From Pseudomonas oryzihabitans (GTDB lineage Bacteria; Pseudomonadota; Gammaproteobacteria; Pseudomonadales; Pseudomonadaceae), in assembly GCF_001518815.1 (NCBI RefSeq), contig NZ_CP013987.1, positions 4,610,501 to 4,674,500 of the forward strand: a stretch of DNA of 64,000 nt. The letters run 5' to 3'. Below the pieces are notes generated by a model that worked only from the letters and a program-made list of their open reading frames with translations, ran no database searches and was not told the origin of the DNA. Shown one piece after another: positions 1 to 64,000 of this stretch (position 1 is the first letter of the stretch; every line of letters starts with the position of its first letter). Both the position numbers and the translations under genes were made by a program.

Positions 1-75
1 GGCCTTGACCAGGCTGGTCTTGCCAGCACCGGAGGGCGCGGAAACGATGTAGAGGGTGCCGGGAAGGGCTGTCAT
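1..75 (-). CDS. gmk: Guanylate kinase, N-terminal 25 codons only (runs off the left edge)
   Basis: The 25 visible residues start MTALPGTLYIVSAPSGAGKTS. They include the P-loop (GAGKT, residues 16-20) typical of guanylate kinase, which phosphorylates GMP to GDP in the cytoplasm. The gene is cut by the window edge. It lies 10 bp downstream of yicC on the same strand, the usual yicC-gmk order in Pseudomonas. Its usual next partners, rpoZ and spoT, are found instead about 50 kb away at 47.8-50.2 kb. Assignment is firm from the P-loop context plus neighbourhood, although only about one eighth of the protein is visible. Confidence 0.9.
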   Translation of the reverse strand, partial: MTALPGTLYIVSAPSGAGKTSLVKA

Positions 76-85
76 GGAGGTCCGC

Positions 86-946
86 CTATTCGATGTTCTG
101 CACTTGCTCACGCATCTGTTCGATGAGCACCTTGAGATTGATGGCTGCCTGGGAGGCACGGGCGTCGATGGCCTTGGAGCCCAGGGTGTTGGCCTCGCGA
201 TTGAGTTCCTGCATGAGGAAGTCCAGGCGCCGCCCGGCCGCGCCGCTGCCGGCCAGGACCCGCCGCACCTCGGCCACATGGGTCTCCAGGCGGTCCAGCT
301 CCTCGGCCACGTCGCTCTTTTGCGCCAGCAGCACCAGTTCCTGCTCCAGTCGCGCCGGCTCGAACTCGACGCCGGCCTCGGCGCAGCGCTCGAGGATACG
401 CCGCCGTTGCAGGGCCAGCAGCTCGGGCAGCAGCGCCCTGAGTGTCGCCACCTCCGCCAGCAACTGAACCAGCCGCTCTTCGATCAGCCGGCCAAGTTCA
501 TGGCCCTCGCGGAGCCGACCTTCGAGCAATTCATCCAGCGCCGTCTCGAACAGCGCCAGGGTCTGGGCCTTGAGCTCGGCGCCATCCACCTCGGCACCCG
601 CCAGCACGCCCGGCCAGGCCAGCACGGCCAGGGGATCGAGCTTGGCAGGGCGGGCGATCAGCGCCGCGACGTCCTCGGCGGCCGCCACCAGTTGCGCCGC
701 CCGGCGGGCATCGACACGCAGGGCCGCGCTCTCGTCGCGCGCCTCGCGCAGCACGCATTCCACCTTGCCCCGCGACAGACGGCGCCGCAGCGCCTCGCGC
801 ACCCCGGATTCGAGGTCGCGAAAGGTCTCGGGCAGCCGCAGGTGCGGCTCCAGGTAACGGTGATTGACCGAGCGCAGCTCCCAACTCAGGGTGCCCTGGG
901 GCCCCGGCTGCTCGACCCGGGCGAACGCCGTCATGCTGTGCACCAT
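86..946 (-). CDS. yicC: YicC/YloC family endoribonuclease
   Basis: The 286-residue protein begins MVHSMTAFAR, the hallmark YicC start (MI.SMTAF.R), and contains the family stretch SVNHRYLEPHLRLPE. The C-terminal DUF1732 part ends EQMREQVQNIE, as expected of full-length members (about 287 residues). YicC proteins are cytoplasmic endoribonucleases implicated in small-RNA turnover in E. coli. The frame stays open upstream to 1051, but the family start motif fixes the start at 946. It is divergent from rph, separated by 173 bp, and co-directional with gmk 10 bp downstream. The rph/yicC/gmk cluster matches the pseudomonad arrangement. Confidence 0.93.
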   Translation of the reverse strand: MVHSMTAFARVEQPGPQGTLSWELRSVNHRYLEPHLRLPETFRDLESGVREALRRRLSRGKVECVLREARDESAALRVDARRAAQLVAAAEDVAALIARPAKLDPLAVLAWPGVLAGAEVDGAELKAQTLALFETALDELLEGRLREGHELGRLIEERLVQLLAEVATLRALLPELLALQRRRILERCAEAGVEFEPARLEQELVLLAQKSDVAEELDRLETHVAEVRRVLAGSGAAGRRLDFLMQELNREANTLGSKAIDARASQAAINLKVLIEQMREQVQNIE

Positions 947-1016
947 GGCAGGATCCTCGTCTGGCGATGCGCGGGATCCGGAGCGATCCGGACCTCCCAC
1001 GCACGTAAAACGCACG

Positions 1017-1083
1017 ATTCTAGCGCACCTGATCGGAGCGACCCAACGCATCCGTGTCGCATGAGCCGGACGCTCCCTATACT
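1017..1083. promoter_or_regulatory. Divergent promoter region of yicC and rph
   Basis: A TATACT -10-like hexamer at 1078-1083 precedes rph by 36 bp, with no good -35. On the minus strand TAGAAT (complement of 1017-1022) has TTGGGT (1041-1046) 18 bp upstream and could drive yicC. The hexamers are seen; promoter activity is inferred. Confidence 0.4.
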
Positions 1084-1119
1084 ATGGACCTGATACCCAT
1101 GCCTTACAGGAAGCCCGCA

Positions 1120-1842
1120 ATGAAGCGTCCCAGTGGCCGCGCCGCCGATCAGCTGCGCCCCATCCGCATCACCCGTCAATACACCAAGCACGCCGAGGGT
1201 TCGGTCCTGGTGGAATTCGGCGACACCAAGGTGATCTGCACCGCCAGCGTCGAAGCCGGGGTGCCGCGCTTTCTCAAGGGCAAGGGCCAGGGCTGGCTCA
1301 CCGCCGAATACGGCATGCTGCCCCGCGCCACCGGCGAGCGGAACCAGCGTGAAGCCGCCAAGGGCAAGCAGGGTGGTCGCACCCTGGAAATCCAGCGTCT
1401 GATCGGCCGTTCGCTGCGCGCCGCCGTGGACCTGTCCAAGCTGGGCGAGAACACCATCTACATCGACTGCGACGTGATCCAGGCCGATGGCGGTACCCGC
1501 ACCGCCTCGGTGACCGGTGCCTGCGTCGCCCTGGTCGATGCCCTGGGCGCGCTCAAGCGCCGCGGCAACCTCAAGGGCAATCCGCTCAAGCAGATGGTGG
1601 CCGCCATCTCCGTGGGCATCTACCAGGGCACCCCGGTACTCGACCTGGACTACCTGGAAGACTCCGCCGCCGAGACCGATCTCAACGTGATCATGACCGA
1701 TGCCGGTGGCTTCATCGAAGTCCAGGGCACCGCCGAAGGCGCGCCCTTCCAGCCAGCCGAACTCAACGCCATGCTCGAACTGGCCCAGGGTGGCCTGCGC
1801 GATCTGTTCGAGATCCAGCAAGCCGCCCTGCGCGGCGAGTAA
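1120..1842 (+). CDS. rph: Ribonuclease PH
   Basis: The 240-residue protein starts [24 protein letters not shown], the canonical RNase PH N-terminus, and carries the family motifs [19 protein letters not shown], ARGxxR-like [17 protein letters not shown] and the late [21 protein letters not shown]. The enzyme is a phosphorolytic 3'-5' exoribonuclease that trims tRNA 3' ends and forms a cytoplasmic hexamer. Length equals the usual 238-240 residues. The start at 1120 is chosen over upstream codons because an AGGA Shine-Dalgarno lies about 8 bases before it and homology begins there. The DUF4870 gene follows after 10 bp and is probably co-transcribed. Confidence 0.97.
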
Positions 1843-1852
1843 GGAAGTCCTC

Positions 1853-2215
1853 ATGCACGATCTCGTCCCCGCCCCCAGCGCCGAAGCCCGGCGCTGGGCC
1901 ATGCTCTGTCACTACGCCGCCTTCCTGGGCTTCGTCGTGCCCTTCATCGGCAACGTCATAGGCCCGCTGGTGGTCTGGCAGTTCAAGCGCGAGGACGACC
2001 CCTTCATCGACCGCCAGGGCAAGGAGGCGCTGAACTTCCAGCTCACCGTCACCCTGCTGCACATGATCTGCTGGCTGCTGGTGTGGGTGCTGATCGGCTT
2101 TCCGCTGATGTTGCTGGTGGCCTGCGTGGCCTTCGTGCTGACGGTGATCGCCGGCATCAAGGCCAATCAGGGCCGCGACTACCGCTATCCGCTGACCTGG
2201 CGGATGGTCAAATAG
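1853..2215 (+). CDS. DUF4870 family small membrane protein
   Basis: The 120-residue protein starts MHDLVPAPSAEARRWAMLCHYAAFLGFV and contains the family pattern IGPLVVWQFKREDDPFIDRQGKEALNFQ, followed by two long hydrophobic segments (about residues 60-110) and ends RDYRYPLTWRMVK. DUF4870/Tic20-like proteins are inner-membrane proteins with three or four helices and no established function. A GGAAG ribosome site (1842-1846) precedes the ATG. The close spacing to rph suggests an operon with it. The upstream in-frame extension overlaps rph and is rejected. Confidence 0.85.
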   Translation: MHDLVPAPSAEARRWAMLCHYAAFLGFVVPFIGNVIGPLVVWQFKREDDPFIDRQGKEALNFQLTVTLLHMICWLLVWVLIGFPLMLLVACVAFVLTVIAGIKANQGRDYRYPLTWRMVK

Positions 2216-2498
2216 CGGGCTTTTTGTGGCCTGCTTCTGATATCCGCGTTGAGGATTTCCGGTCGGCCCGGCGCCGTTTGACAGGCGCTGCAAGCCCTCC
2301 GCTATCATCCATTCGGCTTACGTCTCGCGCTGCTGCCGTGCCCGTTCTCGACGGTCGCTGGCGGTAGCGTGCCCGCCTTTGCGCCTTTGCTTCTGCAGTC
2401 CGTCGGTAACGCCAAGGTGGCGTGCCCTGGCGGGCCTCGCTTTTACGTCAGGACTGGTGGCCCATTACGCCATCGGCATCAAGACAGGGATGATCATC

Positions 2499-3791
2499 AT
2501 GTCGGTTGCAACCGCCACCCCCTCCCCCTTCCAGCGCGTGCTCGAATGGCGCTATTCCACCCTCATGGTGTGGACTGCCATCAGCCTGCTGGTCGTCGAG
2601 ACCTTTTCCGGCTTTCTGCGCTATGCCCTGGACATGGTCGGCGCCTCGGCGCTGGTCTATCTGCCCAAGATCGCCTGCCTGGCGCTGTTCGCCCTGCAAG
2701 TGGCGACGGTCAAGCTGCCCAGGGTGATCTGGGTGGGCCTGTTCGCCGGCCTGGCCTACGCCGCCCTCGCCCTGCTGCATGGCGGGACCCTCAACAACGT
2801 GCTGTTCTCGCTGTTCGTCTACAGCCCGCTGCTGTTCGGCCTGGTCTGCGGCCGCGAACTGCTCAAGCAGCGCAAGCTGCTGGGCCGGGCCATGTTCGTG
2901 CTGCTGATCGCCTGCCTGATCGGTATCGCCCTGGACAAGTTCACCTCGGTTCCCTGGAAAGGCTACAGCTACAACCTGGGCGGCAACGACATCGCGGGCA
3001 ATACCCAGTGGGTCGCCGGCGAAGAGGACCGCATCGCCGGCTTCGCCCGGGTATCCAACGTGCTGGCCGCGCTGATCGCGGTCTATTGCCTGTTCCTGGC
3101 GCAATTCGCCCGCTCCAAGACGCTCTGGCTGGTCGTCGCCCTGATCGGCTTCTTCGGCATCCTGCTCACCACCAGCAAGGCGCCGGCGGCGGCCTTCGCC
3201 TTCACCCTGGCGCTGATGATGACCCGCCGCTTCCAGTGGCCGACCTACATCCTGATCCTGCTCGCCGTGCTTGGCGGCATGCTGCTGCCGGTGCTGAGCC
3301 TGGTGCGCGACTTCGATCCGCTGGTGGTGATGAGCGACAGCGGTCTGGCGTCCTTCTATGATCGCCTGGTCAACACCTGGCCCAATGTGGTGGCGGAGAT
3401 GACGCGCCATGGCTGGACCCTGGAAGGCGCCGGCTTCGGCCTGTTCGGCAGCTCCATGGCCGCCTTTCCGATTCCGGGGATCGATCTGTTCGTCACCAGT
3501 GACAGCAGCGTGGTCTATCTCTGGTGCGTGTTCGGTGTCGTCGGCATCCTCGGTTATGCCATGCAGTTGCCGGTATTCATCCGCCTGCACACCAACCCTG
3601 ACCGCCTGAGCCACACCCTGCTGGCCATTGCCTTCTGCCTCTGCCTGATCGGCTGGACCACCGACCTGTTCGATATCGGCGTCGGCAACCTTTTCGTCGG
3701 CATCATCCTCGGCTACGTGCTGATGCGCGATCCGGAAGACGACGGCCAGCAGCACCTGCGGCCAGTCAGCGGTCGAGCCCTGGGCGACTAG
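2499..3791 (+). CDS. O-antigen ligase/polymerase-like membrane protein (WaaL family)
   Basis: The protein has about 430 residues with roughly ten to twelve hydrophobic helices and a large periplasmic-type loop (about residues 145-190, rich in G, N and D). That is the topology of the Wzy/WaaL O-antigen ligase superfamily (PF04932). Members join or polymerise lipid-linked glycans in the inner membrane. The ATG at 2499 has AGGGA 8 bases upstream; another ATG at 2490 is possible. It stands alone, flanked by rph/DUF4870 and a terminator, with no other lipopolysaccharide genes nearby, so its substrate cannot be inferred. The family call rests on topology and weak similarity. Confidence 0.7.
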   Translation: MSVATATPSPFQRVLEWRYSTLMVWTAISLLVVETFSGFLRYALDMVGASALVYLPKIACLALFALQVATVKLPRVIWVGLFAGLAYAALALLHGGTLNNVLFSLFVYSPLLFGLVCGRELLKQRKLLGRAMFVLLIACLIGIALDKFTSVPWKGYSYNLGGNDIAGNTQWVAGEEDRIAGFARVSNVLAALIAVYCLFLAQFARSKTLWLVVALIGFFGILLTTSKAPAAAFAFTLALMMTRRFQWPTYILILLAVLGGMLLPVLSLVRDFDPLVVMSDSGLASFYDRLVNTWPNVVAEMTRHGWTLEGAGFGLFGSSMAAFPIPGIDLFVTSDSSVVYLWCVFGVVGILGYAMQLPVFIRLHTNPDRLSHTLLAIAFCLCLIGWTTDLFDIGVGNLFVGIILGYVLMRDPEDDGQQHLRPVSGRALGD

Positions 3792-3843
3792 GGGCGCCGC
3801 GACGATCACGTTGCCGCTACCGAACCGACGTGAAGTCACCGCA

Positions 3844-3881
3844 TAAAAAAAGGCCGTTCCCAAGGGGATCGGCCTTTTTTA
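3844..3881. terminator. Bidirectional intrinsic terminator
   Basis: A stem pairs AAAAAAAGGCCG with CGGCCTTTTTT across a short loop, giving T-runs on both strands. It sits between the convergent O-antigen-ligase-like gene (+) and garD (-), so it can end both transcripts. Confidence 0.88.
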
Positions 3882-3893
3882 TTGCCGCACCTA

Positions 3894-5450
3894 TCAGGTC
3901 ACCGGGGCCGGATTGAACAACGCCAGGTCGTTATGCAGACGATGGCGCTCGGCCCAGGTCTGGCGGCGACCGCTGGCCACGTCCAGGTAGCACTGGAAGA
4001 TCTCCCAGCCCATCTCCTCCAGCGACAACCGCCCACTCACCACCCGTCCGGCATCGATGTCGATCAGGTCCGGCCAGCGCTCGGCCAGCTGGGTGCGGGT
4101 CGAGACCTTGATCACCGGCACCATGGACAGGCCATAGGGGGTGCCGCGACCGGTGGTGAAGATGTGCAGGTTCATTCCGGCCGCCAATTGCAGGGTGCCG
4201 CAGATGAAGTCGCTGGCCGGGGTGGCGGCGAAGTACAGGCCCTTGCCTCTGATCTTCTCCCCGGGCGCGATGACCCCGGCGATAGGGCTGGTGCCCGACT
4301 TGGCGATCGACCCCATGGCCTTTTCGACAATGTTGTTCAGCCCGCCCTTCTTGTTGCCAGGGGTGGTATTGGCACTGCGATCGGCCATGCCCCGCTCCAG
4401 GTAGCGGTCGTACCAGTCCATCTCGCGGATCAGGGCATCGGCCACCTCGGGGGTGGCGGCGCGCGGGGTCAGCAGGTGGATGCCGTCGCGCACTTCGGTG
4501 TTCTCGGAAAACATTACGGTGGCACCGGCCCGCACCAGCAGGTCGGCCGCCACGCCCAGGGCCGGGTTGGCCGTGATGCCGGAGAAGGCGTCGCTGCCAC
4601 CGCACTGCATGCCTACCACCAGCTCGGACGCCGGCACCGTCTCGCGGCGACGTTGGTCGAGCACCTCCAGGCGCGCCTCGATCAGACCCATGATCTGCTC
4701 GACCATGCCGGTGAAGCCATTGGCCGAATCCTGCAGGCGGAACAGCCACTCCTCTTCGTTCTGCCCGGCGGTGAGATCATCACCGGGCATCAGCTGGCTG
4801 GCCTGCAGCTTTTCGCAGCCCAGGCCGATGACCAGCGCCTGGCCACCGAAGTTGGGATTGCGGCTGATGTTGTGCAGGGTGCGGATCGGGATCACCGCAT
4901 CGGGTGCGTTGATGGCCACGCCGCAGCCATAGCTGTGGGACAGGGGCACCACGTCGTCGACGTTGGGATAGCGCGGCAGGAGCTCCTTGCGTACCCGCTC
5001 GACACAGTGGTCCAGCACCCCCACCACGCACTGCACGGTGGTGGTCACCGCCAGGATGTTGCGGGTGCCGACGCTACCGTCCGGATTACGGAAGCCCTCG
5101 AAGGTATAGCCCTCCAGGGGTTCGCCCACCTGGCCGGGCGCCGTGGCCTTGGGCAGGTTGTCCAGCGCAGGCGGCTCCGGCATGCGCAGCAGCGCCTCGG
5201 TGATCCAGCTGCCGGCCGGAATGTCCTGCAGGGCATAGCCGATGACCTCGCCGTAGCGCACCACCTCGGCGCCTTCGACCAGGTCCACCAGGGAGACCTT
5301 GTGGCTCTGGGGGATGGCTTCGACGGTGGTCAGGCCATCGCCGAAGGCGGTGCCGGCGGCCACGCCCGGTTCGTTGACCACCACCCCGACATTGTCCTGG
5401 GGATGGAGCTTGATGTAGCGCGGCGAATCACGGTGATCGATCAGTTGCAT
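3894..5450 (-). CDS. garD: Galactarate dehydratase
   Basis: The 518-residue protein starts [22 protein letters not shown] (an SAF-like N-terminal domain to about residue 95). It continues with the UxaA/GarD body containing [53 protein letters not shown] and [10 protein letters not shown]. GarD removes water from meso-galactarate (mucate) to give 5-keto-4-deoxy-glucarate in the cytoplasm. Length fits GarD (about 520) rather than altronate dehydratase. A GGAGG site precedes the ATG. The MFS sugar-acid carrier is 21 bp upstream and co-transcribed, with a LacI-type regulator next. The aldolase and dehydrogenase for later steps are not in the window. Confidence 0.93.
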
Positions 5451-5471
5451 CTTCTTATCCTCCGCTCGGGA

Positions 5472-6830
5472 TCAGGCCCGGGCCGGGTCAGGCTGGGTCG
5501 TGCCCAGGATCTCGCCGTCGGCGGTACGCAGCTCGACGCGCTGGATACGGCCGACGATGAACAGGTAGCTGAACACGGCCACCAGGGCATTGGCGCCGAC
5601 ATAGACCAGCGCCCACTTGAAGGAGCCGGTGGCGGCGATGATGTAGCCGATGACGATGGGCGTGGTGATGGAGGCCAGGTTGCCGAAGGTGTTGAACAGG
5701 CCGCCGGACAGCCCGGCGATCTGCTTGGGCGAAGTATCCGCGACCACTGCCCAGCCCAGGGCGCCGATACCCTTGCCGAAGAAGGCCAGGGTCATGAAGC
5801 CGACCACCATCCAGTCCGCATCGACGTAGTTGCAGAAGATCATGGTGGTGGAGAGCAGCAGGCCGCAGACGATGGGCAGCTTGCGGGCGAAGGTCAGGGA
5901 ATGGCCGCGGCGCAGCAGGTAGTCGGAGATCACCCCGCCCAGCACCCCGCCGATGAAGCCGCAGATCGCCGGCAGCGAGGCGATGAAGCCGGCCTTGAGG
6001 ATGGTCATGCCGCGCTCCTGCACCAGGTACACCGGGAACCAGGTCAGGAAGAAATAGGTGATGGCATTGATGCAGTACTGGCCCAGGTAGACGCCCAGCA
6101 TCATGCGGTTGGTCAGCAGTTGAGCGATGTAGTGCCACTTGGGCCCGCCATCCCGCTGGCGCGCGCTGTTGTCCATGTCCACCAGCCCGCCGTTGTCACG
6201 GATGTGCGCCAGCTCCGCGGCATTGATGCGCGGATGCTCCTTGGGATTGTGGATGTATTTCAGCCACGCCAGGGAGAACAGGATGCCCAGGGCACCCATG
6301 ATGACGAAGACATGCTCCCAGCCGAAGTGGAAGACGATGCCGCCCATGATCGGCGCGAACAGGGCGGTGGCGAAGTACTGCGCCGAGTTGAAGATCGCCG
6401 AGGCGGTACCGCGTTCGGCGGTGGGGAACCAGGCGGCGACGATGCGCGCATTGCCCGGGAATGACGGCGCCTCGGCCAGGCCGACCAGGAATCTCAGCAG
6501 GAACAGGGTGGTCACCGCCCAGGCCACCGGCAGGCCGCCGACCAAGCCCTGCAGCAGGGTGAAGAAGGACCAGAAGAAGATGCTGCCGGCATAGACCTTC
6601 TTCGAACCGAAGCGATCCAGCAGCCAGCCGCCGGGAATCTGCCCGGCCACATAGGCCCAGCCGAAGGCGGAGAAGATGTAGCCCAGGGTCACGGCACTGA
6701 TGCCAAGGTCTTTCTGCAGGCTGGAGCCGGCGATGGCGATGGTGGCGCGATCGGCGTAGTTGATGGTGGTCACCACGAACAGCATCAACAGGATCAGGTA
6801 GCGCACTCGGGTCGGTCTTGTGGCATCCAT
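5472..6830 (-). CDS. MFS sugar-acid transporter (GudP/GarP-like, anion:cation symporter family)
   Basis: The protein has 452 residues and twelve predicted helices. It starts MDATRPTRVRYLILLMLFVVTTINYADRATIAIAG; NYxDRxxL/I is the signature of the ACS family of glucarate, galactarate and galactonate carriers. It has GGWLLDRFGSKKVY after helix 2 and the FPGNARIVAAWFPTAERGTASAIFNSAQY segment in the middle. It probably imports galactarate or glucarate with protons. The start at 6830 is preferred over 6890 because homology begins there and GAGGGA lies just upstream. It is first in the operon with garD, and its upstream region carries two palindromic operators. Confidence 0.92.
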   Translation of the reverse strand: MDATRPTRVRYLILLMLFVVTTINYADRATIAIAGSSLQKDLGISAVTLGYIFSAFGWAYVAGQIPGGWLLDRFGSKKVYAGSIFFWSFFTLLQGLVGGLPVAWAVTTLFLLRFLVGLAEAPSFPGNARIVAAWFPTAERGTASAIFNSAQYFATALFAPIMGGIVFHFGWEHVFVIMGALGILFSLAWLKYIHNPKEHPRINAAELAHIRDNGGLVDMDNSARQRDGGPKWHYIAQLLTNRMMLGVYLGQYCINAITYFFLTWFPVYLVQERGMTILKAGFIASLPAICGFIGGVLGGVISDYLLRRGHSLTFARKLPIVCGLLLSTTMIFCNYVDADWMVVGFMTLAFFGKGIGALGWAVVADTSPKQIAGLSGGLFNTFGNLASITTPIVIGYIIAATGSFKWALVYVGANALVAVFSYLFIVGRIQRVELRTADGEILGTTQPDPARA

Positions 6831-6878
6831 GGGGATCCCTCTTGCGTGATTGTTTTTATTGAAGACGCGGCTGGAGAA

Positions 6879-6894
6879 ATGATTGCGCAATCAT
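6879..6894. promoter_or_regulatory. Perfect 16-bp palindromic operator 1 of the galactarate operon
   Basis: ATGATTGCGCAATCAT is a perfect palindrome with a central CG, the form typical of LacI/GntR-family operators. It lies 49 bp upstream of the MFS start and downstream of the LacI-family gene. Binding by that regulator is inferred. Confidence 0.75.
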
Positions 6895-6945
6895 AGAAAG
6901 ATGCGACAAGGTGTCTCAGGCCTTACGGTAGGCCAAGACTAAGCC

Positions 6946-6961
6946 ATGATTGCGCAACCAT
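6946..6961. promoter_or_regulatory. Second operator, 15 of 16 identical to operator 1
   Basis: ATGATTGCGCAACCAT differs from operator 1 at a single position. The sites are 67 bp apart centre to centre, about six helical turns, so DNA looping or cooperative binding is possible. It sits 35 bp past the end of the LacI-family gene. Confidence 0.7.
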
Positions 6962-6996
6962 ACAAGTATGACGTCTAACGACGTGAATGCCGGCGG

Positions 6997-8034
6997 TCAG
7001 GTCGTCGCGCGGTCGATGATGTGAAAACCGGTGTCGATCCGCACGGCCTCGCGAGGGCAGCCACCCTCGCTGAACCGCTGCAGTAGAGCCTCCGCCGCCA
7101 GGGTGCCCATGCGGTCACCCTCGACGCTCACCGACGACAGCGCCGGATGCATCTGGGCCGCGCTGGAAAGATTGCCGAAACCCAGCACCGCCAGGTCTTC
7201 GGGCAGGCGCAGACCGCGACTCGCGGCTTCCGCCATCACGCCCTGGGCGACGGTATCCGAGCTGCACACCACCACGTCGAAGGTTTCTCCACGGGCGAGC
7301 AGCTGCCGTAATCCGGCCCGGCCGGACTCCACCAGGGCAGGGGCCGGCAGGATTTCCACCGGCGGTGTTGGCAACCCCAGCTCGGCCAGGCGCGCCACCA
7401 GACTGCGACAGCGGCGCAGCGCGCGCGGATCGTCCACCGACACCACGGCGAAGCGGCGATAGCCACGCGCCTGCAGGTGCTCGGCTTGGGCACGGCCCAC
7501 CGCCTCGTGGGAAAAGCCCACCTGCATGTCCAGCGGCGCCTCACCCAGGTCCCAGGACTCCACCACCGGAATGCCAGCCGTGGCCAGACGCTGGCGACTG
7601 GCCACGGTATGCAGGGTACCGGTGAGCACGATGCCATCGGGCTTGCGCCCCAGCACCGCGGCCAGCAGCTGTTCTTCCTGCTCGGCACTGTAGCCGGTCA
7701 GGCCCAGCAGGGTCTGGTAGCCGGCCTGGGACAGGCGCGCCATCAGTGCCTGCACGGTCTCGGCGAAGATGGAGTGGACGATGGTCGGCACGAACAGCGC
7801 CACCAGGCGACTGCGGTTCGAAGCCAGGCCGCCGGCCAGCAGATTGGGCACATAGCCGGTGGCCTGCACCGCCGCCAGCACCTTGGTGCGCGCCGCTTCG
7901 CTGACGATCTCCGGGCGATTCAGCGCCCGGGACACGGTGATCGGCGACACCCCGGCGACCCGGGCCACGTCAATGAGCGTGGGGGCGCCGGGATTGACCG
8001 CGGCAGTGAGGGTTTTACCGGACTTCTTGGCCAT
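6997..8034 (-). CDS. LacI/GntR-type transcriptional regulator of the galactarate operon
   Basis: The protein has 345 residues. The helix-turn-helix lies at about residues 19-41 (PTLIDVARVAGVSPITVSRALNR in frame), followed by the hinge (VPNLLAGGLASNRSRLVALFVP) and a periplasmic-binding-like sugar-sensing domain ending HPALSSVSVEG..., as in E. coli GntR. The start at 8034 places MAKKSGKTL just before the HTH; upstream in-frame codons give no homology. It lies immediately upstream of, and co-directional with, the MFS/garD operon, and two palindromes sit between them. It probably represses the operon until galactarate or glucarate appears. Ligand identity is inferred only from context. Confidence 0.92.
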   Translation of the reverse strand: MAKKSGKTLTAAVNPGAPTLIDVARVAGVSPITVSRALNRPEIVSEAARTKVLAAVQATGYVPNLLAGGLASNRSRLVALFVPTIVHSIFAETVQALMARLSQAGYQTLLGLTGYSAEQEEQLLAAVLGRKPDGIVLTGTLHTVASRQRLATAGIPVVESWDLGEAPLDMQVGFSHEAVGRAQAEHLQARGYRRFAVVSVDDPRALRRCRSLVARLAELGLPTPPVEILPAPALVESGRAGLRQLLARGETFDVVVCSSDTVAQGVMAEAASRGLRLPEDLAVLGFGNLSSAAQMHPALSSVSVEGDRMGTLAAEALLQRFSEGGCPREAVRIDTGFHIIDRATT

Positions 8035-8109
8035 GGATCGCCGGGGATGGTGAAGAGAGAGGCCATGGTAACGGCTGACGGGGATGGCGTCCCCGGTGAA
8101 CGCCGCAGC

Positions 8110-8135
8110 GTGGAAAACCACGCAACGTTTTCCAC
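8110..8135. repeat. GTGGAAAAC inverted repeat (small hairpin element)
   Basis: GTGGAAAAC pairs with GTTTTCCAC over an 8-base loop. A longer version of the same hairpin occurs at 27469-27500, again next to a GTAGGAGC repeat, so the two are probably parts of one composite element. Confidence 0.6.
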
Positions 8136-8173
8136 ATGGGAATGGGTACCGATGGATGAGAGAAGCGAATCCC

Positions 8174-8257
8174 GTAGGAGCGGCCCATGGCCGCGATACA
8201 CCCTATGCCAGGTGTGATCGCGGCCATGGCGGTCCGCCGATACCGCCGCCCCTACGA
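8174..8257. repeat. GTAGGAGCGGCC-type REP pair
   Basis: A GTAGGAGCGGCCCATGGCCGCGA arm is followed about 20 bp later by an inverted partner ending CCCCTACGAG, as in paired REP elements of Pseudomonas. A second copy lies at 27370-27447. Confidence 0.7.
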
Positions 8258-8261
8258 GCTG

Positions 8262-8356
8262 CCGTAGGTTGGGTTGAGCGCAGCGAAGCCCAACAGTGCC
8301 CCGGGAGCCGACAATGTTGGGCTTCGACGATAGAGTTGTCTCAACCCAACCTACGG
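8262..8356. repeat. Nested inverted repeat of the GTAGGTTGGG family
   Basis: CCGTAGGTTGGGTTGAG (8262-8278) is the exact reverse complement of 8340-8356. Inside it, CGAAGCCCAACA (8284-8295) pairs with TGTTGGGCTTCG (8315-8326). The same nested architecture is found three times in tandem at 46966-47320. Together with the two elements before it, it fills the 350-bp gap between the LacI gene and ltaE, in which I see no gene. Confidence 0.75.
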
Positions 8357-8384
8357 TCTATCGCCACTCTGGCTACGATACGCC

Positions 8385-9425
8385 CTAACCCTCCATCGCC
8401 AGGCGGATGTCCGCGGCCAGTTCCAGTACCCGCGCCTCTTCGGTGTCCCAGGAGCACATGAAGCGGGCGCCGCCGCTGCCGATGAAGGTGTAGAAGCGCC
8501 AGCCGCGGCTGCGCAGGAATTCCAGTGCCGGCTCGGACAGTTGCAGGAACACCGAGTTGGCTTCCACCGGGAACATGAAGTCCACCCCGGGCACGTCGCG
8601 CACCCGCTCGGCCAGCAACTGGGCCATGGCGTTGGCATGGCGGGCGTGGCGCAGCCAGGCGTCGTTCTCCAGAACGCCAAGCCAGGGCGCGGAGAGGAAT
8701 CTCATCTTGGAGGCCAACTGGCCAGCCTGTTTGCAGCGGTACTCGAAGTCTTCGGCCAGGTCACGGTTGAAGAAGAGGATCGCTTCCCCCACCGCCATGC
8801 CGCTCTTGGTACCGCCAAAGCAGAGCACGTCGACGCCGGCCTTCCAGGTCACCTCGGCCGGCGTGCAGCCCAGGCCAGCCACGGCGTTGGCAAAGCGTGA
8901 GCCATCCATGTGCAGGTGCAGGCCGAGATCACGGCAGGTGGCGCTGATCGCCTGCAGTTCGTTGAGGCCGTAGAGGGTGCCTACCTCGGTGGCCTGGGTG
9001 ACGGTCACCGCGCGTGGCTTGGGAAAGTGGATGTCGGCGCGCTTGGTGGCGATCTGCTGGATGGCGCCTGGCGTCAGCTTGCCCTGATACGCCGGTGCCA
9101 GCAGCAGCTTGGAGCCGTTGGAAAAGAACTCGGGCGCGCCGCATTCGTCGGTCTCGACGTGGGCGGTGTCGGAGCAGATCACGCTGTGGTAGCTCTGGCA
9201 CAGCGCCGCCAGGGCCAGGGAGTTGGCCGCGGTGCCGTTGAAGGCGAAGAACACCTCGCAGTCGGTCTCGAACAGCTGGCGAAAGCGATCGGCGGCGCGC
9301 GCCGTCCAGGTGTCGTTGCCATAGGCGGTCTCGTGACCGACGTTGGCCGCCGCCATGGCCGCCCAGGCTTCCGGGCAGATGCCGGAATAGTTGTCACTGG
9401 CGAATTGCTGGGCGTTGCTGCTCAT
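8385..9425 (-). CDS. ltaE: Low-specificity L-threonine aldolase
   Basis: The 346-residue PLP enzyme of the beta-eliminating lyase family shows FNGTAANSLAL (cofactor phosphate region, residues 62-72), HLHMDGSRFANA (about 170-181) and the Schiff-base lysine at K207 in CFGGTKSGM. It cleaves L-threonine and allo-threonine to glycine and acetaldehyde. The frame runs far upstream into the next gene, but homology starts at MSSNAQQFASDNYSG, giving 9425. Its ATG overlaps the pepP stop by 4 bp, so the two are translationally coupled. Length matches the pseudomonad enzyme (346). Confidence 0.94.
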   Translation of the reverse strand: MSSNAQQFASDNYSGICPEAWAAMAAANVGHETAYGNDTWTARAADRFRQLFETDCEVFFAFNGTAANSLALAALCQSYHSVICSDTAHVETDECGAPEFFSNGSKLLLAPAYQGKLTPGAIQQIATKRADIHFPKPRAVTVTQATEVGTLYGLNELQAISATCRDLGLHLHMDGSRFANAVAGLGCTPAEVTWKAGVDVLCFGGTKSGMAVGEAILFFNRDLAEDFEYRCKQAGQLASKMRFLSAPWLGVLENDAWLRHARHANAMAQLLAERVRDVPGVDFMFPVEANSVFLQLSEPALEFLRSRGWRFYTFIGSGGARFMCSWDTEEARVLELAADIRLAMEG

Positions 9426-11233
9426 GCGGCAGTCCTCGCGACGGGTTCGGTACGCGCCAGTAGCCAGTCGCGGGCGGCGCCCTCTACCAGCGGCAGCACG
9501 CGGCGGCGGACCTCGGCGTGATAGCTGTCCAGCCAGTCCAGCTCGTCGGCACGCAGCAGGGCGAGATCCAGGCAGCGGGTATCCAGCGGGCAGAGGGTCA
9601 GGGTCTCGAAGGCCAGGAAGTCGCCGAATTCGGTACTTTCCGCCCGGGTGCACAGCAGCAGGTTCTCCAGCCGCACGCCCCACTGGCCGGGGCGATAGAT
9701 GCCCGGTTCGTTGGAGGTGATCATGCCCTCGCGCAAGACGTGATGCGGGGTGACCGTGGCATAGAAGGAGATGGTCTGGGGGCCTTCGTGCACATTCAGG
9801 AAGTAGCCCACGCCATGGCCGGTACCATGGCCGTAGTCGATACCGGCGGCCCAGATCGGCTCGCGCGCCAGGGCATCGAGCATGGGCGCGGCGACACCGG
9901 CCGGAAAGCGCACCCGCGACAGTGCCAGCATGCCCTTGAGCACCAGGGTGAAATCTCGGCGCTGGGCAGCGCTGGGCGTACCGATGGGCACTACCCGGGT
10001 GATGTCGGTGGTGCCACCCAGGTATTGGCCGCCGCTGTCGATCAGCAGCAGGCCGTCGCCCTGGAGTTCGGCATGGGCTTCCTCGGTCGCCCGGTAATGC
10101 GGCAGGGCCCCGCCGGCATTGAAGCCGGCGATGGTGGCGAAGCTCAGGGAAACGAAGTTGGGTCGCGCCGCGCGTGCCTCGGTCAGCCACTCGTCCACGG
10201 TCAGCTCGGTGAGCCGCTCGCCACGGGCCAGGGCTGCTTCGAAGCGGGCGAAGAAGACGCAGAGCGCCGCACCATCCTCTTCCATGGCCGTGCGCACCTG
10301 GGCCGCCTCCTCGGCGGTCTTGCACGCCTTGAGCAGGGTCGAAGGATTGATCTGCTCGCGCCGCTCGACGCCCTGGGGCGCGGCCTCGACCAGCCCCAGG
10401 GTGACCCGCGCGGGGTCCACCAGCAGGCGGCTACCGACCGGCAGCCGGGCCAGTTCGGCGGCGGCCTGGCTGTAGTCGGTCAGGGTCACGCCATCCGCCA
10501 CCAGGGCCGCGCGGATTTCGGCCGGCACCTTGGCCGGGTCGATGAACAGCTGGCAGCTGTCCTGACCCAGCAGCAGATGAGCGAGGAACACCGGGTTGTA
10601 GGGCACGTCCGCGCCACGCAGGTTGAGCAGCCAGGCGATGTCGTCCAGGGAGGAGATGAAATGCCAGGCGGTGCCAGCGTCGGCCATGGCCTGGCGCACC
10701 TGGGCAAGCTTGGCGCTGCGCGGCTGGGGCGCATGGGGTGCGGCGTGGGCATAGATTGGCGCCACCGGCAGCACGGGGCGCTCGCTCCAGATCGTTGCCA
10801 GCGGATCGCGGTCGGTGCGCAGCTGGATGCCCTTGGGCTCCAGGGCCCGGCGCAAGGCGGCGGCGGAACCGAGGGACAGCACCTGGCCGTCCACCAGCAC
10901 CGTGCCACCCTCGGGCACCTGGTCGGCCAGCCACTGCAGGTGGGCCTGGGGCTGGCTGGCAACCTGCTTCATCAGGTCGATGCCGCTGCCCGCCAACTCC
11001 TGGGTGGCCTGCTCCCAGTAGCGGCTGTCGGTCCAGACGCCGGCGGCATGCCGGGTCACCAGCAGCAGGCCGGCCGAGCCGGTGAAGCCGGACAGCCAGG
11101 CACGGCCCTGCCAGTGTTCGGGCAGGTATTCGGACAGGTGGGGATCGGCGCTGGGGATCAGGCAGGCATCGGCGCCCTGTTCGGCCAGGAAGGCACGCAG
11201 GCGGGCAAGTCGTTGAGCGGGAGTGGCGGTCAT
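9422..11233 (-). CDS. pepP: Xaa-Pro aminopeptidase (M24B, three-domain type)
   Basis: The 603-residue metallopeptidase has two creatinase-like N-terminal domains (about 1-310) and a pita-bread catalytic domain. Visible metal-ligand regions are LLIDSGGQYLGGTTDITR (two Asp), GIDYGHGTGHGVGYFLNVHEGP (His) and the Glu residues in ITSNEPGIYRPGQWGVRLENL. It removes N-terminal residues preceding proline. The size is like eukaryotic XPNPEP1 or the large bacterial form, larger than E. coli PepP (441). GAGG sits before the ATG at 11233; a GTG two codons earlier is less likely. It is co-transcribed with ltaE through an ATGA overlap. Confidence 0.93.
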   Translation of the reverse strand: MTATPAQRLARLRAFLAEQGADACLIPSADPHLSEYLPEHWQGRAWLSGFTGSAGLLLVTRHAAGVWTDSRYWEQATQELAGSGIDLMKQVASQPQAHLQWLADQVPEGGTVLVDGQVLSLGSAAALRRALEPKGIQLRTDRDPLATIWSERPVLPVAPIYAHAAPHAPQPRSAKLAQVRQAMADAGTAWHFISSLDDIAWLLNLRGADVPYNPVFLAHLLLGQDSCQLFIDPAKVPAEIRAALVADGVTLTDYSQAAAELARLPVGSRLLVDPARVTLGLVEAAPQGVERREQINPSTLLKACKTAEEAAQVRTAMEEDGAALCVFFARFEAALARGERLTELTVDEWLTEARAARPNFVSLSFATIAGFNAGGALPHYRATEEAHAELQGDGLLLIDSGGQYLGGTTDITRVVPIGTPSAAQRRDFTLVLKGMLALSRVRFPAGVAAPMLDALAREPIWAAGIDYGHGTGHGVGYFLNVHEGPQTISFYATVTPHHVLREGMITSNEPGIYRPGQWGVRLENLLLCTRAESTEFGDFLAFETLTLCPLDTRCLDLALLRADELDWLDSYHAEVRRRVLPLVEGAARDWLLARTEPVARTAA

Positions 11234-11274
11234 GAGCACCTCGACAAGGTCAGAGACTCAGTGTGCCGCAGATA

Positions 11275-11307
11275 TAAAAAAGCCGCACCCAGAGGGTGCG
11301 GCTGAGA
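11275..11307 (-). terminator. Intrinsic terminator of the small secreted-protein gene
   Basis: GCCGCACCC and GGGTGCGGC pair around an AGA loop. The T-run is on the minus strand (A-run at 11276-11281 on +), so it ends transcription of the small gene at 11354-11524 before pepP. Confidence 0.8.
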
Positions 11308-11353
11308 AAGACCAAAGGAGCAAAGAGGGGTGGTCTTTCGAAAACGGAGCGGC

Positions 11354-11524
11354 TCAGCGACGCAGGTTGGCGGCCGGAGCGGCCTGATCGCCGTAGTGCT
11401 GCATGGCGGCGTGGTTCTGGTCGATCAGCTTGTATCTCAGGCTGGGATTGTCATCGGCAGCGGCGAACTGGGCGGAGGTCAGGGCAGCAAGGGTCAGCAA
11501 CAGGGCGGACAGAGGGCGTTTCAT
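11354..11524 (-). CDS. Small secreted protein, function unknown
   Basis: The 56-residue product reads MKRPLSALLLTLAALTSAQFAAADDNPSLRYKLIDQNHAAMQHYGDQAAPAANLRR when split at the signal site. The first 23 residues are a signal peptide with an AAA-type cleavage site, leaving a mature peptide of about 33 residues. A strong GAGGAG ribosome site lies just before the ATG and a clean intrinsic terminator follows, which supports a real monocistronic gene. I do not recognise the family. It lies between the LysR gene and pepP on the same strand. Confidence 0.72.
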   Translation of the reverse strand: MKRPLSALLLTLAALTSAQFAAADDNPSLRYKLIDQNHAAMQHYGDQAAPAANLRR

Positions 11525-11643
11525 GGCGAACTCCTCAAAGGAATGTGTTCATCGGGGTACAGGACCATTCTAGGCAATGAACGCAGCCTAATAAATAGCA
11601 TGCTAACTAAATCACTGTTACAGAACCTGCAACAAGCTCTGGC

Positions 11644-12585
11644 TTAGTCCTTGGCCCAGTACCGCTGATCTTCCAGCACCAGATTCTCCACCTGCAGGCG
11701 CTCGGGCAGTTCTTCCTTGAGGAAGTCGATCCAGGTCTTGATCTTGGCGTCGAGAAAGCGCCGCGAGGGGTAGAGCGCATGGATATTGCGCTCGCGCAGG
11801 CGGAAGTTGGGCAGCAGCCGCACCAGGCTGCCGTCGCGCAGGTAGTTGACCGCGATATAGCTGGGTAGCAGGCAGATGCCCATGCCCTGCCGCGCCACGC
11901 TGGCCAGTGCCTCGGCCACATTGACCTGGAAGACATAGCGCGGCGCCACCTGCAGTTCGCCTTCGGGACCGGCGAAGACCCAGCGCTCGGAAAAATTCGG
12001 ATCCATCAGGCGCAGGCAATCGTGCTCGGCGAGTTCGGCCGGCACCTTGGGCGCCGGGCGTTGCGCCAGGTAGCTGGGCGCCGCGCAGACGACGCTGTAG
12101 ACCCCACCCAGGCGCTGGGCGACGAAATCCGAATCGGCCAGTTCGGTGTCCAGCGTGATGGCGATGTCATGCCCATCCTCCAGCAGCGCCGGATGGTTCT
12201 GCGAGAGCGTCATGACGATCTCCACATGCGGATAGCGGGCGCAGAAGCGTGACACCAGCGGTGCCAGCAACTGGGTACCCAGGCCGGTCATGGAGTGCAG
12301 GCGCAGATGGCCATGGGGTTTGAGATGCGCCCCGCTGGCTTCGGCTTCGGCCTCGCCGACGTCCTGCAGGATGCGCCGGCAGCGTTCGAGGTAGCGCTCA
12401 CCGGCCTCGGTCAGCGCCAGCCGCCGGGTGGTGCGGTGCAGCAGGCGCGTCTGCAGATGGCTTTCCAGCTCCGCCAACAGGCGCGACACCTGGGCCGTGG
12501 ACAGGTCGAGGGTATGGGCGGCGGCCGTGAGGCTACCCAGATCCACGACCCGGACGAAGATGCGCATGCCTTGGAAGATATCCAT
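11644..12585 (-). CDS. LysR-family transcriptional regulator
   Basis: The 313-residue protein has an N-terminal winged HTH (about residues 3-62; MDIFQGMRIFVRVVDLGSLTAAAHTLDLSTAQVSRLLAELE then TRLLHRTTRRLALTEAGERYLERC). A substrate-binding domain follows from about 90 to 300. It resembles the AaeR/DhcR-like subgroup that starts MD.F..MR.FV.V. The target cannot be read from the sequence. Downstream is the small secreted-protein gene on the same strand. Upstream (213 bp) lies the end of the RND operon and an orphan terminator. Confidence 0.9.
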   Translation of the reverse strand: MDIFQGMRIFVRVVDLGSLTAAAHTLDLSTAQVSRLLAELESHLQTRLLHRTTRRLALTEAGERYLERCRRILQDVGEAEAEASGAHLKPHGHLRLHSMTGLGTQLLAPLVSRFCARYPHVEIVMTLSQNHPALLEDGHDIAITLDTELADSDFVAQRLGGVYSVVCAAPSYLAQRPAPKVPAELAEHDCLRLMDPNFSERWVFAGPEGELQVAPRYVFQVNVAEALASVARQGMGICLLPSYIAVNYLRDGSLVRLLPNFRLRERNIHALYPSRRFLDAKIKTWIDFLKEELPERLQVENLVLEDQRYWAKD

Positions 12586-12734
12586 TATTGCCTTTTTCGC
12601 AATGGAGTTTCGTCAAGCCGTCACTTTATTGAAAAAGTCACACGCACGATAGTGGTGCGGTGAGCTGCTGTGGATTCGACATTCTGTCCGCGCGAATCCT
12701 TCCCTCCGGCAGCGGCTCCTTGGATAGCTCCTTG

Positions 12735-12789
12735 CGGCCTTCTGGCAGATGTCTTCCGTAGAGACCTCCGCCAGAAGGCCGTTTTTTTT
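12735..12789 (+). terminator. Strong intrinsic terminator oriented + with no + gene upstream
   Basis: CGGCCTTCTGGC (12735-12746) pairs perfectly with GCCAGAAGGCCG (12770-12781), followed by eight T. The loop contains a nested GTCT/AGAC stem. No coding gene on the + strand precedes it; the neighbours are two minus-strand genes. Confidence 0.8.
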
Positions 12790-12798
12790 GCCTTCCGA

Positions 12799-15700
12799 TC
12801 AGCCCTGACGCTCTGGCTCACGAATGCGATAGCTGGCGATGTACAGCGCCGGCAGGAACAGCAGGGTGAGCAGCGTCGCCGCGACGATACCGCCGATCAT
12901 CGCATAGGCCATGGGCCCCCAGAACACCTCGCGGGCGATGGGAATCATGCCCAGGCTGGCGGCCGCCGCGGTCAGCAGAATGGGACGCCGCCGGTGCCGG
13001 GTGGCTTCCACCACGGCATCCCAGGGCGAGCGCCCTGCCTGCTCGAAGGCATCGATCTGGGTCACCAGGATCACCGAGTTGCGGATGATGATGCCGATCA
13101 GCGCCAGTACCCCGAGGATGGCGACGAAGCCCAGCGGCTGGCCGAAGGGGATCAGCCCCAGCACCACGCCGATGAGGCCGAGGGGGGCCACGCTCGCCAC
13201 CAGGAACAGCTTGCGGATGCTGTGCAGCTGGATCATCAGGAAGGTGGCCATGAGAAACAGCATCAGCGGCACCACCTCGGCGATGGGACCCTGGGCCTTG
13301 CTGCTCTCCTCCACCGTGCCGCCCACGGCCACGTCATAGCGTGGCGGCAGCTTGGCGATGAAGGCATCGACGTCCGGCTGCAGCTGCTTGACCAGGTCGG
13401 GCGCCTGGGTGTCGCTGAGAATCGAGGCCTTGAGGGTAATGGTGGGCAGGCGATCACGCCGCCACACGAGCGGCTGCTCCAGGGCGTAGTCGATGCGCGC
13501 GAAGGCCTTGAGCGGCACCGCGACACCCTGGGGGGTCATGATCTGTAGATTTTCCAGGGTCTCCACCGAGCGCCGCTCGGCTTCGCTGGCGCGGGCCACG
13601 ACGTTGACCAGATAGATGTCGTCGCGCACCTGGGTCACCGGGGTGCCGGTCACCACGCCGTTGAGGATCTGCGCCACGTCCTGGGAGGAGAAGCCCAGCT
13701 GCCGCGCCTTGTCCTGATTGACCTCGACCTTGAGCATCCGCGCCGGCTCGTTCCAGTCGTAGAGGAAGTCGCCCAGCTGGGGGCTCTTGCCCAGCACGCT
13801 GGCCAGGGCCAGGGCCTGGCGACGTACCTCGGCGACCTCAGGGCCACTGATGCGGTACTGGATGGGCCGCCCCACCGGCGGGCCCATTTCCAGCGGCTGG
13901 ACGTAGCCGGACAGGCCGACGAAGTCCTGGCGCAGCCGCTGCTTGAGCTTGGGCAGGAGCCGGTTGCGCGCTTCCAGGTCCTTGGCCACCAGGATGACCT
14001 GACCATAGAAGGGGTTCTCCAGCTGCTGGTCCAGCGGCAGATAGAAGCGCACCGCGCCCTGGCCGACATAGGAACTCCAGTGGGCGACATCCGGATCGTC
14101 GGCGAGGGTCTTCTCGAATCTGTCCATCTGCGCCCGCGTGGCGTCGAGGGAGGCATTCTGCGGCAGATTGAAGTCGATCAACAGCTCGGGACGATCCGAA
14201 GACGGAAAGAACTGGTTCTGCACGAACTTCATGGCGAACAGCGCCGCGGCGAACAGCAGCACCGTCAGGATGATGGTCAGCCAGCGATGACGCATGGCGC
14301 CCAGCAGCAGGCCATCGGACCAGCGCGCCAGGCGCCCGGGTTGGTCATGATCCTTCTGCTTCACCTTTTTCGGCAGGATGTGCACGCCGATCACTGGCGA
14401 AAAGAACACCGCCACGATCCAGGACAGCAACAGCGCCACGGCGATCACCGCGAACAGGGTGAAGGTGTACTGGCCGGCACTGCTGGAGTTGAGGCCGATG
14501 GGCACGAAGCCGGCCACCGTCACGAGGGTGCCGGTGAGCATGGGGAAGGCGGTCGACTCGTAGGCGAAGGTCGCCGAGCGGTGCAGCGACTCGCCCTCCT
14601 CCCGCTTGGTCACCATCATCTCCACGGTGATCATGGCGTCGTCCACCAGCAGGCCCAGGGCGATGATCAGCGCGCCGAGGGAAATCCGCTGCATGGTGAT
14701 GCCGCTGTATTCCATGAAGACGAACACCAGCGCCAGGGTCAGGGGGATCGACAGCGCCACCACCAGGCCGGCGCGCACGCCCAGGCTGATGAAGCTCACC
14801 ACCAGCACGATGATGACCGCCTCGAACAGCGCCTGGGTAAAGCCGCCGACGGCCTTTTCCACTACCTGCGCCTGGTTGGAGACCACGTGCACGCCGATGC
14901 CCACCGGCAGCTCGCCGGTCAGCTCACGCATCTTCTCGGTCAGGGCCGCGCCAAAGGTCTGGATGTTGCCGCCGCTGCTCATGGCGATGGCCAGGCCAAT
15001 GGCCGGCTGGCCGTTGTAGCGAAATAGCGAACTGGGCGGATCGGCGTAGCCGCTGCGGATGTCGGCCAGGTCGGTGAGGCGATAGAAGCGGTCGTCGATG
15101 CGCAGATTGACCGCGGCGAGATCGGCGGTGGAACGGAATTCGCCACTGGTGCGCACGCTGATGCGCTCGGCCCCGGACTCGATGGTTCCCGAGGGCGTCA
15201 CCGCATTCTGCTGCTGCAGACTCTGCATCACCTGGCGCTGATCCAGCCCCAGGGCGGCCAGTTTTCGGGTGGAGAAGTCCAGGTAGATGACCTCGTTTTC
15301 CGCGCCGATCAGCTGCACCTTGCCGATGCCCGGCACGCTGCGGATCTCGCGGCGCACCTGCTCCACCTGGTCGCGCAGCTGGCGCATGCTGAAGCCGTCG
15401 CCGGTGAAGGCATAGATGCTGCCGAAGACATCGCCGAATTCATCGTTGAAGGCCGGCCCCTGGATGCCCTGGGGAAAGTCGCCCTGAATGTCCGAGACCT
15501 TCTTGCGTACCTGGTACCAGATGTCAGGAATCGCCTTGGCCGGCGTGGTGTCGCGCAGATAGACGAACACGGTCGACTGGCCCGGCCGGGTAAAGCTCTT
15601 GGTGTAGTCAAGGGAGTCCAGCTCTTCGAGCTTCTTCTCCACCCGCTCGGTGACCTGACGCAGGGTCTCCTCGGTGGTCGCCCCCGGCCAGCGGGTCTGG

Positions 15701-15849
15701 ATGACCATGGTCTTGATGGCGAAGGATGGGTCTTCCTCCCGGCCCAGCTTCATATAGGAGAAGACGCCCATCAGCAGGGCGACGAACATCAGGTACCAGA
15801 CGAAGGATTGGTGGCGTAGCGCCCAGTCCGACAGGTTGAAGCCTTTCAT
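12799..15849 (-). CDS. triC: RND efflux pump inner-membrane transporter, TriC-like
   Basis: The 1016-residue proton-driven RND transporter starts MKGFNLSDWALRHQSFVWYLMFVALLMGVFSYMKLGREEDPSF. It carries helix-4 acidic residues in LGLLVDDAMITVEMM and the repeated porter domains, and ends in four helices with GVLALIGIIIRNSVILVTQID. Length and the two upstream membrane-fusion genes match P. aeruginosa TriC (triclosan and detergent efflux with TriA, TriB and OpmH). It overlaps the preceding gene by 4 bp (ATGA). No outer-membrane channel is encoded here, as in triABC of PAO1. The substrate is inferred from family only. Confidence 0.88.
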   Translation of the reverse strand: MKGFNLSDWALRHQSFVWYLMFVALLMGVFSYMKLGREEDPSFAIKTMVIQTRWPGATTEETLRQVTERVEKKLEELDSLDYTKSFTRPGQSTVFVYLRDTTPAKAIPDIWYQVRKKVSDIQGDFPQGIQGPAFNDEFGDVFGSIYAFTGDGFSMRQLRDQVEQVRREIRSVPGIGKVQLIGAENEVIYLDFSTRKLAALGLDQRQVMQSLQQQNAVTPSGTIESGAERISVRTSGEFRSTADLAAVNLRIDDRFYRLTDLADIRSGYADPPSSLFRYNGQPAIGLAIAMSSGGNIQTFGAALTEKMRELTGELPVGIGVHVVSNQAQVVEKAVGGFTQALFEAVIIVLVVSFISLGVRAGLVVALSIPLTLALVFVFMEYSGITMQRISLGALIIALGLLVDDAMITVEMMVTKREEGESLHRSATFAYESTAFPMLTGTLVTVAGFVPIGLNSSSAGQYTFTLFAVIAVALLLSWIVAVFFSPVIGVHILPKKVKQKDHDQPGRLARWSDGLLLGAMRHRWLTIILTVLLFAAALFAMKFVQNQFFPSSDRPELLIDFNLPQNASLDATRAQMDRFEKTLADDPDVAHWSSYVGQGAVRFYLPLDQQLENPFYGQVILVAKDLEARNRLLPKLKQRLRQDFVGLSGYVQPLEMGPPVGRPIQYRISGPEVAEVRRQALALASVLGKSPQLGDFLYDWNEPARMLKVEVNQDKARQLGFSSQDVAQILNGVVTGTPVTQVRDDIYLVNVVARASEAERRSVETLENLQIMTPQGVAVPLKAFARIDYALEQPLVWRRDRLPTITLKASILSDTQAPDLVKQLQPDVDAFIAKLPPRYDVAVGGTVEESSKAQGPIAEVVPLMLFLMATFLMIQLHSIRKLFLVASVAPLGLIGVVLGLIPFGQPLGFVAILGVLALIGIIIRNSVILVTQIDAFEQAGRSPWDAVVEATRHRRRPILLTAAAASLGMIPIAREVFWGPMAYAMIGGIVAATLLTLLFLPALYIASYRIREPERQG

Positions 15850-16916
15850 GGCCGTGCGCCCTCTTGATCCTTCACCCGCTGTCCCTCCTCGAGACTGTTG
15901 ACGCCCGCGATCACTACCCGCTCACCGGCGCTCAGCCCCTTGCCGATCCACGCCAGGCCCTCGGCCTCGCGGACGACCTCGACCGGACGCTGACGCACCC
16001 GCGCCTGCTCGCCTTTGCCCTCCACCACCCAGACCAAGGTCTGACCGTCCTGGCGGCGTAGCGCCTTCGCCGGCAGCGGTAGGCCGGCGATCGGCGGCGC
16101 TTCCAGCTCACCCTGTACCAGACTGCCGATGCGCAGCGCGGCGGGTGGATTATCCAGGGTCAGGCGTACCCGCCGGGTGCGGGTGGTGGCATCGGCCTGG
16201 GGCTCGATCTCGCGGACCCGCCCCGTCACCGCGACGTCCGGGTCCAGCGCCATGCGCACCGTTAGCGGCTGCTCAAGCCTGAGGTGGTCGATGGCCGGCG
16301 CCGGGAGATCCAGCACCGCCTCGCGAATGTCCGGGCGGGCAACGCGTACCACCGGCTGACCGGCGGACACCACCTGGCCAACCTCGGCCTGCCAGGCGGT
16401 GATCACCCCGTCGAAATCGCTGTAGAGCTCGGCATAGTTGCGCTGGTCGCGAGCCTGGCGCTCGGCGCTCCGGGCCTGTTCGCGCGCGGCCTCCAGGGTA
16501 TGCAACCGGGTCAGTGCCTGGTCCAGCTGGGAGCGTGAGCCGACGCCCTGGTCGAACAACTGTTGCTGACGCCTGGCATCGTTGCGGGCATCGCGCCACT
16601 GGGCGTCGGCGTCGGCGGTCTGGCCCTGGCGACTGCGCAGGGCATTGTCCTGGTCGGTGGGGTCCAGCGCCGCCAGCAGCTGGCCGCGCCGAACCGACTG
16701 GCCCACGTCCAGCAGGCGCCGGGTCATGCGGCCGCCGACGCGAAAGCCCAGTACGCTCTCGTAGCGTGCCTGGATACTGCCGGCGAAAACCTCACGCTGG
16801 GGCGGCGGTGCGCTCAGGGTCAGGGTCGCTACCGGTCTGATCGGCGGTGGCGGGGCCTCGTCGTCGGAACAGCCGGCCAGGACCAGCAGCAGGCAGAGCG
16901 GCAGCCAAGGCTTCAT
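15846..16916 (-). CDS. triB: RND membrane-fusion lipoprotein, TriB-like
   Basis: The 356-residue periplasmic adaptor has a lipoprotein signal MKPWLPLCLLLVLAGC (lipid-modified Cys16), followed by a barrel-sandwich half (GFRVGGRMTRRLLDVGQSVRRGQLLAALDP), an alpha-helical hairpin rich in Arg, Gln and Ala (about residues 95-160) and the second half (SDFDGVITAWQAEVGQVVSAGQPVV). It bridges the pump to an outer-membrane channel. It is encoded between the other adaptor and the transporter with 4-bp overlaps on both sides. The presence of two adaptors is diagnostic of TriABC-like pumps. Confidence 0.86.
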   Translation of the reverse strand: MKPWLPLCLLLVLAGCSDDEAPPPPIRPVATLTLSAPPPQREVFAGSIQARYESVLGFRVGGRMTRRLLDVGQSVRRGQLLAALDPTDQDNALRSRQGQTADADAQWRDARNDARRQQQLFDQGVGSRSQLDQALTRLHTLEAAREQARSAERQARDQRNYAELYSDFDGVITAWQAEVGQVVSAGQPVVRVARPDIREAVLDLPAPAIDHLRLEQPLTVRMALDPDVAVTGRVREIEPQADATTRTRRVRLTLDNPPAALRIGSLVQGELEAPPIAGLPLPAKALRRQDGQTLVWVVEGKGEQARVRQRPVEVVREAEGLAWIGKGLSAGERVVIAGVNSLEEGQRVKDQEGARP

Positions 16917-18016
16917 GGCCGCACCTCGTTGAAGGTGGACCGCTCGGCGACCTCGACCTTCTGGCCAGGGCTCAGCGCCTGGCCACCGGCGACCACGATG
17001 CGGTCGCCGGCCTTGAGGCCATCGCTGACGATGATGCTGTCGCGGGTATAACGCTCGATGCGCAGCGGTTGCAGGCTGACCCGACCCTCTTCATCGAGGC
17101 GCCAGACGGCGGGCTGATCGGTGGTGCCGTTCAGCGCCGTCCAGGGCAAGGCGAAACCCTGTCCGGCCACGCCCTCCACCTGCGCATTGACCACCGCGCC
17201 GAGGGTCATGGCGGCGGGCGGCCGGTCAAGCTGTACCTTGATGCGCACCGTACCGCTGCTGGCCACCGTTGGGGCGATCTCGCGCAGGGTGCCCTGGGTA
17301 GCGACCGCGGGCTGTGCCTGCAAGGCGATGGGCAAGGTCTGGCCGACCTTGAGTTCGCGGGCAAGGGATTCGTAGAGATCGAAGACGGCATCGAGTTCGC
17401 CGCTGACCGCCAGATCGAAGATCGCCGCACCGGCCTGCACCACCTGCCCGGCCTCGGCGTGGCGAGCGGTGAGCACGCCCGCGGCGCTGGCGCGTAATTC
17501 GGTATAGCCAAGCTGCTTGCGCGCATCGTCGCGCTGGGCCACGGCGGTCTGCAGGGCGCTGCGAGCGCCTTCGAGCGTGGCCTGGGCCTGGTCATACTGG
17601 CTGCGGCTGGTATAGCCCTTGGGCAGGAGCGCCGCCTGACGCTCGAAATCGATACGTGCCAGGCGCGCACGAGCCTCCTGGGCCTCCACCTGTGCCTGGG
17701 CGGCGGCCAGGTTGTTGCGCAGATCCTGGGGATCCAGCCGCGCCAGCACCTGGCCTGCGTGCACCCGGTCACCCACGTCCGCCAGACGCTCGCTGATCTT
17801 GCCACTCACCCGGAAACCGAGCGGCGCCTGTACCCGCGCCTGGATATCGCCCGTGAAGGGGATGCGCTGGGTATCGTTCACGGGACTCAACTGCGCCACC
17901 ACCACCCGCGCCAGTTCCTCGGTGGGAGGTTGTTCCTGGGAGCAGCCCGGTAACAGTGTCACCAGGGTCAGAGCAACCGTTACCTGGCAGAGGGAAGCAA
18001 GGCGGAGAGCCCTCAT
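16913..18016 (-). CDS. triA: RND membrane-fusion lipoprotein, TriA-like
   Basis: The protein has 367 residues from the ATG at 18016, which has AAGGA five bases upstream. The lipobox is LLPGC (Cys25). The adaptor fold is visible as GFRVSGKISERLADVGDRVHAGQVLARLDPQD, a coiled hairpin (about 95-165) and ASAAGVLTARHAEAGQVVQAGAAIF. It is the first gene of the three-gene efflux operon. Longer in-frame starts up to 18061 give a poor signal sequence. No regulator is adjacent; the 308 bp upstream separate it from a divergent small gene. Confidence 0.86.
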   Translation of the reverse strand: MRALRLASLCQVTVALTLVTLLPGCSQEQPPTEELARVVVAQLSPVNDTQRIPFTGDIQARVQAPLGFRVSGKISERLADVGDRVHAGQVLARLDPQDLRNNLAAAQAQVEAQEARARLARIDFERQAALLPKGYTSRSQYDQAQATLEGARSALQTAVAQRDDARKQLGYTELRASAAGVLTARHAEAGQVVQAGAAIFDLAVSGELDAVFDLYESLARELKVGQTLPIALQAQPAVATQGTLREIAPTVASSGTVRIKVQLDRPPAAMTLGAVVNAQVEGVAGQGFALPWTALNGTTDQPAVWRLDEEGRVSLQPLRIERYTRDSIIVSDGLKAGDRIVVAGGQALSPGQKVEVAERSTFNEVRP

Positions 18017-18324
18017 GATTGTCCTTATCGGTGGAAGAGGCGCGATCTGCGAACTGACCACGCGCGCCGCAGGGGGTTCGTCTCACGAATTGTCCGGCGC
18101 AGGGCGACGCTTGGGAAGCGTCATGGCCAGCGTCCTGCGCAGACTACCGGCTTCCGAGCGGCAACTTGCCCACAAATGTTCACAAATGCCCTGGAACCCG
18201 GCATTCCGCACCGTAGTCAACTGCAACGTGCGCTGTGGACCTATGAGGCCGCAGCTGATGCCCGCCTCCCTTCCGGACCGGGCCCCATCAGATTCACAGG
18301 TTTATTTCGACGAGGCCGTTACTC
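18017..18324. other. Intergenic region between triA and the small secreted-protein gene
   Basis: This 308-bp stretch divides two divergent genes and must hold their promoters. I see a 7-bp hairpin (GACGCTT/AAGCGTC, 18104-18120) and a short direct repeat CACAAATG near 18170-18187. There is no convincing gene or -35/-10 pair. Confidence 0.4.
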
Positions 18325-18552
18325 ATGAAAAAGCTGCTGATCACCTCTACCGCTGCTGTGATGCTGTCGATGGCCACGGGTGTCTTCGCGGCCGAAACCT
18401 CCAAGAGCGCCACCGCGGTCAATGGCTCTGCCACCGAAGCCGTGCCGGGCAAGACCACTGTCAAGGGTGGTGCCGACGGCGGTGCCGAAGTGCCGTTCAA
18501 GACCGAGAAGCCCAACAAGGTCGACGCGCGCAACCAGAACAACATGCAGTAA
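18325..18552 (+). CDS. Small secreted protein, function unknown
   Basis: The 75-residue protein starts MKKLLITSTAAVMLSMATG and has a signal peptide cleaved after VFAA (about residue 23). The mature part of about 52 residues is rich in Thr, Lys, Gly and Ala, with the repeat-like segments PGKTTVKGGADGG and PFKTEKPNKVDARNQNN and no cysteine. It is followed at once by a perfect intrinsic terminator, which supports a single-gene transcript. It probably ends up in the periplasm. I do not recognise the family. Confidence 0.75.
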   Translation: MKKLLITSTAAVMLSMATGVFAAETSKSATAVNGSATEAVPGKTTVKGGADGGAEVPFKTEKPNKVDARNQNNMQ

Positions 18553-18575
18553 CCCCAGCGCCAGGCTGGCGGTAA

Positions 18576-18605
18576 CGAAAAAGCCCCGGCATGCCGGGGC
18601 TTTTT
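18576..18605. terminator. Intrinsic terminator of the small secreted-protein gene
   Basis: AAAAAGCCCCGGC pairs with GCCGGGGCTTTTT around a minimal loop, with T-runs on both strands. Confidence 0.88.
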
Positions 18606-18627
18606 GCTGCCTGCTATCAACGGCAGA

Positions 18628-18655
18628 CAAAACAAACCCCGCCGAGGCGGGGTTC
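18628..18655 (-). terminator. Terminator of the DUF1127 gene
   Basis: AACCCCGCC pairs with GGCGGGGTT across a 3-base loop. On the minus strand it is followed by a T-rich stretch (TTTGTTTTG). Confidence 0.65.
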
Positions 18656-18678
18656 GTGAAACTGTGCAGCAGCCGGGC

Positions 18679-18888
18679 TTAGCGCCAGAACGGCTTGTGC
18701 ATTTCCTGGTAGCGCTGGGCCTCGGTGATACCGGCATCGGCCAGCATACGGGCATCCAGGCGGGCCAGTTCATTACGGCTGGCGATGCGACGCTGCCAGG
18801 TGGACAGGGTGGAGATAACGCGCAGGGCAGCGGGCACACGGTTGCTGGGCTGGGCGTTGTACAGCGAGGAACTGAAGGTGCGTTCCAT
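18679..18888 (-). CDS. DUF1127 domain small protein
   Basis: The 69-residue protein contains the DUF1127 core in its second half: WQRRIASRNELARLDARMLADAGITEAQRYQEMHKPFWR (W...R..L..LDDRML.DIGI...). Proteins of this family bind RNA or act in phosphate, arginine and stress-related regulation in some alphaproteobacteria; the role here is unknown. AAGGAAAG precedes the ATG at 18888, and a terminator follows the stop. The longer in-frame start at 18939 lacks a ribosome site. Confidence 0.85.
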   Translation of the reverse strand: MERTFSSSLYNAQPSNRVPAALRVISTLSTWQRRIASRNELARLDARMLADAGITEAQRYQEMHKPFWR

Positions 18889-19239
18889 GGTGGCTTTCCT
18901 TCCCGCTTGTGACGGGTACTGGTCATCGAATGGCGCCATTGTCTCGCCAGGCGAGTGCTACCACCAGTAACAGTACAAAGAAAGGTTCGCGGATCACCAG
19001 GCACACAATTGCAACTGTACTGCTGCAGCTTGGGTCATTCTGTAACGCCATGCACCATTGCAGTGCAAAATGTGGTTACCAGAGGGAACATCGAAGAGAT
19101 TCGAGCTGTACAGTTGGGCTGCGACCAACGAAACAGGAGTGCTGTTCTACCTGTTACCGCGCCTGCTGTCCAGTCAGGACGATGGTGTGCCTCATAAAGA
19201 AGCGACTCCGGCACGCCAGGCACCGGAGCCGCCTGTAAC
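18889..19239. other. Intergenic region between gabP and the DUF1127 gene
   Basis: This 351-bp, relatively AT-rich stretch has no convincing gene. It contains a palindrome CTCGCCAGGCGAG near 18943, a TTGCAGTGCAA palindrome near 19058-19068, and a weak minus-strand hairpin (CTCCGG/CCGGAG, about 19207-19230) that may end gabP transcription. Confidence 0.4.
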
Positions 19240-20628
19240 TCAACGCGCGGCAGCAGCCAGGGTCGGGGTACCGGGCTGGCGGCGACCTACCCAGGTACCG
19301 ATGGCCACGACCACCAGGGCCAGCAGACCGGTCGCCAGAATCTCGAAGCGGTGGGCGTCGCTGAACAGCATCACGGTCAGGGCGCCGACGATGAAGACGA
19401 TCACCGCCCAGGTCAGCCAGGGGAACAGCCACATGCGAAATTCCAGACGCTCACCACGGGCCATCAGCTTGCGTCTCAGGCGCAGCTGGGTCACGGCGAT
19501 CACCAGGTAGACCAACAGGGCGACGGCACCGGAGGTGGACAGCAGGAAGCTGAACACCGCCTCGGGCATGGTGTAGTTGGCGATGGTGGTCAGGAAGCCG
19601 ACGGCGGTACTGGCCAACACGGCAGTGCGTGGCACACCGGCACTGGACGCACGACCCATCTTGGCCGGGGCATCGCCGCGGCGAGCCAGGGAATAGAGCA
19701 TGCGCGACGCGGTGTACAGCGCCGAGTTCAGGCAGCTGGCGACGGCGACCAGGACCACGCAATCGACGATCAGCTTGGCGTTGGGAATGGACAGCACTTC
19801 CAGGGCGCGCTGGTAGGAACCCACCAGCGGCAGCTGGGCGTCGTTCCAGGGCACCATGGACACCACCAGGAAGATGGAGACCAGATAGAACAGCGCGATC
19901 CGCCAGATCACTGAGTTGGTGGCCTTGCTGATCTGCCGGGACGGATCCTTGGATTCGGCCGCGGCGATGGTGACGATCTCGGTGCCCATGAAGCTGAACA
20001 TGGTGGTCAGCAGGGCGCCCAGTACAGCGCCAAAGCCATTGGGCATGAAGCCGCCGGTGTGGGCCATCAGATTGCTCAGGCCACTCACCTCGCGACCTGG
20101 CAGGGCACCGACCAGCGCAGCCGCGCCCAGGGCGATGAAGGCGACGATGGCAATGACCTTGAGCAGGGCGAACCAGAATTCGAACTCGCCGTACTTGGCA
20201 ACGCTGAACAGGTTGGTCACGGTCAGGATGCCCGTGATGATCAGGGCGAACTGCCAGGTGGCAATGGCCGGGAACCAGGCATTGAGGATGGCAGCGGCGG
20301 CCACGGCTTCCAGCGGAATCACCAGTACCCAGAACCACCAGTACAGCCAGCCGATGGTGAAGCCGGCCCAGCGACCGATGCCCTGTTGGGCATAGGACGA
20401 GAAGGAGCCGGTATCGGGCGAGGCGACCGCCATTTCACCCAGCATGCGCATGACCAGTACCACCAGAGTACCGGCCAGGGCGTAGGCCAGCAGCACGGCG
20501 GGACCGGCAGCGGCGATGGCATGACCGGAACCGACGAACAGACCGGCACCGATCACTCCAGCGATGGACAACATGGTCACATGGCGCGGTTTGAGCGCCG
20601 GAGAGAGGTTGCATTCTACGTTGGACAT
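19240..20628 (-). CDS. gabP: GABA permease (APC superfamily)
   Basis: The 462-residue amino-acid transporter has twelve predicted helices. It aligns well by eye with E. coli GabP: LKPRHVTMLSIAGVIGAGLFVGSG, PDTGSFSSYAQQGIGRWAGFTIGWLYWWFWVLVIPLEA, GGFMPNGFGAVLGALLTTMFSFMGTEIVTIAAAES and SCLNSALYTASRMLYSLARRGDAP. It should import 4-aminobutyrate with protons. It is single-gene, with no gabT/gabD adjacent. The 574-bp upstream region carries repeated GTGCAA motifs, so local control is likely. Specificity is inferred from similarity to GabP. Confidence 0.88.
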   Translation of the reverse strand: MSNVECNLSPALKPRHVTMLSIAGVIGAGLFVGSGHAIAAAGPAVLLAYALAGTLVVLVMRMLGEMAVASPDTGSFSSYAQQGIGRWAGFTIGWLYWWFWVLVIPLEAVAAAAILNAWFPAIATWQFALIITGILTVTNLFSVAKYGEFEFWFALLKVIAIVAFIALGAAALVGALPGREVSGLSNLMAHTGGFMPNGFGAVLGALLTTMFSFMGTEIVTIAAAESKDPSRQISKATNSVIWRIALFYLVSIFLVVSMVPWNDAQLPLVGSYQRALEVLSIPNAKLIVDCVVLVAVASCLNSALYTASRMLYSLARRGDAPAKMGRASSAGVPRTAVLASTAVGFLTTIANYTMPEAVFSFLLSTSGAVALLVYLVIAVTQLRLRRKLMARGERLEFRMWLFPWLTWAVIVFIVGALTVMLFSDAHRFEILATGLLALVVVAIGTWVGRRQPGTPTLAAAAR

Positions 20629-20660
20629 AAGGTGTTACCTGACAACGGAAAGCCTCCCAA

Positions 20661-20673
20661 GTGCAACTTGCGC
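20661..20673. promoter_or_regulatory. GTGCAACTTGCGC operator-like inverted repeat
   Basis: This site, 33 bp upstream of gabP, matches the perfect palindrome at 20842-20854 in 12 of 13 positions. The regulator is unknown. Confidence 0.45.
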
Positions 20674-20841
20674 GCCACCCCCGCTGAAATCGGCACAAAA
20701 TGAACTCAAAGGGTGCAACGCTTCGCGCAAAGCCGCGAAAAAACGGCACTTTGCCTAGCTATTGCACTAACCATTTGATGTGCAAAACGATTTCTTTCGT
20801 GTGCCGCTGCGCTTCCACCTTGCTTCGTTAGGTATCACTTT

Positions 20842-20854
20842 GTGCAACTTGCAC
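20842..20854. promoter_or_regulatory. GTGCAACTTGCAC perfect inverted repeat
   Basis: Two 6-bp half-sites flank a central C. Further GTGCAA half-sites occur at 19063, 20713 and 20780 and TTGCAC at 20762, all around gabP. The 3' half overlaps a small GCACC/GGTGC hairpin (20851-20865). It is a likely protein-binding site. Confidence 0.5.
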
Positions 20855-21202
20855 CATCATGGTGCTGACAAAGGTGGAACCTCAGGTAACCGCATGTGAC
20901 GAGGATGCTGCTGCCTCCACCCGGCGAGGCAGCAGGAAGGCCTGACTCTCCTCAAGAAATATCCTTTCCACGGTAAAGGTCCATCGCAGCTGCTCGGACT
21001 GACGAAATCAGGACTTTAAAGACCGACAAAGGGGCTTTTGCGCATCGCCGCACGGGTAAAGGGAACTTGAATGGCTGCCAAGCCTCTGCACAGCTGCGAC
21101 AAAATGTAACTGCAGTGGCCATATATTGGTAATATTCCAACATATTAGCTAGCTAACCATAAGCCCTGCGGATCACGTCGGGCACCTGATGAGACCCTGA
21201 TC

Positions 21203-21934
21203 ATGTCCGCAGACGATTCCGTCCCGGCCCGTCGCGACTTCCTGCGCAAGTCCCTGAGCCTGATTCCCGTGGTCGCCCTGGCAGGCGGTGCAACCTCAGG
21301 CCTGGCACTCGCCGCGCCCACGCCGGAAAACAAGCCCGGCAGCAGTCCGCGCGCCGACCACTACCAGCCGGTGTTCTTCACCGCCGAGGAGTGGGCCTTC
21401 GTACAGGCGGCTGTGGCCCGGCTGATTCCAGCGGACGAACTGGGCCCGGGTGCCCTGGAAGCCGGTGCGCCGGAGTTCATCGATCGGCAGATGCAGACCG
21501 CCTATGCCCGCGGTGGCCTCTGGTACATGCAGGGCCCCTTCGCCGCCGATGCCGCGCCGGAAATGGGCTATCAGAGTCGCCTGGTGCCGCAGGATCTCTA
21601 TCGCCTGGGGATCGCTGCAGTGGACCGCTGGACCCGTCAGCAGCACGGCAAGGTATTCGCCGAGCTTGCACCCGCCGAGCAGGACGCAACCCTCAAGGCC
21701 CTGGAAGGCGGTGACGCCACCCTGGACGGCGTACCGGCCAAGCTGTTCTTCGCCCAGCTGCTGCAGAACACCAAGGAAGGCTTCTATTGCGATCCGCTGC
21801 ACGGCGGCAACAAGGAGCTGGTCGGCTGGAAACTGGTGAATTTCCCCGGAGCCCGCGCCGACTTCATGGACTGGGTGGAGCGTGACGAACGCTATCCGCT
21901 GCCCCCGGTCTCCATTCGCGGGGAGCGCGGTTGA
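21203..21934 (+). CDS. Gluconate 2-dehydrogenase-type complex, small (gamma) subunit with Tat signal
   Basis: The 243-residue protein has a twin-arginine signal (ARRDFLRKSL at residues 10-19, then a hydrophobic stretch ending ALAAP). It belongs to the gluconate 2-dehydrogenase subunit 3 family (PF13618), with FTAEEWAFVQAAVARLIPADELGPGALEAGAPEFIDRQM and a C-terminal GGNKELVGWKLVNFPG. In known GADH complexes this subunit carries the flavoprotein through the Tat system to the periplasm. The gene order small-FAD-cytochrome matches the P. aeruginosa gluconate dehydrogenase locus. The next gene overlaps its stop by 1 bp. Confidence 0.9.
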   Translation: MSADDSVPARRDFLRKSLSLIPVVALAGGATSGLALAAPTPENKPGSSPRADHYQPVFFTAEEWAFVQAAVARLIPADELGPGALEAGAPEFIDRQMQTAYARGGLWYMQGPFAADAAPEMGYQSRLVPQDLYRLGIAAVDRWTRQQHGKVFAELAPAEQDATLKALEGGDATLDGVPAKLFFAQLLQNTKEGFYCDPLHGGNKELVGWKLVNFPGARADFMDWVERDERYPLPPVSIRGERG

Positions 21935-23721
21935 TGGCCAAGGTACTGCCCAGCAAGAACGTGGTGATCGTCGGCTTCGGCTGGACGGGGGCCATCATGG
22001 CCAAGGAACTGACCGAGGCCGGCCTGGACGTGGTGGCCCTGGAGCGCGGCAGCTACCGTGACACCTATCCCGACGGCTCCTATCCCCAGGTGATCGACGA
22101 ACTCACCTACAGCATCCGCAAGAAGCTGTTCGTCGATGTGTCCAAGGAAACCGTCACCATCCGCCACAGCGTCAACGACGTCGCCCTGCCCAACCGCCAG
22201 CTGGGCGTCTTCCTGCCCGGCGATGGCGTGGGTGGCGCGGGCCTGCACTGGTCGGGCGTGCACTTCCGGGTCGATCCAGTGGAGCTGCGCCTGCGCAGCC
22301 ACTATGAAGAACGCTACGGCAAGAAATTCATCCCCGACGGCATGACCATCCAGGACTTCGGCGTCAGCTACGCCGAGCTGGAACCCTACTTCGACTTCGC
22401 CGAAAAGGTATTCGGCACCTCGGGCACCGCCTGGAGCGTCAAGGGCCAGGTGGTAGGCGATGGCAAGGGCGGCAATCCCTATGCCCCGGATCGCTCCAGC
22501 GACTTCCCGCTGCCGGCGCAGAAGAACACCGTCTCGGCGCAGCTGTTCGAGAAGGCCGCGCGCGAGGTGGGCTATCACCCCTACAACCTGCCGTCGGCCA
22601 ACACCTCGGGTCCCTACACCAACCCCTACGGTTGCCAGATGGGCCCCTGCAACTTCTGCGGCTACTGCAGCGGCTACGTCTGCTACATGTATTCCAAGGC
22701 CTCGCCGAATCTCAACATCCTGCCGGCGCTCAAGCAGGAGCCGCGCTTCGAGCTGCGCAGCCAGGCCCATGTGTTGCGGGTGAACCTGGACAGCACCGGC
22801 AAGAAGGCCACCGGGGTGACCTACCTGGACGCCCAGGGCCAGGAGCTGGAACAGCCAGCCGACATCGTCATCCTCGCCGCCTTCCAGTTCAACAACGTGC
22901 GCCTCATGCTGCTGTCGGGCATCGGCCAGCCCTATGACCCCAAGACCGGCGAGGGTGTGGTCGGGCGCAACTTCGCCTATCAGAACATGGCCACCATCAA
23001 GGCCTTCTTCCGCAAGGATCAGCACCACACCAATCCCTTCATCGGCGCCGGTGGCAATGGCGTGGCGGTGGACGACTTCAATGCCGACAACTTCGACCAC
23101 GGCCCCCACGGCTTCGTCGGCGGCTCGCCCATGTGGGTCAACCAGGCCGGCACCCGGCCCATCGCCGGGGCGGCCAATCCGCCCGGCACACCCCAATGGG
23201 GCAGTGCCTGGAAAAAGGCCCAGGCCGGCTACTACAACCATCAGCTGTCGATGGACGCCCATGGCGCGCACCAGTCCTATCGTGACAACTACCTGGACCT
23301 GGACCCCACCTACCGCGACGCCTACGGCCAGCCGCTGCTGCGCATGACCTTCGACTGGAAGGACAACGACATCCGCATGACCCGCTTCATGGCGGCCAAG
23401 ATGAAGAAGATCGCCGAGGCCATGAATCCCGAGCACATCAGCGTCTCGGTCAAGGATTTCGGCGGGCACTTCAACACCGCCAGCTACCAGACCACCCACC
23501 TCAACGGTGGCGCCATCATGGGCACCGATCCCAAGACCAGCGCGGTCAATCGCTACCTGCAGAGCTGGGACGTGCACAACGTCTTCGTGCCGGGCGCCTC
23601 GGCCTTTCCCCAGGGCCTGGGCTACAACCCCACCGGCCTGGTGGCGGCCCTGACCTACTGGGCGGCGCGCGCCATCCGCGAGCAATACCTGAAGAACCCC
23701 GGCCCCCTGGTGCAGGCATGA
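21934..23721 (+). CDS. Gluconate 2-dehydrogenase-type complex, FAD (GMC) catalytic subunit
   Basis: The 595-residue GMC oxidoreductase has the FAD-binding motif NVVIVGFGWTGAIMAKELTEAGLDVVALERG at residues 10-40 and FLPGDGVGGAGLHWSG. A cysteine cluster PCNFCGYCSGYVC (about residue 231) is usual in this family and may ligate an Fe-S centre. The C-terminal GMC domain has HLNGGAIMGTDP and GASAFPQGLGYNPTGLVAALTYWAA. It has no signal peptide of its own, consistent with export bound to the Tat-carrying small subunit. It oxidises an aldose acid (gluconate to 2-ketogluconate) or a related polyol; substrate is inferred. An ATG overlapping the previous TGA is preferred over TTG 21931. Confidence 0.9.
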   Translation: MAKVLPSKNVVIVGFGWTGAIMAKELTEAGLDVVALERGSYRDTYPDGSYPQVIDELTYSIRKKLFVDVSKETVTIRHSVNDVALPNRQLGVFLPGDGVGGAGLHWSGVHFRVDPVELRLRSHYEERYGKKFIPDGMTIQDFGVSYAELEPYFDFAEKVFGTSGTAWSVKGQVVGDGKGGNPYAPDRSSDFPLPAQKNTVSAQLFEKAAREVGYHPYNLPSANTSGPYTNPYGCQMGPCNFCGYCSGYVCYMYSKASPNLNILPALKQEPRFELRSQAHVLRVNLDSTGKKATGVTYLDAQGQELEQPADIVILAAFQFNNVRLMLLSGIGQPYDPKTGEGVVGRNFAYQNMATIKAFFRKDQHHTNPFIGAGGNGVAVDDFNADNFDHGPHGFVGGSPMWVNQAGTRPIAGAANPPGTPQWGSAWKKAQAGYYNHQLSMDAHGAHQSYRDNYLDLDPTYRDAYGQPLLRMTFDWKDNDIRMTRFMAAKMKKIAEAMNPEHISVSVKDFGGHFNTASYQTTHLNGGAIMGTDPKTSAVNRYLQSWDVHNVFVPGASAFPQGLGYNPTGLVAALTYWAARAIREQYLKNPGPLVQA

Positions 23722-23732
23722 GAGGCGCGCCC

Positions 23733-25076
23733 ATGATCCTCCGTACCCTCGCGACCCTGCTGCTGGGCGCCGGTCTGGCCATGACGGCCCAGGCCGCCGA
23801 AGACCCTGATCCGGCGCTGGTCAAGAAAGGCAAATACCTGGCCCGGGCTGGCGACTGCGTGGCCTGCCACACGGCGCCGGGCGGTCAGCCCTTCGCCGGC
23901 GGCCTGCCCATGCAGACGCCCATCGGCACTCTCTACTCGACCAACATCACCCCGGATCGGCAGACCGGCATCGGCGACTACAGCTTCGCCGACTTCGACG
24001 CCGCCATCCGCCAGGGCATCGCCAAGGAGGGACACACCCTCTACCCGGCCATGCCCTACCCCTCCTATTCCCGGGTGACCGAGGGGGACATGCGCGCCCT
24101 CTATGCCTACTTCATGCACGGGGTCACACCGGTCGCCCAGGCCAACCGCGACAGCGACATCCCCTGGCCGCTGTCCATGCGCTGGCCCCTGGCGATCTGG
24201 CGTCAGCTGTTCGCTCCCGAGGTGGTGCAATTCCAGCCGGCCCCGGACCAGGATCCGGTGGTGGCTCGCGGCGCCTATCTGGTGGAAGGCCTCGGCCACT
24301 GTGGCGCCTGCCACACACCACGCGCCCTCACCATGCAGGAAAAGGCCCTCTCGCCTGCCGATGGCAAGGACTTCCTGGCCGGCAGCGCACCCCTGGAAGG
24401 CTGGATCGCCAAGAATCTGCGTGGCGATCATCGCGATGGCCTGGGCAACTGGAGCGAAGACCAGCTGGTGCAGTTCCTCAAGACCGGTCGCTCCGCCGAC
24501 AGCGCCGTGTTCGGTGGCATGACCGAGGTGGTGCAGCACAGTCTGCAATACCTGAGCGACGCCGACCTGCGTGCCATCGCCCGCTATCTCAAGACCTTGC
24601 CGCCCAAGGATCCGCACGATGCGCCCTTCCAGCCCGATGGCCGCGCCGCCGCGGCGCTCTGGAACGGTGACGACAGCGCCCGCGGGGCCCAGGTCTATGT
24701 GGACAACTGCGCCGCCTGCCACCGCACCGATGGCCAGGGCTACGACCGGGTGTTCCCGGCACTGGCCGGCAATCCGGTCCTGCGCACGGCCGACGCCAGT
24801 TCGCTGATCAACATCGTGCTCAAGGGCGGCACCCTCCCCGGCCTGCACACGGCACCCTCGATGATCGTCATGCCGCCCTTCGGCTGGCGGCTGAACGACG
24901 CCCAGGTGGCCGACGTGGTCAGCTTCATCCGCGCCAGTTGGGGCAACGACGCCGCCCCGGTCAGCGCCGCCGATGTCGCCAAGTGGCGCACCGATGACAA
25001 CCGCACCACCTCCGGTGATGACCTGGGCCAGGCCTTTGGTCACGGTCAGCCAGAGCCGCGCGAAGCGGGCAAGTAG
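23733..25076 (+). CDS. Gluconate 2-dehydrogenase-type complex, tri-haem cytochrome c subunit
   Basis: The protein has about 447 residues with a Sec signal peptide (MILRTLATLLLGAGLAMTAQA) and three c-type haem motifs CVACH, CGACH and CAACH, each with downstream Met candidates. This is the membrane-anchored cytochrome that passes electrons from the FAD subunit to ubiquinone. AGAGG seven bases upstream favours the ATG at 23733. An ATG at 23718 that overlaps the previous stop (ATGA) would add five residues and cannot be excluded. It is the third gene of the operon. Confidence 0.9.
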   Translation: MILRTLATLLLGAGLAMTAQAAEDPDPALVKKGKYLARAGDCVACHTAPGGQPFAGGLPMQTPIGTLYSTNITPDRQTGIGDYSFADFDAAIRQGIAKEGHTLYPAMPYPSYSRVTEGDMRALYAYFMHGVTPVAQANRDSDIPWPLSMRWPLAIWRQLFAPEVVQFQPAPDQDPVVARGAYLVEGLGHCGACHTPRALTMQEKALSPADGKDFLAGSAPLEGWIAKNLRGDHRDGLGNWSEDQLVQFLKTGRSADSAVFGGMTEVVQHSLQYLSDADLRAIARYLKTLPPKDPHDAPFQPDGRAAAALWNGDDSARGAQVYVDNCAACHRTDGQGYDRVFPALAGNPVLRTADASSLINIVLKGGTLPGLHTAPSMIVMPPFGWRLNDAQVADVVSFIRASWGNDAAPVSAADVAKWRTDDNRTTSGDDLGQAFGHGQPEPREAGK

Positions 25077-25132
25077 CGAACGAAGGGGCGCGACCTCGTC
25101 TATAAAGACAGGCCGCCCCCGGAGATGCCTGG

Positions 25133-25753
25133 ATGTCCTGCGTACTACACCTGCTCAACGCCAGCGGTCGCCTGGACCCCTGGCGCGCCATCCTGGAAGA
25201 GACCTTCACCGATGCCCTGCCCCGTATCGCTGCGCACCTGCCCGAGCAACGGGTAGACGTGGTGGTGCAGGCGGGCGCCTGGGTGATCCCGGAGTTGGGT
25301 CTGAATGGCTACAGCCCGGACGCCGAGCGGGTCTTTCTGACCCTGGACCCCGACAGCCCGCACCTGCAGCAAGCCTTCCCTGACCGCTTCACCGCCCTGC
25401 TTGGCCACGAATTGCACCACTGCCTGCGGCATGTCGGCCCCGGTTATGGCAGCACCCTGGGTGAGGCCCTGGTCAGCGAAGGCCTGGCCTGCCAATTCGA
25501 GCGCGAGCTGATTGGCCGGCTGCCGTTCTATGCCCAGGCCGCCCCCCAGGACATGGCGGCACATTGGGAAGCCCTAGGTGCTGAACTGGACCAGCCGTAC
25601 GATCACGCCCGCTGGTTCTTTGGCAGCGGCGACCTGCCTCGCCACCTCGGTTATGCCCTGGGCAGCTGGCGAGTCGGTCGGTACCTGCAGCGTCACGGCC
25701 TGACGGCTGCCACCAGCGGGCAACGCCCTGCTGATACCTTCCTCGCAGAATGA
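25133..25753 (+). CDS. DUF2268 family putative Zn-dependent protease
   Basis: The 206-residue protein has a gluzincin-like motif GHELHHCLRH (HELHH at residues 92-96), and a probable third ligand in LGEALVSEGLACQFERE about 20 residues later. This fits the DUF2268 predicted metalloprotease family. No signal peptide is present, so it is probably cytoplasmic. GGAG lies eight bases before the ATG, and a TATAAA -10-like hexamer occurs in the 56-bp gap after the dehydrogenase operon, so it may have its own promoter. Substrate unknown. Confidence 0.75.
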   Translation: MSCVLHLLNASGRLDPWRAILEETFTDALPRIAAHLPEQRVDVVVQAGAWVIPELGLNGYSPDAERVFLTLDPDSPHLQQAFPDRFTALLGHELHHCLRHVGPGYGSTLGEALVSEGLACQFERELIGRLPFYAQAAPQDMAAHWEALGAELDQPYDHARWFFGSGDLPRHLGYALGSWRVGRYLQRHGLTAATSGQRPADTFLAE

Positions 25754-26257
25754 TCTCAACGCCGCAGCCAAGCCGGATCGACCCCGGCGAATACCTCCGT
25801 TAGCCACTCGACCAGGCACGTAGTCGCGGCGAGGTCTGGCCACTGATGTCATTGCGCCGTCTGGTCCTCGCTCACCGACCTTTCGTACAGGGCTGGAGAC
25901 CATCAAGCCGATCGCCGACCGGCGGGCTTGCGTGGTTGGCATCGATCCTGCTAGCTTGATCGGGTTAGTACCAAGCTGACCCCAATCGCTGGACGCCTTT
26001 CCGCTCGTTGTAGCAGCGCGAAATCAGCGTCATCCGGATCGAATCGATCCCTCGATTGCTCAGGATCTGCCGCCCTGGCCTCTGAATCTCGTGCCCGGCC
26101 GGTTGCCTGCCTTCCCAAGTACTTACCTGCATGCCTGGGCATCTTGCCCACACGCTGCCTTCCTCCAGCCAGAGATTCAGCCGTCGGCCGTTATGGGTAC
26201 GAGGTTGCTGGAGTTATTTCACCGCGCCGACTGAGCGTGGGTCCCAAGGATAGACAG
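25754..26257. other. 504-bp region without a recognisable gene
   Basis: Short open frames on the minus strand (for example 25965-26153) show no recognisable family and have no ribosome site, and local codon use is unlike the neighbours. The stretch contains scattered short hairpins (TGGGCA/TGCCCA near 26134-26148). It could be a decayed gene or an integration scar. Confidence 0.45.
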
Positions 26258-26485
26258 ATGAACATTCAAAATCAGGCCATCGCGGCCATGCAACACCTTC
26301 AAGCGGCCTTTGCACCGTTCCAATGCATCACCACCCCGGCTTCGCGCAAGGGCGGTTTCAGCTTTACCGTGGTCGACGAGCGCGGTGTCGCCTGCCGCAG
26401 CGAGCGTCTCTACCCCGAGCAGTACAACGCTGCGGCCGGGCTGGAACGCGTCATCGAACGCACCCGTCGCGCCCTGGTGGCCTGA
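26258..26485 (+). CDS. Small conserved-looking hypothetical protein
   Basis: The 75-residue cytoplasmic protein starts [43 protein letters not shown] and ends in a basic helix ([14 protein letters not shown]). AAGGA lies nine bases before the ATG, and codon usage matches the surrounding genes, supporting expression. It has no signal peptide, membrane segment or known motif. It lies 128 bp upstream of gpmA on the same strand. If both are co-transcribed, the structured gpmA leader is an intercistronic element. I do not recognise the function. Confidence 0.65.
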
Positions 26486-26506
26486 CACCCGACGCGAGTG
26501 CCGGAC

Positions 26507-26613
26507 GCATCACGGTTTCCGTGATGCCCATGCCGGAAACCTCCATCTGCGGTATGTTTGGCACAGCTTCGCGTAGGCGTGAGCCAAACAATGAATCCCA
26601 AGATGGAGGTCGC
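26507..26613 (+). promoter_or_regulatory. Structured gpmA leader with sequestered Shine-Dalgarno
   Basis: ACCTCCATCT (26539-26548) is the exact reverse complement of AGATGGAGGT (26601-26610), which contains the gpmA ribosome site. Inside, TGTTTGGC (26555-26562) pairs exactly with GCCAAACA (26583-26590). Upstream, GCATCACGG/CCGTGATGC (26507-26527) forms a 9-bp hairpin with a TTT loop. GGTTTCCG (26514-26521) can instead pair with CGGAAACC (26534-26541), which would break that hairpin and remove the first three bases of the anti-SD strand. There is no T-run, so control would be translational. Pairings are seen; function and any ligand or temperature response are inferred. Confidence 0.6.
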
Positions 26614-27360
26614 ATGTCGCAAGTCGTATTCATCCGCCATGGCCAGTCGGCGTGGAACCTGGAAAACCGCTTCAGTGGCTGGGCGGATGTGGATCTGACC
26701 GAACAGGGGATCCGCGAGGCCCACGAAGGCGGCCAGGCGCTCAAGGACGCCGGCTTCCTCTTCGACGTGGCCCATGTTTCGGTGCTCAAGCGCGCCGTGC
26801 GTACCCTGTGGCATGTGCAGGAAGGCATGGACCAGATGTGGCTGCCGGTCGTGAGCGACTGGCGCCTCAACGAGCGTCACTATGGTGGCCTGACCGGCCT
26901 GAACAAGTCCGAGACCGCTGCCAAGTATGGCGAGGAGCAGGTGCTGGTCTGGCGTCGCAGCTATGACGTACCGCCGCCCGAGCAGAGTGTCGAGGAACAG
27001 CAGGCCCTGGCCGCCGATCCGCGCTATGCCGGTCTGTCGCTGGATCAGGTGCCGCGCACCGAGTGCCTCAAGGATTGCGTCGAGCGCGTCCTGCCCTACT
27101 GGAACGAAGTCCTGGCACCGGCCATCCGCAGTGGTCAGCGTGTGCTGGTAGTCGCCCATGGCAACTCCATGCGCGCCCTGATCAAGTACCTGGACAACAT
27201 CTCCGACAGCGACATCGTCAGCCTCAACATTCCCAACGGCGTGCCGCTGGTGTACGAGTTCGACGAGAACCTCAAGCCCACCAAGCACTACTACCTGGCC
27301 GACCCGGACGAGGTCGCTGCCAAGATGGCTGCAGTGGCCAATCAGGGCAAGGCGAAGTAA
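26614..27360 (+). CDS. gpmA: 2,3-bisphosphoglycerate-dependent phosphoglycerate mutase
   Basis: The 248-residue protein of the histidine phosphatase superfamily has phospho-acceptor His9 in [26 protein letters not shown] with the proton-donor Glu, [16 protein letters not shown] with the second catalytic His, and the E. coli-like C-terminus [19 protein letters not shown]...[10 protein letters not shown]. It interconverts 3- and 2-phosphoglycerate in glycolysis. GGAGG precedes the ATG at 26614. A 20-residue in-frame extension from 26554 would open inside the leader hairpin and is rejected. Many pseudomonads rely on GpmI, so dependence on GpmA here is worth noting. Confidence 0.95.
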
Positions 27361-27369
27361 GGCGCTTGT

Positions 27370-27447
27370 TCGCGGCCATGGGCCGCTCCTACAGCCCCCA
27401 AGGCAACCGTAGGAGCGACCGCATCGGCGGACCGCCATGGCCGCGAT
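27370..27447. repeat. GTAGGAGC-type REP pair, second copy
   Basis: TCGCGGCCATGGGCCGCTCCTAC-like and inverted GTAGGAGCGACCGC...CGCCATGGCCGCGA arms flank a short spacer. It is related to 8174-8257 with the arms in the opposite order. Confidence 0.7.
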
Positions 27448-27468
27448 GAGCGATACGCCCAGACCCAC

Positions 27469-27500
27469 AGTGTGGAAAACCGTTTGGCGTTTTCCACACT
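27469..27500. repeat. AGTGTGGAAAAC inverted repeat
   Basis: A perfect 12-bp stem (AGTGTGGAAAAC/GTTTTCCACACT) has an 8-base loop. It is a longer relative of 8110-8135. Confidence 0.65.
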
Positions 27501-27517
27501 CAGGGTCGCTGGTGAAC

Positions 27518-27546
27518 GGTGGATAAGGCTGGCGCCGTTATCCACC
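27518..27546. repeat. GGTGGATAA inverted repeat
   Basis: A 9-bp stem GGTGGATAA/TTATCCACC has an 11-base loop and ends five bases before the yihY-like stop codon. It may act as the 3' end structure of that minus-strand gene. Confidence 0.6.
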
Positions 27547-27551
27547 CTACC

Positions 27552-28541
27552 TCAGTTGCGACCGTTCGGCCGTTGCACCACCCGTGCTTCACCCAGGACG
27601 CCTTCCTGCTGGGTGCCTTCGTCCTGCCCCGCCTGAATCTCTTCGTCGGCTTCCACCCCGCCATCGCCCGGCGTCTTCTCACCCTTTTCCTTGCCTTCGT
27701 CACTGTGGTGCTCGATCACCGCATTAATTTCCGCGCCGAACAGCAGCACCGCTGAAGACAGATAGAAGTACAGCAGCAGCACGATGATGGCGCCGATGCT
27801 GCCGTAGGTGGCGTTGTAGTTGGCGAAATTCTGCACGTAGTAGCCAAAGCCCAGGGATGCCAGGATCCAGACCACCACCGCCAGCACCGAGCCGGGGGTG
27901 ATGAAGCGAAAGCTCTGCTTCACGTCCGGGGTGACGTAGTAGAGCGCCGCCACGGCGATCATCAGCAGGAACACCGCCAGCGGCCAGCGGATCAGCGCCC
28001 AGAGGGTCACCATATAGTCTTCCAGCCCCACATAGGCGGCCAGCCAGTTCATCACCTGGGGACCCAGCACCATCAACGCTGCGGCGCTGAGCAGCAGGCC
28101 AGCGAGGCCTATGGTGTGCAGCACCGACAGCGGGATGCGCTTCCAGGACGGGCGGCTTTCCACCACGTCGTAGGCACTGTTCATGGCGGTCATCAGCGAG
28201 CGGAAACCGCCCGAAGCGGACCAGAGCGCAATGATGATACTGAAGGACAGCAGGCCGCCCTGCTGCGTCTGCAGCTGGTCGATGATGGGATTGACCGTGT
28301 CCAGCGCGGTGGGCGGCAGCAGGTAGGCAGCCTGTTCGCGCAGGAAGGTGAAGAAATCCGGCAGGTGCAGGAAGCCGATCAGGGCGATCAGGAACAGCAG
28401 GAAGGGAAACAGCGAAAACAGCATCTGGTAGGCCAGGGCTGCCGCATAGGTGGGCATGTCGTCAGCAACGAACTCCTGGACGGCACGCTTGATGAGGGTG
28501 AACGGCGCAATGCCGCGCAGGTTGAAGGCAAACAAGGACAT
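27552..28541 (-). CDS. YihY/BrkB (UPF0761) family inner-membrane protein
   Basis: The 329-residue protein has six predicted helices and the family pattern FVADDMPTYAAALAYQMLFSLFPFLLFLIALIGF, WSASGGFRSLMTAMNSAYDVVESRPSWKR and TPGSVLAVVVWILASLGFGYYVQNFANYNATYGSIGAIIVLLLYFYLSSAVLLFGAEINA. The roughly 45-residue tail is hydrophilic and rich in Glu and Gly. This is a UPF0761 family protein; despite old labels it is not RNase BN, and its molecular role is unknown. It is transcribed away from the glycosyltransferase operon only by order; both are on the minus strand with a 127-bp gap. Confidence 0.88.
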   Translation of the reverse strand: MSLFAFNLRGIAPFTLIKRAVQEFVADDMPTYAAALAYQMLFSLFPFLLFLIALIGFLHLPDFFTFLREQAAYLLPPTALDTVNPIIDQLQTQQGGLLSFSIIIALWSASGGFRSLMTAMNSAYDVVESRPSWKRIPLSVLHTIGLAGLLLSAAALMVLGPQVMNWLAAYVGLEDYMVTLWALIRWPLAVFLLMIAVAALYYVTPDVKQSFRFITPGSVLAVVVWILASLGFGYYVQNFANYNATYGSIGAIIVLLLYFYLSSAVLLFGAEINAVIEHHSDEGKEKGEKTPGDGGVEADEEIQAGQDEGTQQEGVLGEARVVQRPNGRN

Positions 28542-28668
28542 AACGGCTCCTGACGAACGCTCCCCGGAACGGATTTCTGAGGGCTGTCCGCTAGGGCCTG
28601 CGCCCGGCGGCTTTTCAGACCAGCCCTACCTTCAGAGTGGCAGCGGCCGGGTTGGTTGCGCCCAGGTG

Positions 28669-29511
28669 TCAGAAGCCGGAGCCAGAGGCGTCCCGGCAAG
28701 CAGCGACCTCAGCGGCACTGGGCGCCCTGACCATCTCTATTCCGTGGTTTTCATCGAAGTCGATATAGCCGGCGGCGGCGAATTCGCGTAGCCAGCCATC
28801 CATGGGCCAGAGCCCCCAGCGTGCCCGAAAGCGTCGCGCATTCTCCAGGATGCTGGCGAAGTGATTGAGCGGCGGATGGTAGGTGGGATGATACTGGTGG
28901 AAGGCCCGCGCCTCGGCCTGATAAACGGGCACCTCGGCTTCGCGGGCACGAAAGGCGAAGTCGGTGTCCTCACCGCCATAGCCGCGATAGCCCTCGTCGA
29001 AGCCACCGATGCGGTTGAAGGTGGCACGGGTGCAGGCGAAATTCAGCGACCAGAACAGTGGATGGGGAATCGCTTCCCCGCTCGGACGATCCCGGTGCAG
29101 CGGATGGACGACGCCGGTGGCGAGCAACTCGTCGGGCGTCCAATCGCCTTCCGCGATGCCGGCCGGCAGGTAGTGGACGAACCCCTGGTGCAGCGCCTCG
29201 GGGCGCACTGTCAGCGCCTGGCGATAGGTATCGAGCAATGCCGGTGCGGGGATGCAGTCCACATCGAGAAACACCAGCTCTTCCCCCGGCGCGGCCGCCA
29301 CGGCCGCATTGCGCGCGGCGGCCAGGGGCAGGACGCCGTCGCCCTCGACGTGGAGCACCTGGATTGGAAAGCCTGGGCTGTGCAGTGCCCGCGGTGGCTC
29401 GTTCATCTGCACCACCACCAGGGCGGCAGGCGGCGTTGGAGCCAACTCCAGACCCCGGATGAGATTGGCCAGTTGCCGTTCGCGGCCATGGACCAGGGTC
29501 AGGACGATCAT
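28669..29511 (-). CDS. Glycosyltransferase family 2, third gene of a three-glycosyltransferase operon
   Basis: The 280-residue GT-A enzyme starts MIVLTLVHGRERQLANLIRGL. The nucleotide-sugar metal motif is DVDCIP (about residue 98), and the acceptor-side segment is FNRIGGFDEGYRGYGGEDTDFAFRARE (ED motif), as in GT2 proteins with a C-terminal galactosyltransferase-like domain (GT2/GT27). It has no membrane segment. Its ATG overlaps the preceding gene by 4 bp, so translation is coupled. Donor and acceptor are not evident. Confidence 0.85.
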   Translation of the reverse strand: MIVLTLVHGRERQLANLIRGLELAPTPPAALVVVQMNEPPRALHSPGFPIQVLHVEGDGVLPLAAARNAAVAAAPGEELVFLDVDCIPAPALLDTYRQALTVRPEALHQGFVHYLPAGIAEGDWTPDELLATGVVHPLHRDRPSGEAIPHPLFWSLNFACTRATFNRIGGFDEGYRGYGGEDTDFAFRAREAEVPVYQAEARAFHQYHPTYHPPLNHFASILENARRFRARWGLWPMDGWLREFAAAGYIDFDENHGIEMVRAPSAAEVAACRDASGSGF

Positions 29512-30545
29512 GCCAGCACCTCGCGGGCGACTGCCTGGATGCAGGCCGCCGCGCGCTGGGCGCCTTGGCCGTCGCTTATCAGCGTCCAGCGCCCGGGATC
29601 GAGCTGACGCGCCCTGGCCAGCAGTCCCGGCCAGGCGTCGGCAACGGGCCAGGACTCGCAGGTCACCGCCAGCCCCTGCTCGGCCAGACGGCGACCGGTG
29701 GACAGCTGTTCATCGAACGGCCGGGCTTCCGGCAGGCAGACGAAGCGGCAACGCAGATCGGCCAGCTCCGCCAGCAGACTGTCGCCAGCGGAGCCGACCA
29801 CCACTTCGGCAGTGGTCAGCCAGGGGCCGGGATCGGCGACGCTTCCAAGGAAGCGCAGATTGGCCGGCGCTGGCGTAACGTCGTCTCCCACCGGGCCCAA
29901 CACCGTCCAGTGCCATTCGGGACAGGCCTGGGCCGCCGCGGCCAGTCGCGCGCGGCTGAAGGCGGTGCCGCCATGGCCGGCGATGACGGTGACCGTGCCG
30001 GGTTCGCGCACGCTGTCGAGCCGTTGCCCGGCATAGCGCGACAGGCTGCCGGCATAGCAGGTCTTGGCCCGCCAGGCGGCCGGGGTAGCGGGCTCTTCCA
30101 GGAGGTCCGGATAGGGCGCCAGCAGGCAGCTGGCGCTGGCATAGGCCAGTTCGTGGGCCGCATCGAAGCGACTGCCACGCTGGCGCAGATAGATCGTCGG
30201 TACGCCGCACAGCCGCGCCAGCAGCGCCACCTCCACCGAGACATCGACCACCAGCAGGCAGGGCCAGGCCTGGCGGAACCAATCCACCAGCAGGCCCATG
30301 CGCTCGCGTAGTCCTTCCACGCCCAACGGCGCGTAGTGCAGGCAGGTGAAGGCTTCGCCCTCGACACCAGGGGCCACGTCGGGCGGCAGCGGGCAGAGCT
30401 GGACGTTGGGCAGTTCCACCCGCTCGGGCAGGCGACTGCCAAACAAGGTCAGGGCGCCGTCGAAGGCGGCGGCGATGGCCAGGGCCCGGGTCACGTGACC
30501 GGCGCCGTGATGGTGGGCGTAGTAGCCGATGCTCAGTTCAGCCAC
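29508..30545 (-). CDS. GT-B glycosyltransferase, MurG/UGT-like, second gene of the operon
   Basis: The 345-residue protein from a GTG at 30545 starts (M)AELSIGYYAHHHGAGHVTRALAIAAAFDG. GxGHxxRALAIA is the N-terminal signature of MurG/MGDG-synthase-like enzymes. The donor-binding half has VTVIAGHGGTAFSRARL and AEVVVGSAGDSLLAELADL. The ATG at 30587 would overlap the upstream gene by 50 bp; GTG 30545 overlaps by 8 bp and starts at the conserved strand, so it is preferred. It has a 4-bp overlap with the downstream GT2 gene. Substrate unknown. Confidence 0.78.
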   Translation of the reverse strand: MAELSIGYYAHHHGAGHVTRALAIAAAFDGALTLFGSRLPERVELPNVQLCPLPPDVAPGVEGEAFTCLHYAPLGVEGLRERMGLLVDWFRQAWPCLLVVDVSVEVALLARLCGVPTIYLRQRGSRFDAAHELAYASASCLLAPYPDLLEEPATPAAWRAKTCYAGSLSRYAGQRLDSVREPGTVTVIAGHGGTAFSRARLAAAAQACPEWHWTVLGPVGDDVTPAPANLRFLGSVADPGPWLTTAEVVVGSAGDSLLAELADLRCRFVCLPEARPFDEQLSTGRRLAEQGLAVTCESWPVADAWPGLLARARQLDPGRWTLISDGQGAQRAAACIQAVAREVLA

Positions 30546-31614
30546 GGGCCACCCGGCCAGCGGCGACATCGGCGAGCAGGCGCTCATAGCGATCGATCAT
30601 CAGGCGATGGCTCCATTGAGCCTCGGCCCTTGCCCGACAGGCCTCGCGGGACAGCGACAGGGCCTCGCGCAGGGCCGCGGCCAGGGCCGGAACATCGCCC
30701 GGCGGGGCCAGGGCGCCAGTCTCGGCAGTGAGCAACTCGGGCAGGGCGCCGCGCGCGAAGGCCGCTACCGGTGTGCCGCAGGCAAGGGCCTCGGCGACGA
30801 TCAGGCCGAAGGGCTCGTCCCAGCAGGGAGTGACCAGGCAGGCGCGGGCCTGAGCCACCTCGGCCGCCAGCGCGGTCCGATTCAGATGGCCCAGGTAGAC
30901 CGCCTGCTCCCCCAGGCGTGGCTCGATCTCCTGGCGGAAGTAGCGCTCGTCGGTGACCTGCCCGGCCAGGCGCAGTGGCACACCGGCCTCCCGCGCGGCA
31001 TCCAGCGCCAGGTGGGGGCCCTTGTCCGGCACCAGGCGACCGAACCAGAGCGCATGTTCGCCAATCGGGGCGCTGCCCGGTCGCCAGGCGTCGAGGTCGA
31101 TCCCGTTGGGGATCACATGACAGGCCGTCGCCAGGTGCGCCCAACTGTGGGCATTGGCCTGGGACACCGTGCAGTAATGACCGCCCCCGCGCCGATGCAG
31201 CTCGCCGATGGCATTGATCAGCTCGAAGAAGGGCGGGGTGTGCAGCACGGTGAGCATGGGCGTACGGATCAGCCCGGACATGGTCACCGGCACATAGTGC
31301 AGGGAGTTGTTGAAGATGACGTCGAAGCCATGGCTGTCGATGCGCTGCAGGCAGTCGAGATAGCCATGGTGCTCGTCGAGGTATTCGGAGCTGAGCACGC
31401 CACGCTTGCGCCGGCAGCCGTCCGCGCCGTAATTGCCATCGTCGAGGATGGGCACTACCTCCAGCTCGGGCGCCGAGGCGGAGCTGGCGAACAGGGTCAC
31501 CGCATGGCCACGCTCGCGCAGCTGCAGGGTGATGTCATAGGTAAAGGCTTCGAGACCACCGGCGAAGGGCTGGCGTACCGGGTGCTTCACGTGGGTGAGA
31601 ATGCCTATGCGCAT
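30538..31614 (-). CDS. Glycosyltransferase family 4, first gene of the operon
   Basis: The 358-residue GT-B retaining enzyme starts MRIGILTHVKHPVRQPFAGGLEAFTYDITLQLRERGHAVTLFAS, which fits GT4. The EX7E catalytic motif lies in WDEPFGLIVAEALACGTPVAAFARGALPELL, and donor-binding residues in HALWFGRLVPDKGPHLALDAA. It resembles the subgroup often labelled tetrahydrobiopterin glucosyltransferase, but that specificity cannot be confirmed from sequence. It leads a tightly overlapping operon of three different glycosyltransferase folds and is divergent from the GST gene by 187 bp. Confidence 0.86.
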   Translation of the reverse strand: MRIGILTHVKHPVRQPFAGGLEAFTYDITLQLRERGHAVTLFASSASAPELEVVPILDDGNYGADGCRRKRGVLSSEYLDEHHGYLDCLQRIDSHGFDVIFNNSLHYVPVTMSGLIRTPMLTVLHTPPFFELINAIGELHRRGGGHYCTVSQANAHSWAHLATACHVIPNGIDLDAWRPGSAPIGEHALWFGRLVPDKGPHLALDAAREAGVPLRLAGQVTDERYFRQEIEPRLGEQAVYLGHLNRTALAAEVAQARACLVTPCWDEPFGLIVAEALACGTPVAAFARGALPELLTAETGALAPPGDVPALAAALREALSLSREACRARAEAQWSHRLMIDRYERLLADVAAGRVARG

Positions 31615-31801
31615 GGAACCGTCCGCCTGCTGTTGCCCGTCATCCCACCGTCCTCATCGCTAGCCGCTGGTTGATAGGAGTCTCAGCGATGGGAATTGGT
31701 TGTGCGCTTCGTCGTGAAAGGCGCACGACAGGCAAACCTTCGAACCGACCCGACGGTCACGACTCCTGGATCCGTAAATCTGGCAGACGACGGAGGTTCC
31801 C

Positions 31802-32533
31802 ATGCGTTACGAACTGCACTACTGGCCCAGCATCCAGGGCCGCGGCGAATTCGTCCGACTGGCGCTCGAAGAAGCCGGCGCGGACTATCTCGATGTCGGC
31901 AATGCGCCGGAAGACAAGGGGCTGGGCGTGCCGGCCATGAAGCCCTATCTGGAAGGAGACCAGACCCGGCGTCCGCCCTTCGCGCCACCCTTTCTCAAGG
32001 CAGGCGACGACGTCATCTCCCATGTCGCCAATATCCTCCAGTACCTGGGACCACGCCTGGACTTGGTGCCGACCGACGAGCAATCCCAGTTCTGGGTGCA
32101 TGGCTTGCAGCTGACCATCACCGACCTCACCGCCGAGGCCCATGACGTCCATCATCCGGTAGCCATTTCCCTGACCTATGAAGAACAGAAGGAAGAAGCC
32201 CGGCGTCGAGCCAAGGCCTTTGCCGGTGAGCGAATCCGTACCTACCTGAGCTATTTCGAACGAGTGCTGGGTTACAACCCGGCCGGTGATACCTGGCTGG
32301 TAGGCGAGCGTCGCTCCTATGTCGACCTGTCGCTGTTCCAGGTGGTGGCCGGCCTGACCTATGCCTTCCCCAATGCCATGCGCCGTCTCGCCCCGGAGAT
32401 TCCGCGGGTCCTGGCGGTGGCCGAGCGGGTCGCGGCCCTGCCCAACATCGCCGCCTACCTCGCCTCGTCGCGCCGTTTGCCGTTCAACGAGAACGGTATC
32501 TTCCGCCATTATCCGGAGCTGGATCCGGCCTGA
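31802..32533 (+). CDS. Glutathione S-transferase family protein
   Basis: The 243-residue protein starts MRYELHYWPSIQGRGEFVRLALEEAGADY, a thioredoxin-fold N-terminal domain of the YQ/WP.x.RG type with a catalytic Tyr or Ser region. An all-helical C-terminal domain follows from about residue 95 (TYLSYFERVLGYNPAGDTWLVGERRSYVDLSLFQVVAGL). It conjugates glutathione to electrophiles or peroxides in the cytoplasm; the natural substrate is unknown. It is a single gene with an intrinsic terminator right after the stop. Confidence 0.88.
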   Translation: MRYELHYWPSIQGRGEFVRLALEEAGADYLDVGNAPEDKGLGVPAMKPYLEGDQTRRPPFAPPFLKAGDDVISHVANILQYLGPRLDLVPTDEQSQFWVHGLQLTITDLTAEAHDVHHPVAISLTYEEQKEEARRRAKAFAGERIRTYLSYFERVLGYNPAGDTWLVGERRSYVDLSLFQVVAGLTYAFPNAMRRLAPEIPRVLAVAERVAALPNIAAYLASSRRLPFNENGIFRHYPELDPA

Positions 32534-32537
32534 AGGG

Positions 32538-32571
32538 CAATAAAAAAGGCCGCCCTCAGGCGGCCTTTTCA
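32538..32571. terminator. Bidirectional intrinsic terminator
   Basis: AAAAAGGCCGCC pairs with GGCGGCCTTTT over a CTCA loop, between the convergent GST (+) and CsbD (-) genes. Confidence 0.87.
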
Positions 32572-32583
32572 TAGTGGCTGGAC

Positions 32584-32775
32584 TCAGGCGCGATCGATGG
32601 TGTCTTTGACCGCTTCCTTGCCCTTGCCGACATTCTTCTGCAGTTTGCCTTCGGCTTCCTGGGTACGACCCTCGCCTTTCATGCGCGAGTTGTCGGTAGC
32701 GTCGCCAACATTCTGCTTGACCTTGCCGGTCACTTCTTTGGCGGTACCCTTGATCTTGTCGCTGGTGCTGCTCAT
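32584..32775 (-). CDS. CsbD family stress-response protein
   Basis: The 63-residue hydrophilic protein starts MSSTSDKIKGTAKEVTGKVKQNVGDATDN and carries the repeated KGKA/KVK...GD motif of CsbD (PF05532). Members are abundant general-stress proteins of unknown mechanism. AAGGAG lies seven bases before the ATG at 32775. The much longer open frame upstream has no homology. It shares a terminator with GST. Confidence 0.9.
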   Translation of the reverse strand: MSSTSDKIKGTAKEVTGKVKQNVGDATDNSRMKGEGRTQEAEGKLQKNVGKGKEAVKDTIDRA

Positions 32776-33019
32776 ATCAGTCTCCTTGGGGTCGCACAGG
32801 CAGTGCGCTTGTAAAATCCGACTGCGGTTCTGGCCGCCTGGTTTCGACCACTCGTCGTACAGCGCCGCAGCGACAGGGCCAGGAAGCTTTGGGCAGCCGC
32901 GCCGGAAGCCTTTAGACTGCCCGCCCTTTTTCGTGAGCGACTGCCCAGGCGCCACCCGTTATGGGAACGTTGCGCCGGGGCCGTCTCTCCAATTGCCACA
33001 CCCTCACAGGAGAATCCTG

Positions 33020-33544
33020 ATGTCGCTGAGCCAATTCGACAACCTGCCGGGCGTGACCGCCCAGCCCGACGCCGCCACCCGTGAGTTCGTCTTCAACCAC
33101 ACCATGCTGCGGGTCAAGAACCTGGAGACCTCGCTGGACTTCTACACCCGCGTGCTGGGTTTCACCGTGGTTGACCACAAGGACTTCCCGGATGCCAAGT
33201 TCAGCCTGACCTTCCTTGCCCTGGTCGACCGCAATCAGGTGCCGGCAGACCCGGAGGCCCGTCAGCGCTGGCGCAAGTCCACCCCGGGCATCCTCGAACT
33301 GACCCATAACCATGGCACCGAGAACGATGCCGCCTTCAGCTACCACAACGGCAACAGCGATCCGCGCGGCTTCGGCCACACCTGCGTGGCGGTCCCGGAC
33401 ATCCGGGCGGCCTGCGAGCGTTTCGAGCAACTGGGCGTGGCCTTCCAGAAGCGCCTGACCGATGGCAGCATGAAGGAAATCGCCTTCATCAAGGACCCCG
33501 ACGGCTACTGGGTCGAAGTCATCCAGTTCACCCCGCTGTCCTGA
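33020..33544 (+). CDS. gloA: Lactoylglutathione lyase (glyoxalase I)
   Basis: The 174-residue vicinal-oxygen-chelate metalloenzyme has metal ligands in FNHTMLRVKN (His), ILELTHNHGTE (Glu), GFGHTCVAVPD (His) and GYWVEVIQF (Glu). It turns the hemithioacetal of methylglyoxal and glutathione into S-lactoylglutathione. Length matches the longer pseudomonad GloA type (about 175), not the E. coli type (135). CAGGAGA precedes the ATG. The upstream in-frame extension overlaps the CsbD gene and is rejected. Confidence 0.94.
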   Translation: MSLSQFDNLPGVTAQPDAATREFVFNHTMLRVKNLETSLDFYTRVLGFTVVDHKDFPDAKFSLTFLALVDRNQVPADPEARQRWRKSTPGILELTHNHGTENDAAFSYHNGNSDPRGFGHTCVAVPDIRAACERFEQLGVAFQKRLTDGSMKEIAFIKDPDGYWVEVIQFTPLS

Positions 33545-33784
33545 TTCCTCCGGGCCCGGCATCCGTCGGGCCCTGCCCTTTTCCGCTAGAACAATCGCTG
33601 ACAATCCAGGGCTCGACCGCTACCGGCTGGCTACCCGCCCTTGCGGCCCTGTGCCGCACCGAACCGGGTATGGCTTTACCTATCTTTACGCTTTCCTGGC
33701 ATGACGTCGCCGCTGTCACAGGGGAAAATTGACCCTGGGCGCCTCCCGTGGCGCCGGTTCTCGTTCTCGGAGCTACCTGACGTC

Positions 33785-33907
33785 ATGACGACCTGTCCTA
33801 CCCCGCGCCGCCCTCGCCTTGGATCCCTGCTGCTGTCCTTTCTCGCCTCGCCCCTGGGCCTGCTGGTGGTGCTGACCGGCGTGCTGCAACTGCTCAGTCC
33901 CGACTAG
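33785..33907 (+). CDS. Possible 40-residue single-pass membrane protein
   Basis: The frame reads MTTCPTPRRPRLGSLLLSFL and then one hydrophobic helix ending LTGVLQLLSPD, with a basic N-terminus. A GGAG lies about 13 bases upstream, further than ideal. The product would be an inner-membrane micropeptide. There is no known family. It is supported only by its hydrophobic helix and the following hairpin, in an otherwise empty 405-bp gap between gloA and the chemoreceptor gene. Confidence 0.35.
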   Translation: MTTCPTPRRPRLGSLLLSFLASPLGLLVVLTGVLQLLSPD

Positions 33908-33911
33908 CCCT

Positions 33912-33940
33912 GAAGCGCCCAGCCACCGAGGCGGCTGGGC
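33912..33940. terminator. GC-rich hairpin between convergent genes
   Basis: GCGCCCAGCC pairs with GGCTGGGCGC over an 8-base loop. There is no T-run on either strand, so termination would be weak or Rho-aided. Confidence 0.45.
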
Positions 33941-33949
33941 GCGCCAGCA

Positions 33950-35575
33950 TTACAGGCGGAAGCGGGCGACCAGGCCGTTGAGATCGATGGCCAGGCGCGA
34001 CAGCTCGGCGCTCGCCGCGCTGGACTGCTCGGCACCTGCGGCGGTCTGGATCGACAGCTCGCGGATGTTCACCAGATTGCGATCCACTTCGCGAGCTACC
34101 TGGGCCTGCTCTTCCGCCGCGCTGGCGATGACCAGGTTGCGCTCGTTGATGCCGCCGATGGCGCCATGGATGCGCTCCAGGGCACTGCCGGCGCCCCGTG
34201 CCACTTCCAGGGTGGACTGGGCGCGCTCGGTGCTGCTGCGCATAGCCGCCACCGCCTGGCCGGTGCCCTGCTGAATGGTGCCGATGGAGGTCTCGATCTC
34301 GCGGGTCGATTCCTGGGTGCGATGGGCCAGTGCCCGTACCTCGTCGGCCACCACGGCGAATCCACGACCGGCCTCGCCGGCGCGTGCGGCCTCGATGGCG
34401 GCGTTGAGCGCCAGCAGATTGGTCTGCTCGGCCACATTGCGGATCACGTCCAGTACCTTACCGATGTCGTTGACCTGCACCGCCAGGTCGCCTACCAGGG
34501 TCGCGCCATGCTGGACGTCGTCGCTCATGGTGGCGATGGCGCCCACGGTTTCCTGCACCAGGTCGCGGCCGTCACGGGCCACGCCGGCCGATTCCTGGGA
34601 GGCCTGGGAGGTATTGACGGCATTGCGCGCCACCTCCTCTACCGCCGAAGACATCTGGGTCACGGCCGTGGCGGCCTGCTCGATCTCGGCGTTCTGGCGC
34701 TGCAGACCGCGGCTCGATTCCTCGGTCACGGCATTGAGCTCTTCGGCCGCCGAGGCGAGCTGGGTGGCGGAGCCAAGGATGCCCTGCAGGGTCTGGCGCA
34801 GCTGGCTCTGCATGGTCTTCATGGCCTGCAGCAGGCGCGCGGCCTCGTCGCGACCCTCGCTGTGGATCTCCTCGGAGAGGTCCCCGGTCGCGATCACCTC
34901 GGCTGCCCGGACGGCCCGGGCGATGGGCTGGGTGATGCTACGGATCAGCAGCCAGGCGAAGACCACGGTGAGAACGGCGGTGGCCGCCAGCAGCAGCACC
35001 AGCCACTGGATGGCATGGCGATAGTCGCTGGCGGACTGGGCGTTGGCCGCGGCGGTCTGCTGATCCACCAGGTCGGTGAGTTGCTTGAGCACGCCATTGA
35101 CCGCATCGGAGTTGGCCAGCAGGTCTTCGTTGAGCAGGCGCCGCAGGGGCTCCAGCTGATCGGCGGCGGAAAATGCCAGCATGCGCTGCTGCAGACCGTC
35201 GTACTGGGTAATCAACTGACCGTAGCGGCTGTAGGCGGTACGCTCTTCGTCAGACTGGATCAGCGCCTCGTAGCGCTGCTGGGCAGCGCGCATCTGGCCG
35301 TTGCGCTGCTGGAACAGTGCCTGGGTCTTGGCGATGATCTCCGGCTCGCGATTGAGCAGCAGGCGATAGGACAGCACCCGCAGGCGCAGGGTCAGAGCGG
35401 TCAGTTCGTCGAGCGCGGCCACGCGGGGCATGGCGCGGTCTTCGATGGCCAGGCCGGAGGCGCGGATGTCGTTCATCTTGACCAGGGCGGTGCCGCCGAG
35501 CAGTAGCAGCAGCAGACCGATAAAGGTGAAACCGAGCGTGGCACGCCGCGCGATGGAGAGGTTGCGAAAGGACAT
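33950..35575 (-). CDS. Methyl-accepting chemotaxis protein
   Basis: The 541-residue inner-membrane receptor has a first helix at about residues 10-32 and a periplasmic four-helix-bundle-like sensor (about 33-190, all-helical). A second helix (about 191-212) is followed by HAMP ([26 protein letters not shown]) and a signalling domain with the hairpin tip [44 protein letters not shown]. The ligand is unknown. The start at 35575 ([16 protein letters not shown]) is preferred; the longer frame has no homology. It carries no CheR-binding pentapeptide at the C-terminus (ends VARFRL). Confidence 0.92.
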
Positions 35576-36245
35576 GGAAAGTTTCCGTTGAGCCTGGAAA
35601 GCTCCTCCTATCGACCAGCAGGCGCCAATCCTGAGACCGACTATCGGCCTGAATCCGGACAACCTGCAGGTGCAACGCCTGAGCAAAGCCGCCAAACCCT
35701 TGTCCCATAGGGCATTGGAGCTATTGAAAGGCTGGCGAAAGGTCTAGGCTGCGGCACTGTGCCGCAGATCACAGGCTGAAAGGAAACGTCGTCCTAGCCG
35801 GGCAATATCCGCCAGCGGCATTGCGTTCACATTTTTGCACATCTCTCGCAAGCCCCTGATCGCCAAGGAAATCTGTTCAGCTATCGCGATTCACGTTTTC
35901 TTCACGGGGAAAAGCGCGATCCGGTGGCGAAATGTCGAGTTCGTGCAGATAAAAGGTCTAAATGCACTGATCGTGTTGCGATAATGGCGGTATGATCTCA
36001 GTAGTAGTTTGAAATATCTTCTGCGTTGTCGGTCACGAGCGATTGTTTCAGCGTGGATTAAGGTTGTGTTCACCAAGATGCGACACCGGGTGCCGGGACG
36101 CTGCCCGAATACGCGATGGATCGCCAGACAATGAAGCCACCAGAGCCCAAGAGGCCGGGGCGTATCGAGGCGATGCCAGGGGGCGTCTAGCCACTAACCA
36201 GCGCTTGCCGCTGCCATTGCGTACTTGAGAAGAGGTCAGAAACAG
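35576..36245. other. 670-bp intergenic region between the chemoreceptor and carbonic anhydrase genes
   Basis: This holds the divergent promoters of the two genes. The segment 35820-36060 is notably AT-rich for this genome. I see no convincing coding frame; short frames at 35891-36076 and 36043-36228 lack ribosome sites and homology. No clear palindromic operator is present. Confidence 0.5.
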
Positions 36246-36956
36246 ATGAGCGACAACACGGATACCCCCTTCGGCGCACCCGACGAGGCCCTCCTGCAGC
36301 TGGTCGATGGTTTCAAGCGTTTCCGCCAGGATGTCTTTCCCGAACAGGAAGCGCTGTTCAAGAAACTCGCCAGTGCGCAGTCGCCCAAGGCCATGTTCAT
36401 CACCTGTGCCGACTCGCGGATCGTCCCGGAACTGATCACCCAGAGTTCGCCGGGCGACCTGTTCGTGACCCGTAACGTCGGCAACGTGGTGCCTCCCTAC
36501 GGCCAGATGAACGGCGGCGTTTCCACCGCCATCGAATACGCGGTCGTGGCCCTGGGCGTGAAGCACATCATCATCTGCGGCCATTCCGACTGTGGCGCCA
36601 TGAAGGCGGTGCTCAATCCCGATCCGCTGGAAAAGATGCCGACGGTAAAGGTCTGGCTGCGCCATGCCGAGGTCGCCCGTACCGTGGTCGAGGACCACAG
36701 CCATTGCGACTGCGGCCACGGCGGCACCCTGGGTTTCCTGACCGAGGAAAACGTGGTGGCCCAGCTGGTCCACCTGCGCACCCACCCCTCGGTGGCGTCG
36801 CGTCTGGCCAGCGGTCAGCTGCAGATCCACGGCTGGGTCTATTCCATCGAGACCAGCGAGATCAAGGCGTACGACGCCCAACAGGAGCGCTTCCTGCCCC
36901 TGGACGGCGAAAACATGCCGGTCGCCACCCCGCGTCCGCGCTTGCAACAGGCCTGA
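36246..36956 (+). CDS. Beta-class carbonic anhydrase
   Basis: The 236-residue enzyme has the zinc site Cys54-x-Asp56-x-Arg58 (ITCADSRIVPEL) and His113-x-x-Cys116 (ICGHSDCGAM), the pattern of beta carbonic anhydrases. It interconverts CO2 and bicarbonate in the cytoplasm. The protein resembles P. aeruginosa psCA1 (PA0102), which also neighbours a SulP gene. The ATG at 36246 follows an AGAGG site. The SulP gene lies 210 bp downstream on the same strand. Together they suggest inorganic-carbon supply for carboxylases. Confidence 0.93.
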   Translation: MSDNTDTPFGAPDEALLQLVDGFKRFRQDVFPEQEALFKKLASAQSPKAMFITCADSRIVPELITQSSPGDLFVTRNVGNVVPPYGQMNGGVSTAIEYAVVALGVKHIIICGHSDCGAMKAVLNPDPLEKMPTVKVWLRHAEVARTVVEDHSHCDCGHGGTLGFLTEENVVAQLVHLRTHPSVASRLASGQLQIHGWVYSIETSEIKAYDAQQERFLPLDGENMPVATPRPRLQQA

Positions 36957-36995
36957 TCTACCGCGGCCACCCGGTTCGCCGGCTGGCCGCCTTGA

Positions 36996-37015
36996 GACGG
37001 ATCAACCGATCCGTC
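36996..37015 (+). repeat. Small hairpin after the carbonic anhydrase gene
   Basis: An 8-bp perfect stem GACGGATC/GATCCGTC has an AACC tetraloop and no T-run. It may be a processing or stabilising structure between carbonic anhydrase and sulP. Confidence 0.5.
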
Positions 37016-37105
37016 CCTATAACAGCGCACCGCGCAGGGCGATCCCCTCTTGGGGCTCCATGGGGACCGTCCACCCTTCCGCTAGCCGCTTGAATCCCGA
37101 ACCGT

Positions 37106-37126
37106 GTCATATGACGTGATATGACG
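37106..37126. promoter_or_regulatory. GTCATATGAC palindrome with ATATGACG direct repeat before sulP
   Basis: The 10-bp palindrome GTCATATGAC (37106-37115) is followed one helical turn later by a second ATATGACG. It lies about 40-60 bp upstream of the sulP start. It is a possible regulator site; the factor is unknown. Confidence 0.4.
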
Positions 37127-37166
37127 CGCGGGCACCCTTTTCCCTAGTCGCTGGAGGACCAGGACC

Positions 37167-38726
37167 ATGCTTGGCAATCAACAGACCCCGGGGCGCAACC
37201 TGTCGCGCGATGCCCTGGCTTCACTCGTGGTGTTTCTGGTCGCCCTGCCGCTGTGCATGGGGATCGCCATCGCCTCCGGCATGCCGCCGGCCAAGGGCAT
37301 TATCACCGGCATCATCGGTGGCCTGGTGGTCGGCTTTCTCGCCGGCTCGCCGTTGCAGGTCAGTGGCCCCGCCGCCGGCCTGGTGGTGCTGGTGTTCGAC
37401 CTGATCAACCGACACGGCATCGAGGCCCTGGGCCCGGTACTGCTGCTGGCCGGTCTCCTGCAACTCGTCGCCGGTCTCACCCGGCTGGGCGCCTGGTTCC
37501 GCGTCACCTCGCCGGCGGTGGTCTACGGCATGCTGGCCGGCATCGGCATCCTGATCGTGCTCTCGCAATTGCACGTGATGCTGGACGCCAAACCGGCGGC
37601 GTCGGGTCTTTCCAACCTGCTGGCCTTCCCGGGTGCCGCCATCACCGCGGCCGGCCAATGGAACGGCAGTGGCAGCGGCGCCCAGGCGGCGCTGATCGGC
37701 CTGCTGACCATCGCCAGCATGTGGCTATGGGAAAAATTCCGCCCGCAGACGCTGCGCTTCCTGCCTGGCGCCCTGATCGGCGTGACCCTGGCTACCCTGG
37801 CCAGCCTCTGGCTGGCGCTGGACATCCGCCGCGTGGAAGTGCCAAACAATCTGGCCGATGCCATCGACTGGGTGACCTTCGCCGATCTCGGCATGCTGGC
37901 CAACGCCGAACTGGTGGTGGCCGCCCTGGCGCTGGCCTTCATCGCCAGTGCCGAGACCCTGCTCTCGGCCGCCGCGGTGGATCGCATGCACAACGGGCCG
38001 CGCTCGCACTTCGACCGCGAACTGGGCGCTCAGGGCATCGGCAATCTGCTGTGTGGTGCCGTCGGCGCCCTGCCGATGACCGGGGTCATCGTACGCAGCT
38101 CGGCCAACGTCCAGGCCGGTGCCACCAGTCGCGCCTCCACCATCTTTCACGGCCTCTGGCTGCTGGCCTTCGTCGCCGCCCTGCCCTTCGTGCTCAAGCT
38201 GGTGCCGGTAGCGAGTCTGGCGGGGGTGCTGGTGTTCACCGGCGTCAAGCTGGCCGATCCCAAGTCGCTGACCGGTCTCAAGCGCTACGGCCGGGCGCCC
38301 ATGGCCATCTATGCCCTGACCGCACTGATGATCGTCGCCACCGATCTGCTCACCGGGGTGCTGGTGGGCTTCGGCCTGTCGATCGCCTTCCTCGCCGTCA
38401 AGGCGGCCCAGCTCAAGGTCAGCCTGACCTATCGTGACGACGAACCCACGCAGGCCGAACTGCGCCTGGTGGGCGCCGCGACCTTCCTGCGGGTGCCTCA
38501 GCTGACCAAGGTACTGGACCAGGTCAAGCCAGGCACCACCCTGCATGTGCCGCTGGATCGCGTGTCCTACATCGACCATGCCTGCATGGAGCTCCTGGAG
38601 GACTGGGGGCGGACCCAGGCGAGCAATGGCATGCGACTGGTGATCGAGCCCAAGGCGCTGGAGCGGCGCCTGGAAGGCCAGGCGCCAGCCGGGCAATCGG
38701 TGATGTCGCCTCAGGTTCCGGCCTGA
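37167..38726 (+). CDS. SulP family transporter, probable bicarbonate carrier
   Basis: The 519-residue membrane protein has ten or more helices: NLSRDALASLVVFLVALPLCMGIAIASGMPPAKGIITGIIGGLVVGFLAGSPLQVSGPAAGLVVLVFDLI (helices 1-3) and VGALPMTGVIVRSSANVQAGATSRASTIFHG in the core. A C-terminal STAS-like domain starts at about residue 425 (VGAATFLRVPQL...RVSYIDHACMELLEDW). SulP proteins move sulfate, chloride, carboxylates or bicarbonate. Adjacency to carbonic anhydrase (as PA0102-PA0103) favours bicarbonate. GGAGG precedes the ATG. The cargo is inferred from context. Confidence 0.9.
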   Translation: MLGNQQTPGRNLSRDALASLVVFLVALPLCMGIAIASGMPPAKGIITGIIGGLVVGFLAGSPLQVSGPAAGLVVLVFDLINRHGIEALGPVLLLAGLLQLVAGLTRLGAWFRVTSPAVVYGMLAGIGILIVLSQLHVMLDAKPAASGLSNLLAFPGAAITAAGQWNGSGSGAQAALIGLLTIASMWLWEKFRPQTLRFLPGALIGVTLATLASLWLALDIRRVEVPNNLADAIDWVTFADLGMLANAELVVAALALAFIASAETLLSAAAVDRMHNGPRSHFDRELGAQGIGNLLCGAVGALPMTGVIVRSSANVQAGATSRASTIFHGLWLLAFVAALPFVLKLVPVASLAGVLVFTGVKLADPKSLTGLKRYGRAPMAIYALTALMIVATDLLTGVLVGFGLSIAFLAVKAAQLKVSLTYRDDEPTQAELRLVGAATFLRVPQLTKVLDQVKPGTTLHVPLDRVSYIDHACMELLEDWGRTQASNGMRLVIEPKALERRLEGQAPAGQSVMSPQVPA

Positions 38727-38729
38727 TCC

Positions 38730-38766
38730 AGGGTGGCGGAGCGTCCGGACGGCGCTCCGCCACCCT
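38730..38766 (+). terminator. Long GC-rich hairpin at the 3' end of sulP
   Basis: A perfect 14-bp stem AGGGTGGCGGAGCG/CGCTCCGCCACCCT has a 9-base loop. It is followed by only TTGTCT rather than a T-run, so it is a terminator-like or mRNA-stabilising hairpin. Confidence 0.6.
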
Positions 38767-39140
38767 TGTCTACCCATCGCAAATCGTTGCAAGACGTTAC
38801 TGCACGAAAGCGCCCGCCCCTGCCGCTACAGTGGCTTGCCAGAGCCCCTCGCCGTCATCCCTGCCACTCTCGCCCCAGCCATATCGCGGACATTCTGTCC
38901 ACAAATAACGGCCAAAATCCCCGTTGAACACCAAAGTTGGTGTCGGTCATCCTACCAACGGCTAATAGTCTGCTAATTAACTTTCGCTCTTCTCAGCTTT
39001 GCCTTATAACGCTATCTGGTTCGACTTTTGTCGCACCAATGATCTTTGTGTCGGGCCACCCTCTATCTCGGGGGTAATCGCTTTGCCAGGAAAGCCATGC
39101 GACGCCCACACGGCTAAAAATGACTCCACGAGAGGTAGCT
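38767..39140. promoter_or_regulatory. Upstream region of the HU gene
   Basis: This 374-bp stretch has no coding frame I can support. It becomes AT-rich from about 38930, as expected of a strong, possibly supercoiling-sensitive promoter for a nucleoid protein. I could not assign a definite -35/-10 pair. Confidence 0.4.
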
Positions 39141-39416
39141 ATGCGCAAGCCTGAATTGGCGACTGTGATCGCTGAAAAAGTCGGACTTCCAAAGGAACAG
39201 GCCAACGTCGTGCTCAACACGCTGTTGGACGAGATTGCGAATGCGCTGCACCGCAAGGACAGTGTGACGCTGGTCGGCTTCGGTACCTTCTTGCCGCGTC
39301 ATCGCGGTGCCCGCATGGGGAAGAACCCCCAGACCGGCGAGCCGGTCAAGATTCGTGCGAGCAACACGGTGGCGTTCAAGCCCGGCAAGGCGCTGAAGGA
39401 CAGCATCGAAGGCTGA
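39141..39416 (+). CDS. HU-family DNA-binding protein
   Basis: The 91-residue protein starts MRKPELATVIAEKVGLPKEQANVVLNTLLDEIANAL. It has the beta-arm segment GTFLPRHRGARMGKNPQTGEPVKIRASNTVAFKPGKALKD, matching HU (GRNPxTG.x..I.A). HU dimers bend and compact DNA. AGAGG lies six bases before the ATG. Being followed by a convergent rubredoxin gene matches the P. aeruginosa hupA (PA5348)-rubredoxin neighbourhood, although rubredoxin reductase is absent here. It ends in a clean terminator. Confidence 0.94.
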   Translation: MRKPELATVIAEKVGLPKEQANVVLNTLLDEIANALHRKDSVTLVGFGTFLPRHRGARMGKNPQTGEPVKIRASNTVAFKPGKALKDSIEG

Positions 39417-39446
39417 TAATCAGACGGCACGGATGGCCGCTACAGC

Positions 39447-39480
39447 CAAAAGGCATCGCATCGTGCGATGCCTTTTTTGT
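39447..39480. terminator. Bidirectional intrinsic terminator
   Basis: AAAAGGCATCGCA pairs with TGCGATGCCTTTT across a TCG loop, with six T after. It lies between HU (+) and rubredoxin (-). Confidence 0.88.
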
Positions 39481-39501
39481 TTCCGCAGGAAGCGGCGACG
39501 A

Positions 39502-39669
39502 TCAGCCGATGGCGATCATCTCGAAATCGCCCTTGCCCACGCCGCAATCCGGGCACAGCCAGTCTTCGGGCACATCTTCCCAACGCGTCCCCGGCGCGAT
39601 GCCGTCATCCGGCCAGCCCAGGGCTTCGTCATAGATATAGCCGCACACGATGCACTGCCATTTCCGCAT
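39502..39669 (-). CDS. rubA: Rubredoxin
   Basis: The 55-residue protein carries two CxxC knuckles, Cys6/Cys9 ([15 protein letters not shown]) and Cys39/Cys42 ([17 protein letters not shown]), which bind one iron in the classical rubredoxin fold. It transfers electrons, for example to alkane hydroxylases or in oxidative-stress pathways. In PAO1 the hupA neighbourhood includes rubB and two rubredoxins; here only one rubredoxin is present. The start at 39669 gives the standard length. It is convergent with the HU gene and divergent from the MFS gene at 39824. Confidence 0.95.
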
Positions 39670-39823
39670 GTTCTGTTATCTCTCAACCGGCTTCAGGTAG
39701 CGCGCACGCTACGCGAAAGCCCGGCAAAGGCCAACCGTGCCGGAACCCGTACGGGTATCTCCGTCGCCGCGACCCACGCTCCGCGACTATCCGCGATCCG
39801 CTTTCATCAGATAGGCTGAATCC

Positions 39824-40993
39824 ATGAATTCCCCGTCTTCCTCCATGCCCTGGGCTATCTATTTCGCCGTGCTGGGTAGCGTCATCAGTGTCGGCCTGGC
39901 CATCGGCCTGTCGATGCCGCTGGTCTCGCTGCGGCTGGAGAGCTGGGGCTATGGCAGCTTCGCCATTGGCGTCATGGCCGCATCGCCGGCCCTCGGCATC
40001 CTCACCGGCGCCAGCCTGGCGGGCCGCCTGGCCGCGCGAGTCGGCACGCCACGACTGATGCAGCTGTGCCTGGTGACGGGCGCCGCCTCGCTGATCCTGC
40101 TCTCGCTGCTGCCCAGCTATCTGCTGTGGCTGCTGCTGCGCCTGGCCCTGGGCGCCATCCTCACCCTGGTCTTCGTGCTGGGCGAAAGCTGGATGAACCA
40201 GGTCATCACCGATCGCTGGCGCGGTCGCCTGGTGGCCCTCTATGGCAGCAGCTATGCCCTGAGCCAGCTGGCCGGACCGCTGCTGCTGGGGGTACTGGGC
40301 ACCGAGGGCGACCAGGGCTTCTGGCTAGGTGCCCTGCTCATGCTCGGTGGCGCCACCCTGCTGCTCGGCCGCCAGGGCGCCCCGGCAGCCGGCGGCCACA
40401 CCGCCGCCTGGCAGGCGCTGCTCGACTTCTGCCGCGGCGCCCCGGCCATCGCCTGGGCGGTAGCGCTGTTCGCCTGCTTCGAGGCGATGATCCTTACCCT
40501 GCTGCCGGTCTATGCCCTCAACCAGGGCTTCGGCCAGCAACTGGCGCTGTACATGGTCAGCGCCGTGGTGGTGGGCGATGCTCTGCTGCAGCTACCCCTG
40601 GGCCTGCTCGCCGACCGCCTCTCCCGGCAGGGACTGTTTCTCGGCTGCACCCTGGGCCTGCTGGCGGTCAGCCTGGCCCTGCCACTGCTGCTGCATACCC
40701 CGGGCGTCTGGCCGCTGCTGGTGCTGTTCGGCGCCACCGCGGGCGGGCTCTTCACCCTGGCGCTGATCCTGGTGGGCGAACGCTACCGCGACGCCGAGCT
40801 GGTCAGCGCCAATGCCTGCATCGCCCAGCTCTGGGGCCTCGGCTGCCTGGTTGGCCCCCTGGTCACCGGCGCCGCCAGCCAGTGGCTCACCGGCCATGCC
40901 CTGCCGCTCCTGATGGCAGCGGGTGCGGCCGTGCTGCTGGTGATCATCGGGCGCAGGGGCAGCGTGCCGGCCACCGCCGAGCCAGCAGCCTGA
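39824..40993 (+). CDS. MFS transporter (YcaD-like)
   Basis: The 389-residue protein has twelve predicted helices in two halves, with a short cytoplasmic loop after helix 2 (ASLAGRLAARVGTPRLMQLC) and the helix-5 segment FVLGESWMNQVITDRWRGRLVALYGSSYALSQLAGPLLLG. The second half has LPLGLLADRLSRQG. It is close in layout to E. coli YcaD-type carriers. The substrate is unknown; drugs or small metabolites are possible. It is a single gene closed by an intrinsic terminator. The ATG at 39824 lies directly after the rubredoxin promoter region. Confidence 0.88.
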   Translation: MNSPSSSMPWAIYFAVLGSVISVGLAIGLSMPLVSLRLESWGYGSFAIGVMAASPALGILTGASLAGRLAARVGTPRLMQLCLVTGAASLILLSLLPSYLLWLLLRLALGAILTLVFVLGESWMNQVITDRWRGRLVALYGSSYALSQLAGPLLLGVLGTEGDQGFWLGALLMLGGATLLLGRQGAPAAGGHTAAWQALLDFCRGAPAIAWAVALFACFEAMILTLLPVYALNQGFGQQLALYMVSAVVVGDALLQLPLGLLADRLSRQGLFLGCTLGLLAVSLALPLLLHTPGVWPLLVLFGATAGGLFTLALILVGERYRDAELVSANACIAQLWGLGCLVGPLVTGAASQWLTGHALPLLMAAGAAVLLVIIGRRGSVPATAEPAA

Positions 40994-41002
40994 CGAGCAC
41001 CA

Positions 41003-41035
41003 TGAAAAACGCCGGCACAAGGCCGGCGTTTTTTC
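41003..41035. terminator. Bidirectional intrinsic terminator
   Basis: AAAAACGCCGGC and GCCGGCGTTTTTT pair across ACAAG, between the MFS gene (+) and the metQ paralogue (-). Confidence 0.87.
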
Positions 41036-41048
41036 ATTCGGGCAACGC

Positions 41049-41825
41049 TTAGAACGCCGGGACCACGGCGCCCTTGTACTTCTCTTCGATGAATTGCTTC
41101 ACCGCCGGAGTATTCAGCGCCTTGGCCAGCTTCTGCATGGCATCGCTGTCCTTGTTGTCCGGACGGGCGACCAGGATGTTGGCGTAGGGCGATTCCTTGC
41201 CTTCCAGCAGCAGGGCGTCCTGGGTCGGATTGAGCTTGGCTTCCAGGGCGTAGTTGGTGTTGATCAGCGCCAGGTCGACCTGATTCAGCACCCGCGGCAG
41301 GGTCGCGGCTTCCAGCTCCTTGAACTTGAGTTTCTTGGGATTCTCGGCGATGTCCTTGGGCGTGGCCAGGATGTTGGCGCTGTCCTTGAGCTTGATCAGG
41401 CCGGCTTTTTCCAGCAGCAGCAGGGCACGACCGCCGTTGGTGGCGTCGCTGGGGATGGCCACGACGGCGCCTTCGCGGACTTCATCGAGCTTCTTGATCT
41501 TCTGCGAGTAGATGCCGAAAGGCTCTATGTGCACCTGGGCCACGGTCACCAGGTCCGTGCCACGGCTCTTGTTGAACTCGTCCAGGTAGGGCTGGTGCTG
41601 GAAGAAGTTGGCATCCAGACGCTTCTGGGCCACCTGCAGGTTGGGCTGCACGTAGTCGGTGAAGACCTTGATCTGCAGGTCCACCCCTTCCTTGGCCAGC
41701 TGGGGTTTGACGAACTCGAGGATCTCCGCGTGAGGCACCGGGGTGGCGGCGACGCTGAGGGTCTCGGCGGCGTGGGCGGTCAGGCTGGCAGCCAGCAGGG
41801 CGGCGGTGGCGAGCAGTTTCTTCAT
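41049..41825 (-). CDS. metQ: Methionine ABC transporter substrate-binding protein, distal paralogue
   Basis: The 258-residue NlpA/MetQ-family protein has a Sec signal peptide ending TAHA (residue 19) and no lipobox. The domain runs LSVAATPVPHAEILEFVKPQLAKEGVDLQIKVFTDYVQPN, FNKSRGTDLV, PSDATNGGRALLLLEKAGLIKL, RVLNQVDLALINTNYAL and ends VKQFIEEKYKGAVVPAF. It binds D/L-methionine in the periplasm. It is the last gene of metN-metI-metQ1-metQ2. About 60% of its residues appear identical to the other MetQ, which suggests tandem duplication with possible change in specificity. A strong hairpin separates it from metQ1. Confidence 0.9.
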   Translation of the reverse strand: MKKLLATAALLAASLTAHAAETLSVAATPVPHAEILEFVKPQLAKEGVDLQIKVFTDYVQPNLQVAQKRLDANFFQHQPYLDEFNKSRGTDLVTVAQVHIEPFGIYSQKIKKLDEVREGAVVAIPSDATNGGRALLLLEKAGLIKLKDSANILATPKDIAENPKKLKFKELEAATLPRVLNQVDLALINTNYALEAKLNPTQDALLLEGKESPYANILVARPDNKDSDAMQKLAKALNTPAVKQFIEEKYKGAVVPAF

Positions 41826-41850
41826 GACAGTTTCCTAAGGCGGGGTGGAA

Positions 41851-41879
41851 CCGCCGGCGCCTCTAGCGGGCGCCGGCGG
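41851..41879 (-). terminator. Hairpin between the two metQ genes
   Basis: A perfect 11-bp GC stem (CCGCCGGCGCC/GGCGCCGGCGG) has a 7-base loop and no T-run on the minus strand. It may attenuate the distal gene or stabilise the upstream mRNA. Confidence 0.55.
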
Positions 41880-41896
41880 CAGCTGGAGCGAGGTTC

Positions 41897-42682
41897 TTAG
41901 AACGCGGGCACGACCGCGCCCTGGTACTTCTTCTTGATGAATTGCTTCACCTCGGGAGTGGTCAGGGCCTTGGCCAGCTTCTGGATGGCCGGGTCGTTGG
42001 CCTTGTCGGCGCGGGTGTAGAGCAGGTTGGCGTAGGGCGACTCGCCGCTCTCGATGAAGAGCGCGTCCTTGGTCGGCACCAGCTTGGCTTCCAGCGCGTA
42101 GTTGGCGTTGATCAGCGCCAGGTCGACCTGGTTCAGCACGCGCGGCAGGGTCGCGGCTTCCAGCTCCTTGAACTTCAGGTGCTTGGGATTCTCGACGACG
42201 TCACGCGGGGTAGCGGTGACGTTGCTCGGATCCTTGAGGGTGATAAGGCCCTGCTTGGCGATCAGCAGGAGCGCACGACCGGAGTTGCTCGGATCGTTGG
42301 GGATGGCCACGGTGGCGCCGTCCTTGAGCTCCTTGATGTCCTTGATCTTCTGCGAGTAGGCACCAAAGGGCTCGACGTGCACCGCCACCACCGGCACCTG
42401 GTCGCTGCTCGGGTTGCTCTTCTGGTAGCTGGCGTAATAGGGCTTGGTCTGGAAGTAGTTGGCATCCACCTGCTTCTGATCGGTCTGACGATCGGGCTGG
42501 ATGTAGTCGGTGAAGACCTTGATCTTCAGGTCCACGCCTTCCTTGGCCAGCTGCGGCTTGATGAATTCCAGGATTTCCGCATGGGGAACCGGATTGACCG
42601 CGACGGTCAGGGTCTCGGCCTGGGCGGCGGTGGCAACACTCAGGCCGAAGGCCAGGGACAGCAGGGTACGTTTCAGCGACAT
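41897..42682 (-). CDS. metQ: Methionine ABC transporter substrate-binding protein
   Basis: The 261-residue protein has a signal peptide (MSLKRTLLSLAFGLSVATAAQA) and the MetQ fold: VNPVPHAEILEFIKPQLAKEGVDLKIKVFTDYIQPDRQTD, VEPFGAYSQKIKDIKELKDGATVAIPNDPSNSGRALLLI and TLPRVLNQVDLALINANYALEA. It delivers methionine to MetNI. AAGGAAA precedes the ATG at 42682. The frame is open far upstream through metI, but homology begins here. It lies 98 bp after metI, with a GGAAAGGT/ACCTTTCC hairpin in the gap. Confidence 0.92.
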   Translation of the reverse strand: MSLKRTLLSLAFGLSVATAAQAETLTVAVNPVPHAEILEFIKPQLAKEGVDLKIKVFTDYIQPDRQTDQKQVDANYFQTKPYYASYQKSNPSSDQVPVVAVHVEPFGAYSQKIKDIKELKDGATVAIPNDPSNSGRALLLIAKQGLITLKDPSNVTATPRDVVENPKHLKFKELEAATLPRVLNQVDLALINANYALEAKLVPTKDALFIESGESPYANLLYTRADKANDPAIQKLAKALTTPEVKQFIKKKYQGAVVPAF

Positions 42683-42732
42683 CTGGGATTTTCCTTGTAA
42701 AAACCGCGAGTGGATGAAGCCTTGGACTTCGC

Positions 42733-42766
42733 GGAAAGGTGCCTGCGCTCGGCCGGCGACCTTTCC
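42733..42766 (-). repeat. Hairpin between metI and metQ
   Basis: An 8-bp stem GGAAAGGT/ACCTTTCC encloses an 18-base GC-rich loop. There is no T-run, so this is a probable intercistronic structure. Confidence 0.45.
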
Positions 42767-42780
42767 AGCAAAGCCCGCGA

Positions 42781-43446
42781 TCAACGACGACTGAAATGGG
42801 CGACGAGGCGATCGCCGACCATCTGCAGTACCTGGACCAGCACCAGCAGCAAGAGCACCGTAACCACCATGACGTCGGTCTGGAAGCGCTGGTAGCCGAA
42901 ACGGATGGCCAGATCGCCCAGGCCGCCGCCGCCGATCACCCCGGCCATGGCGGTGTAGGACACCAGGGCGATGGCGGTGACGGTGGTGGCCGCGATCAGC
43001 CCCGGCAGGGCCTCGGGCAGCAGGGTGCGGGTGACGATCTGCCAGAGACTGGCACCCATGGCCTGGGTGGCCTCGATGATGCCGCGGTCGACCTCGCGCA
43101 GGGCGGTTTCCACCAGCCGGGCAAAGAAGGGTGCGGCGCCCACCACCAGCGGCGGGATGGCGCCCTCGACACCCAGCGAGGTGCCGATCAGCCAGACCGT
43201 GATGGGGATCATCAGGATCAGCAGGATGATGAAGGGCACCGAGCGCAGCACGTTGACCACGAAGGACAGGATGCCGTAGACCAGCGGCTGCTCCAGCAAT
43301 TGGCGGCGGCTGGTGAGAAACAGCAGCACGCCCAGCGGCAGGCCGAGGATCAGGGTGAAGAGCATGGACCAGCCGAGCATGGCCAGGGTGTCCTGGGTCG
43401 CCTGCCAGATCTCGGCCCAGTCGATGTTGCTGAAGAGTTCGTCCAT
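42781..43446 (-). CDS. metI: Methionine ABC transporter permease
   Basis: The 221-residue protein has five predicted helices and the ABC-permease EAA loop EATQAMGASLWQIVTRTLLPEALPGLIAA at about residues 125-155. It forms the membrane channel of MetNIQ. The ATG overlaps the metN stop by 1 bp (TGATG), showing translational coupling. Length equals E. coli MetI (217) plus a few residues. Confidence 0.94.
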   Translation of the reverse strand: MDELFSNIDWAEIWQATQDTLAMLGWSMLFTLILGLPLGVLLFLTSRRQLLEQPLVYGILSFVVNVLRSVPFIILLILMIPITVWLIGTSLGVEGAIPPLVVGAAPFFARLVETALREVDRGIIEATQAMGASLWQIVTRTLLPEALPGLIAATTVTAIALVSYTAMAGVIGGGGLGDLAIRFGYQRFQTDVMVVTVLLLLVLVQVLQMVGDRLVAHFSRR

Positions 43447-44453
43447 CAGCGCAGGACCTCCACGGTGACGTCGGCGGCCTGGAAGCGAGCCAAGGCGCCG
43501 TCCAGATCACCGCCCACCAGGGCGATGGTCAGCTGGCCATAGGGCTCGTCCCGGATGCGGTCGATGCGACCGCCGAGAATGCTGTAGTCCACACCGGTCT
43601 CCCGGGCGACGTGGCCCAGCAGCGGTGCATAGGTGGCTTCGCCGCGGAAGGTCAGGCGCAGGATGCGCCCCTCGACGTGGGCATAGGCGTCGGCCAGGTC
43701 GGCCTCGTCCTGGTGCTCGGCCTCGAAAACGAAACGGCGGGTGGTGGGATGTTGCGGATGCAGGAAGACATCGGCCACGGTGCCCTGCTCCACCACGGCG
43801 CCGCCGTCGAGCACGGCGACCCGGTCGCAGACGCGACGGATCACGTCCATCTCGTGGGTGATCAGCACGATGGTCAGGCCCAGTTCACGATTGAGCTCGG
43901 CGAGCAGTTGCAGCACCTGGGCGGTGGTCTGCGGATCGAGGGCACTGGTGGCCTCGTCGCAGAGCAGGATCTTCGGCTCGGTAGCCAGGGCGCGGGCGAT
44001 GCCGACGCGCTGTTTCTGGCCACCGGAGAGCTGCGCCGGATACTTGCGTGCCTGGTCGGACAACCCGACCCGCGCCAGCAGCTCCTCGACCCGCTGGGCG
44101 ATCTGCGCCCGCGAACGGCCACCCGCCAGTTCCAGCGGCAGGGCCACGTTGGCCGCCACGGTCTTGGACGAGAGCAGATTGAAGTGTTGGAAGATCATGC
44201 CGATGCGGCGACGGAAATCGCGCAGCTCGCTTGATCCCAGTGCGGTGACCTCGGCACCATCGACCAGCAGGCGACCGCCACTGGGGGCTTCGAGGCGGTT
44301 GATCAGGCGCAAGAGGGTACTCTTGCCCGCGCCGGAGTGGCCGATCAGGCCGAAGATCTCGCCGGCGTCGATCCTCAGGTCGACCGGCTGGAGCGCCGCG
44401 ACCTCGCGACCGCGCGTGCGGTACGTCTTGTGGACAGCGTGGAATTCGATCAA
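43446..44453 (-). CDS. metN: Methionine ABC transporter ATP-binding protein
   Basis: The 335-residue ATPase has Walker [10 protein letters not shown] (about residues 37-45), the signature [15 protein letters not shown], Walker [15 protein letters not shown] and a C-terminal NIL methionine-sensing domain from about residue 255 that allows trans-inhibition by intracellular methionine. The start codon is TTG at 44453: the family N-terminus [13 protein letters not shown] begins exactly there and no in-frame ATG lies near. AAGG lies about nine bases upstream. It is the first gene of the met operon, divergent from katE. Confidence 0.94.
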
Positions 44454-44736
44454 TGGAAAAACCTTGAGTGTTTCGTAAGACGGCAGGATGGAGATCCAGC
44501 CGCGCAGTTTAACGCGAGCGCTTATATCTGCTTAGCACTTGTTGTCGGGTATTAAGCCAATAAAGGCATATGGCCAGTCCAGGCCGGCCCATTCGGCAGC
44601 ACACAGCCCGTCGCTCCGTATCACCCAAGCGGAACACCGGCTCTAAACCGCGAGTCACTAGAGGACTGCCTGAATTCGCCCCACATTCCGTAGGGGACGC
44701 AAAGAGCGCCTGACAGGCGCCTGATGAGGACCTTCC

Positions 44737-46866
<2,130 letters not shown>

Positions 46867-46877
46867 ACAGGCAGGCA

Positions 46878-46916
46878 TGAAAAAGCCGACCGTCGCGAGA
46901 CGGTCGGCTTTTTTGT
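46878..46916 (+). terminator. Intrinsic terminator of katE
   Basis: AAAAAGCCGACCGTC pairs with GACGGTCGGCTTTTT over GCGA and is followed by further T. Confidence 0.9.
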
Positions 46917-46965
46917 TTTTTGCCATCGCGGTCGTTGCCTGTTCGGCCCATTGCCACGATGCATC

Positions 46966-47320
46966 CGTAGGTTGGGCTGAGACGGCTCCATCGTCGAAGC
47001 CCAACAAGGCGAGCCATCAGCGCACTCTATTGTTGGGCTTCGCCGCGCTCAACCCAACCTACGGGTTCTGCGTTGGGATCGGCTCCGTAGGTTGGGCTGA
47101 GACGGCCTTATCGTCGAAGCCCAACAACGCGGGGCAGACAGCGTGCTCCGTTGTTGGGCTTCGCTGCGCTCAGCCCAACCTACGGGTTCTGTGCCGGGGT
47201 CGCCTTGGTAGGTTGGGCTGAGACGGCCTTGTCGTCGAAGCCCAACAACGCGGGGCAGACAGCGTGCTCCGTTGTTGGGCTTCGCTGCACTCAGCCCAAC
47301 CTACGGGTTCTGTGCCGGGA
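46966..47320. repeat. Three tandem copies (120-bp period) of the nested GTAGGTTGGG inverted repeat
   Basis: Units begin with GTAGGTTGGGCTGAGACGG at 46968, 47088 and 47208, exactly 120 bp apart. Each holds four arms: GTAGGTTGGGCTGAG, CGAAGCCCAACAA, TTGTTGGGCTTCG and CTCAGCCCAACCTAC (AACCC in unit 1). Units 2 and 3 are almost identical and unit 1 is more diverged, so the array grew by recent duplication. The last unit abuts the ridA stop codon at 47321. No gene is seen in this 450-bp gap. Spacer sequences are not unique, so it is not a CRISPR array. Confidence 0.85.
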
Positions 47321-47701
47321 TCAACCCAGCACCAGCACCCCGTCCATTTCCACTTGCGAACCCTTGGGCAGCGCGGCCACGCCGATGGCGGCGCGGGCGG
47401 GATAGGGCTGCTGGAAGTAGCGACCCATGATCTCGTTGACGGTGGCGAAGTGCGAAAGGTCGATCAGGAAGATGTTCAGCTTGACGATGTCGGCCAGCGA
47501 ACCACCGGCGGCCTCGGCCACGGCCTTGAGGTTTTCGAACACCTGGACCACCTGGGCCTCGAAGCCGTCCACCAGCTCCATGCTGGTGGGATTGAGCGGG
47601 ATCTGCCCGGAGAGATAGACGGTGTCACCGACCTTGATCGCCTGGGAATAGGTACCAATGGCGGCAGGCGCCTTGTCGGTGTGGATCACTTGCTTGCTCA
47701 T
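47321..47701 (-). CDS. ridA: RidA family reactive-intermediate deaminase
   Basis: The 126-residue YjgF/YER057c/UK114-family protein starts [36 protein letters not shown] and has the catalytic-pocket Arg in [27 protein letters not shown]. RidA hydrolyses 2-aminoacrylate-type enamines released by PLP enzymes, as a trimer in the cytoplasm. The start at 47701 follows GGAGCG. It is downstream of spoT with 59 bp between, as in PAO1 (PA5338-PA5339). Its stop codon directly borders the triple repeat. Confidence 0.95.
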
Positions 47702-47760
47702 GGGTCGCTCCTGTGCGGGAAAGGCTCGATTCTGCAAGCCCGTGGCGACCCACTGCAACC

Positions 47761-49920
47761 TCAGCTGCGAACCCGAGTGATACCAGCCACGCCCTTGAGC
47801 GTGCGCAGCTTCTTGATCACCCGCGCCAGATGGACACGGTCATGCACGCTGACCACCAGCTGGACCACGCTGATCCGGCCATCGCGTTCGTTCATGCCGA
47901 TCTTCTCGACGTTGGCGTCCGCAGCGGTGACGTTGTTGGCCAGCATGGCGATCAGGCCGCGCTGATGTTCCAGCTGGACGCGCAACTCGACGCTAAATTC
48001 GCCGGTGACGTCCTTGGCCCAGTTGAGCACGATGCACTTTTCGCTGTTGTGCCGGAATTCGGCGATGTTCCGGCAGTTTTCCAGGTGGATCACCATGCCC
48101 TTGCCGGCCGACAGGTGGCCGACGATGGGATCGCCCGGAATCGGCGTGCAGCACTTGGCGTAGCTGATCACCAGGCCTTCGGAGCCGCGGATGGCCAGCG
48201 GTCCCTGCGGCGTGGTGCCAGGCTGCGGCTCCAGCGGCTCTTCCTGCTCGCTGCCGGACACCAGGCGCCGCGCCACCACGTAGGCCATGCGATTGCCCAG
48301 GCCGATCTCCTCGAGCAGGTCCTCTAGTACCACACCCTTGTATTCGCCGAGCACCGAGAGGATGCGCATCGGCGAGATCTTCGACAGCTGGGTGCCAAAG
48401 CCGGACAGCGCCTTGTTCAGCAGCCGCTCGCCGAGGCTGATGGACTCGGAGCGACGCTGTTGCTTGAGCGCATGGCGGATATTGGTGCGGGCCTTGCCGG
48501 TGACCACGAAGTTGAGCCAGGCCGGATTGGGCCGGGCGCCAGGCGCGGTGACGATCTCCACCGTTTCACCACTGCCCAGCGGCTGCGACAGCGGCGCCAG
48601 GCGACGGTTGATGCGGCAGGCGATGCAGCTGTTGCCCACGTCGGTGTGCACCGCGTAGGCGAAGTCCACGGCCGTGGAGCCCTTGGGCAGCTCCATGATG
48701 CGGCCCTTGGGGGTGAAGACATAGACCTCGTCGGGGAAGAGGTCGATCTTCACGTTCTCGATGAATTCCAGGGAGTTGCCCGCACGTTGCTGCAACTCGA
48801 GGATGCCCTTCACCCACTGGCGGGCGCGCAAATGGCTGGCGCGCGGCTCGTCGCCCCCGGCCTTGTACAGGCCATGGGCGGCGATGCCGTTGTTGGCCAT
48901 CTCTTCCATTTCGCGGGTGCGGATCTGGATCTCGATGGGCACGCCGTGCATGCCGAACAGGGTGGTGTGCAGGGACTGGTAGCCGTTGGCCTTGGGGATG
49001 GCGATGTAGTCCTTGAAGCGCCCCGGGAACGGCTTGTAGAGATTGTGCACCGCGCCGAGCACGCGGTAGCAGGTGTCGACCTTGTCGACGATGATGCGGA
49101 AACCGTAGACGTCCATGATCTCGTTGAACGACTTCCGCTTGCCGCGCATCTTCTGGTAGATGCTGTGCAGGTGCTTCTCGCGGCCAACCACCTCGCCATC
49201 CAGGCCTTCGCGGGCCAGGCAGTTGGCCAGGGATTCCTGGATCTTGCCGAGGATCTCGCGGCGATTGCCACGGGCCGTCTTGACCGCCCGCTGAATGCGC
49301 TCGGCGCGCATCGGGTGCATGGCGCGAAAGCCCAGGTCCTCGAATTCCACATAGAAATCGTGCATGCCCAGCCGGTTGGCGATGGGCGCGTAGATTTCCA
49401 GGGTTTCCTTGGCGATGCGCCGGCTCTTGTCCGGCGGCATGGCGTCCAGGGTGCGCATGTTGTGCAGCCGGTCGGCCAGCTTGACCAGGATGACGCGGAT
49501 GTCCTTGGACATCGCCATGGTCATCTTCTGGAAGTTCTCCGCCTGGGCCTCGGCCTTGGTCTCGAACTTCATCTGGGTCAGCTTGCTGACCCCGTCTACC
49601 AGCTCCGCCACGGTCTCGCCGAACTGGCCGACCAGGGCTTCCTTGGCGATGCCGGTGTCCTCGATCACGTCGTGCAGCATGGCCGCCATCAGGCTCTGAT
49701 GGTCCATGTGCATGTCGGCGAGGATGTTGGCGACCGCCAGTGGATGGGTGACATAGGGCTCGCCGCTGCGGCGGCGCTGCCCATCGTGAGCCTGCTCGGC
49801 GTAGTAGTAGGCCCGCCGGACCAGATTGACCTGGTCGGGGGTCAGGTAGCTCGCCAGACGCTCGGCCAGCAGGTCGATGCCGGTCGGGCGGACGTCACCA
49901 TACGCAGGCTCGGCGGCCAT
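47761..49920 (-). CDS. spoT: Bifunctional (p)ppGpp synthetase/hydrolase SpoT
   Basis: The 719-residue RelA/SpoT protein has a hydrolase HD domain (about 35-185; [11 protein letters not shown] and MLHDVIEDT), a synthetase domain (about 230-360; [48 protein letters not shown]), TGS (about 395-455; [28 protein letters not shown]), a conserved-cysteine region ([14 protein letters not shown]) and a C-terminal ACT domain. The intact HD motif identifies SpoT rather than RelA. It sets alarmone level under carbon and fatty-acid stress. It starts 3 bp after rpoZ. It is slightly longer than the PAO1 protein (701) at the N-terminus. Confidence 0.95.
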
Positions 49921-49923
49921 GGC

Positions 49924-50196
49924 TTAGAGCGCCTCGCCGTCCGCTTCTTCGTTGACTTCGAAGGCGGCGAACAGCGGCTCTTCTTCGACGATGTCGTCCA
50001 GACGGATGACTTCCTCGTCGACCAGGCCTTCGGCGATCTCGCGCAGGGCGACGACGGTGGGCTTGTCGTTGTCCCACGGTACCTTGGGCTCCTTGCCGCC
50101 GGTGGCCAGCTGGCGCGAGCGCTTGGTGGCGAGCATGACCAGCTCGAATCGGTTGTCTACGTTGTCCAGGCAGTCTTCGACAGTAACGCGGGCCAT
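49924..50196 (-). CDS. rpoZ: RNA polymerase omega subunit
   Basis: The 90-residue protein starts [34 protein letters not shown] and has the omega core [17 protein letters not shown] followed by an acidic tail. Omega helps assemble RNA polymerase and forms part of the ppGpp site, which fits its operon with spoT 3 bp downstream. GAGGAAG precedes the ATG. In Pseudomonas and E. coli gmk normally lies just upstream; here the upstream neighbour is glcB and the 154-bp gap must hold a separate promoter. Confidence 0.96.
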
Positions 50197-50350
50197 GGTC
50201 TTCCTCGTGGCGATGATGATCCCGGGAACGGGGGACCTGATAGTATAAAAATTCGCCAGTGGCAAGGGAAGAGGCGGTGGTCGGAGGACCACCGGCACCG
50301 CTCCTTGTAGAAGTGGCTCCCGCCCGCGCCGGACGGAAGCCTTGGCCGGG

Positions 50351-52525
50351 TCAGGCCCCCGCTTTCTTCTTCAGGCGCCAGGCGTGCAGCAGCGGCTCGG
50401 TGTAGCCGCTGGGCTGCTCGCGGCCCTTGAAGATGAGGTCGCGGGCGGCGCGATAGGCATAGGAGCTGTCGAAGTGGCCGGCCATGGGCTCGTAGAGCGC
50501 ATCCCCGGCGTTCTGGCCGTCCACCACCTTGGCCATGCGCTGCAGCGTCTCGTCCACCTGTTCGGCGCTGACCACGCCGTGGTGCAACCAGTTGGCGATG
50601 TGCTGGCTGGAGATGCGCAGGGTGGCGCGGTCTTCCATCAGGCCGACATCGTGGATGTCGGGCACCTTGGAGCAGCCCACGCCCTGGTCGACCCAGCGCA
50701 CCACGTAGCCGAGGATGCCCTGGCAGTTGTTGTCCAGTTCCTGCTGGATGGCCTCGGCGGACCAGTCCGGCGACTCGGCCACCGGCACGCTGAGCAGGCC
50801 GGCGAGCAGTTCGCCACGGGCGGCGTCGACATCGGTGCGCTCCAGCTCCTGCTGGACCTGCTGGACGTTGACCTGGTGGTAATGCAGGGCATGCAGCACG
50901 GCAGCGGTGGGCGACGGCACCCAGGCGGTGTTGGCGCCAGCCTTGGGATGGCCGATCTTCTGCTCCAGCATGGCGGCCATCAGGTCGGGCATGGCCCACA
51001 TACCCTTGCCGATCTGCGCCTTGCCACGCAGTCCGCAGGCCAGGCCCACCAGCACGTTGTTGCGCTCATAGGCGGTGATCCACTTGGAGGTTTTCATGTC
51101 GCCCTTGCGCAACATGGGCCCGGCCAGCATGGCGGTGTGCATCTCGTCGCCCGTGCGGTCGAGGAAGCCGGTGTTGATGAAGGCCACCCGCGCCGAAGCG
51201 GCGGCGATGCAGGCCTTGAGGTTGACGCTGGTGCGGCGTTCCTCGTCCATGATGCCCAGCTTGACGGTGTTGGCCGGCAGCCCCAGCAGGGCCTCGACGC
51301 GGTCGAACAGCTCGACGGCGAAGGCCACCTCGGCCGGGCCGTGCATCTTGGGTTTGACGATGTAGACCGAGCCGCTACGGGAATTGCCCTGGCGCTTGAG
51401 GTCGTGCAGGGCGCAGGTGACGGTCACCACGGCGTCGAGGATGCCCTCGGGAATCTCGCGACCCTCTTCCAGCAATACCGCCGGATTGGTCATCAGGTGG
51501 CCGACATTGCGGATGAACAGCAGCGAGCGACCATGCAGGGTCAGCGGCTGGCCGTCGGCGCCCTGGTACTCGCGGTCGGAGTTGAGGCGCCGGGTAAAGG
51601 TCTCGCCACCCTTGCTGACCTCTTCGGCCAGGTCGCCCTTCATCAGGCCCAGCCAGTTGCGATAGGCCAGGACCTTGTCGGCGGCGTCCACCGCGGCGAT
51701 GGAGTCCTCCAGGTCCATGATGGTGCTGACCGCGGCTTCCAGCAGCAGGTCCTTGACCCCGGCGGCGTCGGTCTTGCCGATGGCGCTGTCGCGGTCGATC
51801 TGGATCTCCAAGTGCAGGCCGTTATGACGCAAGAGCACCGCAGACGGCGCGGCGGCGTCACCCTGGTAGCCGACGAAGGCGGCCGGATCGGCCAGTTCGC
51901 TGGTGCCGCTCTTGAGGTCCACCACCAGGCGACCATCCTGCACGCGGTAGGCGGTGGCGTCCCGGTGCGAGCCACCGGCCAGGGGGGCCACGCCGTCCAG
52001 TACCTGGCGGGCGAAGGCCACCACCTTGGCACCGCGGGTGGGGTTGTAGCCCTTGCCGCGCTCGGCGCCATCGGTCTCGGGCAGGGCGTCGGTGCCATAG
52101 AGGGCGTCGTACAGCGAGCCCCAGCGGGCATTGGCAGCGTTCAGGGCGTAGCGGGCGTTGAGTACCGGCACCACCAGCTGCGGACCGGCCTGCTCGGCGA
52201 TCTCGCGGTCGACGCCGGCAGTGCTGGCCTGGACCTGGGCGGGCACGGGCTGAAGATAGCCGATGCCTTCGAGAAAGGCCTGGTAGGCAGGCAGGTCGGT
52301 AACCGGGCCGGGGTGGGCGCCGTGCCAGTTGTCGAGCTCCACCTGCAGGCGATCACGCTCGGCCAGAAGCTCGCGATTACGGGGTGCCAACTCGTGCACC
52401 AGGGTATCCACCCCCGACCAGAAGGCGGCGGTGTCGAGACCGGTGCCAGGCAGCACCTCTTCGTCGATGAAGCGCTGCAGTTCGGTGGCCACCTGCAGGC
52501 GGCCCAGGGTAATGCGGTCGGTCAT
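50351..52525 (-). CDS. glcB: Malate synthase G
   Basis: The 724-residue monomeric malate synthase starts [31 protein letters not shown]. It has the TIM-barrel motifs [61 protein letters not shown] and [37 protein letters not shown]. It condenses glyoxylate with acetyl-CoA to malate. Length is exactly that of GlcB. Here it is the last gene of glcDEFGB, the E. coli order; in PAO1 glcB lies elsewhere, so this is a notable arrangement. It lies 37 bp after glcG. Confidence 0.96.
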
Positions 52526-52562
52526 GATGGCTTTCCTTGATAACGAGAATGTCGAGAGAGGG

Positions 52563-52967
52563 TTAACCCAGTGCCGCGATGGCCGCCTTGGCGACCTGGG
52601 CATCTTCCGGAGCCTTGACGCCGGAGACGCCGACCGCGCCCACCACCTGGCCATCCACCAGGATGGGCACCCCGCCTTCGAGCATGCCCTGCATCAGCGG
52701 CGCGCTGAGAAAGGCGGTACGCCCGTTGTTGATCATCTCTTCCAGCACCTTGGACTCCTTGCGCGCCAGGGCGGCGCTACGGGCCTTTTCCGGGGCGATG
52801 TAGGCACTGTTGGGCGCGGCGCCGTCGAGGCGCAGCAGGGCCAGCGGATGGCCGCCGTCATCGGCCACGGCGATGCACACCGCCCAGCCCTGGCGTTCGG
52901 CTTCGGCGCGACCGGCGGCCAGCAGGGTGTCGATCTCGGCAAGGGTGAGCACGGCTTTGGTCTTCAT
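52563..52967 (-). CDS. glcG: GlcG/HbpS family protein
   Basis: The 134-residue protein starts [50 protein letters not shown] and ends [36 protein letters not shown], the GlcG/HbpS (DUF336) fold. Its biochemical role in glycolate use is unknown; some relatives bind haem or cobalamin. GGAGG lies just before the ATG. It sits between glcF and glcB, as in E. coli. No signal peptide is present, so it is cytoplasmic. Confidence 0.9.
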
Positions 52968-52981
52968 AGGGCCTCCAGGGT

Positions 52982-54214
52982 TCAGGGTTGGTTCGGGGCG
53001 GCCAGGGCCGCGTCGAGGATTTCGATCCAGTGGCGCACGGGAGTTCTCCCGGCGCCGTCGAGATGGCTCTGGCAACCGATGTTGGCGGTGGCGATCACCT
53101 CGGGGTGACCGCTCTCCAGGGCATCGAGCTTGGCGTCGCGCAGCCGCCGCGACAAGTCCGGCTGGGTCAGCGAATAGGTGCCGGCCGAGCCGCAGCAGAG
53201 GTGGCCGTCCGGCACCGGCGCCAGCGGAAAGCCCAGGCGTTGCAGCACGCCTTCCACGGCGCCACCCAGGCGCTGGGCGTGCTGCAGGGTGCAGGGGCAG
53301 TGGAACGCCAGCCGCGGGGTATCCTTCAGCTGCAGTTTTTCCAGTGGCAGATCACGCAGCACCTCCACCAGATCAAGGGTGCGCGCCGAGACCTCCCGGG
53401 CCTTGGCGGCGTAGACCGGGTCGTCCTTGAGCAGGCTGGCGTACTCCTTGACGAAGGCGCCGCAGCCGCTGGCGGTCTGGATGATGGCCTCGGCGCCGCC
53501 CTGCAGGGCCGGCCACCAGGCGTCGATGTTGCGCCGGGCACGGTCGAGACCGGCTTCCTGGGCATTGAGGTGATAGTCCACCGCGCCGCAGCAACCGGCG
53601 CGGGGCGCGGCGTCCAGGCTGATGCCGAGGCGATCCAGCACCCGCGCGGTGGCGGCATTGGTATTGGGCGACAGCCCCGGTTGCACGCAGCCTTCGAGGA
53701 TCAGCATGCGCCGGGCATGGCGAGCTGCCGGCCGCACCCCGGGCGCGGCGATGCGCGCCGGCAGTTTGGCCTGGACGCTGGCCGGCAACAGCGGTCGCAG
53801 GGTCTGGCCGCTTTTCAGCAGGGCGCCGAACAGCCGTGGCTGCGGCAGCACCTGGCGCAGTCCGGCGCGCAACAGGCGCTGACCCAGGGGTCGCGGCACC
53901 CGGCGCTCCACCTCGGCACGGCCGATATCGAGCAATTCGTGGTAGGAGACGCCCGAAGGACAGGTGGTCTCGCAGTTGCGGCAAGTCAGGCAGCGGTCCA
54001 GGTGCTCGCGGGTCTTCTCGCTGACCTCTCCGCCCTCGAGCATGCCCTTGATCAGGTAGATGCGCCCACGGGGACCGTCCAGCTCGTCGCCGAGCAGCTG
54101 GTAGGTCGGGCAGGTGGCGTTGCAGAAGCCGCAGTGCACGCAGCTGCGCAGCACCCGCTCGGCATCGGCGGCGCGGGGCAGTTCGCGGGCGGCAGGACTC
54201 AGATTGGTTTGCAT
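52982..54214 (-). CDS. glcF: Glycolate oxidase iron-sulfur subunit
   Basis: The 410-residue protein has two [4Fe-4S] ferredoxin motifs near the N-terminus (CVHCGFCNATCP and CLTCRNCETTCP) and two CCG cysteine-rich domains (GCCGAVDYHLN and LCCGSAGTYSL), the architecture of GlcF and heterodisulfide-reductase-like subunits. It passes electrons from the GlcD/GlcE flavin units to the membrane quinone pool. It follows glcE by 12 bp and precedes glcG by 14 bp. Confidence 0.95.
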   Translation of the reverse strand: MQTNLSPAARELPRAADAERVLRSCVHCGFCNATCPTYQLLGDELDGPRGRIYLIKGMLEGGEVSEKTREHLDRCLTCRNCETTCPSGVSYHELLDIGRAEVERRVPRPLGQRLLRAGLRQVLPQPRLFGALLKSGQTLRPLLPASVQAKLPARIAAPGVRPAARHARRMLILEGCVQPGLSPNTNAATARVLDRLGISLDAAPRAGCCGAVDYHLNAQEAGLDRARRNIDAWWPALQGGAEAIIQTASGCGAFVKEYASLLKDDPVYAAKAREVSARTLDLVEVLRDLPLEKLQLKDTPRLAFHCPCTLQHAQRLGGAVEGVLQRLGFPLAPVPDGHLCCGSAGTYSLTQPDLSRRLRDAKLDALESGHPEVIATANIGCQSHLDGAGRTPVRHWIEILDAALAAPNQP

Positions 54215-54226
54215 GACATCGCTCCC

Positions 54227-55273
54227 TTACAGCCCGGCGTACAGCCGACCCGGATTGAAGATCCCCTGGGGGTCCAGGCGCGCCTTGAGGCGACGGTGAT
54301 AGTCCAGCAGCGCGGCCGGCAGCGGATGCTGGGCCTCGCGTTCGGCGTCGGGCGTATAGCAGAGGGCATGGCCGCCAGCGCGCTCGGCGATCTCGCGCAG
54401 GACCGTGGCCGGGGCATCGCTCTTGAGCCAGTACTGGGCACCGCCCCAGTCCAGCAGCCGGGTGCCGGGCAGCTCCAGCAGTGGCGTATTGACCGGTAGC
54501 GACAGTCGCCACAGCGGCGCGGGGCCAGCGAAGAAGGCCAGGCGCTGTTCGTTGAGGTCGTCCCAGAAAGCCTCGGTCAGGCTGTCACCGCCAAGGCGAT
54601 CGACCGCCGAGCGTACCGAACCCTCCCCACCTTCCAGGCGCAGGTGCAGGCGCTGGCCGTCATGGCAGGCCGCCGAGATCGGCAGGGCTTCACGACCCCA
54701 GGCGGCGAGGCGCTGCAGGGCGCGCTCGGCGTCCAGCTCCAGACTCAGGCTCTGAGTGCAGCGCGGCTTGGGCAGGACCTTGAAGGACACCTCGGTGACC
54801 ACCCCGAGGCAGCCTTGGCTGCCGGCCAGCAACCGGGAGACGTCGTAGCCGGCGACGTTCTTCATCACCTCGCCGCCGAATCTCAGGTGTTCGCCAGTGC
54901 CGGTGATCAGTCGGGTACCCAGGACGAAGTCCCTCAGGCTACCGGCCCAGGGCCGCCGCGGACCGGAGAGGCCGCAGGCCAGGGTGCCGCCGACCGTGGC
55001 GCCCTCCCCCAGCCCTGGCGGTTCGCAGGGCAGCATCTGGCCCTGTTCGGCCAGGGCGGCATTGAGTTCGGCCAGCGGTGTGCCGGTACGGACCGTGGCC
55101 ACCAGTTCGGTGGGGTCGTAATGCACCAGACCGCGATGGCCACTGACGTCCAGCGGCTCACCGTCCACCGGGTGGCCCAGGTGGGCCTTGGTGTCGCCGC
55201 CATGGATACGCAGCGGCTGGCGACGAGTCAGGGCCTCGCGGACCTGGTCAAGGAGCAGTTCCAGGTTGTCCAT
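54227..55273 (-). CDS. glcE: Glycolate oxidase FAD-binding subunit
   Basis: The 348-residue PCMH-type FAD protein starts MDNLELLLDQVREALTRRQPLRIHGGDTKAHLG. The FAD motifs are PCEPPGLGEGATVGGTLACGLSGPRRPWAGSLRDFVLGTRLI and GGEVMKNVAGYDVSRLLAGSQGCLGVVTEVSFKVLPKP. It ends NPGRLYAGL. It acts with GlcD and GlcF to oxidise glycolate to glyoxylate. The ATG overlaps the glcD stop by 1 bp. The longer frame to 55516 overlaps glcD and is rejected. Confidence 0.95.
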   Translation of the reverse strand: MDNLELLLDQVREALTRRQPLRIHGGDTKAHLGHPVDGEPLDVSGHRGLVHYDPTELVATVRTGTPLAELNAALAEQGQMLPCEPPGLGEGATVGGTLACGLSGPRRPWAGSLRDFVLGTRLITGTGEHLRFGGEVMKNVAGYDVSRLLAGSQGCLGVVTEVSFKVLPKPRCTQSLSLELDAERALQRLAAWGREALPISAACHDGQRLHLRLEGGEGSVRSAVDRLGGDSLTEAFWDDLNEQRLAFFAGPAPLWRLSLPVNTPLLELPGTRLLDWGGAQYWLKSDAPATVLREIAERAGGHALCYTPDAEREAQHPLPAALLDYHRRLKARLDPQGIFNPGRLYAGL

Positions 55274-56772
55274 CAGAAACGCTCCAGTTCGGGGTGGGGC
55301 AACTGGCCGTGGTGCACGTGCAGCCCGCCGAACTCGGCGCAGCGGTGCAGGGTCGGCACGTTCTTGCCGGGGTTGAGCAGCCCGGGAGCGTCGAAGGCAG
55401 CCTTCACCGCATGGAAGAAGGTCAGCTCGCCCGGCTGGAACTGGGTGCACATGGCGTTGATCTTCTCGCGGCCCACGCCGTGTTCGCCGGTGATGGTGCC
55501 CCCCACCGCCACGCACAGATCGAGGATGCGCCCGCCCAGGGCCTCGGCCTGCTCCAGTTCGCCGGGGCGATTGGCATCGAAGAGGATCAGCGGATGCAGG
55601 TTGCCGTCGCCGGCGTGGAAGACGTTGCCCACCGCCAGGCCGTATTCCGCCGACAAGGCCTCGATGCCGCGCAGGACCTCGGGCAGGGCGCGACGCGGGA
55701 TGGTGCCGTCCATGCAGTAGTAGTCGGGCGACAGCCGCCCCACGGCGGGAAAGGCGTTCTTGCGCCCGGCCCAGAATTTCTGCCGCTCGGCCTCGTCGCG
55801 GGCCAGGCGGATCTCGGTGGCACCGGCGGTGGCCAGCAGGGTGCTGACGCGCTCGATGTCGGCGGCCACGTCGGCTTCCACCCCGTCCAGCTCGCAGAGC
55901 AGGATGGCGGCGGCGTCCACCGGGTAGCCGGCGTGGATGAAGTCCTCGGCGGCTCTCAGGGTCAGGTTGTCCATCATCTCCAGGCCACCGGGGATGATGC
56001 CGGCGGCGATGATGTCGGCCACCGCCGCCCCGGCGCGCTCGATATCGGCGAAGCTGGCCATCACTACCCGGGCACAGGGCGGCTTGGGCAGCAGCTTGAC
56101 GGTCACCTCCACCACCACCCCGAGCAGGCCCTCGGAGCCGGTGAACAGGGCCAGCAGGTCGAAGCCGGGACTGTCCAGGGCGGCGCTGCCCAGGGTCAGG
56201 CGCTCACCCTCCAGGGTGACGATCTCCACCGCCAGCACGTTGTGCACGGTCAGACCATATTTCAGGCAGTGCACGCCGCCGGCGTTCTCGGCCACGTTGC
56301 CGCCGATGGAGCAGGCGATCTGCGACGAGGGATCGGGAGCGTAGTAGAGATCATGGGGCGCCGCGGCCTGGGAGATGGCCAGGTTGCGCACCCCGGGCTG
56401 GACCCGGGCACGGCGGCCATCGGGATCCACCGCGAGGATGCGATTGAAGCGCGCCATCACCAGCAGCACGCCCTGCTCCAGCGGCAGGGCACCGCCGGAG
56501 AGACCGGTACCGGCACCGCGCGCCACCAGGGGTACGTTCAGCTCATGGCAGAGGCGCAGGGTCGCCTGCACCTGCTCTACCGTTTCCGGCAGCACCACCA
56601 GCAGCGGCGTGGTGCGGTAGGCCGCCAGGCCGTCGCATTCGTAGGGCTTGAGGTCTTCCCTGTCGTGCAGCAGGCAGTGCTCGGGCAGCGCGGCGCGCAG
56701 TCGCTGCAACAGCTGCGCCTTGTCCGGGCGGGGCAAGACGCCGTCGAGACGTTCGTCGTAGACCAGGCTCAT
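55273..56772 (-). CDS. glcD: Glycolate oxidase catalytic FAD subunit
   Basis: The 499-residue FAD-linked oxidase has a PCMH domain (about 55-235; VPLVARGAGTGLSGGALP, PDPSSQIACSIGGNVAENAGGVHCLKYGLT) and a C-terminal FAD-oxidase domain ending HAGDGNLHPLILF, GGTITGEHGVGREK and NPGKNVP. It starts MSLVYDERLDGVLPRPDKAQLL. It oxidises glycolate (and D-lactate) to the keto acid. It is first in the operon, downstream of two GlcC-type palindromes, with a GGTTACCCG leader. Co-transcription with glcEFGB is strongly supported by overlaps. Confidence 0.96.
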   Translation of the reverse strand: MSLVYDERLDGVLPRPDKAQLLQRLRAALPEHCLLHDREDLKPYECDGLAAYRTTPLLVVLPETVEQVQATLRLCHELNVPLVARGAGTGLSGGALPLEQGVLLVMARFNRILAVDPDGRRARVQPGVRNLAISQAAAPHDLYYAPDPSSQIACSIGGNVAENAGGVHCLKYGLTVHNVLAVEIVTLEGERLTLGSAALDSPGFDLLALFTGSEGLLGVVVEVTVKLLPKPPCARVVMASFADIERAGAAVADIIAAGIIPGGLEMMDNLTLRAAEDFIHAGYPVDAAAILLCELDGVEADVAADIERVSTLLATAGATEIRLARDEAERQKFWAGRKNAFPAVGRLSPDYYCMDGTIPRRALPEVLRGIEALSAEYGLAVGNVFHAGDGNLHPLILFDANRPGELEQAEALGGRILDLCVAVGGTITGEHGVGREKINAMCTQFQPGELTFFHAVKAAFDAPGLLNPGKNVPTLHRCAEFGGLHVHHGQLPHPELERF

Positions 56773-56854
56773 CGGGTAACCACCCTTGTTGTTGTTCTGG
56801 CTGGAGAGGCTTCGTTGTACCCCGACTGCAACGGGCCCGTCCATTGCTCGGCGT

Positions 56855-56869
56855 ACTGGTCATACCAGT
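56855..56869. promoter_or_regulatory. GlcC/FadR-type operator 1 in the glcD-glcC intergenic region
   Basis: ACTGGTCATACCAGT is a perfect 6-3-6 palindrome of the TGGTnnnACCA class bound by FadR-subfamily GntR regulators. It lies 83 bp upstream of glcD, where a regulator can control the operon promoter. Confidence 0.78.
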
Positions 56870-56956
56870 TTTTTCGTCTTCTTCGACCAAAGGATTAGCC
56901 TGTTTCTGCCGCCTTGACGGCGATGAGCGCCAGTGGCTCACTAGCGCTGAACCTTG

Positions 56957-56967
56957 TGGTCATACCA
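56957..56967. promoter_or_regulatory. GlcC-type operator 2 next to the glcC start
   Basis: TGGTCATACCA repeats the 11-bp core of operator 1 exactly. It lies 14 bp before the glcC ATG, a position suited to autoregulation. The sites are 100 bp apart. Confidence 0.75.
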
Positions 56968-56980
56968 GCAGGAAACCAGC

Positions 56981-57748
56981 ATGTCCGCGCCCATCGCCCG
57001 CCTTCCCGTCGCCGAGAACGTCAGCCAGCAGATCGAACGCCTGGTGGTGGACGGCGTGCTCAAGGTCGGCCAGCCGCTCCCCTCCGAGCGGCGCCTGTGC
57101 GACAAGCTCGGCGTCTCCCGGACCGCCCTGCGCGAGGGGCTGGGCCTGCTGCGTGCCCGTGGCATCATCGAGACGCGCCACGGCCAGGGCAGCTTCGTCG
57201 CCCGGCTGGCGGCGCCGGCGGCGGAAAATCCCCTGCTGCACCTGTTCAGCAGCCAACCGCGCACCCTCTACGACCTGCTGGAAGTCCGCGCGCTGTTGGA
57301 GGGCGAGGCCGCGCGCCTGGCCGCGCTGCGCGCCACCACCGCCGACCTGGTGCTGATCGGCCGGCGCTACGAGGAGCTCTGCGCCGCCTGCCAGGATCCG
57401 GCCAGCCTGCCCGCGGAAACCCATGCCCGCCTCGACCACGCCTTCCACCTGGCGATCAGCGAGGCCTCGCACAACCCGGTGCTGGTGCACACCCTGCAAT
57501 CGCTCAACGAATTGCTGCTGGGCTCGGTGTTCGCCTGCATCGCCAATCTCTATCACCGCCCGCCGCAGCGCCGCGAAATCGACGCCCAGCACGCCCGCCT
57601 CTATGCCGCGGTGAGTGGACGCCTGCCCGACGAGGCCCACGCCGCCGCCCGCGACCATATCCACAGCGTCAGGGACAGCCTGCGCGAGATTGAACAGGAA
57701 GAGCAGCGGCTGGTGCGGGCGACCATGCGTCTGGAGGGCTGGACCTGA
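56981..57748 (+). CDS. glcC: Glycolate-responsive GntR/FadR-family regulator
   Basis: The 255-residue protein has an N-terminal winged HTH (about 8-75; VSQQIERLVVDGVLKVGQPLPSERRLCDKLGVSRTALREGLGLLRARGIIETRHGQGSFVA) and an FCD ligand domain with metal/acid-binding residues in HARLDHAFHLAISEASHNPVLV and H.......H near DIHSVRDSL. It is divergent from glcDEFGB, as E. coli glcC is. The two TGGTCATACCA sites between them support direct control. The start at 56981 follows AGGAAACC; the longer frame would cover operator 2. Confidence 0.93.
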   Translation: MSAPIARLPVAENVSQQIERLVVDGVLKVGQPLPSERRLCDKLGVSRTALREGLGLLRARGIIETRHGQGSFVARLAAPAAENPLLHLFSSQPRTLYDLLEVRALLEGEAARLAALRATTADLVLIGRRYEELCAACQDPASLPAETHARLDHAFHLAISEASHNPVLVHTLQSLNELLLGSVFACIANLYHRPPQRREIDAQHARLYAAVSGRLPDEAHAAARDHIHSVRDSLREIEQEEQRLVRATMRLEGWT

Positions 57749-57884
57749 GCCGGGGCAAAGGCCTGTGCCAGACGTGACGCAAGGCCTGACAGGCGCCAAC
57801 CCGACCATCCGTCGGGCGCAACATCTTGCAACTGCCCTGCCCCGCCCCCATGCTTAGGCGACCTTTCTCCAGCTCTCGGCCCTA

Positions 57885-59249
57885 ATGGACCCTTCCACTA
57901 GTCTTTCCTCGACGTTATTCGCCGATCTCGGCCTCGTGTTCTTTGCTTTCTTCCTCGTGCTGCTCAACGGCTTCTTCGTCGCCGCCGAGTTCGCCATGGT
58001 CAAGCTGCGCGCTACCCGCGTGGAGGCCATCGCCAAGAAGCACGGCTGGCGCGGACGCATCCTCAAGAAGGTGCACAACCAGCTCGACGCCTACCTCTCC
58101 GCCTGCCAGCTCGGCATCACCCTGGCCTCTCTGGGCCTGGGCTGGGTCGGCGAGCCGGCCTTCGCCGAATTGCTCGAACCGGTGCTCGGTGCCGTGGGGG
58201 TCAACAGCCCCGAGGTGATCCACGGCATCGCCTTCTTTTCGGCCTTCTTCATCATCTCCTACCTGCACATCGTAGTCGGCGAGCTGGCACCCAAGTCCTG
58301 GGCGATCCGCAAGCCCGACCTGCTTTCGCTGTGGACGGCGGTGCCGCTGTACCTCTTCTACTGGCTGATGTATCCGGCCATCTGGCTGCTCAATGCCAGC
58401 GCCAACGGCATCCTGCGCATCGCCGGCCAGGGCGAGCCGGGCGCACACCACGAACACCACTACAGCCGCGACGAACTCAAGCTGATCCTGCACTCCAACC
58501 GCGCCACCGACCCGGACAGCCGGGTGCTGGCCTCGGCCGTGGAGCTGGGCGAGCTGGAGGTGGTGGACTGGGCCAACTCCCGCGAAGACCTGATCTACCT
58601 GGACAGCAAGGCCAGCCTGGACGAGATCCTCACCCAGATCCGCCGTTCCAAATACAGCCGCTATCCGGTCTATGACGAAGACAGCCAGACCTTTACCGGG
58701 GTGCTGCACATCAAGGACCTGCTCCTGGCCATCGCCGGGCTGGACAGCGAAGTCGCCTCCTTCGACCTCGACGACCTGGTGCATCCGCTGGAACGGGTGA
58801 CCAAGCACATGCCGCTGTCGGAACTGCTGGAGCAATTCCGCCGCGGTGGCGCGCACTTCGTGCTGGTGGAGGAAGCCGACCACAAGGTCATCGGCTTCCT
58901 GACCATGGAGGACGTGCTCGAGGTGCTGGTGGGCGACATCCAGGACGAACACCGCAAGACCGAGCGCGGCGTGGTGGCCTACCAGCCGGGCAAGCTGCTG
59001 GTGCGGGGCGACACCCCCCTGTTCAAGGTCGAGCGGCTGCTGGGCATCGACCTGGACCACGTCGAGGCCGAAACCCTGGCCGGCCTGATCTACGACAGCC
59101 TGAAGCGCGTTCCGGAAGAAGAGACGGTGCTGGACGCCGAAGGCTTGCGCATCATCGTCAAGAAGATGAAGGGCCCGAAGATCGTCCTGGCCAAGGTCAT
59201 CAAGCTGGATCCCAAGGACGCCCGCCGGCACTCACCCGAAGAACGCTGA
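57885..59249 (+). CDS. CNNM/CorC-type membrane protein (DUF21-CBS-CorC_HlyC)
   Basis: The 454-residue protein has a DUF21 (CNNM) membrane domain of about four helices (1-190; NGFFVAAEFAMVKLRATRVEAIAKKHG), paired CBS domains (about 215-345; RRSKYSRYPVYDEDSQTFTGVLHIKDLLLAI and ADHKVIGFLTMEDVLEVLVGDIQDE) and a C-terminal CorC_HlyC transporter-associated domain. Family members export or regulate Mg2+ and other cations; the old hemolysin label is not supported. The start MDPSTSLSSTLFADLG directly precedes the first helix. It is convergent with the diguanylate cyclase gene by 12 bp. Confidence 0.92.
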   Translation: MDPSTSLSSTLFADLGLVFFAFFLVLLNGFFVAAEFAMVKLRATRVEAIAKKHGWRGRILKKVHNQLDAYLSACQLGITLASLGLGWVGEPAFAELLEPVLGAVGVNSPEVIHGIAFFSAFFIISYLHIVVGELAPKSWAIRKPDLLSLWTAVPLYLFYWLMYPAIWLLNASANGILRIAGQGEPGAHHEHHYSRDELKLILHSNRATDPDSRVLASAVELGELEVVDWANSREDLIYLDSKASLDEILTQIRRSKYSRYPVYDEDSQTFTGVLHIKDLLLAIAGLDSEVASFDLDDLVHPLERVTKHMPLSELLEQFRRGGAHFVLVEEADHKVIGFLTMEDVLEVLVGDIQDEHRKTERGVVAYQPGKLLVRGDTPLFKVERLLGIDLDHVEAETLAGLIYDSLKRVPEEETVLDAEGLRIIVKKMKGPKIVLAKVIKLDPKDARRHSPEER

Positions 59250-59261
59250 GAAGGGGCGCCC

Positions 59262-61160
59262 TCAGCCGCGACCGCTGCCCAGCCCCGGCAGGCCATCGCT
59301 CAGGCAGACGCGGTTGCGGCCGCCGCGCTTGGCGGCATAGAGCGCCCGATCGGCATCTTCCAGCAGCCCCAGGCCGTGTTCGAGGTTGCTCGGCACGGCC
59401 ACCGCGACGCCAAGACTGAGCGACAGCCGCAACCGCCCCTGCTCGGCTTCCAGCTCCAACCCCGCCACCTCCTGACGGATGCGCTCCGCCAGCACCTGGG
59501 CCGCCGCCAGGTCGCTACCTGGCAAGGCGATGACGAACTCCTCGCCGCCGTAGCGCGCCGCCACCTCGCCGGCACGCTGGGTGTGCCGGCCCAGCACCTC
59601 GGCCACGCACTTCAGGCATTCATCACCCAGGGTATGGCCATGGGTGTCGTTGACCGCCTTGAAATGATCGATGTCCAGCAGCAGCACTGCCAACGGGCGC
59701 TCCGCGCGAATGGCGCGCCGGATCTCCTGCTGGAAGACCCGCTCGAAATGCCGGCGATTGCTCAGCCCGGTCAGGGGATCGGTCTGGCTCTGATGCAGCA
59801 GCTCCCGATTCAATCGCTCCAGCGCGGCCTTGGCCTGCTGCAATTCCACCGTGCGCATCGCCACTCGCAGTTCCAGCTCGACAAAGGAGGCCTCTCGCTC
59901 CCGCGTCAGGGCGGTCGAGGCTTCCAGCGCCTGGCGCTGCGCCTCGATCCGCGCGCGCCGTCGCAGGCTGAGGCCCTCGCTGAGCCCTATGGACAGGACC
60001 ACGAAGCCCAGCGCGAAGCCGGTCATCTGACCGTGGAAGGCCAGGCTCGTCGGCGCCAGCCAACCCGCGACCGCCAGCAACTGGACCAGACTGCCCAGCA
60101 GCAGCAACGCCCAGGCGGCGCTGAACCACAGCGCCATGCGATTGCCATGCAGCGCCAGGTACGAGGTGGTGCCCAGCAGGCCCAGGCAACTCAGCGCCAT
60201 CATGCCGAGCAGTTCCTGGAAGCTCAGCAGATTCGGCCAGAACAGCGCGACGACCAGCGCCACGCTCCAATAGCCGATGAGCAGGCGATTGCCAAAGTCG
60301 ATCCAGCGGCCACCGTGATAGAGACTGAGCAGATAGCGGACGAACAGGCCCGCGCTGAGGAAGCACAGGGCGGCACACACCAGGTGGGCACGCAGGCCGA
60401 AGGCCGGACTGTCCGGCCAGAGCAGCCAGGCGCCGTAGCCGGTGGTCACCGCCTGATACCCGATGACGCTGAGCAGATAGAGGGCATACCAGCCAAAACC
60501 CGAGCGGCGCCCGAAGCTCCACAGCGTGAGGGTCAGCAACAGGATGGTGAACAGACCACCAAAGAAGCCGCCGATCAGCCAGGCATCCTGCTGTGCTTCC
60601 TTCAGATAGACGGTCGGCGTCACCAGGCGCAGCGGCAGGATGAAGGTCTCGCGCGACTCCAGGCGTAGATAGACCTCTTCCACGGCGCCGGCTTTTGGCG
60701 TAAGAGCGAATATCAGCTGGCGGCCAGGCAGGGCTCGCGCCGCTACCGGCAAGGCGATGCCACTCCGTTGCAGCGGGCTCCAGCGGCCAGCGCTGTCGCG
60801 CGTGCGCACGTCGAGCCGATCCAGCACCGGCCAGCTGGGAATCAGCCACCAGGCCTGGTCATCGCGCCCCTGGATGCAAAAGCGCAGCCAGAGTCCCTGG
60901 CGCCCGTCGTGAAGCAGCATCTCCAGCACGCCAGGCGCATGCCAGCCCTGTTCCGTTCCGCTGGGTCGGGCAGCGGCCTCGGCGAAACTCAGGCTGGCCG
61001 GCGCCTTGAGGATTTCCAATACTGGCCGCGGATCGTAGGTGCGGGCGGGATCGTCGAGCAGCAGCACCTGCGCCCGGCAGTCGAAGGCGATCAACAGCAG
61101 CAACAGACAGAGAGCATGGCGATGCCTACAGGCGCGCAAGGCGACTAAAAGTCCATTCAT
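59262..61160 (-). CDS. Diguanylate cyclase with 7TMR-DISM sensory module
   Basis: The protein has about 632 residues. A signal peptide (MNGLLVALRACRHRHALCLLLLLIAF) leads to a periplasmic 7TMR-DISM extracellular domain (about 30-175), seven helices (about 180-375), a coiled coil (about 380-455) and a GGDEF domain with active site RYGGEEFVIALPG. It should make cyclic-di-GMP from GTP in response to a periplasmic signal. The inhibitory I-site position reads RAGE rather than RxxD, so product inhibition may be lost. The start at 61160 is chosen for the signal peptide; 61238 would put 26 residues before it. Confidence 0.9.
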   Translation of the reverse strand: MNGLLVALRACRHRHALCLLLLLIAFDCRAQVLLLDDPARTYDPRPVLEILKAPASLSFAEAAARPSGTEQGWHAPGVLEMLLHDGRQGLWLRFCIQGRDDQAWWLIPSWPVLDRLDVRTRDSAGRWSPLQRSGIALPVAARALPGRQLIFALTPKAGAVEEVYLRLESRETFILPLRLVTPTVYLKEAQQDAWLIGGFFGGLFTILLLTLTLWSFGRRSGFGWYALYLLSVIGYQAVTTGYGAWLLWPDSPAFGLRAHLVCAALCFLSAGLFVRYLLSLYHGGRWIDFGNRLLIGYWSVALVVALFWPNLLSFQELLGMMALSCLGLLGTTSYLALHGNRMALWFSAAWALLLLGSLVQLLAVAGWLAPTSLAFHGQMTGFALGFVVLSIGLSEGLSLRRRARIEAQRQALEASTALTREREASFVELELRVAMRTVELQQAKAALERLNRELLHQSQTDPLTGLSNRRHFERVFQQEIRRAIRAERPLAVLLLDIDHFKAVNDTHGHTLGDECLKCVAEVLGRHTQRAGEVAARYGGEEFVIALPGSDLAAAQVLAERIRQEVAGLELEAEQGRLRLSLSLGVAVAVPSNLEHGLGLLEDADRALYAAKRGGRNRVCLSDGLPGLGSGRG

Positions 61161-61346
61161 GGGCAGCGTCCACGGCCTGGAGAGTGATAGGCAGCTGGAA
61201 GACCAGCGGGCTAGACGGGAAAAGGCAAGTGATAGCATAACGCCACCTGCCCGGTGCCTGGCAATGGATTTCTAGGCGCGGCGGCGCCCCTGACCGCCTG
61301 CCAGACAGGCGGCGACGCTATAGTGGGAACGCCTTTCCCGTGGGTC

Positions 61347-62234
61347 TCAGCGGTCGCCCAGCGCCATGTTGGGCAGCGCCGCCAGCGGCCGCACGAAGCG
61401 GAAGGGAATGGAGACCATTTCGCCGCCTTCGCGAGCCTGGACCACGAAGTGCAGATGGGGGCCGGTGCTGCGTCCGGTATTGCCGGACTCCGCCAGGGGC
61501 GTACCGATCTCCACCCGCTCGCCGGGACGCACCTTGACCGAGCCGCGGCGCAGGTGCAGATAGGCGCTCTGACTGCCGTCTTCGTGGGCGATGCGCACGA
61601 AGTTGCCCGACGGACTGGGGCCATGGCCGAACTGGCCGTTTTCCACGTCGATCACCGTGCCGGCGCGGGCGGCGCTGATCGGCGTGCCCTCGGGCATGGC
61701 GATGTCCACTGCATAGCGGCCCTTGGGCGTGTGGTGACTGAAATCACCCCCGGCGCCCTGGGTCACGTAGTAGTTCCCCTCCCGCCAGGGCCAGGCGTAG
61801 CCGTAGCCCAGTCCGCTGCCGGTCGCGCTCGGAGCGCCGTCCGCCAGCGGCGGCAGGGTGCCGACGGCCAGCTGCGGGCTATAGTTGAACGACTGGTCGA
61901 AGTGCATGGGAAAGCCCTGCTGGCGCTTGCGAATCACCGCCAGCTGCACGGTGGAGCGCGGCGCCACGACCTGACGGATCGGCCGTTCGGCGCCGGCCAC
62001 GTTCACGGTGCGTTGCAGGCGCAGTTCGACGCGTACGGGCACGTCGAAATCGTTGCGGACTTCGAAGATGCGACCCTCGCTGGCGTTGCGGACCTTGAGC
62101 TTGACCTGCCCCTTGCGGGCCTGGCTCTTGGCAGAGGTCTTGGTCAGGGTCGCCGACTCGGCGGCCGGTGCAACGGCGGGCACGGCCAGGGCGAGGGTCA
62201 GGCAGGTGATCAGGGCGGTCAGGCGTCGGTCCAT
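61347..62234 (-). CDS. M23 (LytM-type) metallopeptidase
   Basis: The 295-residue exported protein has a signal peptide (MDRRLTALITCLTLALAVPAVAPAAE), an N-terminal all-beta region (about 30-150, VRVELRLQRTVNVAG) and a lysostaphin-like catalytic domain with zinc ligands in SHHTPKGRYAVDIAMPEGTPI (His, Asp) and GRSTGPHLHFVVQ (HxH). It should cut peptidoglycan peptide cross-links in the periplasm. The start at 62234 places the signal peptide first. A paralogue lies at 63413-64000, on the other side of the AraC gene. Confidence 0.9.
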   Translation of the reverse strand: MDRRLTALITCLTLALAVPAVAPAAESATLTKTSAKSQARKGQVKLKVRNASEGRIFEVRNDFDVPVRVELRLQRTVNVAGAERPIRQVVAPRSTVQLAVIRKRQQGFPMHFDQSFNYSPQLAVGTLPPLADGAPSATGSGLGYGYAWPWREGNYYVTQGAGGDFSHHTPKGRYAVDIAMPEGTPISAARAGTVIDVENGQFGHGPSPSGNFVRIAHEDGSQSAYLHLRRGSVKVRPGERVEIGTPLAESGNTGRSTGPHLHFVVQAREGGEMVSIPFRFVRPLAALPNMALGDR

Positions 62235-62584
62235 GGCATAGGGCCACCATGATGGGCAAGGACAGACGCTAACAAAGCCGCAGCGCGTGAGCGATGCCCA
62301 AACCTTGGCTTTGTGAAGCCGCTGGCAAAGCATCGTCATGAATAAAAAAGCGAGGCACTCAAATCCCTGTGCCACGCTGTCACCGATCGGACGGTAGTTC
62401 AAAATACAGGCCTGACGGTTCAGGCAGGTCAGCCAAGCGGCGGGTGTTCTGTGCGACACTCCCGCGAGAGGCATGTCTTCGGCGTGCAGAGGGATCACCC
62501 CTGGGCTCGCCTAATGCTCCGGCCATAGTGCTGCAGGTTAGGCCCTAGCGCCTTGACGATGCCCAACCGAAACGGACAGCCGCT
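62235..62584. other. Divergent region between the M23 peptidase and AraC genes
   Basis: This 350-bp stretch contains no gene I can support. It holds the minus-oriented terminator described separately (62344-62378) and a small stem CAGGCCTGACGGTTCAGGCAGG region near 62408-62428. The promoters of both genes must lie here. Confidence 0.5.
62344..62378 (-). terminator. Intrinsic terminator upstream of the M23 gene, orphan or attenuator
   Basis: On the minus strand AGCG-T-GGCAC pairs with GTGCC-T-CGCT (one T-T mismatch) over a 10-base loop, followed by six T. It lies 110 bp before the M23 start with no minus gene upstream in the gap. Confidence 0.72.
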
Positions 62585-63385
62585 ATGCAGGAACAGACAA
62601 TCGACCCGGCGCGGAGCGTGGCCGCGGACGCCCCCGTCCCCGCCGCCGGGCCCCTGGTGTCCCAGCTCAACACCTTCGTCCATGGCCAGGTGTGGCCGCC
62701 GCATGTCCACGATCAGGCGCACCTGATGTACACGGTCAACGGTGTGCTGGAGGTCACCACTCACGAAGGGGTCTGGTACGTCCCGCCCAAGCAGGCGATC
62801 TGGATTCCCCCGCGCATCGAGCACCAGGCGCGGGCCAATGGCGAAGCCACCCTGCAGGTGGTGGTGATCGAGCTGCCGAGCGGCCTGCCCTGCCCGCAGT
62901 CGGCCACCCGCATGGTGCTCATCTCGCCGCTGCTGCGCGAACTGCTGCGCTGCCTGCGCCGGGGCGGCGCCTCCTATGGCGAGGCAGAGCTGGGCAGGCA
63001 TGTGCGGGCGCTGATGCTGGCGGAACTGGTGTTTCTCGAAGAGACCGCGCTGCACCTGCCGGCGCTGGCCGATCGCCGGCTGCAGACCATCCAGACCAGC
63101 CTGCACGCCGATCCCGCCAACGACACGGCGCTGGAGACCTGGGCGCAGCAGCTGCACCTCTGCTCGCGCAGCCTGGCGCGACTCTTCCTCAAGGAAACCG
63201 GCACCAGCTTCTCCACTTGGCGCCAGCACACCCGGCTGATGCTGGCCCTGCCACGCCTGGCCGCGGGCGAGCCGGTGACCCGCGTCGCCCTGGATCTGGG
63301 CTATGCCTCACCCTCGGCCTTTACCCGGATGTTTCGCCGGGTGCTGGGCGTATCGCCCAGCGAATATCTCAACGCCCAGGGCTAG
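62585..63385 (+). CDS. AraC-family transcriptional regulator
   Basis: The 266-residue protein has a cupin sensor domain (about 30-115; VWPPHVHDQAHLMYTVNGVLEVTTHEGVWYVPPKQAIWIPPRIEHQARANGE) and a C-terminal pair of HTH motifs (about 165-262; LETWAQQLHLCSRSLARLFLKETGTSFSTWRQHTRLMLALPRLAAGEPVTRVALDLGYASPSAFTRMFRRVLGVSPSEYL). This is the subgroup with HxH-type cupins. It is divergent from one M23 gene and convergent, 27 bp away, with another. Target unknown. Confidence 0.9.
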   Translation: MQEQTIDPARSVAADAPVPAAGPLVSQLNTFVHGQVWPPHVHDQAHLMYTVNGVLEVTTHEGVWYVPPKQAIWIPPRIEHQARANGEATLQVVVIELPSGLPCPQSATRMVLISPLLRELLRCLRRGGASYGEAELGRHVRALMLAELVFLEETALHLPALADRRLQTIQTSLHADPANDTALETWAQQLHLCSRSLARLFLKETGTSFSTWRQHTRLMLALPRLAAGEPVTRVALDLGYASPSAFTRMFRRVLGVSPSEYLNAQG

Positions 63386-63412
63386 CGGGTTCTATCTGAC
63401 AAGCGCCGAGGA

Positions 63413-64000
63413 TCAGGGACCGCCGACGGCGAAATTCGGCAGGCTGTCCACCGCCTGGGCGAAGCGGAAGGGAATGGACTCGACGGCCTCGCCGGTATTG
63501 CGCTGGACCACGAAATGCAGGTGCGGCCCGGTGCTGCGTCCGGTGTTGCCGGAAGCGGCCAGCGCCTGTCCGGTGCGCACCCACTGCCCTTCGCTGACCT
63601 TGATCGAGCCGCGCTGCAGGTGCAGATAGACGCTCATGGTGCCGTCGTCATGGAGGATGCGGACGAAGTTGCCGGAAGGATGGTTGCCGCGGCCGTCCTG
63701 GCCGGTCTCCACCTCGACCACCTGGCCGCTGCGCGAGACCACGATGGGCGTACCCTCGGGCATGGCAATGTCCACCGCATAGCGACTCTTGGGGGTGTGG
63801 TGGCTGAAACCGCCGCCAGCGCCCTGGCTGACGCTGAAGGGCCCGCCCAGCCAGGGCAAGGGATAGGCGAAGCCCGCGGTGAAGACCGGCGTGGCGCTAC
63901 CCATCAGGGTGGTGAGCTGGGGGGTGTAGCGCTGCGGACGGCTTGGATCGGGGGCGACCAGGGTAGCCAGGCGGGTCAGGCTGCGCGCCGGCAGCACCTT
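63413..64000 (-). CDS. M23 (LytM-type) metallopeptidase, N-terminus beyond the window
   Basis: About 195 C-terminal residues are visible. The catalytic zinc ligands are in SHHTPKSRYAVDIAMPEGTPI and GRSTGPHLHFVVQ, nearly the same as the paralogue at 61347-62234 (also GNFVRI.H.DG..S.YLHL.RGS.KV..G). It is a periplasmic peptidoglycan peptidase by family. The 5' part with the signal peptide is cut by the right edge. The two paralogues bracket the AraC gene, suggesting duplication with insertion or inheritance as a module. Confidence 0.88.
   Translation of the reverse strand, partial: KVLPARSLTRLATLVAPDPSRPQRYTPQLTTLMGSATPVFTAGFAYPLPWLGGPFSVSQGAGGGFSHHTPKSRYAVDIAMPEGTPIVVSRSGQVVEVETGQDGRGNHPSGNFVRILHDDGTMSVYLHLQRGSIKVSEGQWVRTGQALAASGNTGRSTGPHLHFVVQRNTGEAVESIPFRFAQAVDSLPNFAVGGP

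Follow-up and report, generated by a model that had tools for sequence, protein, structure and literature searches.

A highly conserved gpmA leader with a predicted Shine-Dalgarno-masking hairpin in the Pseudomonas oryzihabitans group

The window analyzed here (64,000 nucleotides of Pseudomonas oryzihabitans contig NZ_CP013987.1) contains gpmA, encoding a 2,3-bisphosphoglycerate-dependent phosphoglycerate mutase, downstream of a small DUF3509-like gene with which it is possibly co-transcribed; no terminator-like site was found on the + strand in 25900-27600. The gpmA leader is predicted to fold into two adjoining hairpins, I (26499-26538) and II (26539-26610), the second consisting of a 10-bp helix that includes the Shine-Dalgarno (SD) sequence (P2), an internal loop of 6 x 10 nt, an 8-bp inner stem (P3) and a small apical stem (P4). 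The features are as follows:

26258-26485, + strand: small DUF3509-like gene of 75 aa (24.5 bits, slightly below the Pfam cut-off of 25)
26499-26538, + strand: hairpin I, a 9-bp stem (26507-26515/26519-26527) on a base of 4-6 bp; varies, with the structure mostly kept
26514-26521, + strand: 5' arm of an alternative stem (partner 26534-26541), present in the window, not conserved
26539-26548, + strand: anti-SD strand, 5' arm of P2; first base A or G across ten genomes, pairing with U either way
26540-26651, + strand: invariant block from leader position -74 to gpmA codon 13, identical in 10 genomes of the genus
26549-26554, + strand: 5' side of the internal loop between P2 and P3, invariant
26555-26562, + strand: 5' arm of P3, exact complement of the 3' arm
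26563-26582, + strand: apical part, invariant, with the short predicted stem P4 (26564-26569 paired with 26575-26578 and 26580-26581)
26583-26590, + strand: 3' arm of P3, exact complement of the 5' arm
26591-26600, + strand: 3' side of the internal loop, invariant
26601-26610, + strand: SD strand, 3' arm of P2, with GGAGG at 26605-26609; mean predicted pair probability 0.94-0.96 in 10/10 genomes
26614-27360, + strand: gpmA, 248 aa (NF010713, 408.5 bits, cut-off 305)
26628-26637, + strand: ten bases within gpmA codons 5-8 that complement the loop strands 26549-26552 and 26591-26596

Three of the stems that the earlier note had read from the letters, namely the 10-bp anti-SD/SD helix covering GGAGG, the 8-bp inner stem and the 9-bp upstream stem, were all found to be exact. 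The predicted fold is stable: for 26490-26640 the energy was -61.6 compared to -46.7 +/- 3.9 in 200 shuffles (z -3.8, with one of the 200 as good). The SD hairpin alone reached z values of -3.6 to -3.9, with 2/1000 shuffles as good in each of the three genomes folded, and for hairpin I the corresponding numbers were 0, 0 and 4 of 1000. In the folding model, about 10 kcal/mol is needed to open GGAGG, and 15 for a longer construct in which a larger number of bases had to open. P4 is predicted with a pair probability of 0.5-0.7, and the SD helix with 0.95-0.96 in all ten genomes. A stable predicted SD pairing upstream of the start codon, as expected of an SD-sequestering leader, is therefore present. 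The first fold also contained a closing helix that joined the 5' end of the leader to the start codon; with its low probability in all ten genomes (0.00-0.40), it was dropped.

The earlier note considered the two nested complements unlikely by chance. Perfect SD complements of at least 10 bases were found at 3/294 gene starts in the window together with 20 further 20-kb stretches, a set of heuristically called starts that does not include gpmA itself, for which the caller picked another start. The SD stem alone is thus roughly a 1% event; it is the conservation that lifts the gpmA hairpin clear of chance. Two of the three starts with a perfect complement sit, by eye, in a repeated GTAGGAGCGGCC element.

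Among the 44,499 positions covered in all ten genomes, the 112-nt block 26540-26651 is the longest invariant run. The next longest runs measure 74, 74 and 71 nt (49487-49560, 45163-45236 and 44368-44438, respectively). The leader is conserved beyond its neighbours, again as expected of an SD-sequestering leader: its 74 nt contain no variable site, compared to 9-66 upstream of 26 other genes in the window, whose starts were called heuristically and three of which were judged over 33, 62 and 73 covered positions. These counts ignore kinship among the ten genomes, which are related and contribute 8 distinct leader sequences. As a yardstick, the core of the TPP riboswitch (RF00059) in the same genomes varied at 5/127 sites, and its longest stretch free of variation measured 48. 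Within the gpmA block, invariance is no less complete at unpaired than at paired bases.

The constraint also reaches into the coding start, which is beyond what an SD hairpin explains. In codons 2-34 of gpmA, 3/33 third positions were variable (Fisher about 4e-5), compared to 373/858 summed over the other 26 genes; one other gene, at 44453, was likewise low (2/33). After codon 34, gpmA is ordinary, with 97/214 third positions variable. Because the gene diverges normally past this point, the invariance of leader and coding start is not due simply to recent acquisition or spread. These results support the view that the block is under selection and carries a predicted fold that would mask the gpmA SD.

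The same invariance limits what covariation can tell. In hairpin II, 23 of the 24 pairs never vary and the remaining one alternates between A-U and G-U, so that covariation cannot judge the SD helix; missing covariation, which the earlier note would have counted against the structure, is uninformative here. Hairpin I changes more freely: one genome (G010) shows one A-U to G-C exchange, one C-G to U-G exchange and one broken pair, and two foot pairs are each open in 2/8 distinct sequences. The single compensatory change was also reached by 65/500 shuffles and is not significant. The earlier note had further proposed that the 9-bp stem of hairpin I and an 8-bp alternative stem (26514-26521/26534-26541) exclude each other. 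The alternative stem is exact in the window's own sequence; it is complete in only this one of the ten genomes, one of its pairs forms in 2/8 distinct sequences, and its pair probability is 0.0 in all ten, so this switch was abandoned.

The element was also searched for elsewhere. It occurs once in its own genome. An RNA model run against 298 family and 369 class genomes returned ten copies in the genus and seven weak matches (E 0.007-0.46), and none of the five of these seven that were checked had gpmA in the fetched flanks. At the DNA level, 398 phylum genomes yielded two copies in the genus and three weak matches of 24-33 nt, also with no gpmA in the fetched flanks. Among the weak matches in congeners, the four loci viewed appear by eye to be one coding sequence resembling enoyl-CoA hydratase and were rejected. 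Searches of plasmids, phages and viral contigs found no leader match except three stretches of Sphingomonadaceae plasmids, all starting at 26602 or later, which limits them to the SD and the coding start at most. Of the best 80 loci, 76 are gpmA homologues from outside the group, and the longest SD complement in their leaders was 0-5 bases (76/76), although many of these leaders have no recognisable SD and the test is inapplicable to them. Rfam gave no gathering match in the window, and with relaxed settings 26480-26720 matched only mir-86, at chance level (E 0.19). By these searches, the element is clade-specific, with no convincing relative outside the genus in the genomes searched, and hence there is no independent evolutionary replicate.

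The gene behind this leader has an unusual distribution of its own. GpmA is 98-100% identical in four named relatives of the P. oryzihabitans group. Of 13 genomes of the genus, ten carry gpmA without gpmI and three carry gpmI without gpmA, a statement of sole mutase that covers the two classes searched (gpmA, gpmI); other histidine-phosphatase-family proteins are matched in part, at about 28-34% identity, in the same ten genomes. Across 398 Pseudomonadaceae genomes, a gpmA match at E 1e-40 or better was found in these ten and one more, the latter with a 43% identical protein, and within the best 80 loci the most similar GpmA from any other source is 77% identical (Dyella). These comparisons are most simply read as an acquired enzyme that displaced gpmI in the clade. 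In the three gpmI-bearing genomes (G002, G004, G005), no DNA match at E 0.01 was found to 25930-26480, which covers the DUF3509-like gene and its upstream region. Displacement between cofactor-dependent and cofactor-independent mutases (dPGM and iPGM) has been described for bacteria in general and, as here, close relatives differ in the enzyme they carry (PMC2964296). That study places Pseudomonas among the genera with iPGM-only genomes, whereas ten of the 13 genomes of the genus considered here have gpmA and no gpmI; its main text does not contain the word "regulation".

Comparing the leader to known systems, we found the closest likeness in its predicted working to SD-masking leaders such as that of ymdA in Escherichia coli. 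There, a hairpin located 5' of the start codon completely covers the SD, as is predicted for gpmA, and is opened by the trans factor CsrA (PMC7492729). Unlike in this system, GGA is common to all ten gpmA leaders only twice, at -9 in the SD itself and at -111 at the foot of hairpin I, each within or next to a predicted helix; non-conserved copies occur at -100, where they fall in the hairpin I loop (three genomes), and at -79 (three genomes). A conserved GGA in a hairpin loop, which would be expected for CsrA/RsmA control, is thus absent from the ten leaders. Translational riboswitches (yybP-ykoY at mntP, PMC9315381; TPP, RF00059) share the leader position and the masking of the SD, and in the same genomes the gpmA leader is conserved at or above the level of the TPP riboswitch. 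In contrast to these, it has no Rfam family match and stands before one gene in one genus. The one link between a riboswitch and gpmA found among the matches listed is a fluoride riboswitch before ppaC in Enterobacter cloacae FRM, which controls a six-gene operon including gpmA (PMC5533749). The fluoride (crcB) family RF01734 had no match at the gpmA leader, either in the window or in the relaxed search of 26480-26720, and among the matches listed, the titles and opening lines of abstracts in the open literature contained no regulatory gpmA leader other than this operon. As far as can be predicted, the leader therefore resembles SD-masking leaders, and no named family is assigned.

We consider it probable (roughly 0.68) that in the P. 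oryzihabitans group the leader of gpmA acts in cis as an RNA that controls translation and is closed by default and specifically opened. The reading starts from what was established by computation. This comprises the stems, the masking predicted from them, an extreme conservation that holds for unpaired as well as paired bases, and the fact that the element is missing from the other genomes searched. A regulatory role is likely. By default, the 10-bp helix would cover the SD and keep gpmA translation low. A small molecule, an RNA-binding protein or a small RNA would then bind the invariant internal loop and apical part, and binding would open or remodel the hairpin so that ribosomes can load. 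We make no choice among metabolite, protein and sRNA as the opener.

The same hairpin could also act as a passive damper or stabiliser, fixing translation at a low level or protecting the mRNA with no signal involved. Its stable predicted fold agrees with this, and with a strong SD (GGAGG), an acquired gene could be tuned simply by a fixed brake. However, a stem with a passive role should be free to accept compensatory exchanges and changes in its loop, as is seen in hairpin I, whereas the internal-loop and apical bases of hairpin II are invariant in ten genomes. Since a plain brake needs no invariant loops, specific recognition by an opener at the internal loop and apex is favoured over a passive hairpin, which we regard as unlikely. 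RNA thermometers usually mask the SD in this manner, and the earlier note had listed one among its options. In the model, however, the SD stays closed from 10 to 70 °C, the accessibility of GGAGG going from 0.0003 at 37 °C to 0.0004 at 42 °C and reaching 0.004 at 70 °C, and no Rfam thermometer matched. A simple thermometer, in which the SD helix melts with temperature, is thus disfavoured by the model and very improbable.

Other explanations place the constraint outside the RNA fold. A promoter or operator over the leader could cause the invariance at the DNA level, the inverted repeats being incidental or the operator of a protein. As 26482-26494 is variable among the ten genomes, a promoter could sit in the conserved block, and 26558-26564 (TTGGCAC) resembles the -24 box of sigma-54 promoters. 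These promoters have ten bases between GG and GC, whereas nine were counted here by eye, and a scan limited to sigma-70-like sites found none in 25900-27600. Furthermore, the strands between the nested repeats differ in length (6 and 10 bases), like those of an internal loop in RNA, and the block extends to codon 13, which leaves a DNA-level element quite improbable. A transcription start inside the hairpin would leave the anti-SD strand out of the mRNA. Coding constraint, either from an N-terminal extension of GpmA or from an overlapping frame, is very improbable. It could draw on the gpmA frame being open far upstream (345-aa ORF), on in-frame ATGs at 26524 and 26530 and on a +1-frame ORF of 35 aa spanning 26591-26698 (the latter two by eye). 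The 112-nt block, however, shows no third-position variation, whereas 4717/9605 third positions vary elsewhere (outside the first 33 codons), and changes at 26529 and 26537-26539 partly alter amino acids in the gpmA frame. ATG 26524 is lost in G010 (ATG 26530 is kept in all ten), the changes at 26652 and 26688 fall on third positions of gpmA and second positions of the overlapping frame, and the GpmA homologues listed begin at the same Met. Both the extension and the overlapping ORF are thus disfavoured by the third-position invariance and the pattern of changes.

A more specific form of the control RNA would make the leader a sensor of a glycolytic signal, e.g. phosphoglycerate, that arose after gpmA displaced gpmI and in which the internal loop pairs with codons 5-8. 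When the SD was forced open in the model, 26549-26552 and 26591-26596 paired with 26628-26637, leaving SD and AUG in a loop, and the pairing is invariant across the ten genomes. It could be a pseudoknot locking the closed state, or an open state exposing SD and AUG, and the coding start itself would then be part of the switch. Matches of at least 10 bases arose in 40/20000 loop shuffles and 39/20000 CDS shuffles (0.2%), and in 81/3000 synonymous recodings, figures to be read with the pairing having been found post hoc; in 1895/2000 synonymous recodings, the SD-open fold equalled or exceeded the real one in stability. A pseudoknot of these bases with the SD helix closed is beyond the scoring of the folding programs used. 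We therefore treat the pairing, as alternative fold or pseudoknot, as a weak lead, and the sensor with all its parts as a tentative and distinctly doubtful proposal. In this clade, gpmA seems to have taken the place of an unrelated enzyme with the same function, and the most constrained stretch found in the neighbourhood runs before and into this gene. A leader that senses flux or a metabolite would represent an unusual direct RNA control of lower glycolysis and a regulation built around a displaced enzyme. The ten genomes bearing the element and the three gpmI congeners offer a testable comparison.

Beyond the gpmA leader, the noncoding stretch 26100-26240 before the DUF3509-like gene is highly conserved, with invariant runs of 41, 41 and 42 nt in the ten genomes; the fold of 25940-26260 reached a z of only -1.9. 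Outside the window, a hairpin motif of 50 nt (GCTCCGATAAGGAtCAT...stem-loop...GGATTCGGAG) precedes a DUF3509-like homologue in 9/9 motif loci examined (L157, L158, L160 and L206-L211), starting about 95-99 nt upstream of the gene; a tenth homologue, at L159, has no such motif. The exact pattern occurred in 20/148 family genomes and 4/19 genera, with none for the backward-read control among the matches listed, and had no match in the genome of the window. RNAalifold on 16 distinct sequences showed compensatory changes in 5/15 pairs, and Rfam on three loci returned only a tRNA. This motif is possibly an undescribed cis-regulatory RNA. Finally, a palindromic element, GTAGGAGCG(G/A)CC, which is REP-like by eye, recurs in intergenic-looking places of this genome (L144, L138 and 27380-27425 of the window).
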